Assembly (NCBI GenBank): GCA_026398275.1 | Contig: JAPLTF010000075.1 | Location: 1 to 35,150, forward strand | Reading direction: 5' to 3' | DNA: 35,150 nucleotides | Origin: Verrucomicrobiota bacterium | Lineage (GTDB): Bacteria; Verrucomicrobiota; Verrucomicrobiia; Chthoniobacterales; Terrimicrobiaceae | In this document: positions 1 through 35,150 of the stretch, one piece after another | How the letters are laid out: each line of letters opens with the position of its first letter | Position numbering within the stretch: position 1 is the first letter of the stretch | Position numbers and translations under genes: made by a program | Notes under the pieces: model-generated | What the model was told of the DNA's origin: nothing | Database searches by the model: none | Seen by the model: only the letters and a program-made list of their open reading frames with translations

Positions 1-104
1 CTGTCGCTGTAGCCGGGGTCTGTGACCCCGGCAAACACGAGCACCGGCCTCACAGAGGCCGGCTACAACCCCGTCGCTGTAGCCGGGGTCTGTGACCCCG
101 GCAG
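1..104. repeat. Cluster of three REP-like hairpin repeats
   Basis: Three short palindromes lie in a row. Positions 12-32 and 82-102 are identical, with 9-bp arms GCCGGGGTC / GACCCCGGC around a TGT loop. Positions 44-62 carry a related hairpin in the opposite orientation, with arms CCGGCCTC / GAGGCCGG around ACA. The flanking context (GTAG before the stem) is shared. The stem bases differ between copies but still pair, which suggests the fold is conserved rather than the exact sequence. The third copy lies inside the 3' end of the exporter gene that stops at 63. The element is non-coding and resembles REP sequences; its function is unknown. Confidence 0.8.
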
Positions 105-2516
105 TTGCGAACTACAACGCCGGCCTAAGAGCGGGGCGAGGAAGAGGAGGCTGGAGGCCAGGCACCATGCGACTCCGGTCGCGCACACAAACCCCAGTCC
201 GGTAAGTGCGGGGTTCTGCGCGAGGGTCAGCGCGCCGAACCCGGTGATCGTGGTCAGGGCACTGATCAGGACCGGCTTCATCACGGCTGGCATATTCGCT
301 TTGATGTCGCCCTTCTCCCGTGCGGCCAGGATCAGGTGAACACCATAATCCACCCCCACCGCAAGGATGAGGGGAAAGGCGAGGACGCTCAGCAGGTTGA
401 TGGAATGGCCGGACAGTTTCAAGGTGGCGACCGTTCCGCACATGGCAAGAAACAATGTTGTCAAGTGGAGGGCGAGGACACGCACATCCCGGTAAATCAC
501 AAAAAGGATGATCAGGATAATCGCGATCACCGCGCCGCCGAATATGAGGAGCTCGCGCGTTGCCCACGGGACCAGGTCGTTCAGCATCTGGCTCCACCCT
601 GTCACCATGGCATTCGGCAGGGTCGCGGCCACGGCATTTTCCAGGATCTGCCGCGATTCGCGTCCCGAGCCGGCCGGAAGTTGGACGTAATAAATGACAT
701 CCCCGGAGGCGGGTGCCAGCATCCGGTCGAGGACAAACCACCAGGGTGAAAGAGCGGGGAGCTGCTCGGTGAGCGGCCGCCGGGACCGCAGGCAATCAAG
801 GAGCCGCGATGCGGAATCGAGGCTGCCTGCCCGCAATCCCGCAGAGCGCTCCGCGTCGGTCACGGCCCTCTCCAACCCATCCCAGTCCAGCGCCTGAAGC
901 CTGGCCATGTTGCGTTTGATCTGCAAGGGATCCTGCACCAGGGCCGAGGGGCTTGAAAATTTGTGGATCACCCCGGATTGTTTGAGCCCGGCGAGTTTTC
1001 CGTCGAGTTCGACAAGCGACTGGTAGCTTGCCGGGCCTGGCACCACGATCATCACCGGCTCGAAGGTCGCCGGAAAAAGCTCCATCAGGCGTGCGAGGGC
1101 CTTTGCTGCAGGAATCTCACGCGGTTCAAGCGAGTGGGTTGAGGTGTCAAATTCCAGCGCCCGCCAGGGAAGAGCCGCCATCAGCAGCGCGGCAGCGAGG
1201 AGCCCTCCCCCAAACCGGAACGTCCATTTGGAATCCATCAGCCGGCAACAAAGCTTCCACACCGGATCCTCCTTGTTGGCCGGAATCCCGCGCTCGAACA
1301 GCGGCATGAAGAGGACCATGCCCACCGCGCTGGCCAGCACGCCGATGGCGATCAGGACTCCGAGCTGCGCGAATCCCGCAGAGCCGCTGAAAAGCAGGGA
1401 GGCAAAGCCGAGGCCCGTGGTCAGCGCGACCCAGAGAATTCCGGGCGTGCTGTGCCTGGTGGAATCCACTATCGCCTCCTCGCGGGTCATCCCCTGCGCC
1501 CTCGCCCCGACATACCGCTGGTAGAGCAGGAGGCTGAAATCGTCGCCGAGCCCGACAAGAATCGAGCAGAACCCCATCGCGACCACATTCAATTTGTCGA
1601 AGATCAGCGACCCGCAGGCCAGGGAGATCAGGCACGTCCAGGCCAGAATGAGAACGGATCCCGCCAGCGGAACGAGGGACCGGAACGAAAACCAGAAAAG
1701 CAGTGTGACTGCGGCGATCGAAACCAAACTTGTCAGCGCAATATCCCGGTGCATCGAATTCGAGATCTCATCCACGTAGGCCGAGCGCCCGGTCACCGAG
1801 ACCAGCGGCGCGCCGGGTGTCCGGCGGAACTCCTCCAGAAACGCATGCACCTTCTGCATGAGATCCCGGCAGTCGCCGGCGGAAAGGCTCGGCATGTTGG
1901 CGATGACCGGAACGATCCTGGCCCGTCCATCAGTGGAAACCAGATCGACATTTTCCGCGATCGAGAGCTTCTCGGAGAGCCTGCCCGCAACCGGGGAGAT
2001 CAAGCCCGCAGGGTCGTTCAGCAGCTCGATGCGGGCGAGCGGGGATCCCGCCTGCGCCTTGGAGGCAAGATTCCGGAGCCGGCTTTCGAGGGCGTTCGGT
2101 TCGAGCTTCTCAACCGTCCTGTCAAAGTCCTCGTCGCCCTGCCCGAGAATGAGCGGTGCCGCCAGCGCGGGGAGTGTCTCCCGGCCTTTCTGCGACTCCA
2201 TCGGCGAGGCATCGAGAATCCTCAGAACCCAAGGCTGCCTCGCGAGCGCCTCGACAAAATCGTCGGTGAGCCCGGGGTCGGTGCCGTCCGGCGATTCCAC
2301 AAGAAACGCGAGCTCCCTCGCGGAGTTGAACTGCGAGTTATAAATCTTCAGCCCGCGCACCGAGGCGGCATCCGAGGGAAGCAGGTTCAAGATCTCCGAG
2401 TCAAAGGACTGCCGGCTCTGAAACAGAAAAACCGCCGAGAGAAGCATCAGGATCGCGGCCGCGATCAGGATCCCCGGACGTCGGACTGCAATATGGGCAA
2501 GGCTACGCGAGAACAT
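63..2516 (-). CDS. MMPL/RND-superfamily exporter, HpnN-like
   Basis: Large inner-membrane transporter of 817 residues with the two-fold repeat of the RND/MMPL superfamily. Each half has one N-terminal membrane helix, a periplasmic domain and a block of five helices. Helix-rich blocks are visible near residues 255-410 (with GLGDDFSLLLYQRY) and 650-800 (with GVDYGVHLILAAREKG); these Asp/Tyr-rich motifs are typical of MMPL and the hopanoid-associated HpnN exporters. It probably moves lipids or hydrophobic molecules using the proton gradient, but the substrate cannot be told. No hopanoid genes are nearby. The start is an ATG with no clear Shine-Dalgarno site. The last dozen or so residues (GSQTPATATGL) are encoded by a REP repeat, so the natural C-terminus may have been altered. 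Confidence 0.85.
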   Translation of the reverse strand: MFSRSLAHIAVRRPGILIAAAILMLLSAVFLFQSRQSFDSEILNLLPSDAASVRGLKIYNSQFNSARELAFLVESPDGTDPGLTDDFVEALARQPWVLRILDASPMESQKGRETLPALAAPLILGQGDEDFDRTVEKLEPNALESRLRNLASKAQAGSPLARIELLNDPAGLISPVAGRLSEKLSIAENVDLVSTDGRARIVPVIANMPSLSAGDCRDLMQKVHAFLEEFRRTPGAPLVSVTGRSAYVDEISNSMHRDIALTSLVSIAAVTLLFWFSFRSLVPLAGSVLILAWTCLISLACGSLIFDKLNVVAMGFCSILVGLGDDFSLLLYQRYVGARAQGMTREEAIVDSTRHSTPGILWVALTTGLGFASLLFSGSAGFAQLGVLIAIGVLASAVGMVLFMPLFERGIPANKEDPVWKLCCRLMDSKWTFRFGGGLLAAALLMAALPWRALEFDTSTHSLEPREIPAAKALARLMELFPATFEPVMIVVPGPASYQSLVELDGKLAGLKQSGVIHKFSSPSALVQDPLQIKRNMARLQALDWDGLERAVTDAERSAGLRAGSLDSASRLLDCLRSRRPLTEQLPALSPWWFVLDRMLAPASGDVIYYVQLPAGSGRESRQILENAVAATLPNAMVTGWSQMLNDLVPWATRELLIFGGAVIAIILIILFVIYRDVRVLALHLTTLFLAMCGTVATLKLSGHSINLLSVLAFPLILAVGVDYGVHLILAAREKGDIKANMPAVMKPVLISALTTITGFGALTLAQNPALTGLGFVCATGVAWCLASSLLFLAPLLGRRCSSQLPGSQTPATATGL

Positions 2517-2519
2517 TCC

Positions 2520-2583
2520 GTGGCATGGGCAGCCTGCCCATGTCTTGATGGATTGTTACGCATGGGCAGGATGCCCATGCCAC
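2520..2583. repeat. Inverted repeat, 23-bp arms
   Basis: Arms at 2520-2542 and 2561-2583 pair with one mismatch around an 18-nt loop. Each arm is itself nearly palindromic (CATGGGCAG...TGCCCATG). It lies between ychF and the downstream exporter start. It shares its plan (TGG, variable stem, GGC, RTCCYGCC) with the repeats at 24281-24339 and 28942-29023. It could fold in RNA and tune read-through between the two genes. Confidence 0.8.
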
Positions 2584-2618
2584 AAGCATGACATTTTTCT
2601 CACCCATCCGAAGCCGGG

Positions 2619-3725
2619 CTAGACGTTGAAGCGGAACTCGACGACATCGCCGTCCTGGACCACATATTCTTTTCCTTCGAGGCGGAGCTTGCCGGCTTCC
2701 TTCGCCTTGGCTTCCGAGCCGAACGTCATGAGGTCGTCGAACGCGATGATCTGCGCCGCAATAAACCCGCGCTCGAAATCGCTGTGGATCACACCTGCTG
2801 CGGCCGGTGCCTTGTCGCCGGTGTGGATCGTCCACGCCCGGGTTTCCTTCGGCCCGGTCGTGAGGTAGGTCCGCAGCCCGAGCAAATGATACGCCGCGCG
2901 GATGAGCTGGCTCACGCCGCTGTCCGTCACGCCGAGGCCGGCCAGAAATTCCCTGGCCTCCTCGGCGGGAAGATCGGCGAGCTCACTTTCAATCTGCGCA
3001 CTGATGACAACCGCCTCGCTGCCGAGGTGGGTGGCGGCATATTCGCGGACCGCCTGCACGAATTTGGCGGCGGGCGAATCGCCGGCAAGGTCGTTCTCAC
3101 CGACGTTGCAGGCAAAGAGCGTCGGCTTCGATGAGAGGAGGAAAAACCCTTTGAGCAGGGCTTTCTCTTCGGGGACGAGGTCGGCGGTCAGCGCGGGGCG
3201 TCCGGCATCGAGGTGTGGAAGAAGTTTTTCGGCCAGCGCGAGTTCGGCCTTGGCTTCCTTGTCGCCGGCGCGGGCACCTTTCTGTGAGCGCTCGATGCGC
3301 TTCTTCACCGAGGCCATGTCGGCCAGGATCAGCTCCGTGTTGATGATCTCGATGTCGCGGACCGGATCAACCGAGCCGGTGACATGGTGGATGTCCTCGC
3401 TCTCGAAACACCTTACGACCTGGATGATGGCATCGACCTCGCGGATGTGGCTCAGGAACTGGTTCCCCAGCCCCTCGCCTTCGCTCGCCCCGGCGACAAG
3501 CCCGGCGATGTCCACGAACTCGATCGCGGCGGGCAGGATTTTTTCCGACTTGGTGATCGCCGCCAGCTTTTCCAGCCGGTCATCCGGCACGCTGACGATC
3601 CCGACATTCGGCTCGATCGTGCAAAAGGGAAAGTTCGCCGCCTGCGCCTTGCGCGTGCGGGTGACTGCGTTGAAGAGTGTGGACTTGCCGACATTGGGCA
3701 GCCCGACGATTCCGGCTCTGAGCAT
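2619..3725 (-). CDS. ychF: Redox-regulated ATPase/GTPase YchF
   Basis: Universal OBG-family P-loop protein of 368 residues (family about 363-366) that binds ribosomes and hydrolyses ATP. The P-loop GLPNVGKSTL is at residues 8-17, followed by the family's NFPFCTIEPNVG segment. Switch II is DIAGLVAGASEGEGLGNQFL. The NxxE replacement of the usual NKxD motif appears as NVGEND, which in this family favours ATP. A C-terminal TGS domain ends in QDGDVVEFRFNV. It is the third gene downstream of ribF on the same strand. The ATG start is set by the usual N-terminus; there is no strong Shine-Dalgarno site. Confidence 0.97.
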   Translation of the reverse strand: MLRAGIVGLPNVGKSTLFNAVTRTRKAQAANFPFCTIEPNVGIVSVPDDRLEKLAAITKSEKILPAAIEFVDIAGLVAGASEGEGLGNQFLSHIREVDAIIQVVRCFESEDIHHVTGSVDPVRDIEIINTELILADMASVKKRIERSQKGARAGDKEAKAELALAEKLLPHLDAGRPALTADLVPEEKALLKGFFLLSSKPTLFACNVGENDLAGDSPAAKFVQAVREYAATHLGSEAVVISAQIESELADLPAEEAREFLAGLGVTDSGVSQLIRAAYHLLGLRTYLTTGPKETRAWTIHTGDKAPAAAGVIHSDFERGFIAAQIIAFDDLMTFGSEAKAKEAGKLRLEGKEYVVQDGDVVEFRFNV

Positions 3726-3803
3726 AGGCGGGAGAAACTACAGCGCCCGCGCGCGGGGAGGAAGGACGAAAATAACCCGCCTCCGTGCCTGGGTGGAGCT
3801 TCG

Positions 3804-4844
3804 CTAAGCCGGAGGCAGTTCGGGTGGATATTTCCTTTTCCCCAGGCGGGGGAGAAGGGAGCGGAAGATCCGGCGGGTCTCGGTGATCGGGGTTTCCTCG
3901 ATGAAATACGCGATCGCCGCCTTGCCGATGGCGTAGGTTCCGGCGCCCGCAATGAAGCCCGAAACCGCATTCCCCCAGATCGGCACGACGCGGACAATCG
4001 CCCGGGCCCCCTCGCGCAGGACAAGCCCGGCACCGATATTGAAGCCGAGCGCCCCGAGAAATTCCGCCACGAGCCTCGCGCTGAACGGTCGGCCGGTCGT
4101 ATGGATGATCATCCCGACCATGAGGGTCTGCAACGTCGTCAGGATCGGCATGTCCGCAAGCGGAATGGGCTGGACCCCAATCACCCCGCAGACCGCGCTG
4201 AAGGATTTCAAAAGCGACCCGGCGATGTGGGCCTGGGCCCGGCGGGCATTGGTCAGGCGGGCAAACTCCAACTGTGCGGGAAGCGGAAGCGCCGCGCAGA
4301 TGGCCTCGACTGCCGCCGGATCGCCGGTCACGAGAACCCGCGGCACCCGCTTCGCGAGCGTCGGCTCCGCCGCCAGCAGACCGTGGAGGCGCAAAGCGCT
4401 GGACAGAGAGATCGCGATGACCGGGGATTCGACGAGCCTGCAGCGCGCGACGGCGGCTTTCCAGTCCTTCGCGGGGGCATCGGGCGGCTCCAGAAAAAGC
4501 ACGACATCCGGATGCTGCCGGGCCAATCCCGTCCGAACGTGCTCCTCCGGGACATCCTGCCGCGCGTCGAGGATCAGGATTTCCCCGCGTCCGGAAACCC
4601 GATACGAACGCCAGCCGTTGTCGCTGCCGCCGGTTTCGAGTTCGAGGGCACCGAGCGAGGCGAGGATTTCCGGGGCCGTGCCCATGGGGTTCCCCACAAG
4701 CATCAGCCGGGGCGGGCGCTGCTCGAGGAAGACCTGCCGGATGGGGGTCAGCTCCCGGAGAATCGGCTTCTGGAGCCCGCCGGGCAGCTTTTCAACAAGC
4801 CCGGTGAGGCGGTCGTAAACGGTCAGCAGGGAGTCACGGTTCAA
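3804..4844 (-). CDS. DUF697 (YcjF-like) protein with degenerate GTPase domain
   Basis: Protein of 346 residues. Its C-terminal half has a hydrophobic DUF697/YcjF-type domain, visible as two glycine-rich membrane segments (EFLGALGFNIGAGLVL; VPIWGNAVSGFIAGAGTYAIGKAAIAYF). The N-terminal half has the layout of a small GTPase, but the P-loop is broken: it reads LMLVGNPMGTAPE with no GK(S/T). The stretches LILDARQDVPEEH and PDVVLFLEPPDAP sit where the G3 region would be. It probably cannot hydrolyse GTP. The first usable codon is TTG, overlapping by 11 nt the stop of the upstream peroxiredoxin fragment, so translation may be coupled. The start is uncertain. Function is unknown; a role at the membrane is likely. 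Confidence 0.75.
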   Translation of the reverse strand: MNRDSLLTVYDRLTGLVEKLPGGLQKPILRELTPIRQVFLEQRPPRLMLVGNPMGTAPEILASLGALELETGGSDNGWRSYRVSGRGEILILDARQDVPEEHVRTGLARQHPDVVLFLEPPDAPAKDWKAAVARCRLVESPVIAISLSSALRLHGLLAAEPTLAKRVPRVLVTGDPAAVEAICAALPLPAQLEFARLTNARRAQAHIAGSLLKSFSAVCGVIGVQPIPLADMPILTTLQTLMVGMIIHTTGRPFSARLVAEFLGALGFNIGAGLVLREGARAIVRVVPIWGNAVSGFIAGAGTYAIGKAAIAYFIEETPITETRRIFRSLLPRLGKRKYPPELPPA

Positions 4845-4998
4845 AGTGTGAGAGGTCGTTGAGCCGGGTAAAATACAGGCCCACCGTGCGGCCCCGGAAG
4901 TCCGGGAGCCTCACCGGCGTGCCTTCTCCGTATTCCGCACCCACTGCAATCGGGGAGAAATCCGGCGCCGGGTCGCCGGGAACAAGATCATTGGCCAT
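4834..4998 (-). pseudogene. Truncated peroxiredoxin (AhpC/TSA N-terminal fragment)
   Basis: Open frame of 54 codons beginning MANDLVPGDPAPDF and continuing to LPDFRGRTVGLYFT. It matches the first third of Bcp/AhpC-type peroxiredoxins (G-D-x-A-P-D-F, then DFRG-x-x-V-x-LYF). The expected peroxidatic TPxC motif just after that strand is absent: the frame reads RLNDLSHFEP and stops. It ends inside the start of the DUF697 gene. It is either a remnant of a deleted peroxiredoxin or a short protein kept for translational coupling. Too short to be an enzyme. Confidence 0.55.
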
Positions 4999-5048
4999 GG
5001 TGGGGACTTTTCACCAACCTCGCGCGGCTTGCAAGTCCGGACCAGCGG

Positions 5049-5972
5049 TCACCCCGCCACCAGACGGGCAGACTGCACGTCGATCGCGATCTGGCCCCGC
5101 AGGGCGTCCACATCCGGGAACTTTTTTTCGGGCCGGAGGAAATGCAGAAACTCCGCCTCGATGTCACGTCCGTAAAGATCTCCTGAGAAATCCAGGAGGT
5201 GGACCTCCAGCAGCCGCTCTCCCGCGGTCTTAACCGTGGGCCGAGATCCGATATTTGCGACGCCGCGAAGGAGTTCCCCACCCACATGAACACGGACGGC
5301 ATAAACTCCATCCGGGGGAAATTGCTCGTTGTGGGCCGCGAGATTGGCGGTGGGGAACCCGAGCTTTTTTCCCAGCCCGTCACCCGGGATCACCGTGCCG
5401 AGTATGGAATAGTTTCTTCCCAGAAAGCGCGCGGCCGCCTCCAGTTCTCCCGATTCCACCAACTGCCGGATGAGCGTGCTGCTGACCGTTGTGCCGTCGA
5501 TCTGGACCGGTTCGACCTCGGTGGTTTCAAAACCCAGTTCCGGCCCGATCCGCCTGAGAAGATCCGCGTCCCCCCGCCTCGCGTGTCCGAACCGCCAGCC
5601 CTGCCCCACGCAGATGCGTGCAAGCTTTTTCGCCGACGAACTCAGCCCGCGCAAAAAATCCTCTGCCTCCACTGCGGCAAATTCCTTGTCGAACGGAATG
5701 ACGAGCACCGCGGAAATCCGGAGCTTGTCCATCAAATGCAGCTTGTGTCGGGTCGAGGTGAGCAGGCGCGCGGAGTTTTCGGGCCGGAGGATTTTCGAGG
5801 GATGCGGGTCAAACGTCAGCGCGACGGCTGTCCCTCCAACCCGGTCTGCGGAGTCGAGTGCTGCCTGGAGCACAGCCTTGTGCCCCGGGTGCATGCCGTC
5901 GAAAACCCCTGCGGCAACAACCAATGGGCCGGAAACCGAAGCCAGGCCATCCATGTCGCGGAACACATTCAT
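5049..5972 (-). CDS. ribF: Bifunctional riboflavin kinase / FAD synthetase
   Basis: Makes FMN from riboflavin and ATP, then FAD from FMN and ATP, in the cytosol; 307 residues (typical size). The N-terminal nucleotidyltransferase half carries GVFDGMHPGHKAVL (the family's GxFDGxHxGH site) and VGQGWRFGHARRGD. The C-terminal riboflavin kinase half carries GDGLGKKLGFPTAN, then GVANIGSRPTV and EVHLLDFSGDLYG. I chose the ATG at 5972; a TTG two codons upstream is also in frame. It is the last recognisable gene of the nusA-truB cluster, separated from truB by an inverted repeat. No FMN riboswitch was seen upstream. Confidence 0.96.
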   Translation of the reverse strand: MNVFRDMDGLASVSGPLVVAAGVFDGMHPGHKAVLQAALDSADRVGGTAVALTFDPHPSKILRPENSARLLTSTRHKLHLMDKLRISAVLVIPFDKEFAAVEAEDFLRGLSSSAKKLARICVGQGWRFGHARRGDADLLRRIGPELGFETTEVEPVQIDGTTVSSTLIRQLVESGELEAAARFLGRNYSILGTVIPGDGLGKKLGFPTANLAAHNEQFPPDGVYAVRVHVGGELLRGVANIGSRPTVKTAGERLLEVHLLDFSGDLYGRDIEAEFLHFLRPEKKFPDVDALRGQIAIDVQSARLVAG

Positions 5973-5987
5973 TCCCAAAATCGTAAT

Positions 5988-6096
5988 TTAACCACGGAGG
6001 TCACGAAGCACACGGAGGAAAGAACAAAGATCCATATATCTGCCGCGTCAAATACCCCTGCTGGTCTCCGTGTTCTTGTAGGTCCTCCGTGGTGAA
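5988..6096. repeat. Inverted-repeat element between truB and ribF
   Basis: Outer arms at 5988-6000 (TTAACCACGGAGG) and 6084-6096 (CCTCCGTGGTGAA) pair with one G-U-type mismatch. The match continues inward, with a gap, to ACACGGAG on both sides, giving arms of about 30 nt around roughly 45 nt. The same ACCACGGA core flanks the element at 17229-17466, so this looks like a dispersed family. It fills almost the whole gap between truB and ribF. Confidence 0.75.
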
Positions 6097-6111
6097 CAAT
6101 CGTCGGGATCA

Positions 6112-6834
6112 TTACGCGCCGCGCAGCCGGGAAACGGCAGGCAGGCTCATCACGCGGGCGGCGACGGCCTCCAGCGGCCCGGCCTTCAGCTCCTCGACCG
6201 TGATTGCCCCGTCCACATTGAAGCGACCGGATTTTGTGCGGCGCAGGGATTTCAGGTGGGCGCCGCAACCGAGATCCTGCCCGATGTCATGGGCATAGGT
6301 GCGGACGTAAAAGCCCTTGCTGCAGACGACGCGGAAATCGATCTCCGGCAGGCGGACCGCCTGGATCTCGTGCGCGTAGACATGCACGAACCGCGGCTCG
6401 CGCGCGACCTCTTTTCCCTGGCGGGCGAGCTTGTAGAGCGGAACGCCGTCCTTCTTGATCGCGCTCACCATCGGCGGGGTCTGATAAAAATCCCCGTGAA
6501 ACTTCGCGAACGCGGCGTCGATCTGCTCGCGGGAAAAGTCTGCCACCGGCTTGCTCCCGGTCACCACCCCGTCGGCATCCTGGCTGTCGGTGACCTTCCC
6601 GAGCTCCATGGTTCCCGCGTATTCCTTGTCCTCGCTCATCAGCAGGTCCTGGATCTTGGTGCCGCGGCCGATCGTGATGAGGAGAAGCCCGGTGGCCAGC
6701 GGATCGAGCGTCCCGCAGTGGCCGACCTTTTTCGTGTTGAGGGCGCGGCGCGTGATCGCGACGACATCGTGCGATGTCATCCCGGACGCCTTGTCCACCA
6801 ACAATACCCCGTCAATCTCGTTTGCTGATCTCAT
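6112..6834 (-). CDS. truB: tRNA pseudouridine-55 synthase
   Basis: Converts U55 of the tRNA T-loop to pseudouridine. The 240-residue protein has the N-terminal GVLLVDKASGMTSHDVV motif and the catalytic loop HCGTLDPLATG, with the nucleophile Asp at residue 44. KEYAGTMELG and GFYVRTYAHDIG follow; the latter is the conserved RTLxxDLG-type motif. It is shorter than E. coli TruB because it lacks a C-terminal PUA domain, as in many bacteria. Its start overlaps the end of nrnA by 23 nt, which indicates cotranscription and coupling. Confidence 0.97.
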   Translation of the reverse strand: MRSANEIDGVLLVDKASGMTSHDVVAITRRALNTKKVGHCGTLDPLATGLLLITIGRGTKIQDLLMSEDKEYAGTMELGKVTDSQDADGVVTGSKPVADFSREQIDAAFAKFHGDFYQTPPMVSAIKKDGVPLYKLARQGKEVAREPRFVHVYAHEIQAVRLPEIDFRVVCSKGFYVRTYAHDIGQDLGCGAHLKSLRRTKSGRFNVDGAITVEELKAGPLEAVAARVMSLPAVSRLRGA

Positions 6835-7780
6835 CGGTCACAACCTTTAAAAAATCTTCCTTCACCTTTTCGAGCGTTCCCTTGACCCGGGCACCCGAGG
6901 CCATCGGATGTCCCCCCCCCTTGAACATCTGGCAGATCTTGCAGACATCGAGAGCAGGATCCTTCGACCGCGCGCTCACGCGGACTTTCCCTTCCGGCAG
7001 CTCCTCAAAAAAGATCGCGGCCCGCACGTCATCAATCGATCGGAGTTGGTCGATGATCCCCTCGTTGTCCTCCGGGATCACGCCCAGTTCCGCCACGTCG
7101 GCAAGCGTGAGCGAGAAGGTGGCGATCCGTCCCGCACAATGAAACTCGGCCCGGTTGAGGGCGAATCGGAGGAGCTCGAACCGGCGCCTCGGCTGGCTCT
7201 CATACATCGAGCGCGAAAGCGACGCCACATCGACCCCGGCCGACACGAGGCCCGAGCCTGCATCAAATGTGCGCGCATCCGTGCCCTGGTATTGGAACGA
7301 CCCGGTGTCGGTGGAAATCGCCGCGAAGAGGTTGGTCGCGATCGCCGGGGTCAGGGTCACTCCGGCAGCCAGGAAAATTTCGTAAAGGATCTGCCCGGTC
7401 GCCGGCGCTGTGGGATCGATGTGGTTGATGTCCCCGTAGAGCTCGTTGCTCACGTGGTGGTCGATGTTGATCCAGATTGCGCCCGGCGCAACCGCCGACG
7501 CCACGGTTCCCAGCCGGTTCCGGACCGACGTGTCCAGCGCAAGAAAGACATCGAACTTTTCCGGGGAATCCGGCGGTGCGGTGACCAGCTCATGGTTCGG
7601 CAGGTAACGAAACTTCTCCGGCACCCCATCCTCGATCCACGCCGTGACATCCTTGCCAAGGCCCTTCAGCCACAGCGCACAGGCGATGGTCGAGCCGAGC
7701 GCATCCGCATCCGGGCGAAGGTGGCTGGCGATCAGGACCCTCCGGGCGTCCTTCAGCGGGGCAAGGATTTCTTCAATCAT
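6812..7780 (-). CDS. nrnA: DHH-family oligoribonuclease / pAp phosphatase (NrnA type)
   Basis: Cytosolic phosphoesterase of 322 residues, of the family that degrades nano-RNAs and 3',5'-phosphoadenosine. Manganese-binding motifs are visible: SHLRPDADALGS at residues 19-30, ALDTS near 81-85 and IDHH at 106-109. The C-terminal DHHA1 domain has FKGGGHPMASGARV near residues 286-299. The position between rbfA and truB is the usual place for this gene. The start overlaps the end of rbfA by 8 nt. The GGG-HP motif is encoded by a run of nine G (positions 6912-6920 on the plus strand as C), a possible slippage site. Confidence 0.93.
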   Translation of the reverse strand: MIEEILAPLKDARRVLIASHLRPDADALGSTIACALWLKGLGKDVTAWIEDGVPEKFRYLPNHELVTAPPDSPEKFDVFLALDTSVRNRLGTVASAVAPGAIWINIDHHVSNELYGDINHIDPTAPATGQILYEIFLAAGVTLTPAIATNLFAAISTDTGSFQYQGTDARTFDAGSGLVSAGVDVASLSRSMYESQPRRRFELLRFALNRAEFHCAGRIATFSLTLADVAELGVIPEDNEGIIDQLRSIDDVRAAIFFEELPEGKVRVSARSKDPALDVCKICQMFKGGGHPMASGARVKGTLEKVKEDFLKVVTDEISKRD

Positions 7781-8132
7781 TTTTGATATCGTCGAGTCCG
7801 AGTTCGTCCATGATGCTGAGGATCCGCGAGCCGCGCTCGATCGATGCGTCGAGCTTGAAAAACAGGTGCGGCGTGTGTTTGAGGCTCACCCGCCTGGCGA
7901 TCTCCCCCTGCAGGTGGGCGCGGCTTCGCTCGAGCTTCTCCAGAACATGGCGCTGCTGGCCGGGGCTTCCGAGCGCCGAAATAAAAACATGCGCCTGCTT
8001 GAGATCCGGGGTGACATCCACGGAGCTGACCGTGACCAGCACCGGGGAAAAATCGATCTCGCGGAGCAGGATCAATCCCAGTTCGCGCTTGAGGACTTCG
8101 CAGACCCTTTCGAGGCGGTGTTTCACCGGCAT
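7773..8132 (-). CDS. rbfA: 30S ribosome-binding factor A
   Basis: Small KH-like cold-shock protein of 119 residues that helps mature the 5' end of 16S rRNA on the 30S subunit. The sequence starts MPVKHRLERVCEVLKREL and has the typical DVTPDLKQAHVFISALG and HTPHLFFKLDASIERGSRI segments. The frame stays open further upstream, but that part lies inside infB. The ATG at 8132 shares one base with the infB stop (TGATG), a classic coupling arrangement, and gives the usual RbfA length. Confidence 0.95.
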   Translation of the reverse strand: MPVKHRLERVCEVLKRELGLILLREIDFSPVLVTVSSVDVTPDLKQAHVFISALGSPGQQRHVLEKLERSRAHLQGEIARRVSLKHTPHLFFKLDASIERGSRILSIMDELGLDDIKND

Positions 8133-10258
8133 CAGAGCTGCTGGGCAATCTTCTCGAGCGTGTAGCACTCGATGATGTCCTCGGGCAGGTATTCGGAGAA
8201 ATCCCCGAGCTTGATGCCGCATTCCAGACCCGCGCGGACTTCCTTCACGTCGTCCGTGAACCGGCGCAGCGTGGCCAGCCCGCCGTCGTAAATCGGCTGG
8301 CGGCGGCGCAGCACGCGGGCACGCGCCGTGCGCGCGATGCGCCCGTCGGTGACCATGCAGCCGGCGACCTTGCCCTTGGTCAGATCGAATACCTGCCGGA
8401 CCTCGGCATGGCCGATGACCGCCTCGCGGAGCTCCGGCTCGAGCAGCCCGCTCATCGCCTCGCGAACCTGGTCGAGAAGCTCGTAGATAATGCTGTAGAG
8501 CTTGATCTGGACGCCCTCGCGCTTCGCGGCCTGCGCGGCGGTGTTCTCCGTCTTCGTGTTGAAGCCGATGATGACCGCATTCGATGCGCTCGAGAGCAGG
8601 ACGTCGGAATCCGTGATCGGGCCGACCGCCGCATGGATGATCTCCAGCGAAATCTTCTTTTGCGGAATGTCCTTGAGCGACGAGACGATCGCCTCGAGCG
8701 AGCCCTGCACATCGCTTTTGACGACGATCTGGAGCGTGGGTTTCTGGTCTGCGGCCAGGTTGGCGAAAAGGTTCTCCAGCGTCGCGCGCTGCGGGGCCGC
8801 CAGCTTGTTGCTCCGGAGCCCCTCCAGGCGCTCCTCGCTGAGGATCCGCGCGGATTTTTCCGAGTCCATCACCATCAGCTCATCGCCCGCGTTCGGGAGT
8901 CCGCTGAGTCCGAGAACTTTGACCGGAGTCGATGGCCCGGCTTCCTTGATGGCCTTGCCGTGGTCGTTGATGAGCTGCTTGACCTTGCCCCAATAATTTC
9001 CGCAGATGAAAGCATCTCCGACCTTGAGGGTGCCCATGCGGATGATCACCGTTGCGGTAGGCCCGCGGCCCTGCTCAACCTGGGCTTCAATGACCGTGCA
9101 GCGGGCATCGACGGTGCTGCTGGCCTTGAGTTCCATCATCTCCGCCTGCAGCGTCATCATGTCGAGGAGCTCGGGGACGCCGGTTCCTTTGGTGGCGCTC
9201 ACGGGAAGGCAGATGATGTCGCCGCCCCAGTCCTCCGGAACCAACCCTTTTTCCTGGAGCTGGGTCTTCACGCGATCGGCGTTGGCCGAGACCAGGTCGA
9301 TCTTGTTGATCGCTACCATGATCTGCACCTTGGCCGCCTTGGCGTGCGAGATGGCCTCCAGCGTCTGCGGCATGAGCCCGTCATCCGCGGCGACCACCAG
9401 GACCACGATGTCCGTGACCGTGGCTCCGCGGGCGCGCATGGCCGTGAATGCCGCGTGGCCTGGGGTGTCGAGAAATGTGATCCGCTGGCCGTTTCGCTCG
9501 ACGCTGTATGCGCCGATGTGCTGGGTGATGCCGCCCGCTTCCCCTGCGGCGACTCGGGCTTTGCGGATGGCATCGAGCAGGGAGGTTTTGCCATGGTCCA
9601 CATGCCCCATGAACGTGATGATGGGAGCCCGGCTGTTGAGCTCATCGGCCTTGGGCTTTTCCGGCTCCTTCGGCGCCTCGACCTTGACCTCGACCTTGTG
9701 GTGGCCTTTGGACGTGTCTTTCCTCTCGCGCTCGAAAACAAACCCGTGAATCTCGCAGACCTTGGCGGCCACGTCCGGCTCCACCGTCTGGTTGATGTTC
9801 GCAAAAATCTGGAGCGCCATCAGATCCTTGATGATCTGGAATGGTTTCAGGCCGAGATGCTCGGCGAGTTCTTTGACGATAATCGGCGGTTTGAGGTGCA
9901 GGACCTTTTTGTCCGGCTCGGCCTCCGCGGGCGCTTCGTCGGTTGCGGCGGCGACCGGCTCCGGATCGACCGGGGCGGGTGGCTCCCCGGATTTGGCTGC
10001 CGGGGGAAGCGCGACGGCCGCTCCGAGCGGCACGACGAACGGTTTGAGGGCGGGTTTGCGGGCCCCCTCGACCCTCTTGACTTTTTTCTTCGGCTCCAGC
10101 AAGTCCACCGTGGCCATCACGGGCTTGGGAGCGGGTGCAGCATCAGGTGCCTCCTTTACCGCTGCTTCAGCGGTTGGAGATTTGCGTGTGACAGAGGAAG
10201 CCCGCCTGGGCTTCGCGGCTTTGTCTTCTGTGGGTTTTTTTGTAACTTTCTCTGCCAT
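8132..10258 (-). CDS. infB: Translation initiation factor IF-2
   Basis: GTPase that brings fMet-tRNA to the 30S subunit and promotes subunit joining. 708 residues. The first 130 or so residues are a low-complexity Lys/Ala/Pro-rich region. They are followed by an IF2_N segment (VKELAEHLGLKPFQIIKDLM). The G domain has GHVDHGKTSLLD (G1), GGITQHIGAY (G2), DTPGHAAF (G3), NKIDL (G4) and SATKGTG (G5). Domains II-IV follow to EYLPEDIIECYTLEKIAQQL. The N-terminal extension is short compared with E. coli. It lies 36 nt downstream of nusA and is coupled to rbfA. Confidence 0.98.
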   Translation of the reverse strand: MAEKVTKKPTEDKAAKPRRASSVTRKSPTAEAAVKEAPDAAPAPKPVMATVDLLEPKKKVKRVEGARKPALKPFVVPLGAAVALPPAAKSGEPPAPVDPEPVAAATDEAPAEAEPDKKVLHLKPPIIVKELAEHLGLKPFQIIKDLMALQIFANINQTVEPDVAAKVCEIHGFVFERERKDTSKGHHKVEVKVEAPKEPEKPKADELNSRAPIITFMGHVDHGKTSLLDAIRKARVAAGEAGGITQHIGAYSVERNGQRITFLDTPGHAAFTAMRARGATVTDIVVLVVAADDGLMPQTLEAISHAKAAKVQIMVAINKIDLVSANADRVKTQLQEKGLVPEDWGGDIICLPVSATKGTGVPELLDMMTLQAEMMELKASSTVDARCTVIEAQVEQGRGPTATVIIRMGTLKVGDAFICGNYWGKVKQLINDHGKAIKEAGPSTPVKVLGLSGLPNAGDELMVMDSEKSARILSEERLEGLRSNKLAAPQRATLENLFANLAADQKPTLQIVVKSDVQGSLEAIVSSLKDIPQKKISLEIIHAAVGPITDSDVLLSSASNAVIIGFNTKTENTAAQAAKREGVQIKLYSIIYELLDQVREAMSGLLEPELREAVIGHAEVRQVFDLTKGKVAGCMVTDGRIARTARARVLRRRQPIYDGGLATLRRFTDDVKEVRAGLECGIKLGDFSEYLPEDIIECYTLEKIAQQL

Positions 10259-10294
10259 AAATCAATTTGGGCCAGGGGGCGCGTTTCATCCCCG

Positions 10295-11560
10295 TCAGGC
10301 AGCGGTGGTTTTTTCCCCTGTGCTTGCGAGGGCTGCGTCGAGGATCTTCTGCCCCGCCTCGTTATCCAACCCGAGAATCTCCGCTATGTCGTCGGCTCCC
10401 GCGGTCTGCACGGCCTCGATGGAAACCATTCCGCTTGAGGCCAGCTTCTGCGCGTCCTCCTCGCTGATGCCGAGGACGGCTGCGAGCGAATGGGCGGCTT
10501 CGGCGGTCCGGGATTCCATCACCTGGGCGGCGGTCTTGTCCTCTTGGATATCGATCTCCCAGCCGGTCAATTTGGCGGTGAGCCGGGCGTTCTGGCCACG
10601 GCGTCCGATCGCCAGCGAAAGGTCGTCCTTATGGACCAGGACGTGGATTGTCTTTGTGGCTTCCTCGGCGGTGATGTTGCGGATGTTCGCCGGCTTGAGG
10701 GCGGCGGTGGCAAACTTCACCGGATCCGGGTCCCAGCGGATGATGTCCACCTTCTCGTTGTTCAGCTCGCGGACGATATTCTTGACGCGGGCCCCCCGCA
10801 TGCCGACGCAGGCGCCGACGGGATCGACCTTCGAATCATCGCTGTGGACGGCAACTTTTGTGCGGTAGCCGGCCTCGCGGGCGATGACCTTGAGCTCCAC
10901 GGTGCGGTCGGCGATCTCGCTCACCTCGAGCTCAAAAAGCCGCCGGACAAAGTTCGGATGGCTCCTGGAAAGAATGATTTCGGGACCACGCGAAGCGTTA
11001 TCGACAGCCACGACATAGGCGCGGAGGCGGTCCCCCACATTATAGTCCTCGGTGACAACCCGCTCGCGCGATGGCATGACTCCCTCGAACTTTCCCAGGT
11101 CGATGATCACGTCGGATTTCTCGAAGCGGCGGACCGTCCCGTTGACGATTTCTCCGGCGCGGTCCTTGAATTCGTCGTAGATCATCTCGCGCTCGATCTG
11201 GCGGATTCTTTGATTGATCGCCTGGCGGGCGGCCTGGGCGGCGATGCGGCCGAAATCTTTCGGAGTGACCTCGATCTCGACTTCCTCCCCCACCACGGCA
11301 TCGGCCTTGACCGCTTTCGCCTTCGACAGAAGGACCTCGTCGTGTGGATTCGCAACCTTCTCCACCGCAATTAATTTCGCCAAAGCCTGAATGGAGCCGC
11401 TCTGCGGATTGATCTCGATGCGCAGCTCGCGGGTGCCGGAAGTGAAGCTCTTCTTGGACGCCGCCAGCAGGGCGCTGGAAATCGCCTCAACGAGAATTTC
11501 ACGCTTGATGCCTTTTTCGCGCTCGAGGTAATCGAGCATCGCAATGAGTTCGGAATTCAT
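10295..11560 (-). CDS. nusA: Transcription termination/antitermination factor NusA
   Basis: RNA polymerase-binding regulator of pausing, termination and antitermination; 421 residues. Visible parts are the N-terminal polymerase-binding domain, the S1 domain (GEIVNGTVRRFEKSDVIIDLG, about 135-200), KH1 (VGMRGARVKNIVREL), KH2 (LAIGRRGQNARL) and one helix-hairpin-helix repeat near the C-terminus. rimP, the usual upstream partner, is not in front of it; a tRNA-Gln gene and a hairpin with a T-run are. A TATATT box (11569-11574, minus) ends 8 nt before the ATG, so transcripts from it would be leaderless. Confidence 0.97.
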   Translation of the reverse strand: MNSELIAMLDYLEREKGIKREILVEAISSALLAASKKSFTSGTRELRIEINPQSGSIQALAKLIAVEKVANPHDEVLLSKAKAVKADAVVGEEVEIEVTPKDFGRIAAQAARQAINQRIRQIEREMIYDEFKDRAGEIVNGTVRRFEKSDVIIDLGKFEGVMPSRERVVTEDYNVGDRLRAYVVAVDNASRGPEIILSRSHPNFVRRLFELEVSEIADRTVELKVIAREAGYRTKVAVHSDDSKVDPVGACVGMRGARVKNIVRELNNEKVDIIRWDPDPVKFATAALKPANIRNITAEEATKTIHVLVHKDDLSLAIGRRGQNARLTAKLTGWEIDIQEDKTAAQVMESRTAEAAHSLAAVLGISEEDAQKLASSGMVSIEAVQTAGADDIAEILGLDNEAGQKILDAALASTGEKTTAA

Positions 11561-11584
11561 AAAAAATCAATATATCCACCGATG

Positions 11585-11608
11585 AAAAAGGCGGGAACCA
11601 ATCCCGCC
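11585..11608 (-). terminator. Intrinsic terminator or attenuator between tRNA-Gln and nusA
   Basis: Read on the minus strand: GGCGGGA, loop TTGGT, TCCCGCC, then TTTTTC. The 7-bp GC stem and T-run fit a factor-independent terminator. It lies about 140 nt after the tRNA-Gln gene and only 24 nt before the nusA ATG. It either ends the tRNA transcript, with nusA starting from a promoter overlapping the hairpin, or it attenuates read-through into the nusA operon. Confidence 0.75.
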
Positions 11609-11745
11609 ATCTTCATTTAAATGGGAACTGTTCAATATGAGACTTGGCGAACTCGGGGTCAAGTCACAAGAAGGAGGGATTTTTGTCGGCTGGCCGTGTC
11701 CGAAAAATTGGGCGGCTCTCCCTCAAACAACGGGGCTGATCGGGG

Positions 11746-11819
11746 TGGCTGCCTCGCATGGATTCGAACCATGACACACAGATCCAGAATCTGCAGTGCT
11801 ACCGTTACACCACGAGGCA
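11746..11819 (-). tRNA. tRNA-Gln (anticodon CUG)
   Basis: On the minus strand a full cloverleaf can be drawn. The acceptor stem is TGCCTCG / CGAGGCA, and the D arm contains TGGTGTAACGGTAGCAC. The anticodon stem GCAGA / TCTGT has loop TTCTGGA (anticodon CTG). The T arm contains GGTTCGAATCC, followed by discriminator G and an encoded CCA (11746-11748). The anticodon reads CAG and the G73 discriminator fits glutamine. The rest of the 367-nt interval between nusA and the hydrolase gene holds the hairpin at 11585-11608 and no other gene that I can see. Confidence 0.95.
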
Positions 11820-11927
11820 ATTGCTGTGTTTGAGCTCAGCAGGAGTCCGGCATGAGCTGCCGTCCCGTGTGCGCAAAACAGGAAGGGAGCTTACAATCTG
11901 GAAAGCGTCGCGCAAGGCAATAATTCC

Positions 11928-12941
11928 TCAGGGCGTGCCTTGACCGCCGTGGAAGCGTCCCAAAAATTCTTTGATCCTGTCGGGCAGCGCCGCGCTGTCC
12001 GGGCCGAGTTCCGGGATGTGGCCTGCGCCGGGGATGGCCAGCAATTCGGCGTTTGGCATCCGCGCTTTGACGGCTTCGATTTCGGCGAGGGGGACAAAGG
12101 AATCCTCGGCTCCGTGGATGAGCAGCGTTGGAACGGTGAGCTTGTCGAACCCGAAATCGGGCAGGGCCTTGAGCTGGAGGAGGTCATTTTTCAGGCCGGT
12201 TTCCCGCGGGCTGATCGGGGCCACCGTGCTGGCGAGATCCTGAAACCACGAGACCTGCCCGGCGTCCCCGAGAACGCATTGGATCCATTTCATGCGGGCG
12301 GATTCCTCCCCTTTCTGCGCAAGGTCGAAGCACCACCCGAGGGCCTTTGCAGGATCAGCCTTCGATGTGTGGACAAGAAACCATGAGCCGACATCGCCGG
12401 TGAGACGCTCGTTGAGGAGTTTGGGAAACGGCGGATCGGAAGGCCCGGGGGCGGATTTTTTCGTGACGGCAGAGATCAAAACCAGCGCCCATGCGCGCTT
12501 CGGATATCTGATGCAGAATTCGATGGCGGCCGGAGCCCCCAGCGAGACACCGAGCACCGCGACGTTTTCCAGCCCCAGCGTGTCGAGCAGCGCCGCCATG
12601 GCGTCCGCCTGCTTTTCCGGGGTCAGCCCGGAGGTGAGTGGCGTGCGCAGGTAGCCGGGGCGGGACGGCGCGATGATCTGAAACCCCTGCTCCGCCAGGC
12701 TGCTGCCGAAAAGCATCGCCTGGTCGTAGCCGCCCGGGGTTCCGTGAAAGACCAGAACCGCCGGCCCATCACCTTCCTGAAGAAACTCCACATTGCCGGC
12801 CGGGGTCCCCGCGATCGAGGACGCGGAGTTCAGATGGGCGATCCGTTCGGCTCTCCAGGAACTGAACCACGCCAGCCCCCCCCCCGCCGCAAGCAGGACA
12901 AGGACCACAAGAAGGAAGGCGAGGCGGACGATGAGGCGCAC
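11928..12941 (-). CDS. Alpha/beta-fold hydrolase, membrane-anchored
   Basis: 337-residue hydrolase with an N-terminal signal anchor (residues 3-27, very hydrophobic). The fold markers are the oxyanion-type HGTPGGYDQA at about 66-75, the nucleophile elbow GVSLGAP with Ser133, the acid in HGAEDSF (Asp280) and the catalytic histidine in GAGHIPELG (His308). The substrate is unknown; esterase or lipase-like action outside the membrane is plausible. The gene starts 9 nt after the lptF/G-type gene and is probably cotranscribed. A run of ten G (plus-strand C, about 12876-12885) encodes three glycines in the signal anchor and may be prone to slippage. Confidence 0.85.
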   Translation of the reverse strand: MRLIVRLAFLLVVLVLLAAGGGLAWFSSWRAERIAHLNSASSIAGTPAGNVEFLQEGDGPAVLVFHGTPGGYDQAMLFGSSLAEQGFQIIAPSRPGYLRTPLTSGLTPEKQADAMAALLDTLGLENVAVLGVSLGAPAAIEFCIRYPKRAWALVLISAVTKKSAPGPSDPPFPKLLNERLTGDVGSWFLVHTSKADPAKALGWCFDLAQKGEESARMKWIQCVLGDAGQVSWFQDLASTVAPISPRETGLKNDLLQLKALPDFGFDKLTVPTLLIHGAEDSFVPLAEIEAVKARMPNAELLAIPGAGHIPELGPDSAALPDRIKEFLGRFHGGQGTP

Positions 12942-12950
12942 GGGGAAGGG

Positions 12951-14063
12951 TCAGCGTTTGGCCAGGCGGGAAAAAAGATACGAGCCCAGCGCAAAGAACA
13001 GGACGTTGGGGATCCAGATGAGCACAGCCGGATACGCGGAGGGGTTGTTGCGGAATGTATCTGCCATGATGATGAAGAAAAAATACGTGAACGCGATGAC
13101 GAGGCTCAGCGCGAATCCGACCGACGTTTCCTTTCTGTGAGCGGTGATCCCGAGCGGAACGGCGATCAGGACAAATGCGGCGCACGCCAGGGATGCGGAA
13201 AACCGCTTGTTGAGTTCGACGATCCCCTCGGTCCGCCGGTTTCCCGCGCCCTTTGCGAGGAAATCCACAAGCTCCGGAAGCGTGTAGGAGCTCATGCGCC
13301 GGCTGCCCTGGAACTCCTCAAAAAACTTTGAGAGCGAGATCGGGAAGACGCCCTCCTTCATGACGATCCCCTGCTGGATTTTGGAAACGTCGCGGGGGTC
13401 CTTGTCGTCCCGCTGCTCGAAGCGCGCGTTGAACAGCCGGAGCAGAAGGCGCGAGCTGTTGTCCGGGTCGGTCGTCAGCACCCCCTCCTTCGCGTAGATC
13501 ATCTGCTTCGGAACATATTCGTCGTTGAGCTCGAAGACGATGATGTTGAGAAGCTTGTTCCCGTCTTTTTTCCCGACGTAGACGCGGCGGTCGGGAAATT
13601 TGTCGACGACCTCATCCGCGCGGAAGAGCGAGGCCGGGTTGCTCGTGGCGATATCCACCACGGCGCGCGTCATCGCCTGCTCCGCCCGGGGGGCGACCTC
13701 GATGTTGATCCAAAAGCAGATGAGCGTGAGGACCACGGCCAGCGCGAACGCGGGCACGCAGATCCGAGGGACGCTCACGCCGTTGGACTTGAGGGCGATG
13801 AGCTCGTTGTCCGCGGACATGCGCCCGAACACGAGCAGCAGGGCGGTCAGAAAACCCCACGGGATCGTGAACGTCAGCGAAAACGGAAGGACCAGCGCCA
13901 TGAACGAGAGGACGGTCGTGATCGGCACGTCCGGATTGTTAATGAGGATGTCGAGGAGCTCCTTGAAGATGTTTCCAAGGACAAGGATGAGGCTCAGGAC
14001 GAGCACACCAAAAAATGTGGTGAGCAAAATCCCGAGCCCGACTGTGCGATCAATAATCTTCAT
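12951..14063 (-). CDS. LptF/LptG-family permease
   Basis: Inner-membrane protein of 370 residues of the YjgP/YjgQ family, which forms the transmembrane part of the LptB2FG transporter that extracts lipopolysaccharide from the inner membrane. The N-terminal helices (about 10-30, 45-75, 95-125) include the conserved FGRMSADNELIALKSNGVS stretch. A periplasmic beta-jellyroll region spans about 130-270, and three helices close the protein. Whether it is LptF or LptG cannot be settled from sequence alone; a partner gene is not in this window. A GGAAG stretch 5-9 nt before the ATG is one of the few Shine-Dalgarno-like sites here. Confidence 0.9.
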   Translation of the reverse strand: MKIIDRTVGLGILLTTFFGVLVLSLILVLGNIFKELLDILINNPDVPITTVLSFMALVLPFSLTFTIPWGFLTALLLVFGRMSADNELIALKSNGVSVPRICVPAFALAVVLTLICFWINIEVAPRAEQAMTRAVVDIATSNPASLFRADEVVDKFPDRRVYVGKKDGNKLLNIIVFELNDEYVPKQMIYAKEGVLTTDPDNSSRLLLRLFNARFEQRDDKDPRDVSKIQQGIVMKEGVFPISLSKFFEEFQGSRRMSSYTLPELVDFLAKGAGNRRTEGIVELNKRFSASLACAAFVLIAVPLGITAHRKETSVGFALSLVIAFTYFFFIIMADTFRNNPSAYPAVLIWIPNVLFFALGSYLFSRLAKR

Positions 14064-14078
14064 CAGCTTCCAGTCCGT

Positions 14079-15035
14079 CTATTCCTGGAAGACGCCCATC
14101 TTGCGGAATTTGTCGTAGCGCTGCTGGACGAGTTTGTCGATGGGGACCCCGATCACCTCGCGCAGGGAGGTGGTGACGGCCGCCTTGAGATTCGCGGCGG
14201 CGGCGGCATGGTCGCGGTGGGCACCGCCGAAAGGTTCGGGAACGACCCCGTCGACAATCCCCATATCGAGGAGCTCGCGGGCGTTGAGCTTGAGGGCCTC
14301 GGCGGCCTCGGGGGCATGCTTGCGGTGCTTCCAGAGGATGGCGGCGCAACCCTCCGGGCTGATCACGGAGTAATACGCGTTTTCGAGCATGAGCACGCGG
14401 TCGGCCACGCCGATCCCCAGGGCTCCGCCCGATCCGCCCTCCCCGATCACCACGGAGACGACCGGCGTCCGGAGCACCATCATCTCGCGGATGTTCACGG
14501 CGATGGCCTCGGCGATATGCCGCTCCTCGGCCCCGACTCCGGGATAGGCCCCCGGCGTGTCGATCAGGGCCACGACCGGAAACCCGAACTTTTCCGCGAT
14601 GCGCATGAGGCGGAGCGCCTTCCGGTAGCCCTCGGGGTGCGGGCTCCCGAAATTCCGGAGCAGATTCTCTTTCACGTCGCGGCCCTTCTGCTGGCCGATC
14701 ACCGCGCACCGGATTCCGTCAATGCGGGCCAGGCCGCCCGGCATCGAGGCATCGTCGCCGAACAGCCGGTCCCCCTTCAGCTCGACGAAGTCGGTAAATG
14801 CGAGCCCGACGTAATCGAGGAAAAACGGACGGGCCCCGTGCCGCGCAATCTGGACCCGCTGCCAGGCCGACAGGTTGCCGTAGATCTCCTGGCGGGTCGC
14901 CTCGATTTTCTGCTCCATCCTCAGCACCTCGGGAGCGAGGTCGATATTCCTCTCGGCAAGCTGGCGCTTCAGTTCCTGCAGCTTTTGCTCGAGCTCCAAA
15001 ACGGGTTTTTCAAATTCCAGCGGTTGGTTGTTCAT
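14079..15035 (-). CDS. accA: Acetyl-CoA carboxylase carboxyltransferase, alpha subunit
   Basis: 318 residues, usual length. Pairs with AccD to move the carboxyl group from biotin-BCCP to acetyl-CoA, giving malonyl-CoA for fatty-acid synthesis. The N-terminal coiled-coil stretch (LELEQKLQELKRQLAERN) is followed by the crotonase-fold core with GAYPGVGAEERHIAEAIA, VIGEGGSGGALGIGVADRV and YSVISPEGCAAILWK. Its partner accD is in this window at 27356-28198 on the opposite strand. It sits 15 nt upstream of the lptF/G-type gene. Confidence 0.97.
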   Translation of the reverse strand: MNNQPLEFEKPVLELEQKLQELKRQLAERNIDLAPEVLRMEQKIEATRQEIYGNLSAWQRVQIARHGARPFFLDYVGLAFTDFVELKGDRLFGDDASMPGGLARIDGIRCAVIGQQKGRDVKENLLRNFGSPHPEGYRKALRLMRIAEKFGFPVVALIDTPGAYPGVGAEERHIAEAIAVNIREMMVLRTPVVSVVIGEGGSGGALGIGVADRVLMLENAYYSVISPEGCAAILWKHRKHAPEAAEALKLNARELLDMGIVDGVVPEPFGGAHRDHAAAAANLKAAVTTSLREVIGVPIDKLVQQRYDKFRKMGVFQE

Positions 15036-15042
15036 GGTCGGG

Positions 15043-15885
15043 TTACTTGATCGTCACCGGCGTTCCGCGGGTGGTGAGAACATAAATCTCCGAGGCATCC
15101 GCAGGATCGAGCACGATCCCCGGAGGCATGGGCGCTTCCGTCCCATCGGCAGCGGGCGGCGGCGTGCCGCGCAGGATGACGCCGGCCACGCCGAGCATCA
15201 CCAGGCGATCGCTGCCTTCGTAGTCCTTGGTGCCGAACGCCACGCGCGCGCTTCCCTTCATCGCCAGCTTCTCGCTGACCTTCGTCTGCACGGTGCCGGT
15301 CGATGCGGCCGGCGGGAGCTTCAGGGCCTTCATCGGATACTCGCGCACGAAGGCCCCGGCGTTCTGAACCGTGACCGTCTTGGCCGTGCGGTCGATCACC
15401 AGGGATGTGTCGAGCTTGGGAACGGCGAGCTCCTGCCCGATCTGGAGGTTGATCGTCTGCAGGTGGTTGACGCAGTAGATCAGCTCCGCGCCGGTCTTGA
15501 ATTTCGCGGCGATCTTCACAAGGGAATCCCCCTTGGCCACGGAGTAGATGGTTTTTTCCGGAGAGGGTGCCGGGGACAGGATCTGCGCCGCGTTGATCCG
15601 GCCCAGGGCCGCCCGGGCCGCAGGAGCCATGGGGGATTCGGGATAGCTTTCGAGAAAGGCTGAGATCGCCGACTGCGCGTCGGCCGTGTCGAGCTCGAGG
15701 GAGGGTTTGAGCCTCTCGAACGCCGGCAGGCTGGGATCCGGCGGCGGGGTGGGAGCAACCGCCGCCTGCTTTTTTTCCTCCACATCAAGCTTCTTGGGCT
15801 TGAGGTAGAGCTCGTAACCAAAAAAAGCCGTCCCGCCAAGAATGGCGGCAACGAGGAGTAAAATGACAAGAACCCTGGCAATCAT
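15043..15885 (-). CDS. LysM protein with decayed L,D-transpeptidase domain
   Basis: 280 residues. An N-terminal membrane anchor (3-29) and a proline-rich linker are followed by a helical repeat (about 70-103). A LysM peptidoglycan-binding domain comes next (YSVAKGDSLVKIAAKF ... INLQIGQELAVP, about 112-157). The C-terminal 120 residues align in plan with YkuD L,D-transpeptidases, ending DASEIYVLTTRGTPVTIK like the family's DxxELYxLVPxGTPVxI. The catalytic signature is missing: IHGT reads LRGT, and where SHGC(I/L)R is expected the sequence reads PPGIVLD. It is probably a cell-wall-binding, non-catalytic relative. An intact L,D-transpeptidase lies at 16551-17213. Confidence 0.75.
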   Translation of the reverse strand: MIARVLVILLLVAAILGGTAFFGYELYLKPKKLDVEEKKQAAVAPTPPPDPSLPAFERLKPSLELDTADAQSAISAFLESYPESPMAPAARAALGRINAAQILSPAPSPEKTIYSVAKGDSLVKIAAKFKTGAELIYCVNHLQTINLQIGQELAVPKLDTSLVIDRTAKTVTVQNAGAFVREYPMKALKLPPAASTGTVQTKVSEKLAMKGSARVAFGTKDYEGSDRLVMLGVAGVILRGTPPPAADGTEAPMPPGIVLDPADASEIYVLTTRGTPVTIK

Positions 15886-15929
15886 GGTTCGAACCTACCC
15901 GATGTGTCGGAAAAATGGAAACGCGGAAA

Positions 15930-16454
15930 TCATATCAATCCCCGCCGCTTCCACTCGTCCACATTTCCACCCGCCGAGCGCTGGATCATTTCCATGGAAA
16001 ATTTCAGCAGGCAGACTTCCCAGGCATCGTCCACACCGGCAATCAGCGCCGCAAGCGGATCGTCCCCGGTGTCGATTTTTTCCTTCAGCCGCTCGAGGGC
16101 GGTCTCCATCGGCTCGCGGACGACATGCTCGGAAAGATCGGTTTTCCGGAATTGGAAGCCGTAGCGCAGGATCTTGAGCGACCCGCCATTGGATTCCACC
16201 CAGTCCGCGTATTCGCGGGCATTATCGCCAAAGCCGTCGAGGAGCAGCTTGCTGAAGTGGTGGGGCGAAACGATGCGCGGTCGCTCAGCCTCGATGCGCC
16301 CGTTCCGGATCCGGACCGTGTCCACCTCGTCCAGCAGTTCGCTCACCAGGGAGAAATGGAAGCGCGTCGTCCCGAACGTCTCGATGCCGGTTTGCGGACT
16401 GACCACCACACGGGTGTTTTCCATCGCGTAGTGGAAGTCGTGCTCTTGATACAT
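15930..16454 (-). CDS. Conserved hypothetical protein
   Basis: 174-residue soluble protein that I do not recognise. It starts MYQEHDFHYAMENTRVVV and contains IETFGTTRFHFSLVSELLDEVDTVRIRNG. A helical middle part (SPHHFSKLLLDGFGDNAREYADWVE) leads to a helical C-terminus (DAWEVCLLKFSMEMIQRS). No signal peptide or membrane helix was seen. I chose the internal ATG because the 17 residues before it look like non-coding sequence (KNKRDCSRRLARYCKQ). It is 44 nt upstream of the LysM gene and probably in the same transcript. Confidence 0.7.
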   Translation of the reverse strand: MYQEHDFHYAMENTRVVVSPQTGIETFGTTRFHFSLVSELLDEVDTVRIRNGRIEAERPRIVSPHHFSKLLLDGFGDNAREYADWVESNGGSLKILRYGFQFRKTDLSEHVVREPMETALERLKEKIDTGDDPLAALIAGVDDAWEVCLLKFSMEMIQRSAGGNVDEWKRRGLI

Positions 16455-16512
16455 TTGTTTACAATACCGGGCCAGCCTCCGGCTGCAATCCCGCTTATTT
16501 TTCAACCTCCAT

Positions 16513-16541
16513 TTGACAAACGCGGGTTTTTCGACTTTTCA
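16513..16541 (+). promoter_or_regulatory. Putative promoter of the L,D-transpeptidase gene
   Basis: A perfect -35 box TTGACA (16513-16518) lies 38 nt upstream of the ATG at 16551. That is the same distance as for the two PEP-CTERM genes. The -10 region at 16536-16541 (TTTTCA) is weak. The geometry would start the transcript at or within a few bases of the ATG. Confidence 0.35.
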
Positions 16542-16550
16542 CATGGCTGC

Positions 16551-17213
16551 ATGAAGCATAAATTTTTGATCCTGCTGGCGCTCGCGGCCGCCGCCCTCAC
16601 CGGTTGCGAGACGGTGAAAGTCCACCCCACCTACGACCCGGTCGGCTACAAGCCGAAAAATCCGGGCAACGTCGTCGTGAAGGTCTCTCTTCAAAACCGG
16701 ATGGTCTACGTGATGGAGGGCAACAAGCCGCTGCTCGTCACCGCGACCGCGATCGGGCTCCCCACCAAACCCACCCCGAAGGGCAATTTCCGCGTGATGG
16801 AAAAAATCGAGAACAAGCGCTCCGGCTCCTACGGCTTCTGGGTCAACGGCAGCAACATCATTGCCGGCACGAGCGGCCAGTGCCCGGGCGGCGGCTACCA
16901 CTATGTCGGGTTCCCCATGCAATACTGGGTCGGCTTTTGCCCCGGCTACGGGTTCCATGTCGGCTCGGTCTGGCCGGTTCCCCGCACCCATGGCTGCCTG
17001 AGGGTCCACCAGCATGCGGCGCGTGAGCTCTACGAGATCGTCAGGATCGGCACCCCGGTGAACATCGCCCAGACACAGCCGGAGGACGCCACGCTCGGGA
17101 AAAATGCCCCGCGCCCGCAGGACTACAACGATCCCGATCCTCCAAAATCGATCACCATCTCCTCGGAGGCATTCAAAAAATACCCGAGCGACATCCCCCG
17201 CGATCAGCCCTGA
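16551..17213 (+). CDS. L,D-transpeptidase lipoprotein (YkuD family)
   Basis: 220-residue lipoprotein that should make 3-3 cross-links in peptidoglycan or attach proteins to it. A lipoprotein signal ends in LTGC with Cys19 as the lipidation site. The YkuD domain begins at VVVKVSLQNRMVYVMEGNKPLL and carries the conserved TPKGNF. It closes with the active site RTHGCLRVH, nucleophile Cys149. A Cys/Gly-rich insertion (GQCPGGGYHYVGF ... WVGFCPGYGFHVG) lies just before the active site and is unusual. The ATG is chosen for the signal peptide; the frame is open far upstream but that is antisense to the neighbouring gene. Divergent from the hypothetical gene at 15930-16454. Confidence 0.9.
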   Translation: MKHKFLILLALAAAALTGCETVKVHPTYDPVGYKPKNPGNVVVKVSLQNRMVYVMEGNKPLLVTATAIGLPTKPTPKGNFRVMEKIENKRSGSYGFWVNGSNIIAGTSGQCPGGGYHYVGFPMQYWVGFCPGYGFHVGSVWPVPRTHGCLRVHQHAARELYEIVRIGTPVNIAQTQPEDATLGKNAPRPQDYNDPDPPKSITISSEAFKKYPSDIPRDQP

Positions 17214-17228
17214 TCCGGCCCTCGAATA

Positions 17229-17466
17229 AACCACGGATTTCTCGGATCGACACGGAGGATCTTGGAGACAGGAAAACGCGTTTGATTCACAAGAAAATCC
17301 GCGAGGTGGTGATCTCGCACAAATGATTGGTTGCCTGACAATCACCGGTCTTCAGCTTGCACTTCTCTTGAATTTCAAACACGCCGACCTTCGCTGGAAA
17401 CGCATCGTGCATTGAGCCTGACGGGCAAGTCGCTTTCATCCGTGTCCATTTGTGAAATCCGTGGTT
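17229..17466. repeat. Inverted-repeat-flanked element, about 240 bp
   Basis: Arms AACCACGGATTTC (17229-17241) and GAAATCCGTGGTT (17454-17466) are exact reverse complements, with a further shared GACACGG just inside. They enclose about 210 nt that hold no recognised gene. A 41-codon minus-strand frame (17287-17412, starting MHDAFPAKVG) lies inside. The ACCACGGA core is shared with the repeat at 5988-6096. This fills the gap between the L,D-transpeptidase gene and ispH and looks like a non-autonomous mobile or REP-type element. Confidence 0.7.
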
Positions 17467-17482
17467 CCAGGTATTTTTTGAC

Positions 17483-18691
17483 ATGAAGCCCGTCCCGCCC
17501 GCCCCCCCGCGAGTGAACCTGCGCACGCCGGACGTGATGTCCCACGTCCAAGCCCAGGTCGAGAGCCATTACCGGAGCGCGCTGGTGGAAAAAATCCGCT
17601 CCGGAGGAGGAGTTCTCCGGGTAGGGGAAACCACGATCCGGCTCGCGAAGCAATTCGGGTTTTGCTACGGGGTCGAGCGCGCGATCGACCTGGCCTACGC
17701 CGCCGGAAAGGTCTTCTCCGACCGCCGGATTTTTCTGCTCGGCGAAATTATCCACAACCCGGACGTCAACGCGCAGATGTCAGCGCTGGGAATCCTGACC
17801 CTCCCCCCCCGGCCCAGTGCCGCCGAACTGGAGCAGCTCGATGCCAGCGATGTGGTGATTGTCCCCGCTTTCGGAGCGGAGGTGAAAACGGTCCAGCAAA
17901 TTCGCGACCGCGGATGCCAGGTCGTGGACACGACGTGCGGCGACGTGATGAGCGTGTGGAAGCGCGTCCGGCAGAACGCCGCAGAGCAGGTGACCTCGAT
18001 CATCCATGGCAAAGCCACGCACGAGGAAACCCGCGCGACCGCTTCCCGGGCTCTCGGAGCGGACGGCTCCGGTCACTACCTTATCGTTCTCGACCTCGAT
18101 CAGACCCGGCTGGTCTGCCGCTTTCTGGAAGACGGCGGGGATTCCGCAGAATTCCTGACGCACTTCGAAGGGGCCGCGAGTCCGGGCTTCGATCCGCTGG
18201 TCCACCTGCAGCGCGTCGGCGTGGCCAACCAGACCACCATGCTCCGGAAGGAAACCGAAACCATCCAGGCCCTCCTGCGCGAGGCCATCGCGCGCCGGGA
18301 TGGCGGCAGCACGTCGAACTTCCGCTACTTCGACACCATCTGCGGAGCCACGCAGGAACGCCAGGATGCGCTCTTCCAACTCCTCGAGGCGCCGCTGGAC
18401 CTCCTGATTGTGATCGGTGGCTACAACAGTTCCAATACGACCCACCTCGTCGAAATCGGTGTGAAAAACCATCCGACATGGTTCGTCCGCAATGCCGGCT
18501 GCCTCATCTCGGCTCAGGAAATCCGCCACTACGATCTCCACAGCAAATCGGAGATCCTCTCATCGGACTGGCTCCCCGCCACCCGCCCACTCACCATCGG
18601 CGTCACCGCCGGCGCCAGTTGTCCCAATAACCTCATCGAGGAATGCATCCGGCGGGTGCTCGAACTCCGCGGCGAAGAAATCGCTGGCTGA
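17483..18691 (+). CDS. ispH: 4-hydroxy-3-methylbut-2-enyl diphosphate reductase (long form)
   Basis: Last enzyme of the MEP isoprenoid pathway, making IPP and DMAPP with a [4Fe-4S] cluster. At 402 residues it is the long form seen in cyanobacteria, plants and several PVC bacteria, compared with about 315 in E. coli. The cluster cysteines are visible in FGFCYGVERAIDLA, in VVDTTCGDVMSVWKRV and in GVTAGASCPNNLIEECI. Further conserved parts are LLGEIIHNPDVNAQM, HGKATHEETRATASRA and GGYNSSNTTHLVEI. The gene ends inside its own terminator hairpin. Eight C in a row (17803-17810) encode two prolines. Confidence 0.95.
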   Translation: MKPVPPAPPRVNLRTPDVMSHVQAQVESHYRSALVEKIRSGGGVLRVGETTIRLAKQFGFCYGVERAIDLAYAAGKVFSDRRIFLLGEIIHNPDVNAQMSALGILTLPPRPSAAELEQLDASDVVIVPAFGAEVKTVQQIRDRGCQVVDTTCGDVMSVWKRVRQNAAEQVTSIIHGKATHEETRATASRALGADGSGHYLIVLDLDQTRLVCRFLEDGGDSAEFLTHFEGAASPGFDPLVHLQRVGVANQTTMLRKETETIQALLREAIARRDGGSTSNFRYFDTICGATQERQDALFQLLEAPLDLLIVIGGYNSSNTTHLVEIGVKNHPTWFVRNAGCLISAQEIRHYDLHSKSEILSSDWLPATRPLTIGVTAGASCPNNLIEECIRRVLELRGEEIAG

Positions 18692-18708
18692 ACGCCAGCC
18701 ATTTTTTT
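18683..18708 (+). terminator. Intrinsic terminator of ispH
   Basis: Stem GCTGGC (18683-18688) / GCCAGC (18694-18699), loop TGAAC, followed by CA and seven T (18702-18708). The ispH stop codon TGA forms the first three bases of the loop, so the terminator overlaps the coding end. It isolates ispH from the exosortase locus downstream. Confidence 0.85.
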
Positions 18709-18735
18709 CCGGAGATTCTGAACGAGCCGCACAAT

Positions 18736-18870
18736 TGGAAATTTCCATTCCGATCAGCCTTGCAACCGTTTGCATGCTTTTCCCACTTATTCTGCGATAT
18801 TGTGCAACGCATTAATTCTGACACCTGTAGATATCAAATTATTTAAGAGCTTTTGCGGCGATTCAACCAG
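18736..18870 (+). promoter_or_regulatory. Candidate upstream control region of PEP-CTERM gene 1
   Basis: This AT-richer gap of 240 nt between ispH and the first PEP-CTERM gene holds several motifs. They are a perfect 12-bp palindrome TGGAAATTTCCA (18736-18747), GCAACCGTTTGC (18762-18773), GCAACGCATT (18804-18813) and CAACCAG (18864-18870). The last two recur at nearly the same distance from the start of the second PEP-CTERM gene (128 versus 130 nt and 68 versus 69 nt), which suggests shared regulation. The binding protein is unknown. Confidence 0.45.
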
Positions 18871-18894
18871 TTGCAGTTTTTACGAAACTTTTTG

Positions 18895-18922
18895 TTGACA
18901 TCTTCAAGAAATTCGATAAAGT
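18895..18922 (+). promoter_or_regulatory. Promoter of PEP-CTERM gene 1
   Basis: A -35 box TTGACA (18895-18900) and a -10-like TAAAGT (18917-18922) lie 16 nt apart. The -10 ends 9 nt before the ATG at 18932, so the transcript would have almost no leader. The block TTTTTGTTGAC and a GATAAA are shared with the promoter at 20599-20627. Confidence 0.6.
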
Positions 18923-18931
18923 TCCAACAAG

Positions 18932-19780
18932 ATGAAAACAAAAACCTGTCAGATCCTCTCGGTCAGCTTGATCGCCTGTGCCATCACGAACTTCAGCGCG
19001 CAGGCGGGTTCGGTGGACATCACAGTCAACGACGGGAGCCCGAGTTCAAACTACGGCACGGACCCGCGGCCCGGGATTGGCGAATCGGGCGAAGTCGAAG
19101 CGAATTGTGTTTCCAACGCCAGCTGGGATCTGCGGGCGATGGCGTTCGACCTGACCACCCACAAATTGACGGTTGTCAGCGGATTCAATCCCCTGACGCT
19201 CAACGATGGCATCGGGATCGGCGACGTCTTCATCGACATCAACAACTCGTTCACGGTTCCATCGCGCCCGAATCTCGGCAACGGCTACTTCAACTACTCC
19301 AATTCCGCGGTCGGATATGAATACGCCATCGACCTGATTGACCCGTCGAACGGCGGTCTGGGCTACAACATCGTCGCGCTCAGCGCCGGCTCGACGCTGC
19401 AATCGGGCGGCTATACCCAGAACGCCCTCAGCGACCCCGCACGCCTGGTCGCGAGCAACGCCGATAATATCCTTTCGAGCGGGGTGTTCGCGGTGACAAC
19501 CAAAACCGATGCCCAGGTCCTCGCGGATCTCGGCATCAATGTGGGAACGAACGGCGGAACAAATTATGTTTTTTCCTTCGACCTGTCTGCCGCCTCGCTG
19601 GCGAACGGCGCGACCTTCCGGCTCACCGAAACCTGTGGGAACGACCTGCTGGTCGGCCACCTCTCGGCCTCGTCCGTCGCCGCCGTGCCTGAGACAAGCA
19701 CCTGGGTGATGGGATTCCTCGCGCTGGGCGCCGTGGTCTTCATGGTGCGCCGCAACGCCGGAGCACCGGCCGTCGCCTAA
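18932..19780 (+). CDS. PEP-CTERM-type exosortase substrate, paralog 1
   Basis: 282-residue secreted protein. A signal peptide (about 1-24, ending SAQAG) leads into a beta-rich domain with SVDITVNDGSPSSNYG, NASWDLRAMAFD, KLTVVSGFNPLTLNDGIGIGDVFID and GNGYFNYSNSAVGYEYAI. The C-terminal sorting tag has VPETSTW, a hydrophobic helix and a basic MVRRNAG tail. This is the tripartite PEP-CTERM layout with T in place of the usual second P. It is expected to be cut and anchored or released by the exosortase at 21719-23317. Most of its sequence aligns with paralog 2 at 20637-21518, which has an extra stretch of about 12-15 residues near the N-terminus. Its 3' end overlaps the convergent gene by 3 nt. 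Confidence 0.9.
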   Translation: MKTKTCQILSVSLIACAITNFSAQAGSVDITVNDGSPSSNYGTDPRPGIGESGEVEANCVSNASWDLRAMAFDLTTHKLTVVSGFNPLTLNDGIGIGDVFIDINNSFTVPSRPNLGNGYFNYSNSAVGYEYAIDLIDPSNGGLGYNIVALSAGSTLQSGGYTQNALSDPARLVASNADNILSSGVFAVTTKTDAQVLADLGINVGTNGGTNYVFSFDLSAASLANGATFRLTETCGNDLLVGHLSASSVAAVPETSTWVMGFLALGAVVFMVRRNAGAPAVA

Positions 19781-20403
19781 CGCCGGTCGTCGGAGAAGGA
19801 TCGCATCCGGGTGGCCGGCACCGGCGTCGGCGACTCGACGGCGGGGGCCTCCGGCTCGGTGTTTTGCTGAGGAGTTGGCTCGGGCTTCGCATTCGGGTCC
19901 ACCACGGAAAAGGTGAACAGCGTTTCGACGGTCACATTTTTGATTTTGTCCGTGATCGTCACCTTGAGCGTGTAGTCGCCAAAAGGATCCTTGTCCTCGA
20001 TCTGGAGCGCCGACCGTGCCTTGCAGAGCCCGATCCCTTTGCGCGGCGCTCCGTTGACAACCACCAAATCCTGCAGGTGCTCGTAGATTGAACCGTCGGG
20101 GCGGCGAAAGAGGAGAGTGTAGACGATGTCCGCATTGCCCTCCGCATTCAGCGCGTTGGTGGAATACATAACCGCCGGAAACACGATATCTCCCCGCTGG
20201 AACGAAGTCCGGGTCCGGAGCGGCGGAGGCGCCCCTTCTCTCCAATCCGCCAAAAAGGTCTTGGGATCCTCGAGCAGGGCCACTTTCAAATACAATCCGT
20301 CTTTTGCATAAATACACTGGTCAGCAGACTCGATCAGCCCATCCTCCCCGCGGGAGACAAGGGGCACCGACAAAAGGAAAAGCACGATCGCGAGGCGGGT
20401 CAT
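19777..20403 (-). CDS. Secreted protein of unknown function within the exosortase locus
   Basis: 208 residues. Signal peptide about 1-19 (MTRLAIVLFLLSVPLVSRG, cut before EDGL). A beta-rich middle domain (VALLEDPKTFLADWREGAPPP, RGDIVFPAVMYSTNALN, GDYTLKVTITDKIKNVTVETLFTFSV) resembles an Ig-like or macroglobulin-like fold, but I do not recognise the family. A proline/glutamate-rich tail (about 170-200) follows. There is no PEP-CTERM tag. The gene runs against both PEP-CTERM genes. Its stop overlaps that of paralog 1 (shared CTAA), and its start faces paralog 2 across a 233-nt divergent control region. It could act on the same surface structure, but this is only context. Confidence 0.8.
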   Translation of the reverse strand: MTRLAIVLFLLSVPLVSRGEDGLIESADQCIYAKDGLYLKVALLEDPKTFLADWREGAPPPLRTRTSFQRGDIVFPAVMYSTNALNAEGNADIVYTLLFRRPDGSIYEHLQDLVVVNGAPRKGIGLCKARSALQIEDKDPFGDYTLKVTITDKIKNVTVETLFTFSVVDPNAKPEPTPQQNTEPEAPAVESPTPVPATRMRSFSDDRR

Positions 20404-20470
20404 CGTCCGGCATTTTTATTCCCCCCTTCCACCGGCACAAGCAAAACCACTGCCGAACCAACCGCAGCAC

Positions 20471-20574
20471 AACGTTGCGCTGCAGGCAACGTTTGCTGCC
20501 CGGCACGCAACGCATTTTGAGGACAATTCGAAACTTTTATGAATTTTGCGCAAGGAATACAATCACACAACCAG
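20471..20574 (+). promoter_or_regulatory. Candidate operator sites upstream of PEP-CTERM gene 2
   Basis: An inverted repeat AACGTTGC-N7-GCAACGTT (20471-20493) is followed by GCAACGCATT (20507-20516) and CAACCAG (20568-20574). GCAACGTTTGC (20486-20496) lies 21 nt before GCAACGCATT. In front of paralog 1 the same pair is 42 nt apart, so the spacings are about two and four helical turns. These sites lie in the divergent 233-nt gap and could serve both this gene and the inverted one. Confidence 0.45.
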
Positions 20575-20598
20575 ACGCAAACATATTTCTCATTTTTG

Positions 20599-20627
20599 TT
20601 GACTGTTCTCGTCGCCCTTGATAAAAG
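20599..20627 (+). promoter_or_regulatory. Promoter of PEP-CTERM gene 2
   Basis: TTGACT (20599-20604), 17-nt spacer, TAAAAG (20622-20627). The -10 ends 9 nt before the ATG at 20637, so a leaderless or 1-3 nt leader transcript is expected. It shares TTTTTGTTGAC and GATAAA with the promoter of paralog 1. Confidence 0.6.
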
Positions 20628-20636
20628 CCCGCCGTA

Positions 20637-21518
20637 ATGCGAACTCAAACATATCAAATAATTGCTGCGGCTTCTGTCGCTTTGGCACTTTCGATTTACC
20701 ATGTGCACGCCGGCTACGTTGACATCACGATCGACGACGGGGGGCCGAAGTCCGGATCCTATACCGTGCAGGACGGCCCAGCGGCAGGCCACGCTTCATC
20801 CGACCCAAGAGGAATCAACGAGTCTGGCTCGGTTACGGCAAATTGCGTAAACAACGCCACTTGGGATCTTCGCGCGATTGCCTTCGACGTCAGCACCAAC
20901 AAATTGACGGTTGTCAGCGGCTTCAATCCGCTGGCGCTCAATGATGGCATTGGAATCGGCGACATCTTTATTGACACCAACAATTCCTACTCCGTTCCAT
21001 CGCGTCCGGATGGTGTGGGAAATGGTTATTTTAACTACGCGAATTCGACAGCTGGTTACGAATACGCCATCCACCTCATCGACCCTTCGACAGGCAATCT
21101 CAACTACAACATTGCCGCGCTCAGCGGGGCTTCGGTATTGCAATCCACGGGGTATGCCCAAAACGCATTCAGCGACCCGGCGAAGCTCATCCCGAGCGGC
21201 GCCGACACAAGCGTCTCGAGCGGACAATTCTCTGTCATCACCCTCTCGGATGCCGGTGTCCTTGCCAACATGGGAGTCAATGTGGGAACAAACGGCGGAA
21301 CAAACTATGTGTTCTCGTTTGACCTGACCGGGGTGTCGCTCGCGAACGGTGCGACGTTCCGCCTCACCGAGACCTGCGGTAATGACCTTCTCGTCGGCCA
21401 TCTCGCTGCCGGCGTCGCCATTGCGGCCGTTCCTGAAACGAGCACGTGGGTGATGGGGTTCCTGGCGCTGGGTGCCGTGGCTTTCATGGTTCGCCGCAAC
21501 GCCAGGCTCTCCGCCTGA
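20637..21518 (+). CDS. PEP-CTERM-type exosortase substrate, paralog 2
   Basis: 293-residue paralog of the protein at 18932-19780. Signal peptide about 1-25 (to HVHAG). The same domain order follows: YVDITIDDGGP, NATWDLRAIAFD, KLTVVSGFNPLALNDGIGIG, GNGYFNYANSTAGYEYAI and NVGTNGGTNYVFSFDL. The sorting tag is VPETSTW, then a hydrophobic helix and VRRNARLSA. Compared with paralog 1 it has an inserted stretch near residues 35-50 (GSYTVQDGPAAGHA). Both copies and their upstream regions appear to come from one duplication. It is the gene next to the exosortase but has its own terminator. Confidence 0.9.
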   Translation: MRTQTYQIIAAASVALALSIYHVHAGYVDITIDDGGPKSGSYTVQDGPAAGHASSDPRGINESGSVTANCVNNATWDLRAIAFDVSTNKLTVVSGFNPLALNDGIGIGDIFIDTNNSYSVPSRPDGVGNGYFNYANSTAGYEYAIHLIDPSTGNLNYNIAALSGASVLQSTGYAQNAFSDPAKLIPSGADTSVSSGQFSVITLSDAGVLANMGVNVGTNGGTNYVFSFDLTGVSLANGATFRLTETCGNDLLVGHLAAGVAIAAVPETSTWVMGFLALGAVAFMVRRNARLSA

Positions 21519-21539
21519 TTGCTTTTGGTTTGTCCGGCT

Positions 21540-21573
21540 CCCGGCTCTCCCTGAGGGCCGGGGGTCTTTTTTT
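21540..21573 (+). terminator. Intrinsic terminator after PEP-CTERM gene 2
   Basis: Stem CCCGGCTCTC (21540-21549) / GAGGGCCGGG (21553-21562), ten pairs with one G-U, loop CCT, followed by GGTC and seven T (21567-21573). A strong terminator that separates the abundant substrate transcript from the exosortase gene. Confidence 0.9.
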
Positions 21574-21718
21574 GCCCGGGTTGCACGCCCTGCGGAGCGG
21601 TTCACGGCCGCCTCTCCCTGACTCGGAAGTTCGGCTTTCTTCCTGAGCCGGCTCTTTCTGTTTGCGCAGTCAGCCATGGCTCGGGATACTTGCGGGCGTC
21701 GATGAATCACCACGGCAC

Positions 21719-23317
21719 ATGAGGGAAGCTACGGAAAATGGCAGCAGACGGACCGATCCCTCGCCGCCTGCGGAAAAGATTCTGGCGGGCGGCTCGCCCG
21801 GCATCCCGCACTGGTGCCTCGTGCTTCTGGGCTTCGGCTTCACCCCTTTGCTCGCCACGTTTTTTTTCAATCTCTGGAAGCAGCCGGAGTATCAGTTCTT
21901 TCCGCAGGCCCTTGCCGCCGCCGGATTTCTGGCATGGGACCGGCTGCGTGAGGTTCCCCGGGGCATGCTTCGGGGAAAGCCGGCACCTGCCGCCGTGCTC
22001 CTGCTGCTCTCGTTGACAATGCTGGCCCTCGCCGTCCTCGTCTGGTCGCCGTGGCTCGCGATCGTCGCTTCCCTGCCTGCTGGAATCGCTGTTCTGTGGC
22101 TGATTGGCGGGGGTCAGCTCCTGCGGAATGCGGCCCCGGCCATGGTGATGGTCCTGACGATCATCCCGCCGCCGCTCGGGCTGGATCTCCGGCTGGGCCT
22201 GTTCCTGCGCGAGCTGGCCACGATCCTGAGCAGCCGCACATTGGATCTGCTGGGGGTCATCCATTCCGTGAGCGGAAATGTCATCGAGCTGCCCGGCCAG
22301 AAGCTGCTCGTGGAAGAAGCCTGCAGCGGCATCAACTCGGTCCTCTTCGTCACGGCGTTTTGCCTGTTCTACCTTTTCTGGCGACGCCGCCCGCTCTGGT
22401 GTTTCCTCATCTGCCTGCCCGCTTCGCTCGCATTCGTCGTGATGGGAAATGTGGTCCGGATTTCGCTCGGGGCCAGCCTCAGGTATTACAAGGGAATCGA
22501 CCTCCTGACGGGCTGGAAGCACGAGACGGAGAGCATCATTCTTGTGGCGTTATACGTCCTGCTGGTCGTGAGCCTCGAATCTCTCTTTCCGCGGAGCAAA
22601 ACCGGCGACCGCAAGGCGCTGCCGCCGGCCGCCGGGCTTTCATCCCCGCTAAACTTTCCTGTTTGGTTCAAGGCCGCGTGCGCGGTGTTCGCCGCTCTCG
22701 GCGTGCTCTCCACCTTCCAAGTGTGGGAAAAATCGAACGAGGGGATCCAGCCGCTGCGGGCCGCAGATTCCCGCCTGGCGGACGGTGCGGTTTTCTCGCT
22801 GCCGGGGCGGATCGGAGACTGGTCCCGATCCGAAACCGGGCCGCCAACGGTCAACAAGATCGAGACGCTGGGCCTGTCGTCGGCGATTTGGAACTTCCAG
22901 CGCCCGGGAATGCAGGCGGTCATCGCCTTCGACTACCCGATCTGGCGCTACCACGATGTCGAGGGCTGCTACTCCAACAACGGATGGACCGTGGAGAGAA
23001 AAGAAATTTTTGTGCCGAAGACCGGTGCCCCGCCGCGCTTCCAGATGGAGATGAAAAAGGATCCGGGGATTCGGGGGACCCTCTGGTTCGCCACGATCAA
23101 CGAAAAGGGAGAGTGGGTGGACCAGGCAACGGTGAAGCACGATTTCATCAGCCGCATCGGCCTCTTTGAAGGCCCGCAGGAAACGACCTACCGGGTCCAG
23201 CTCCTTCTTGCAGGCGACAAGGCCCCGGACGCGGCCGCGATCGAAGCGATGACCCAGTTGTTCGAGGAAGCCTCCGACATCCTCTCGCGGCAGATGTTGC
23301 AGCAAATCCGGAAATGA
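21719..23317 (+). CDS. Exosortase fused to an EpsI-like (DUF3485) domain
   Basis: 532-residue inner-membrane transpeptidase-like enzyme that should recognise the PEP-CTERM tags of the neighbouring proteins. About eight membrane helices fill residues 30-320. The exosortase triad is present: Cys202 in LVEEACSGINS, Arg247 in MGNVVRISLG and His268 in GWKHETES. After a further helix (about 320-345) the C-terminal 200 residues form an EpsI/DUF3485 domain with FDYPIWRYHDVEGCYSNNGW, the family's CY..GW motif. In many systems EpsI is a separate protein; here it is fused. The ATG at 21719 is preferred; an in-frame TTG at 21662 is possible. It overlaps the next gene by ATGA. Confidence 0.93.
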   Translation: MREATENGSRRTDPSPPAEKILAGGSPGIPHWCLVLLGFGFTPLLATFFFNLWKQPEYQFFPQALAAAGFLAWDRLREVPRGMLRGKPAPAAVLLLLSLTMLALAVLVWSPWLAIVASLPAGIAVLWLIGGGQLLRNAAPAMVMVLTIIPPPLGLDLRLGLFLRELATILSSRTLDLLGVIHSVSGNVIELPGQKLLVEEACSGINSVLFVTAFCLFYLFWRRRPLWCFLICLPASLAFVVMGNVVRISLGASLRYYKGIDLLTGWKHETESIILVALYVLLVVSLESLFPRSKTGDRKALPPAAGLSSPLNFPVWFKAACAVFAALGVLSTFQVWEKSNEGIQPLRAADSRLADGAVFSLPGRIGDWSRSETGPPTVNKIETLGLSSAIWNFQRPGMQAVIAFDYPIWRYHDVEGCYSNNGWTVERKEIFVPKTGAPPRFQMEMKKDPGIRGTLWFATINEKGEWVDQATVKHDFISRIGLFEGPQETTYRVQLLLAGDKAPDAAAIEAMTQLFEEASDILSRQMLQQIRK

Positions 23318-23823
23318 ACTCCTCCCCTCCCGCAGCGCCTGTCGCAAGTCCCGCCTCCACCTCGATCTGGATCAAAATCCCGGCGATTCTCGCCATCGCG
23401 TTCTGCCTGGCCCTGGGCATTTCGTTCCTCCGTTGGAATCCCGCCATGATCGCTTTGCGCTATCAGGCGATCGCCCTGAACGCTCTCGATCGGAAAGATT
23501 ATCCAACCGCCATCGTCGCCGCCAGCCGGCTTCTGAGTCTTGGAGGGGAAACCCGGAACGATGCGCTCTTCAAACTCGCATTGGCGAACCTGGGACTGGG
23601 CCGGAACGCCGAATCCTTGGGGATCATGCAGATCATCGCGCCGGTCGACAGGCCGGTCTATGCGCCCGCCCACCTCTATGTTGCACGCACTCTGATGGCA
23701 CGCGCCTACCGCCCTCCACAGGTGGAACAGGCGATCGCCGCGCAGTTGGAGAACGCGCTCAGGCTGGAGCCGGATTCCTCCGAAGCCAAGGAACTTCGGG
23801 ACCGCCTGCACAATCGGAGGTAA
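23314..23823 (+). CDS. Membrane-anchored TPR-like protein in the exosortase operon
   Basis: 169 residues. A single N-terminal membrane helix (about 19-37, WIKIPAILAIAFCLALG) is followed by helical repeats in TPR style. These include AMIALRYQAIALNALDRKDYPTAIVAASRLL, DALFKLALANLGLGRNAESLGIM and EQAIAAQLENALRLEPDSSEAKELRDRL. No enzyme motif. The start codon overlaps the exosortase stop (ATGA), so the two are translated together. It probably serves as a scaffold or partner for sorting or for the surface polymer machinery. Confidence 0.8.
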   Translation: MNSSPPAAPVASPASTSIWIKIPAILAIAFCLALGISFLRWNPAMIALRYQAIALNALDRKDYPTAIVAASRLLSLGGETRNDALFKLALANLGLGRNAESLGIMQIIAPVDRPVYAPAHLYVARTLMARAYRPPQVEQAIAAQLENALRLEPDSSEAKELRDRLHNRR

Positions 23824-23862
23824 GCGCCCCCCCGGCCGGATGACAGGATGGCATATTCTCCA

Positions 23863-23893
23863 TTGCGGGCCGGACCAGAACCCGTAATATAAT
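23863..23893 (+). promoter_or_regulatory. Promoter of the 23904 gene
   Basis: A perfect -10 box TATAAT (23888-23893) ends 10 nt before the ATG at 23904. A partial -35 TTGCGG (23863-23868) lies 19 nt upstream of it. The expected start of transcription is within a few bases of the ATG, giving a leaderless or very short-leader message. Confidence 0.5.
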
Positions 23894-23903
23894 TGCCGTT
23901 CCC

Positions 23904-24245
23904 ATGCAGCCCCCCATCCCATCCGATAAGATCAGGCTCCGCCTGAAGAGGTCTGTGCCCGGAGGCCAGGCTGACGGCGAGGAATCCGCAATCACGCTTT
24001 CCGACAAGCTCAGCGAGCTGTTCGGCGCGGGATATGTCCGGGATGATATCTACGGGCTCGTGATCCCGCTTCTCATGCAGGGAAAGGTGAGAATCGACCT
24101 CGATGGCCGGTCCGAGCGCCTGGAAATGGAGGATCAAAGCCAGAAGCTCCAGCGCAGCAGCGCGATCCAGGTTTTCGAGGATTACCTTCAGGTCTACAGG
24201 TCGGCGACATCGAACGGAGCGCCGCTCGCCCGGCCTGCCGCCTAG
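23904..24245 (+). CDS. Small hypothetical protein
   Basis: 113 residues, no signal peptide or membrane helix, not recognised. The middle part LSDKLSELFGAGYVRDDIYGLVIPLLMQGKVRIDLDG looks like a folded core. It is followed by a charged helix (RSERLEMEDQSQKLQRSSAIQVFEDYLQVYR). It has its own promoter-like sequence and lies after the exosortase operon, so any link to sorting is uncertain. A 23-bp-arm inverted repeat follows the gene. Confidence 0.65.
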   Translation: MQPPIPSDKIRLRLKRSVPGGQADGEESAITLSDKLSELFGAGYVRDDIYGLVIPLLMQGKVRIDLDGRSERLEMEDQSQKLQRSSAIQVFEDYLQVYRSATSNGAPLARPAA

Positions 24246-24280
24246 TCCCGGTGCTGCTCAGTTAAGGGGGCGGATCCGTT

Positions 24281-24339
24281 GTGGCGCAGGCGTCCTGCCT
24301 GCGAAACGATCCAGAACGCAGGCGGGACGCCCGCGCCAC
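24281..24339. repeat. Inverted repeat between convergent genes
   Basis: Arms at 24281-24303 and 24317-24339 pair over 23 nt with two mismatches (both allowed as G-U in RNA) around a 13-nt loop. Core GTGGCGCAGGCG / CCCGCGCCAC. Same plan as the elements at 2520-2583 and 28942-29023. Its place between the small plus-strand gene and bioA suggests a role as a two-way transcription stop, although no long T-run is present. Confidence 0.8.
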
Positions 24340-24394
24340 CCTTGTCTAAGTGAACGGTATTGCGCCTCGTCCGGATAATTCACGGGGGAGCTGC

Positions 24395-25693
24395 TCACCG
24401 CCCGCAGACTTCTTCGATCGCGAGCCCGATCGCCGACACGGCGCTGCGCAGCTGGCTTTCGCTCGTGCAGAGAGGAGGCATGAGAACAATCGTGTCGAGC
24501 ACAGGACGAGTGAGGAGTCCATGCTTCCTGGCGGCTTCGCAAATTCTTCCGCCGGTCCGCGCCTGCCAGGGAAACGCCTCACCCCCGCGATCCCGGACCT
24601 CGATCCCCGCAATGAATCCGCACTGGCGGATGTCGTGGATGCACGGATGCGATTGCAATTCCGCGAGCAGGCGGGACATCGCCGCAATTTTCGGCTGCAA
24701 TGTTTCGAGCACATGTTCCTCGCGGAAGACATCGAGGCTCGCCAGCGCAGCCGCGCAGCCAAGCGCGTTGCCGGTATAGCTGTGTCCGTAATAAAACGTC
24801 TTCTGCTCGTCGAACTCCCCGAGAAACGCTGAGAAAACTCTTTCCGTGGTGAGGGTGGCCGCCAGCGGCATGTATCCCCCGGTGAGGCCCTTGGCGAGGC
24901 AAAGAAAATCCGGGATCACATCCTCCTGCTCGCAGGCAAACATCGTCCCCGTCCGTCCAAACCCGGTCAGCACCTCGTCAAGAATCAGGAGCGCCCCGAT
25001 CGAGTCGCACTTCTCGCGCAGCCGGCGGAGCAACCCCTTCGGCCAGACGCGCATTCCCGCGGCCCCCTGAATGAGCGGCTCGATGACAACCGCAGCAATC
25101 TCCCCGCCCGGCAGCCGGTCGAGTTCTTCCGGATCGGAGATCCGGTCCACTGGAAACTGATGGCCGGCAAATCGTCCGTGGAATGCCCCGATGCCGCCGA
25201 GGCTTGCCGCCCCGGCCGTATCCCCATGGTAGGCCTGATCAAATGATACGAAGCGCCGGCGCTCCGGCGCTCCGCTCAGCTGCCAGAACTGGATCGCCAT
25301 CTTCATCGCCGCCTCGACGGCGGTCGACCCGTCGTCGCTGAAGAATACCCGCGGGAGTGCCTGCGCGGGGAAGAGCCCGGCGAGTCGCCCGGCAAGCTCG
25401 GCCGCAGGAGCGTTTGTTGTCCCAAGAAAAGATACGTGCGCCACGCGGTCGAGTTGGCCGCAGATGGCCCCCGTGATTTTCGGATGCCCGTGCCCGTGGA
25501 TATTTGTCCAGATCGAGGAATTTCCGTCGAGGTATTCGCGGCCCCGGCTGTCCCGGAGCACCGCCCCCTCGCCACCGACCAGAATGACCGGCTCATGATC
25601 GTCCGCGCACCAGGCCTTCATCTGGGTGAACGGATGCCAGCCATGCGCCTTGTCCAAGGCGGCCAATGATTCTGTGTTCCAAACGTCTCGCAT
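24395..25693 (-). CDS. bioA: Adenosylmethionine-8-amino-7-oxononanoate aminotransferase
   Basis: PLP enzyme of biotin synthesis that transfers the amino group of S-adenosylmethionine to KAPA, giving DAPA. 432 residues. Visible are the family motif WHPFTQMKAW near residue 19, IWTNIHGHGHPKI, the PLP-phosphate region SDDGSTAVEAAMKMA, the PLP-binding Asp239 in LILDEVLTGFGRTG and the Schiff-base Lys268 in LCLAKGLTGGYMPLAATLTT. The ATG at 25693 is chosen over an upstream in-frame codon because the motif then sits at its usual distance. Other bio genes are not in the window. Biotin is needed by acetyl-CoA carboxylase, whose accA and accD are here. Confidence 0.95.
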   Translation of the reverse strand: MRDVWNTESLAALDKAHGWHPFTQMKAWCADDHEPVILVGGEGAVLRDSRGREYLDGNSSIWTNIHGHGHPKITGAICGQLDRVAHVSFLGTTNAPAAELAGRLAGLFPAQALPRVFFSDDGSTAVEAAMKMAIQFWQLSGAPERRRFVSFDQAYHGDTAGAASLGGIGAFHGRFAGHQFPVDRISDPEELDRLPGGEIAAVVIEPLIQGAAGMRVWPKGLLRRLREKCDSIGALLILDEVLTGFGRTGTMFACEQEDVIPDFLCLAKGLTGGYMPLAATLTTERVFSAFLGEFDEQKTFYYGHSYTGNALGCAAALASLDVFREEHVLETLQPKIAAMSRLLAELQSHPCIHDIRQCGFIAGIEVRDRGGEAFPWQARTGGRICEAARKHGLLTRPVLDTIVLMPPLCTSESQLRSAVSAIGLAIEEVCGR

Positions 25694-25701
25694 CGCGGCG
25701 C

Positions 25702-25730
25702 AAAATACCGCATACCCTCGTGCAGGTGAA
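25702..25730 (-). promoter_or_regulatory. Promoter of bioA
   Basis: On the minus strand TTCACC (25730-25725), 17-nt spacer, TATTTT (25707-25702), ending 8 nt before the bioA ATG. Another case where the predicted transcript has nearly no leader. No BirA-type operator was recognised. Confidence 0.45.
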
Positions 25731-26652
25731 ATCAAATCCCGTCATCCTCCGCGCGCTGGCATACTTTTCGGGGGTCATCCTGCTCGCGTGCCTCCTCTCC
25801 CCTCCGCTGTATTGGGCGGGCTCGGCTCTCGCAGAGAAGGGCGTTCTGCCATTTCTCAAAGGCTTCCCGTTCCACCGCTACTTCAGCCGCTGCATGCAAC
25901 TCAGCGCCCTGCTCATGCTCTGGCCGGCATTCCGGTGGATCGGGCTCCGCCGCACCGGCGAGCTCGGGATCGAACGCAACCCGCTCTGGCGGCGCGATCT
26001 TCTCGTCCGCCTGGCCATCGCGCTCATCCCGGTCATCGCCCTGGGGGCGGGATATCTGGCTTTCGATGTTTATGATTTGAAAAAAAGCATCCCGGTCGCC
26101 GGCGCGCTCCGGATTCTGGCGACCGCCGGGTTGGTTGCCATTCTTGAGGAGTTTCTTTTCCGCGGAGTCCTCCTCGGCCTCTGCCTCCGCTCGATGAAGC
26201 CGCTGCCGGCGGCTCTGGTTTCCTCGGCGGTGTTCGCAATTGTCCATTTTCTGCGCGTCGCGAAGTCCGCCACCGAGCCGGCCGTGAGCTGGCTCAGCGG
26301 GTTCGCACAGCTCCCCCAGGCGTTCTCGAGCGCACCTCCATGGCCGCTGCTCGGCTGGGGCATGCTCTCCCTGCTGCTCGCGGGCATCGTCCTCGCCATG
26401 GCCACCCTCCGCACCCGCTCGCTCTTCCTGCCGATCGGCCTTCACGCCGGGTGGATCCTCGGACAGCAGGGGCTCCAGTGGCTCGCAAAATTCCGCATCA
26501 AGCCGCCGGATGCTTTGCTGCCGTGGGTCGGCCAGAATGTCGTCAGCGGCGCGGTTCCGACCGGCCTCATCCCCTCGGGCATTTTGTTGCTCACGATGGC
26601 CCTGGCATTCTACTATCTGGGCCATGTCAGGGATCGCCGCACCTCTTCTTGA
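25720..26652 (+). CDS. CPBP-family intramembrane metalloprotease
   Basis: 310-residue membrane protein with about eight helices of the CPBP (Rce1/Abi-like) family of glutamic-type intramembrane proteases. Motif 1 is ILEEFLFRGVLLGLCLR (EExxxR), motif 2 is VFAIVHFL (FxxxH), and motif 3 is LPIGLHAGWILG. The substrate is unknown. The start is uncertain: GTG at 25720 or 25726 places the signal-like helix correctly, while the frame is open back to 25666 but that would overlap bioA. It diverges from bioA across a very short gap. Confidence 0.87.
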   Translation: MQVKSNPVILRALAYFSGVILLACLLSPPLYWAGSALAEKGVLPFLKGFPFHRYFSRCMQLSALLMLWPAFRWIGLRRTGELGIERNPLWRRDLLVRLAIALIPVIALGAGYLAFDVYDLKKSIPVAGALRILATAGLVAILEEFLFRGVLLGLCLRSMKPLPAALVSSAVFAIVHFLRVAKSATEPAVSWLSGFAQLPQAFSSAPPWPLLGWGMLSLLLAGIVLAMATLRTRSLFLPIGLHAGWILGQQGLQWLAKFRIKPPDALLPWVGQNVVSGAVPTGLIPSGILLLTMALAFYYLGHVRDRRTSS

Positions 26653-27346
26653 GCCGCTGCTGTCGCTGTTTTTCCCGGCACATTGTGCAGGGTGCGGACG
26701 CGCGGTTCCGGATGGCATCAACCTGTGCGCGGCCTGCGATGAGAGCATCGAAAAGATCCGGCCGCCCCGGTGCGAAGTTTGCTCCCAGCCCTATGCCGGG
26801 AACGTCCCGACTTTCACCTGCCCGAACTGCCATGGTGACGCCTTCCATTTCGAATGCGCCATCGCGGTCGTGCGCAGCAGCGGGGTCGTGCGCGAGATGG
26901 TCCACCGCCTGAAATATGGAAAAGAGATCTGGCTGGGCAGGGTCCTCGCGGGCTGGATGAACGAGGGCCTCGATGACCCGCGGCTCAAGAACTGGACTCC
27001 GGACGCGCTGGTCCCGGTCCCGCTCCACCCGCGCCGGCTCAGGGAAAGGGAGTTCAATCAGGCGGATATCCTCTGCCACGAGCTCTCGCGGATCTGCGGG
27101 ATCCGGGTCTTTTCCCCTCTGTCGAGGCACCGCTACACCACGACCCAGACCCAGCTCGACCGCAAGGGCCGAAGGCAAAACTTGCGGGATGCGTTCATTC
27201 TGGGCAAGAATGGGGACGTGACGAATCTGAATCTCCTGCTGGTGGATGATGTCCTGACCACAGGATCAACCCTCGACGCCTGCGCCGCCGTTCTTCTGGA
27301 AGGCGGCGCCGCTTCTGTGCGTGCGCTCACCGCCGCCCGCGGCTAG
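26624..27346 (+). CDS. comF: ComF-family phosphoribosyltransferase-like protein
   Basis: 240 residues. An N-terminal four-cysteine zinc ribbon (CAGC, CAAC, CEVC, CPNC between residues about 20 and 68) is followed by a phosphoribosyltransferase domain. That domain has LVPVPLHPRRLREREFNQA, ATTTQTQLDRKGRRQNL-type residues and the PRPP-binding LLLVDDVLTTGSTLDA. ComF helps process incoming DNA in competent bacteria; in others its role is not settled. The ATG at 26624 gives the usual start and overlaps the end of the protease gene by 29 nt. accD follows after 9 nt. Confidence 0.92.
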   Translation: MSGIAAPLLEPLLSLFFPAHCAGCGRAVPDGINLCAACDESIEKIRPPRCEVCSQPYAGNVPTFTCPNCHGDAFHFECAIAVVRSSGVVREMVHRLKYGKEIWLGRVLAGWMNEGLDDPRLKNWTPDALVPVPLHPRRLREREFNQADILCHELSRICGIRVFSPLSRHRYTTTQTQLDRKGRRQNLRDAFILGKNGDVTNLNLLLVDDVLTTGSTLDACAAVLLEGGAASVRALTAARG

Positions 27347-27355
27347 AAAAATCCC

Positions 27356-28198
27356 ATGGCTATTTTCAAAAAACCCATCCTCCGCCCGCGCATCGGCAAG
27401 GCGCGCGAAATGCCCGAAGGCCTCTGGACAAAGTGCCCGACCTGCGGCGAGGTCATCCACAATCTGACGCTCTCGGAAAATTTGCATGTCTGCCCGAAGT
27501 GCGCCCACCACTTCACGCTCGGCTCCAGGGATCGCATCGCCAGCCTCGTGGATCCGGATTCCTTCGAGGAGATCGATGCCGCGCTCACGTCGGTGGATTC
27601 CCTCGAGTTCAAGGGCGTCGCCACCTATGCGGACCGCCTCGCCAGCTACAAAGAGAAAACCGGACTGGTCGATGCGATCATCACCGGGACGGCCCGCATC
27701 GCCGAACACCCGCTCGGGCTCGGCGTGATGGATTTCAACTTCCTGGCGGCGACGATGGGATCGGTCGTCGGCGAGAAAGTCACCCGGATCATCGAGCTTT
27801 CGACCAAGCGCAAAATGCCGGTCGTCCTCGTCTGCGCCTCCGGGGGAGCGCGCATGTATGAGGGGATGCTGAGCCTCATGCAGATGGCGAAGACCAGCGG
27901 GGCGCTCGCCCTTCACGCACAGGCCAGGCTTCCCTACATCGCCGTCCTCACCAACCCCACCACCGCCGGGGTCATGGCCAGCTACGCCTCGCTCGGGGAC
28001 ATCATCATCGCCGAGCCCGCCAGCATGATCGGATTCGCCGGCCCGCGCGTGATCCGCGAGACCACCCACCAGACGCTCCCGGCAGATTTTCAGACGGCCG
28101 AGTTTCTGGAAAAGCGCGGCCTCATCGACATGATCGTGCACCGCTCGAAAATGCGTTCAACACTGGGCGACCTGCTCGGCTACTTTTCGGCGAAGTGA
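27356..28198 (+). CDS. accD: Acetyl-CoA carboxylase carboxyltransferase, beta subunit
   Basis: 280 residues, usual length. The N-terminal zinc finger is CPTCGEVIH ... CPKC (residues about 25-46). The carboxyltransferase core carries GGARMYEGMLSLMQMAKTSGAL, NPTTAGVMASYASLGDIIIAEPASMIGFAGPRVI and AEFLEKRGLIDMIVHR. Works with AccA (14079-15035) to form malonyl-CoA. The accD-folC order with a GTGA stop/start overlap is a common bacterial arrangement. Confidence 0.97.
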   Translation: MAIFKKPILRPRIGKAREMPEGLWTKCPTCGEVIHNLTLSENLHVCPKCAHHFTLGSRDRIASLVDPDSFEEIDAALTSVDSLEFKGVATYADRLASYKEKTGLVDAIITGTARIAEHPLGLGVMDFNFLAATMGSVVGEKVTRIIELSTKRKMPVVLVCASGGARMYEGMLSLMQMAKTSGALALHAQARLPYIAVLTNPTTAGVMASYASLGDIIIAEPASMIGFAGPRVIRETTHQTLPADFQTAEFLEKRGLIDMIVHRSKMRSTLGDLLGYFSAK

Positions 28199-29502
28199 CA
28201 TTCGACGATTCGCTGACGTGGCTCAACAGCACGCAGATCTTCGGCATCAAACTCGGGCTGGACAACACACGCCGGCTCCTCGGCCACCTGGGGAATCCTG
28301 AGCAGAAGCTCCGGATCATTCACGTCGCCGGCACCAATGGCAAAGGCTCGGTCTGCGCGATGCTGGATTCGGTCTTCCGCGCAGCCTGCCTGAAATCCGG
28401 CCTCTACACCTCCCCTCACCTCTGCGACTTCCGGGAACGGGTGCTGGTCAATGGAACCATGATTTCCAGGGAGTCGGCCGCCGACATCCTCACCCGGCTC
28501 CACGATTTCTGCAGGGACTGGCCGCATTCGCCAACATTTTTTGAAATATCAACAGCCCTCGCGCTCGCCCACTTCGCCAGCGAGGACTGCGATGTCGTGA
28601 TCCTCGAAACCGGGATGGGCGGGACCCTGGACGCCACGAACGCCGTGACGCCGGTCGTCTCGGTCATCACGCCGATCGCCATGGACCATGCCGAGTGGCT
28701 CGGGGATTCCATTTCAAAAATCGCCGCCGAAAAAGCGGGCATCATCAAGCCGGGTGTCCCGGTGGTATCCGCGCCTCAGACCGGTGCCGCCGCGGAGGTC
28801 CTGCGCGCCCGCGCAGCGGAATGCGGAAGCCAGCTCACCTTCGTGGAGCAGCCCTATGAGGGAGAGATCGGGCTGGAAGGCGGCCACCAAAAATGGAATG
28901 CCTCGCTGGCCGTGGCCGCGCTGAAAATCTCCGGACCGGCGTCCAGCCATGTGGAGCAGGCGTCCCGCCTGCTTGTCCCTCTTCTGAATGGCAGCCGGGA
29001 CGGCCGCCCCACATCCAGCCATGCACCCATCTCCACCCCGGAGGCCGCCATCAAAGCCGGACTCCGCGACGTGAACTGGCCGGCAAGATTCCAGAGGATC
29101 GGAGACAGAATCATCCTGGACGGCGCCCACAACCCCCATGCCGCCAGGGCGCTGGTGGAAGCCTGGCGCAATAATTTCGGGCCACAGAATCCCACGATCA
29201 TCTTCGGGGCGATGAAGGACAAGGACTACCGCGAAATGCTGGCGATCCTTTCAACAATCGCCTCATCGTTTCTTTTCGTGCCGGTCGTGAGCCCCAGAAG
29301 CTCCGATCCCGCGGAACTGCTGAAGTGCACCCCATGCCCCGCGCAGACAAGCCCCTCCCTGTCTGCAGCAATCGCTTCCGCCATGGCAAAAACGCAGCCT
29401 GTCCTCATCACCGGCTCACTGTTTCTGGCGGGAGAAGCCATCGATATCCTGGCTCGAAAAACTCCGCAGCTCCGGGGAGCACACGCGGGCCGCGTGTCGT
29501 GA
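28195..29502 (+). CDS. folC: Folylpolyglutamate / dihydrofolate synthase with in-frame repeat insertion
   Basis: 435 residues. Adds glutamate to folates (and to dihydropteroate). Visible are the P-loop HVAGTNGKGSVCAML, TSPHLCDFRERVLVNG, the Mur-ligase-type ETGMGGTLDATN and IAMDHAEWLGDSISKIAAEKAGIIK. The C-terminal part has FQRIGDRIILDGAHNPHAA. Codons 250-273 are a repeat insertion (see 28942-29023) at the linker after the ATPase domain, between GGHQKWNASLAVAALKISGPA and ISTPEAAIKAGL. GTG start overlaps the accD stop by 4 nt. The last residues (HAGRVS) and the stop codon lie in another inverted repeat. Because the insertion keeps the frame and all motifs are present, the enzyme is probably active. 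Confidence 0.95.
   Translation: MTFDDSLTWLNSTQIFGIKLGLDNTRRLLGHLGNPEQKLRIIHVAGTNGKGSVCAMLDSVFRAACLKSGLYTSPHLCDFRERVLVNGTMISRESAADILTRLHDFCRDWPHSPTFFEISTALALAHFASEDCDVVILETGMGGTLDATNAVTPVVSVITPIAMDHAEWLGDSISKIAAEKAGIIKPGVPVVSAPQTGAAAEVLRARAAECGSQLTFVEQPYEGEIGLEGGHQKWNASLAVAALKISGPASSHVEQASRLLVPLLNGSRDGRPTSSHAPISTPEAAIKAGLRDVNWPARFQRIGDRIILDGAHNPHAARALVEAWRNNFGPQNPTIIFGAMKDKDYREMLAILSTIASSFLFVPVVSPRSSDPAELLKCTPCPAQTSPSLSAAIASAMAKTQPVLITGSLFLAGEAIDILARKTPQLRGAHAGRVS
28942..29023 (+). repeat. Palindromic element inserted in folC, with 10-bp flanking direct repeat
   Basis: The imperfect inverted repeat has arms at about 28949-28973 and 28989-29013, matching at about 20 of 25 positions with a GTCCCG core in each. 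It belongs to the same family as 2520-2583 and 24281-24339. It is bounded by a direct repeat TCCAGCCATG at 28942-28951 and 29014-29023. One repeat copy plus the element is 72 nt, exactly 24 codons, and starts on a codon boundary, so the folC frame is kept. This has the form of a small mobile element with a target duplication. Confidence 0.8.
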
Positions 29503-29570
29503 ATGGCGACCCGCCATTCACCCGCTCCAAGGTCCATCCGGCCGGCGGGTCGCCGACCTCCACACGCGGC
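29489..29570. repeat. Inverted repeat covering the folC stop codon
   Basis: Arms of 27 nt at 29489-29515 and 29544-29570. The outer 9 bp (GCCGCGTGT) and inner 11 bp (GGCGACCCGCC) match exactly, and the 7 bases between them do not. A second hairpin, GAATGGC-GACCC-GCCATTC (29501-29519), sits inside the left arm. It lies between folC and the convergent pdxH and may stop transcription from both sides. Confidence 0.75.
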
Positions 29571-29599
29571 TCGCGGATGCTCCCCGGAACCCGGATGTC

Positions 29600-30247
29600 T
29601 TACGGCGCGAGCCGCGAGATCGTCCAAACCCCGCCGGAATTTGTGTAGAGCAGCCGGTCATGGAGCCGGTCCTGACCGCCCTGCCAGAACTCGACGGTTT
29701 CCGGAACAACACGATACCCGCCCCAGCCCTCGGGCTTCGGCACCTCTCCGCTGGCGAACTTGCGTTTCAACTCCTCGTATTTCGCGAGAAGGATCTGGCG
29801 GGACGAGATGACGGCACTTTGGTCCGAGACCCACGCCCCAAGCCTGCTGCCGAACGGGCGGCTCATGAAATAGGCCAGCGATTCGGCGGCGGAGATTTTT
29901 TCCACCGCCCCGGCGATCTCGACTTGGCGCGCCAGGGTCACCCATGGAAAGAGCAGCGATGCGCGGGGATTTTCGGCAATCTGCCGGGCCTTGCGGCTCC
30001 CGTAGTTTGTGAAAAACACGAACCCCCGTTCATCGTAAGCCTTCAGCAGAACCGTGCGGCACGAGATGTGGCCGGACTTGTCGGCCGTTCCGAGCGTCAT
30101 CGCGTTCGGTTCCGGAATCCCCGAGGCGCGGGCATCTTCAAACCAGATCCGGAACTGCTTCACCGGGTCGGGATCCAGCTCCGACTCCGTGAGCGGCTCG
30201 CGATCATAATCGCATCGCAGGTGGTAAATGGCTGACTCCCCGGACAT
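29600..30247 (-). CDS. pdxH: Pyridoxamine 5'-phosphate oxidase
   Basis: FMN enzyme that oxidises pyridoxamine- or pyridoxine-5'-phosphate to PLP. 215 residues, usual length. Family segments are FRIWFEDARASGIPEPNAMTL, SCRTVLLKAYDERGFVFFTNYGSRKARQI, ASLLFPWVTLARQVEIAGAVEKIS, SRPFGSRLGAWVSDQS and the C-terminal VEFWQGGQDRLHDRLLY. Its product is the cofactor of BioA and SufS encoded nearby. Single gene, convergent with folC and divergent from sufS. Confidence 0.96.
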   Translation of the reverse strand: MSGESAIYHLRCDYDREPLTESELDPDPVKQFRIWFEDARASGIPEPNAMTLGTADKSGHISCRTVLLKAYDERGFVFFTNYGSRKARQIAENPRASLLFPWVTLARQVEIAGAVEKISAAESLAYFMSRPFGSRLGAWVSDQSAVISSRQILLAKYEELKRKFASGEVPKPEGWGGYRVVPETVEFWQGGQDRLHDRLLYTNSGGVWTISRLAP

Positions 30248-30322
30248 AGACCGAGCAAGCTACGGGGAAATCCGGCGGCAGGAAACAGGATTCTGAGGGC
30301 TGGCGTTGAGACTGGATCGCGT

Positions 30323-30328
30323 TATAGT
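30323..30328 (+). promoter_or_regulatory. Possible -10 box of sufS
   Basis: TATAGT ends 9 nt before the sufS ATG at 30338, again pointing to a leaderless or near-leaderless message. No good -35 box is seen at the usual distance (CTGGCG at 17 nt), so support is weak. No Fe-S regulator operator was recognised. Confidence 0.3.
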
Positions 30329-30337
30329 GCCACACCA

Positions 30338-31564
30338 ATGGCATCGAATCTTTCCGAGATCCGCGGGCAGTTTCCTTTTCTCAAGGAGACGGTCAACGGT
30401 CATCCATTGATCTACCTCGACAGCGCGGCGAGTTCGCAGAAGCCGGCGCGGGTGATCGGCCGCATGAGCCGGTTCATGGAAAGCGAATACGCCAACGTGC
30501 ATCGGGGGATTCACCTTCTCAGCGAGCGCGCCACAGCGGCTTATGAAAATGCCCGCACGAGCGTCGCGAAATTGCTGAATGCGCCACGCGAGGAGGAGGT
30601 CGTCTTCACGCGCGGAACCACCGAATCGGTCAATCTCGTGGCCAATACCTGGGGCCGGGAGAACATCAAGCCCGGCGACACGATTCTGCTCACCGAGATG
30701 GAGCACCACAGCAATCTGCTCCCCTGGCTGAAGCTTGCCCGCGATGCCGACGCAAATGTCGAATTTGTGCCGGTTCTGGAAAACGGCGTCGCGCTGGATT
30801 TGGATTCGGCGAGGCGCCTGCTGGCGAAGGGTCCCAAACTCTTTGCGTTCGTCCACATTCCCAATACGCTCGGTTTGGAAAATCCCGCGGCCGACCTGTG
30901 CGCATGGGCGTCGGCTTCCGGAACGACAACCTTTGTGGACGGCGCGCAAAGCGTGGGGCACCAGCCGGTGGACGTGCAAGAAATGGGCTGCGATTTTTTG
31001 GCCTGCTCCTCACATAAAATGTGCGGGCCCAGCGGGATCGGCGCCCTGTGGGGCCGCCACGAAATCCTATCCGCCATGCCGCCCTGGCAATATGGCGGCG
31101 AAATGGTGGACCGGGCCTACTATGACAAACCCGCCACTTACCGCGAGCCCCCGGCTCGCTTTGAAGCCGGCACCCCGCCGATCCTCGAAGCGGCGGGATG
31201 GGCGGAGGCGATCGCATTTTTAAATGACACCGGACTGGAGGCCATCCGGGAACATTCGGTCTCGCTGGCGAACGCCGCAGTCCAGCAGCTTCAGAAAATC
31301 GACGGACTCCGCATCTTCGGTCCGGTGGCCCGCCAAGCAGGCCTCGTCACATTTTCCATTGAGGGCGTTCATGCCCATGACGTCGCCTTTTTCGCCAACG
31401 AGCGGGGCCTCGCGCTCCGGGCCGGTCACCACTGCGCCCAGCCGCTCATGCGCATGCTCGGCAGCCCGTCCTCCAGCCGCGCCAGCTTTTATCTCTACAA
31501 CCAGCCGTCGGATGTTGACGCATTGGTTGCCATCCTCCACGAAGCCGTGGCATTTTTCCGGTGA
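30338..31564 (+). CDS. sufS: Group II cysteine desulfurase
   Basis: PLP enzyme of 408 residues that removes sulfur from cysteine for Fe-S cluster building. Start region FPFLKETVNGHPLIYLDSAASSQKP. Group II features: Lys227 in CSSHKMCGPSGIG as the PLP lysine, HHSNLLPW, and the active-site Cys366 in LRAGHHCAQPLM. It is coupled to sufU (shared base at stop/start). The sufBCD genes are not in this window, so the scaffold complex must lie elsewhere. Confidence 0.96.
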   Translation: MASNLSEIRGQFPFLKETVNGHPLIYLDSAASSQKPARVIGRMSRFMESEYANVHRGIHLLSERATAAYENARTSVAKLLNAPREEEVVFTRGTTESVNLVANTWGRENIKPGDTILLTEMEHHSNLLPWLKLARDADANVEFVPVLENGVALDLDSARRLLAKGPKLFAFVHIPNTLGLENPAADLCAWASASGTTTFVDGAQSVGHQPVDVQEMGCDFLACSSHKMCGPSGIGALWGRHEILSAMPPWQYGGEMVDRAYYDKPATYREPPARFEAGTPPILEAAGWAEAIAFLNDTGLEAIREHSVSLANAAVQQLQKIDGLRIFGPVARQAGLVTFSIEGVHAHDVAFFANERGLALRAGHHCAQPLMRMLGSPSSSRASFYLYNQPSDVDALVAILHEAVAFFR

Positions 31565-31983
31565 TGGACAACGAACTCTACCAGGCCGTGCTCATGCAGC
31601 ACTCGAAGCAGCCGAGAAATTTCGGGCCGCTGGAAAACCCGACCCACGCGGCGGACGGGCACAACGCGCTCTGCGGCGATGAAATCTCGGTCGCCCTGCG
31701 GATCGATGGCAACACCGTCGCCGAAGCCAAATTCACCGGCAGCGCCTGCGCGATCTGCACCGCATCGGCCTCGATCATGACCGGCGAGGTCAAAGGCCTC
31801 ACGTGCGACGCGGTCCAGACGCTCGCCGGAAATTTCCGTGCGCTGCTCAAAGACGGCACCGGCCCGGAATTGCCAAAAAAACTCGAAGTCCTCAGCGGAG
31901 TCCACCAATTCCCCCAGCGCGTAAAATGCGCCGCCCTCCCTTGGGAGACGCTCGTCAGCGCGATGCAGAGCCCGGTCGGCTGA
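31564..31983 (+). CDS. sufU: SufU-type zinc/Fe-S assembly protein
   Basis: 139-residue IscU/SufU-family protein that takes sulfur from SufS through zinc-ligand swapping. The three metal cysteines are Cys37 (ALCGDE, with Asp39), Cys62 (GSACAICTASAS) and Cys122 (QRVKCAALPWE). The region around residues 70-90 fits the SufU rather than the IscU pattern. Start: ATG at 31564 sharing one base with the sufS stop; a GTG directly upstream at 31561 is also in frame. The two genes form one operon. Confidence 0.95.
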   Translation: MDNELYQAVLMQHSKQPRNFGPLENPTHAADGHNALCGDEISVALRIDGNTVAEAKFTGSACAICTASASIMTGEVKGLTCDAVQTLAGNFRALLKDGTGPELPKKLEVLSGVHQFPQRVKCAALPWETLVSAMQSPVG

Positions 31984-31990
31984 ACTTCTT

Positions 31991-32008
31991 ACGGGCAGGA
32001 TGCCCAGT
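31991..32008. repeat. Solo half of the GGGCAGGATGCCC repeat family
   Basis: ACGGGCAGGATGCCCAGT, just after sufU, matches the centre of one arm of the repeat at 2520-2583 and forms a short hairpin (GGGCA/TGCCC). An outer GAACT/AGTTC may extend it with a bulge. A T-rich stretch follows at a distance, so weak termination after sufU is possible. Confidence 0.4.
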
Positions 32009-32104
32009 TCTGTTTACTTAAGACTTTTTTGGCCAGGATGTTACGCAGAACATCACGGGGTATTCCAACAGCTCCCTATCAGGGCATCCATGCAACTGAA
32101 ATTC

Positions 32105-32120
32105 TTGGTTGCACAACCAA
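32105..32120. promoter_or_regulatory. Palindrome upstream of the secreted-protein gene
   Basis: TTGGTTG-CA-CAACCAA, a palindrome with 7-bp arms, lies 46 nt before the ATG at 32166. GTTGCATGTTGCGTG follows at about 32137-32151. The reverse strand of this contains CGCAAC and TGCAAC, like the GCAAC sites in front of the PEP-CTERM genes. A shared regulator is possible but unproven. Confidence 0.35.
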
Positions 32121-32165
32121 AAACATGTGAAATATTGTTGCATGTTGCGTGAACGCTTCTCCCCA

Positions 32166-33104
32166 ATGAAGAGCATATTTCTCGTTTTTGGCAGCGCTTT
32201 CGGAATCCTTTTGCTCGCGGCAGGCCTGTGCCCGTCGGCTCAGGCCTCCCAAATCACGGTCACCATCACTGGAACCGGAACCGGGACGCTGAATAGCCCT
32301 ACATTGGGTGTAACGGAATTCTTCGACACTCCATTCGTCTGGACGCTCACCTACGACTCCGGCTCATCCTATAAAGACAGCAACACAGAAGCTTGGGGCA
32401 CAAATCATGCGATCTTTCTGAATGCAACCTCGAAAATCACAGTGGAAGGGGTCACTGACCCGATTCATGTCACTCAGGAACATGGACTGTGGGTCTACGA
32501 TACGTTCCAGGATGCAGGGTTCGCGTATTTGTACATGGCCCCGGTATTTCTGGCCAATAATACCGCAACTGGAAATATCCTGACCATTCAGGGCAGCATC
32601 GGCTGGACCGGATTCACGACTCCCTACGAATCGAGAGGCCCGGTCACTGGATATTTTAGTCCATTTATCGATCTGGCAACCGATCAGGGTCTGCTCACAA
32701 TGACAGCCGGATCCATCACCTCCGTCACCGCGAGCGCCGGAGGAACGCCCTATTCGACCTGGGTGGCGGGCATTACCTGGAATGGGGGAGATTCCGCTGC
32801 GACTGCCGACCCCGACCACGACGGCCTTTCGAATCTCATGGAATACGCTCTCGGCGGGAATCCGGTCTCAGCGCAGAGCGCCGTGAAGCCGCAGCCGGGC
32901 GTATCAGGGCAAAAGCTGCAGATCAGTTTCCTTCGCGCCCGCTCCGAACTGACCTACACGGTGCAGGGATCGTCGAACCTCATCTCGTGGACCGACATCG
33001 CCTATACTCCGGTCGCTACCGGTAACACGCAGACTGTCACCGACACAGTGACCCTCACCGGCAACGCCAGGCGATTCCTCCGGCTGCAGGTCACCCTGCC
33101 GTAA
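32166..33104 (+). CDS. Secreted protein with Verrucomicrobia-type C-terminal beta module
   Basis: 312 residues. Signal peptide about 1-27 (MKSIFLVFGSAFGILLLAAG ... AQAS). The N-terminal 200 residues are beta-rich and resemble PEP-CTERM-type surface proteins (QITVTITGTGTGTLNSPTLG, PFVWTLTYDSGSSYKDSN). There is no sorting tag. The last 100 residues begin TADPDHDGLSNLMEYALGGNP and end RRFLRLQVTLP. I know this C-terminal module from many large verrucomicrobial secreted proteins; its role is unknown. An upstream ATG at 32142 is possible, but the signal peptide favours 32166. Confidence 0.8.
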   Translation: MKSIFLVFGSAFGILLLAAGLCPSAQASQITVTITGTGTGTLNSPTLGVTEFFDTPFVWTLTYDSGSSYKDSNTEAWGTNHAIFLNATSKITVEGVTDPIHVTQEHGLWVYDTFQDAGFAYLYMAPVFLANNTATGNILTIQGSIGWTGFTTPYESRGPVTGYFSPFIDLATDQGLLTMTAGSITSVTASAGGTPYSTWVAGITWNGGDSAATADPDHDGLSNLMEYALGGNPVSAQSAVKPQPGVSGQKLQISFLRARSELTYTVQGSSNLISWTDIAYTPVATGNTQTVTDTVTLTGNARRFLRLQVTLP

Positions 33105-33153
33105 GGAGCCGTCAACAAATAACGGCATCAACCTTAATTTCTTGACGGCTCCT
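33104..33153. repeat. Perfect 12-bp inverted repeat between convergent genes
   Basis: AGGAGCCGTCAA (33104-33115) and TTGACGGCTCCT (33142-33153) are exact complements with a 26-nt AT-richer loop. It starts at the last base of the secreted-protein stop codon and ends 17 nt before the stop of the permease gene. There is no T-run directly after either arm. It is a two-way terminator candidate or a small repeat element. Confidence 0.75.
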
Positions 33154-33170
33154 AACTCCGGAATCCGCCG

Positions 33171-34133
33171 CTACTCCAGCCGGACCCGCGGATCGACGAC
33201 CGCGTAGAGGATGTCCGAGAGCAGGTTCCCGAGAAGGACAAGGGCGGCCACGATGAAATTCAGCGCCACCAGAGTCGGATAGTCCCGCTCCAGAACCGCC
33301 TCATATCCCAGGCGCCCCATGCCGGGATACGCGAAGATCGTCTCCACGATCACCGCCCCGCCGATCAAGGCTGGCAGGAGCGATCCGATGCCGGTGATCA
33401 GCGGACGGATGGAATTTCTCAGCGCGTGCTTGTAAAATACCACGTCCTCCTCCAGCCCTTTGGCGCGGGCGGTGCGGATGTAGTCCTCGCGCAGCGTTTC
33501 GAGCATGCTGGCGCGGATGTAGCGGGATTGGACGGCGATGCCGCCGAGCGAAAGCACGACCGCCGGCAGCGCAATGTGCCAGATCCGGTCGAGGCCGGCG
33601 GCCAGAAAATTCGGGAAATCGATCCCGTAGGACTGGGTCCCGAGCACCGGCACCGAGGAGAACTTCACGAGGCCGATGATCGCCATGTTCGCAATCCAGA
33701 ACGTCGGGACCGCGATAAAGACAAACGCCAGCAGGGACACCCAGAAATCCGGCGGCTTCCCCGCATATCGCGCACAATAAATTCCAAGAAGCAGCCCGAA
33801 CGTCAGCGAGAGCAGGATCGAGGCGATGTTCAGCGTGATCGTCGCCGGAAGCCGCTCCAGAATTTTCTGCAGCACCGGCCGGTCGTCCTTGATGCTCTTC
33901 AGCCGGCCGGTGAACAGGTCGCGCATGTTCAGCCAGTATTGCTCGTAAAGCGGCTGGTCGAGGTGGAATTTTTTCCGGAACATCTCCTTCACCTGCGGCG
34001 TGATCTTCGGGTTCAGCTCCCCCCACGGATACGGGCTCCCCGGCGCAAGCGTGATCATGAAAAACGAGACCAGACTGATCCCGAACAGCAGGACAAAGCT
34101 GATCAGAAGGCGCCGGATAACGAAATTTAACAC
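33171..34133 (-). CDS. DppB/OppB-type ABC transporter permease
   Basis: 320-residue inner-membrane permease of peptide or nickel ABC importers. The start MLNFVIRRLLISFVLLFGISLVSFFMITLAPGSP is the family N-terminus. The EAA loop is visible as LREDYIRTARAKGLEEDVVFYKHALRNSIRPLI, and the protein ends LSDILYAVVDPRVRLE. GTG start. It normally works with a DppC partner, two ATPases and a binding protein, but none is next to it: the next gene downstream is convergent and the upstream one is a phosphatase. The 149-nt gap upstream holds a run of ten C (34244-34253) and nothing else recognisable. Confidence 0.93.
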   Translation of the reverse strand: MLNFVIRRLLISFVLLFGISLVSFFMITLAPGSPYPWGELNPKITPQVKEMFRKKFHLDQPLYEQYWLNMRDLFTGRLKSIKDDRPVLQKILERLPATITLNIASILLSLTFGLLLGIYCARYAGKPPDFWVSLLAFVFIAVPTFWIANMAIIGLVKFSSVPVLGTQSYGIDFPNFLAAGLDRIWHIALPAVVLSLGGIAVQSRYIRASMLETLREDYIRTARAKGLEEDVVFYKHALRNSIRPLITGIGSLLPALIGGAVIVETIFAYPGMGRLGYEAVLERDYPTLVALNFIVAALVLLGNLLSDILYAVVDPRVRLE

Positions 34134-34282
34134 GCGCGGATCATGGGATCATCCGCCCAAAAGAGCAAGCGCGGGAAGAGCGCCGACAGGCAAAACGGCG
34201 CATGGTATGAAATCTCATCACACTTGATCGCCCGAATGGCAAGCCCCCCCCCCTCTCCCGCTTCATCGTCCCAGTAAAGCGG

Positions 34283-34927
34283 TCAGATGTGCTGAAGAAA
34301 CTCCGGAGTAACGCCGGCAAGGGTTGGAACGGCGGCCGTGGCCAACTGGAGTTCCCCGAGCGGGTTGGTCGTGGCGACGGCGAGGACTTTCATGCCCGCG
34401 TGTCTGGCCGCCTCGATGCCGACGTGCGCATCCTCGATGACGAGGCAGTCTGCGGGATCGAGCCCGAGGCGCCTGGCGGCGAGCAGGAAGACATCCGGGG
34501 CGGGCTTGCCGTTCGTGACATCGTCCCCGCAGACAACCGCGCTAAAGAGCTCTCCGAGGCCGGTGGCAGCAAAGATGGCGTCGAGGTTCGAGCGGGGAGT
34601 CGATGATCCGACGGAGCGCGGGATCGAGGCCTTCTGCAGGCCGACAAGGAGCTCCCGTGCGCCGGGAAGAACCGCAACCCCCTGCTCGCGGACCAGCTCC
34701 CGGTAAAGCTCTTCCTTGCGCTCTCCGAGCCTCCGGATCTCCCCGGGGTCATCGCTCCAGCGGAGCAGCCCCGGGATGATCTCCTGGTTCTTTTTTCCAA
34801 ACCCCGCCTTGAAATGTCCGGGCGGCAGGGGCTTTTGAATCTCCTCCGCAAGCAGCTCCCACGACCTCTCGTGCTGCGCCGAGGAGTCAATCACCACCCC
34901 GTCCCAATCAAAAATCACGCCTTTCAT
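34283..34927 (-). CDS. HAD-superfamily phosphatase, beta-phosphoglucomutase-like
   Basis: 214-residue subfamily I HAD enzyme. Motif I is FDWDGVVIDSS (Asp7 nucleophile, Asp9 acid/base). A helical cap follows (residues about 15-80). Motif II lies in SVGSSTPRSNL, motif III is the Lys in NGKPAPDVFLLAA, and motif IV is VIEDAHVGIEAARHAGMKVLAV. The layout fits small sugar-phosphate or phosphoglycolate phosphatases and beta-phosphoglucomutases; the substrate is not clear. The internal ATG is chosen because the conserved domain starts there; the frame is open up to 35026 but those residues do not look like the family. Confidence 0.92.
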   Translation of the reverse strand: MKGVIFDWDGVVIDSSAQHERSWELLAEEIQKPLPPGHFKAGFGKKNQEIIPGLLRWSDDPGEIRRLGERKEELYRELVREQGVAVLPGARELLVGLQKASIPRSVGSSTPRSNLDAIFAATGLGELFSAVVCGDDVTNGKPAPDVFLLAARRLGLDPADCLVIEDAHVGIEAARHAGMKVLAVATTNPLGELQLATAAVPTLAGVTPEFLQHI

Positions 34928-35039
34928 CTGAATTCGGAACCATTCATTTTCACTAAATCTCACTGATGAACAGAGGAAAATCATCGCCCCCGCTGGGTGA
35001 TGGAAGTTTAGAACCTGTGAAATCATTAGGAAAAGCCGC

Positions 35040-35144
35040 GCGAGAGTAGAAAAGGCCGGATGGCAAGGCGCTCGCGAAGGCGCATCCCCTCAGCGGGCTG
35101 TAACTGAGCGAGCAACGCCGCCAGACGGCCTTTTCTGCTCTCGC
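35040..35144. repeat. Long hairpin-forming repeat at the right edge
   Basis: Arms at 35040-35058 and 35126-35144 pair with one mismatch over 19 nt (AGAAAAGGCCG / CGGCCTTTTCT). The next segments (TGGCAAGGCGCTCGC and GCGAGCAACGCCGCCA) pair partly, and a small inner hairpin CTCAG/CTGAG closes the fold. The whole is an imperfect palindrome of about 105 nt. It could be a REP-type element or a structured RNA. The rest of the 34928-35150 interval shows no gene. Confidence 0.7.
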
Positions 35145-35150
35145 CCAGAG

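Follow-up and report, generated by a model that had tools for sequence, protein, structure and literature searches.

Organization of the locus

The window, by which we mean the whole stretch of DNA analysed here (35,150 nt), covers positions 1-35,150 of contig JAPLTF010000075.1 of assembly GCA_026398275.1 from a member of the Terrimicrobiaceae (Verrucomicrobiota), a draft genome of 4.66 Mb in 117 contigs referred to below as G000. Two paralogous genes on its plus strand encode putative substrates with a C-terminal sorting tag. Substrate 1 (18932-19780; an ORF of 282 aa) is a predicted secreted protein with a signal peptide and the VPET tag VPETSTWVMGFLALGAVVFMVRR (19685-19753, plus strand), which scores 77.2 bits with the tag profile; substrate 2 (20637-21518; 293 aa) carries the tag VPETSTWVMGFLALGAVAFMVRR (21429-21497, plus strand; 76.6 bits). 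The two proteins are 70% identical and both end with VPETSTWVMGFLALGAV-x-FMVRRN. A convergent gene (19777-20403, minus strand), whose 3′ end shares 4 bp with that of substrate 1, encodes a secreted protein that belongs to no Pfam or NCBIfam family and is a possible accessory factor: its close homologues (62-65%) are found only in two relatives having both XrtU and VPET tags, and in one of them, G001, the homologous gene is convergent with a different VPET gene.

Downstream of substrate 2 lies the gene for exosortase U (XrtU; 21719-23317, plus strand), in which an exosortase core with eight transmembrane segments (PF09721) is followed by the XrtU C-terminal domain (NF033780). The interval between them contains a strong hairpin (21536-21566, plus strand; a 14 bp stem followed by T7) that resembles an intrinsic terminator, as judged by a consensus match only, and because of this hairpin substrate 2 and the exosortase probably do not form one operon. 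The exosortase stop codon overlaps the start of a gene for a membrane TPR protein (23314-23823, plus strand) by 4 bp through a shared ATGA, and the same 4-bp overlap is seen in loci L136 and L155. In 12 verrucomicrobial loci the gene directly 3′ of XrtU encodes a homologue of the TPR protein, which there is mostly 500-900 aa long, compared with 169 aa here. The possibility that a frameshift has split an originally longer TPR gene was considered and rejected, as no remnant was detected downstream.

The genes flanking XrtU encode LytB, AccA, AccD, a Mur-ligase-type protein, an aminotransferase and LptF/G. There are no polysaccharide genes among them, and the locus thus lacks the genomic setting of the exopolysaccharide-linked exosortase A. 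The original prediction for this DNA, which listed two PEP-CTERM paralogues with VPET rather than VPEP in their tags, an inverted secreted protein, an exosortase with an intact Cys/Arg/His triad, a coupled membrane TPR protein and an absence of adjacent polysaccharide genes, is borne out in all of these points.

The exosortase and its C-terminal domain

The enzyme scores 120.9 bits with the exosortase family PF09721 (curated cut-off, 25.7) and 44.4 bits with TIGR04178 (cut-off, 23), and residues 383-547 of the TTG-started ORF score 109.9 bits with the NCBIfam model NF033780 (XrtU_C; cut-off, 40). Judged from these scores, the window exosortase is of a known type, exosortase U, and the fusion is the known XrtU architecture rather than a new one. 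Its start codon is likely ATG at 21719 rather than TTG at 21662. A search of contigs with a single protein as query found no relatives of XrtU, and an alignment as query recovered about 30 verrucomicrobial loci as well as more distant relatives in Planctomycetes. A search of a limited collection of papers found none on XrtU.

Three motifs, CxG, NxxR and HxxxG, characterize exosortases (PMC1569441), and the Cys, Arg and His residues of all three are present in the window enzyme. The corresponding codons are TGC at 22322-22324, CGG at 22457-22459 and CAC at 22520-22522 (plus strand). These residues (C202, R247 and H268, numbered from ATG 21719) are invariant in 12/12 XrtU homologues, while the glycine of HxxxG is replaced by Ser in the window enzyme and in that of G001. 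Could the locus be decaying, with XrtU losing its function and the tails persisting as relics? This serine and the short TPR partner, the missing part of which has left no trace downstream, are what such a history might leave behind, but all reading frames are intact, the triad is invariant, the tails are under purifying selection (see below), and XrtU, the tag and the convergent gene have been kept in both G001 and G003. Decay is therefore the least probable of the explanations considered here, and we regard it as highly improbable.

The C-terminal domain (22808-23302, plus strand), predicted to have an alpha/beta fold, contains the motif H..CY...GW, of which H78, C83, Y84, G88 and W89 are invariant in 16/16 homologues. 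Originally it had been described as a DUF3485 domain. It does not match the Pfam model of DUF3485 (PF11984) at the curated cut-off; the only gene of the genome exceeding this cut-off is C1:30550, which encodes a free EpsI. The sequence YHDVEGCYSNNGW in the domain resembles HRPETCLPAQGW of the free EpsI, and an hhalign profile comparison of the domain with this EpsI gave a probability of only 1.3%, which is not significant, though the H..C...GW motif was aligned. On these sequence comparisons the label "EpsI-like" is fair and the label "DUF3485" is unsupported. Exosortases with EpsI-homologous C-termini had already been described in 2006 (PMC1569441). An AlphaFold2 model of the domain has a pLDDT of 84.6, and a search of the PDB with this model yielded no match at E ≤ 0.001, so that no function is assigned to the domain.

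A near-invariant tail class

The genome encodes about 45 PEP-CTERM tails, about 40 of which are V/IPEP types of different sequence, these counts being based on two profiles and hence excluding any tails missed by both. At least six proteins, from five loci and with four families of ectodomain lacking clear mutual similarity, have instead the VPET tail (consensus VPETSTWVMGFLALGAVxFMVRR). Apart from the two in the window, these are a further paralogue (66%) encoded at C36:62729 and three proteins whose ectodomains are unrelated, two of them from C19 and one from C33. Seventeen columns are invariant among the six tails. When 11 VPET tails from three genomes are compared, synonymous differences are found at most of the invariant codons; since the codons have diverged in this way and the ectodomain families are dissimilar, the peptide is under purifying selection rather than merely copied recently. 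By this sequence evidence VPET is a real, separate and near-invariant tag class.

The tails lie at the border of the general PEP-CTERM model PF07589: the window substrates score 17.0 and 18.9 bits against a cut-off of 20.7 by hmmscan and 21.4 and 22.0 bits in the genome search, and a VPET protein at C19 scores 22.4 bits. The PEP-CTERM architecture can be read directly from the sequences, in which a signal peptide, the motif, a transmembrane helix and a C-terminal basic cluster are all present. Structure prediction for the substrate ectodomain, made from a three-sequence alignment, gave an unusable model (mean pLDDT of 34). Upstream of the genes, CAACCNNNYGCR is located no more than 100 bp from the majority of VPET starts and is not found at this distance from any other PEP-CTERM gene that was inspected, but it was chosen post hoc, and a de novo motif search of the VPET promoters of this genome performed no better than with shuffled sequences or other PEP-CTERM promoters; as a shared upstream element it is a lead only.

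Besides XrtU, the genome encodes three exosortases, one at C1 with the free EpsI alongside in a glycosyltransferase cluster, XrtZ at C51 and an unassigned exosortase at C65. It had been proposed that the locus is a surface system of one enzyme and two substrates, closed within itself. Two paralogues do adjoin the enzyme here, as one substrate does in G001, and VPET has proved to be a real class that tracks XrtU; the restriction to two substrates fails, as the third paralogue and the three unrelated VPET proteins are encoded elsewhere, and so does the idea of a sole enzyme. A closed system of this kind is very unlikely, if slightly less so than decay. Read literally, the four exosortases and about 45 tails contradict the original prediction, and the idea of a dedicated pair survives only because the tails of the genome split into classes.

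The splitting itself may be questioned. All four exosortases, or a main one, might process every PEP-CTERM-like tail from a shared pool, VPET being a flavour of the lineage and the neighbours of XrtU coincidental. Degeneracy is a general property of PEP tails, intermediate sequences (e.g., VPEPKTWVM) exist among the ordinary tails of this genome, and 4/6 VPET genes are far from XrtU and unlinked to it. What such a pool would hardly predict is that a whole tail of 22 residues is near-invariant across unrelated proteins in spite of synonymous divergence, and the distribution of tags and enzymes among related genomes also bears on this point.

Co-occurrence of tag and enzyme in relatives

Among 117 relatives, VPET tags scoring at least 66 bits number six in G000, four in G001 and one in G003 and are found in no other genome; these three are exactly the genomes having XrtU at 55% identity or higher. 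Both XrtU and a VPET tag are missing from G002, a member of the same genus. This speaks against a shared pool, but the genome of G002 is small and both could have been lost by chance. When 384 genomes sampled across the class were searched, tag matches above 45 bits were obtained only in G000 and G003, both XrtU-positive. The comparison of synteny supports a linkage as well: the XrtU gene of G001 is preceded, at a distance of 80 bp, by a VPET paralogue, so that adjacency of substrate and enzyme is seen in two genomes. The PET core alone does not mark XrtU: G076 and G086, two genomes from another family, have PETSTW-type tails scoring 42-44 bits, yet no XrtU reached the threshold in either, and both carry an exosortase that is of another type and has an EpsI fused to it. 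The relatives are draft assemblies, XrtU of two key relatives being on contigs of only 3-6 kb and both XrtU and the VPET gene of G003 being situated at contig ends, and the three genomes with VPET and a close XrtU share a genus, so that their agreement is close to one evolutionary observation.

A second XrtU clade with a different tag

Because of this close kinship, a prospective check was made on a second clade of XrtU. Four substrates encoded within 7 kb of XrtU genes of this clade share a different tail, VPEPGQVAASLLLL. A profile built from these four matches nine of 117 genomes at 38 bits or higher, all of them XrtU-positive; the nine include the four seed genomes, and without the seeds 5/5 matched genomes are XrtU-positive. 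No match to this profile was found in six XrtU-negative genomes of the same genus, and XrtU-negative G105 has a partial match of 28.6 bits. Fisher's exact probability is about 9e-11 overall and 0.011 within genus g2, where genomes are treated as independent and kinship is ignored. Several XrtU of this clade occur without its tag, three in genomes 64-86% complete and one as the second XrtU of G001. At other XrtU loci, a nearby substrate has yet another tail.

An independent tag that tracks XrtU in nine genomes is difficult to reconcile with a shared pool, which we consider unlikely, though less so than a closed two-substrate system. The preferred reading is that of a dedicated exosortase/tag pair, in which a small set of VPET proteins, at least six from five loci, would be processed by XrtU together with the TPR protein coupled to it; we would give this a probability of about 0.75. 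From the sequences, XrtU most likely handles only this small set with the near-invariant VPETSTWVMGFLALGAV tail.

Relation to known sorting systems

Like other members defined by NF033780, the window enzyme joins an exosortase core to the C-terminal domain typical of XrtU and scores well above the curated cut-off. Its lineage differs from them in three respects: the tag has PET instead of PEP, the glycine of HxxxG is replaced by Ser, and the TPR partner is shortened. It also pairs XrtU with VPET, whereas the model line of NF033780 names no cognate tag. With the PEP-CTERM/EpsH system of the exosortase A type (Haft et al., 2006; PMC1569441) it shares the tripartite tail of motif, helix and basic cluster, as well as the signal peptide, a C/R/H exosortase, an EpsI-type domain, a TPR protein and many scattered substrates; unlike that system, it lies outside an exopolysaccharide cluster, has a distinct tag class and occurs with several exosortases per cell. 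Exosortase subfamilies named for their own variant tags are already represented by XrtC/VPDSG-CTERM (TIGR04151) and XrtD/VPLPA-CTERM (TIGR04152), but with these models the window exosortase scores only 36.8 and 98.5 bits, far below the respective cut-offs of 300 and 400. The rhombosortase/GlyGly-CTERM system (PMC3237569) provides a parallel in logic, its pairing having likewise been deduced from co-distribution and adjacency with many substrates to one enzyme, although that enzyme is unrelated and adjacency there is found mainly in single-target genomes.

A model for XrtU-dependent sorting and its implications

A possible outline of the process is as follows: initially, the substrates would cross the inner membrane via Sec until the tail helix halts in the membrane, with PET on its outer side and the RR cluster on its inner side. 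The Cys/Arg/His site of XrtU would then cut near PET, on the outer side of the inner membrane, and hand the cut protein to a putative acceptor, so that the product would end up either attached to the surface or released. The presumed role of the EpsI-like domain and of the TPR protein is to assist in handling substrate or acceptor. In parallel, the C1 exosortase with the free EpsI in the glycosyltransferase cluster would run its own route, presumably serving ordinary VPEP tails. We infer the VPET cleavage by analogy with PEP-CTERM/EpsH (PMC1569441) and with cyanoexosortase B, deletion of which results in fewer PEP-CTERM proteins outside the cell (PMC12188702); the specificity of XrtU, the acceptor and the surface destination are likewise parts of the model.

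The best reading of the sequences is that XrtU and lineage-specific tags would make up dedicated sorting channels, with many substrates to one enzyme, alongside a conventional exosortase that is linked to polysaccharide genes. More tentatively, with odds that we put at a little below even, a cell may have several orthogonal exosortase channels, each with a near-invariant tail code, and XrtU lineages may have repeatedly changed the code (VPETSTWVMGFLALG; VPEPGQVAASLLLL; VPEPSQA-AG-MLLGCG; others), enzyme and tag co-evolving. If this is true, an enzyme-tag sorting code would be readable across genomes. Which enzyme serves which tail? In genomes with multiple exosortases this is usually not known, and the VPET class, tracking one enzyme amid about 40 other tails, offers a natural internal control for substrate recognition. 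Comparison of VPET with the other tails provides a way to ask which tail residues carry exosortase specificity, and the XrtU loci across Verrucomicrobia provide several enzyme-tag pairs for such comparison.

A possible shared upstream element of the VPET genes, and the convergent protein

The element CAACCNNNYGCR is found near the starts of both VPET substrate genes of the window (at 18763-18774, 18864-18875 and 20568-20579). Most VPET starts have this element nearby and the other PEP-CTERM genes examined do not, a distribution to be read with the motif having been picked post hoc; in a de novo motif search the element was not significant. It looks like an operator in form (e.g., TGCAACCGTTTGCA). 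Copies are also present upstream of VPET genes in loci L023, L065, L041, L115, L129 and L130.

Homologues of the convergent secreted protein (19777-20403), at 62-65%, are found only in relatives having both exosortase U (XrtU) and VPET tags. In the same-genus relative G001, the homologue once more lies in convergent orientation to a VPET gene, but the ectodomain of that VPET protein is a different one.

Neighbors of exosortase U

The TPR partner of XrtU (23314-23823) consists of 169 aa, as against 500-900 aa in other Verrucomicrobia, and a search downstream of the gene for the remainder of the longer protein revealed no remnant. A CAAX-type membrane protease (PF02517) is encoded about 2 kb downstream (25666-26652). 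Fusions of EpsH with a CAAX protease are on record (PMC1569441), whereas here an opposite-strand aminotransferase gene intervenes. In the same-genus relative G003, the region 5′ of XrtU (L066, contig C120, 1-1330) was judged by eye to be a transposase-like coding sequence, which may account for no substrate gene being seen beside that XrtU.

Other tail classes

A second highly uniform tail class in the own genome, VPEP[AT]TWALLAFSLTTVMVLRRRR, is carried by more than 10 proteins (at loci such as L024, L025, L028-L031, L034 and L050-L054), many of them with long open frames. Genomes with an XrtU of the second clade (G008, G011, G013-G016, G018, G064 and G095) have a tag of their own, VPEPGQVAASLLLL (L116, L117, L121 and L126), on at most six proteins per genome. 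Tails of the IPETSTWVIGALALGAIG type occur at L275 (G086:C25) and L086 (G076:C34), each on the same contig as an XrtA-like exosortase with a fused EpsI motif, about 11 kb (G086) or 31 kb (G076) away; these tails and this exosortase are possibly another enzyme-tag pair.
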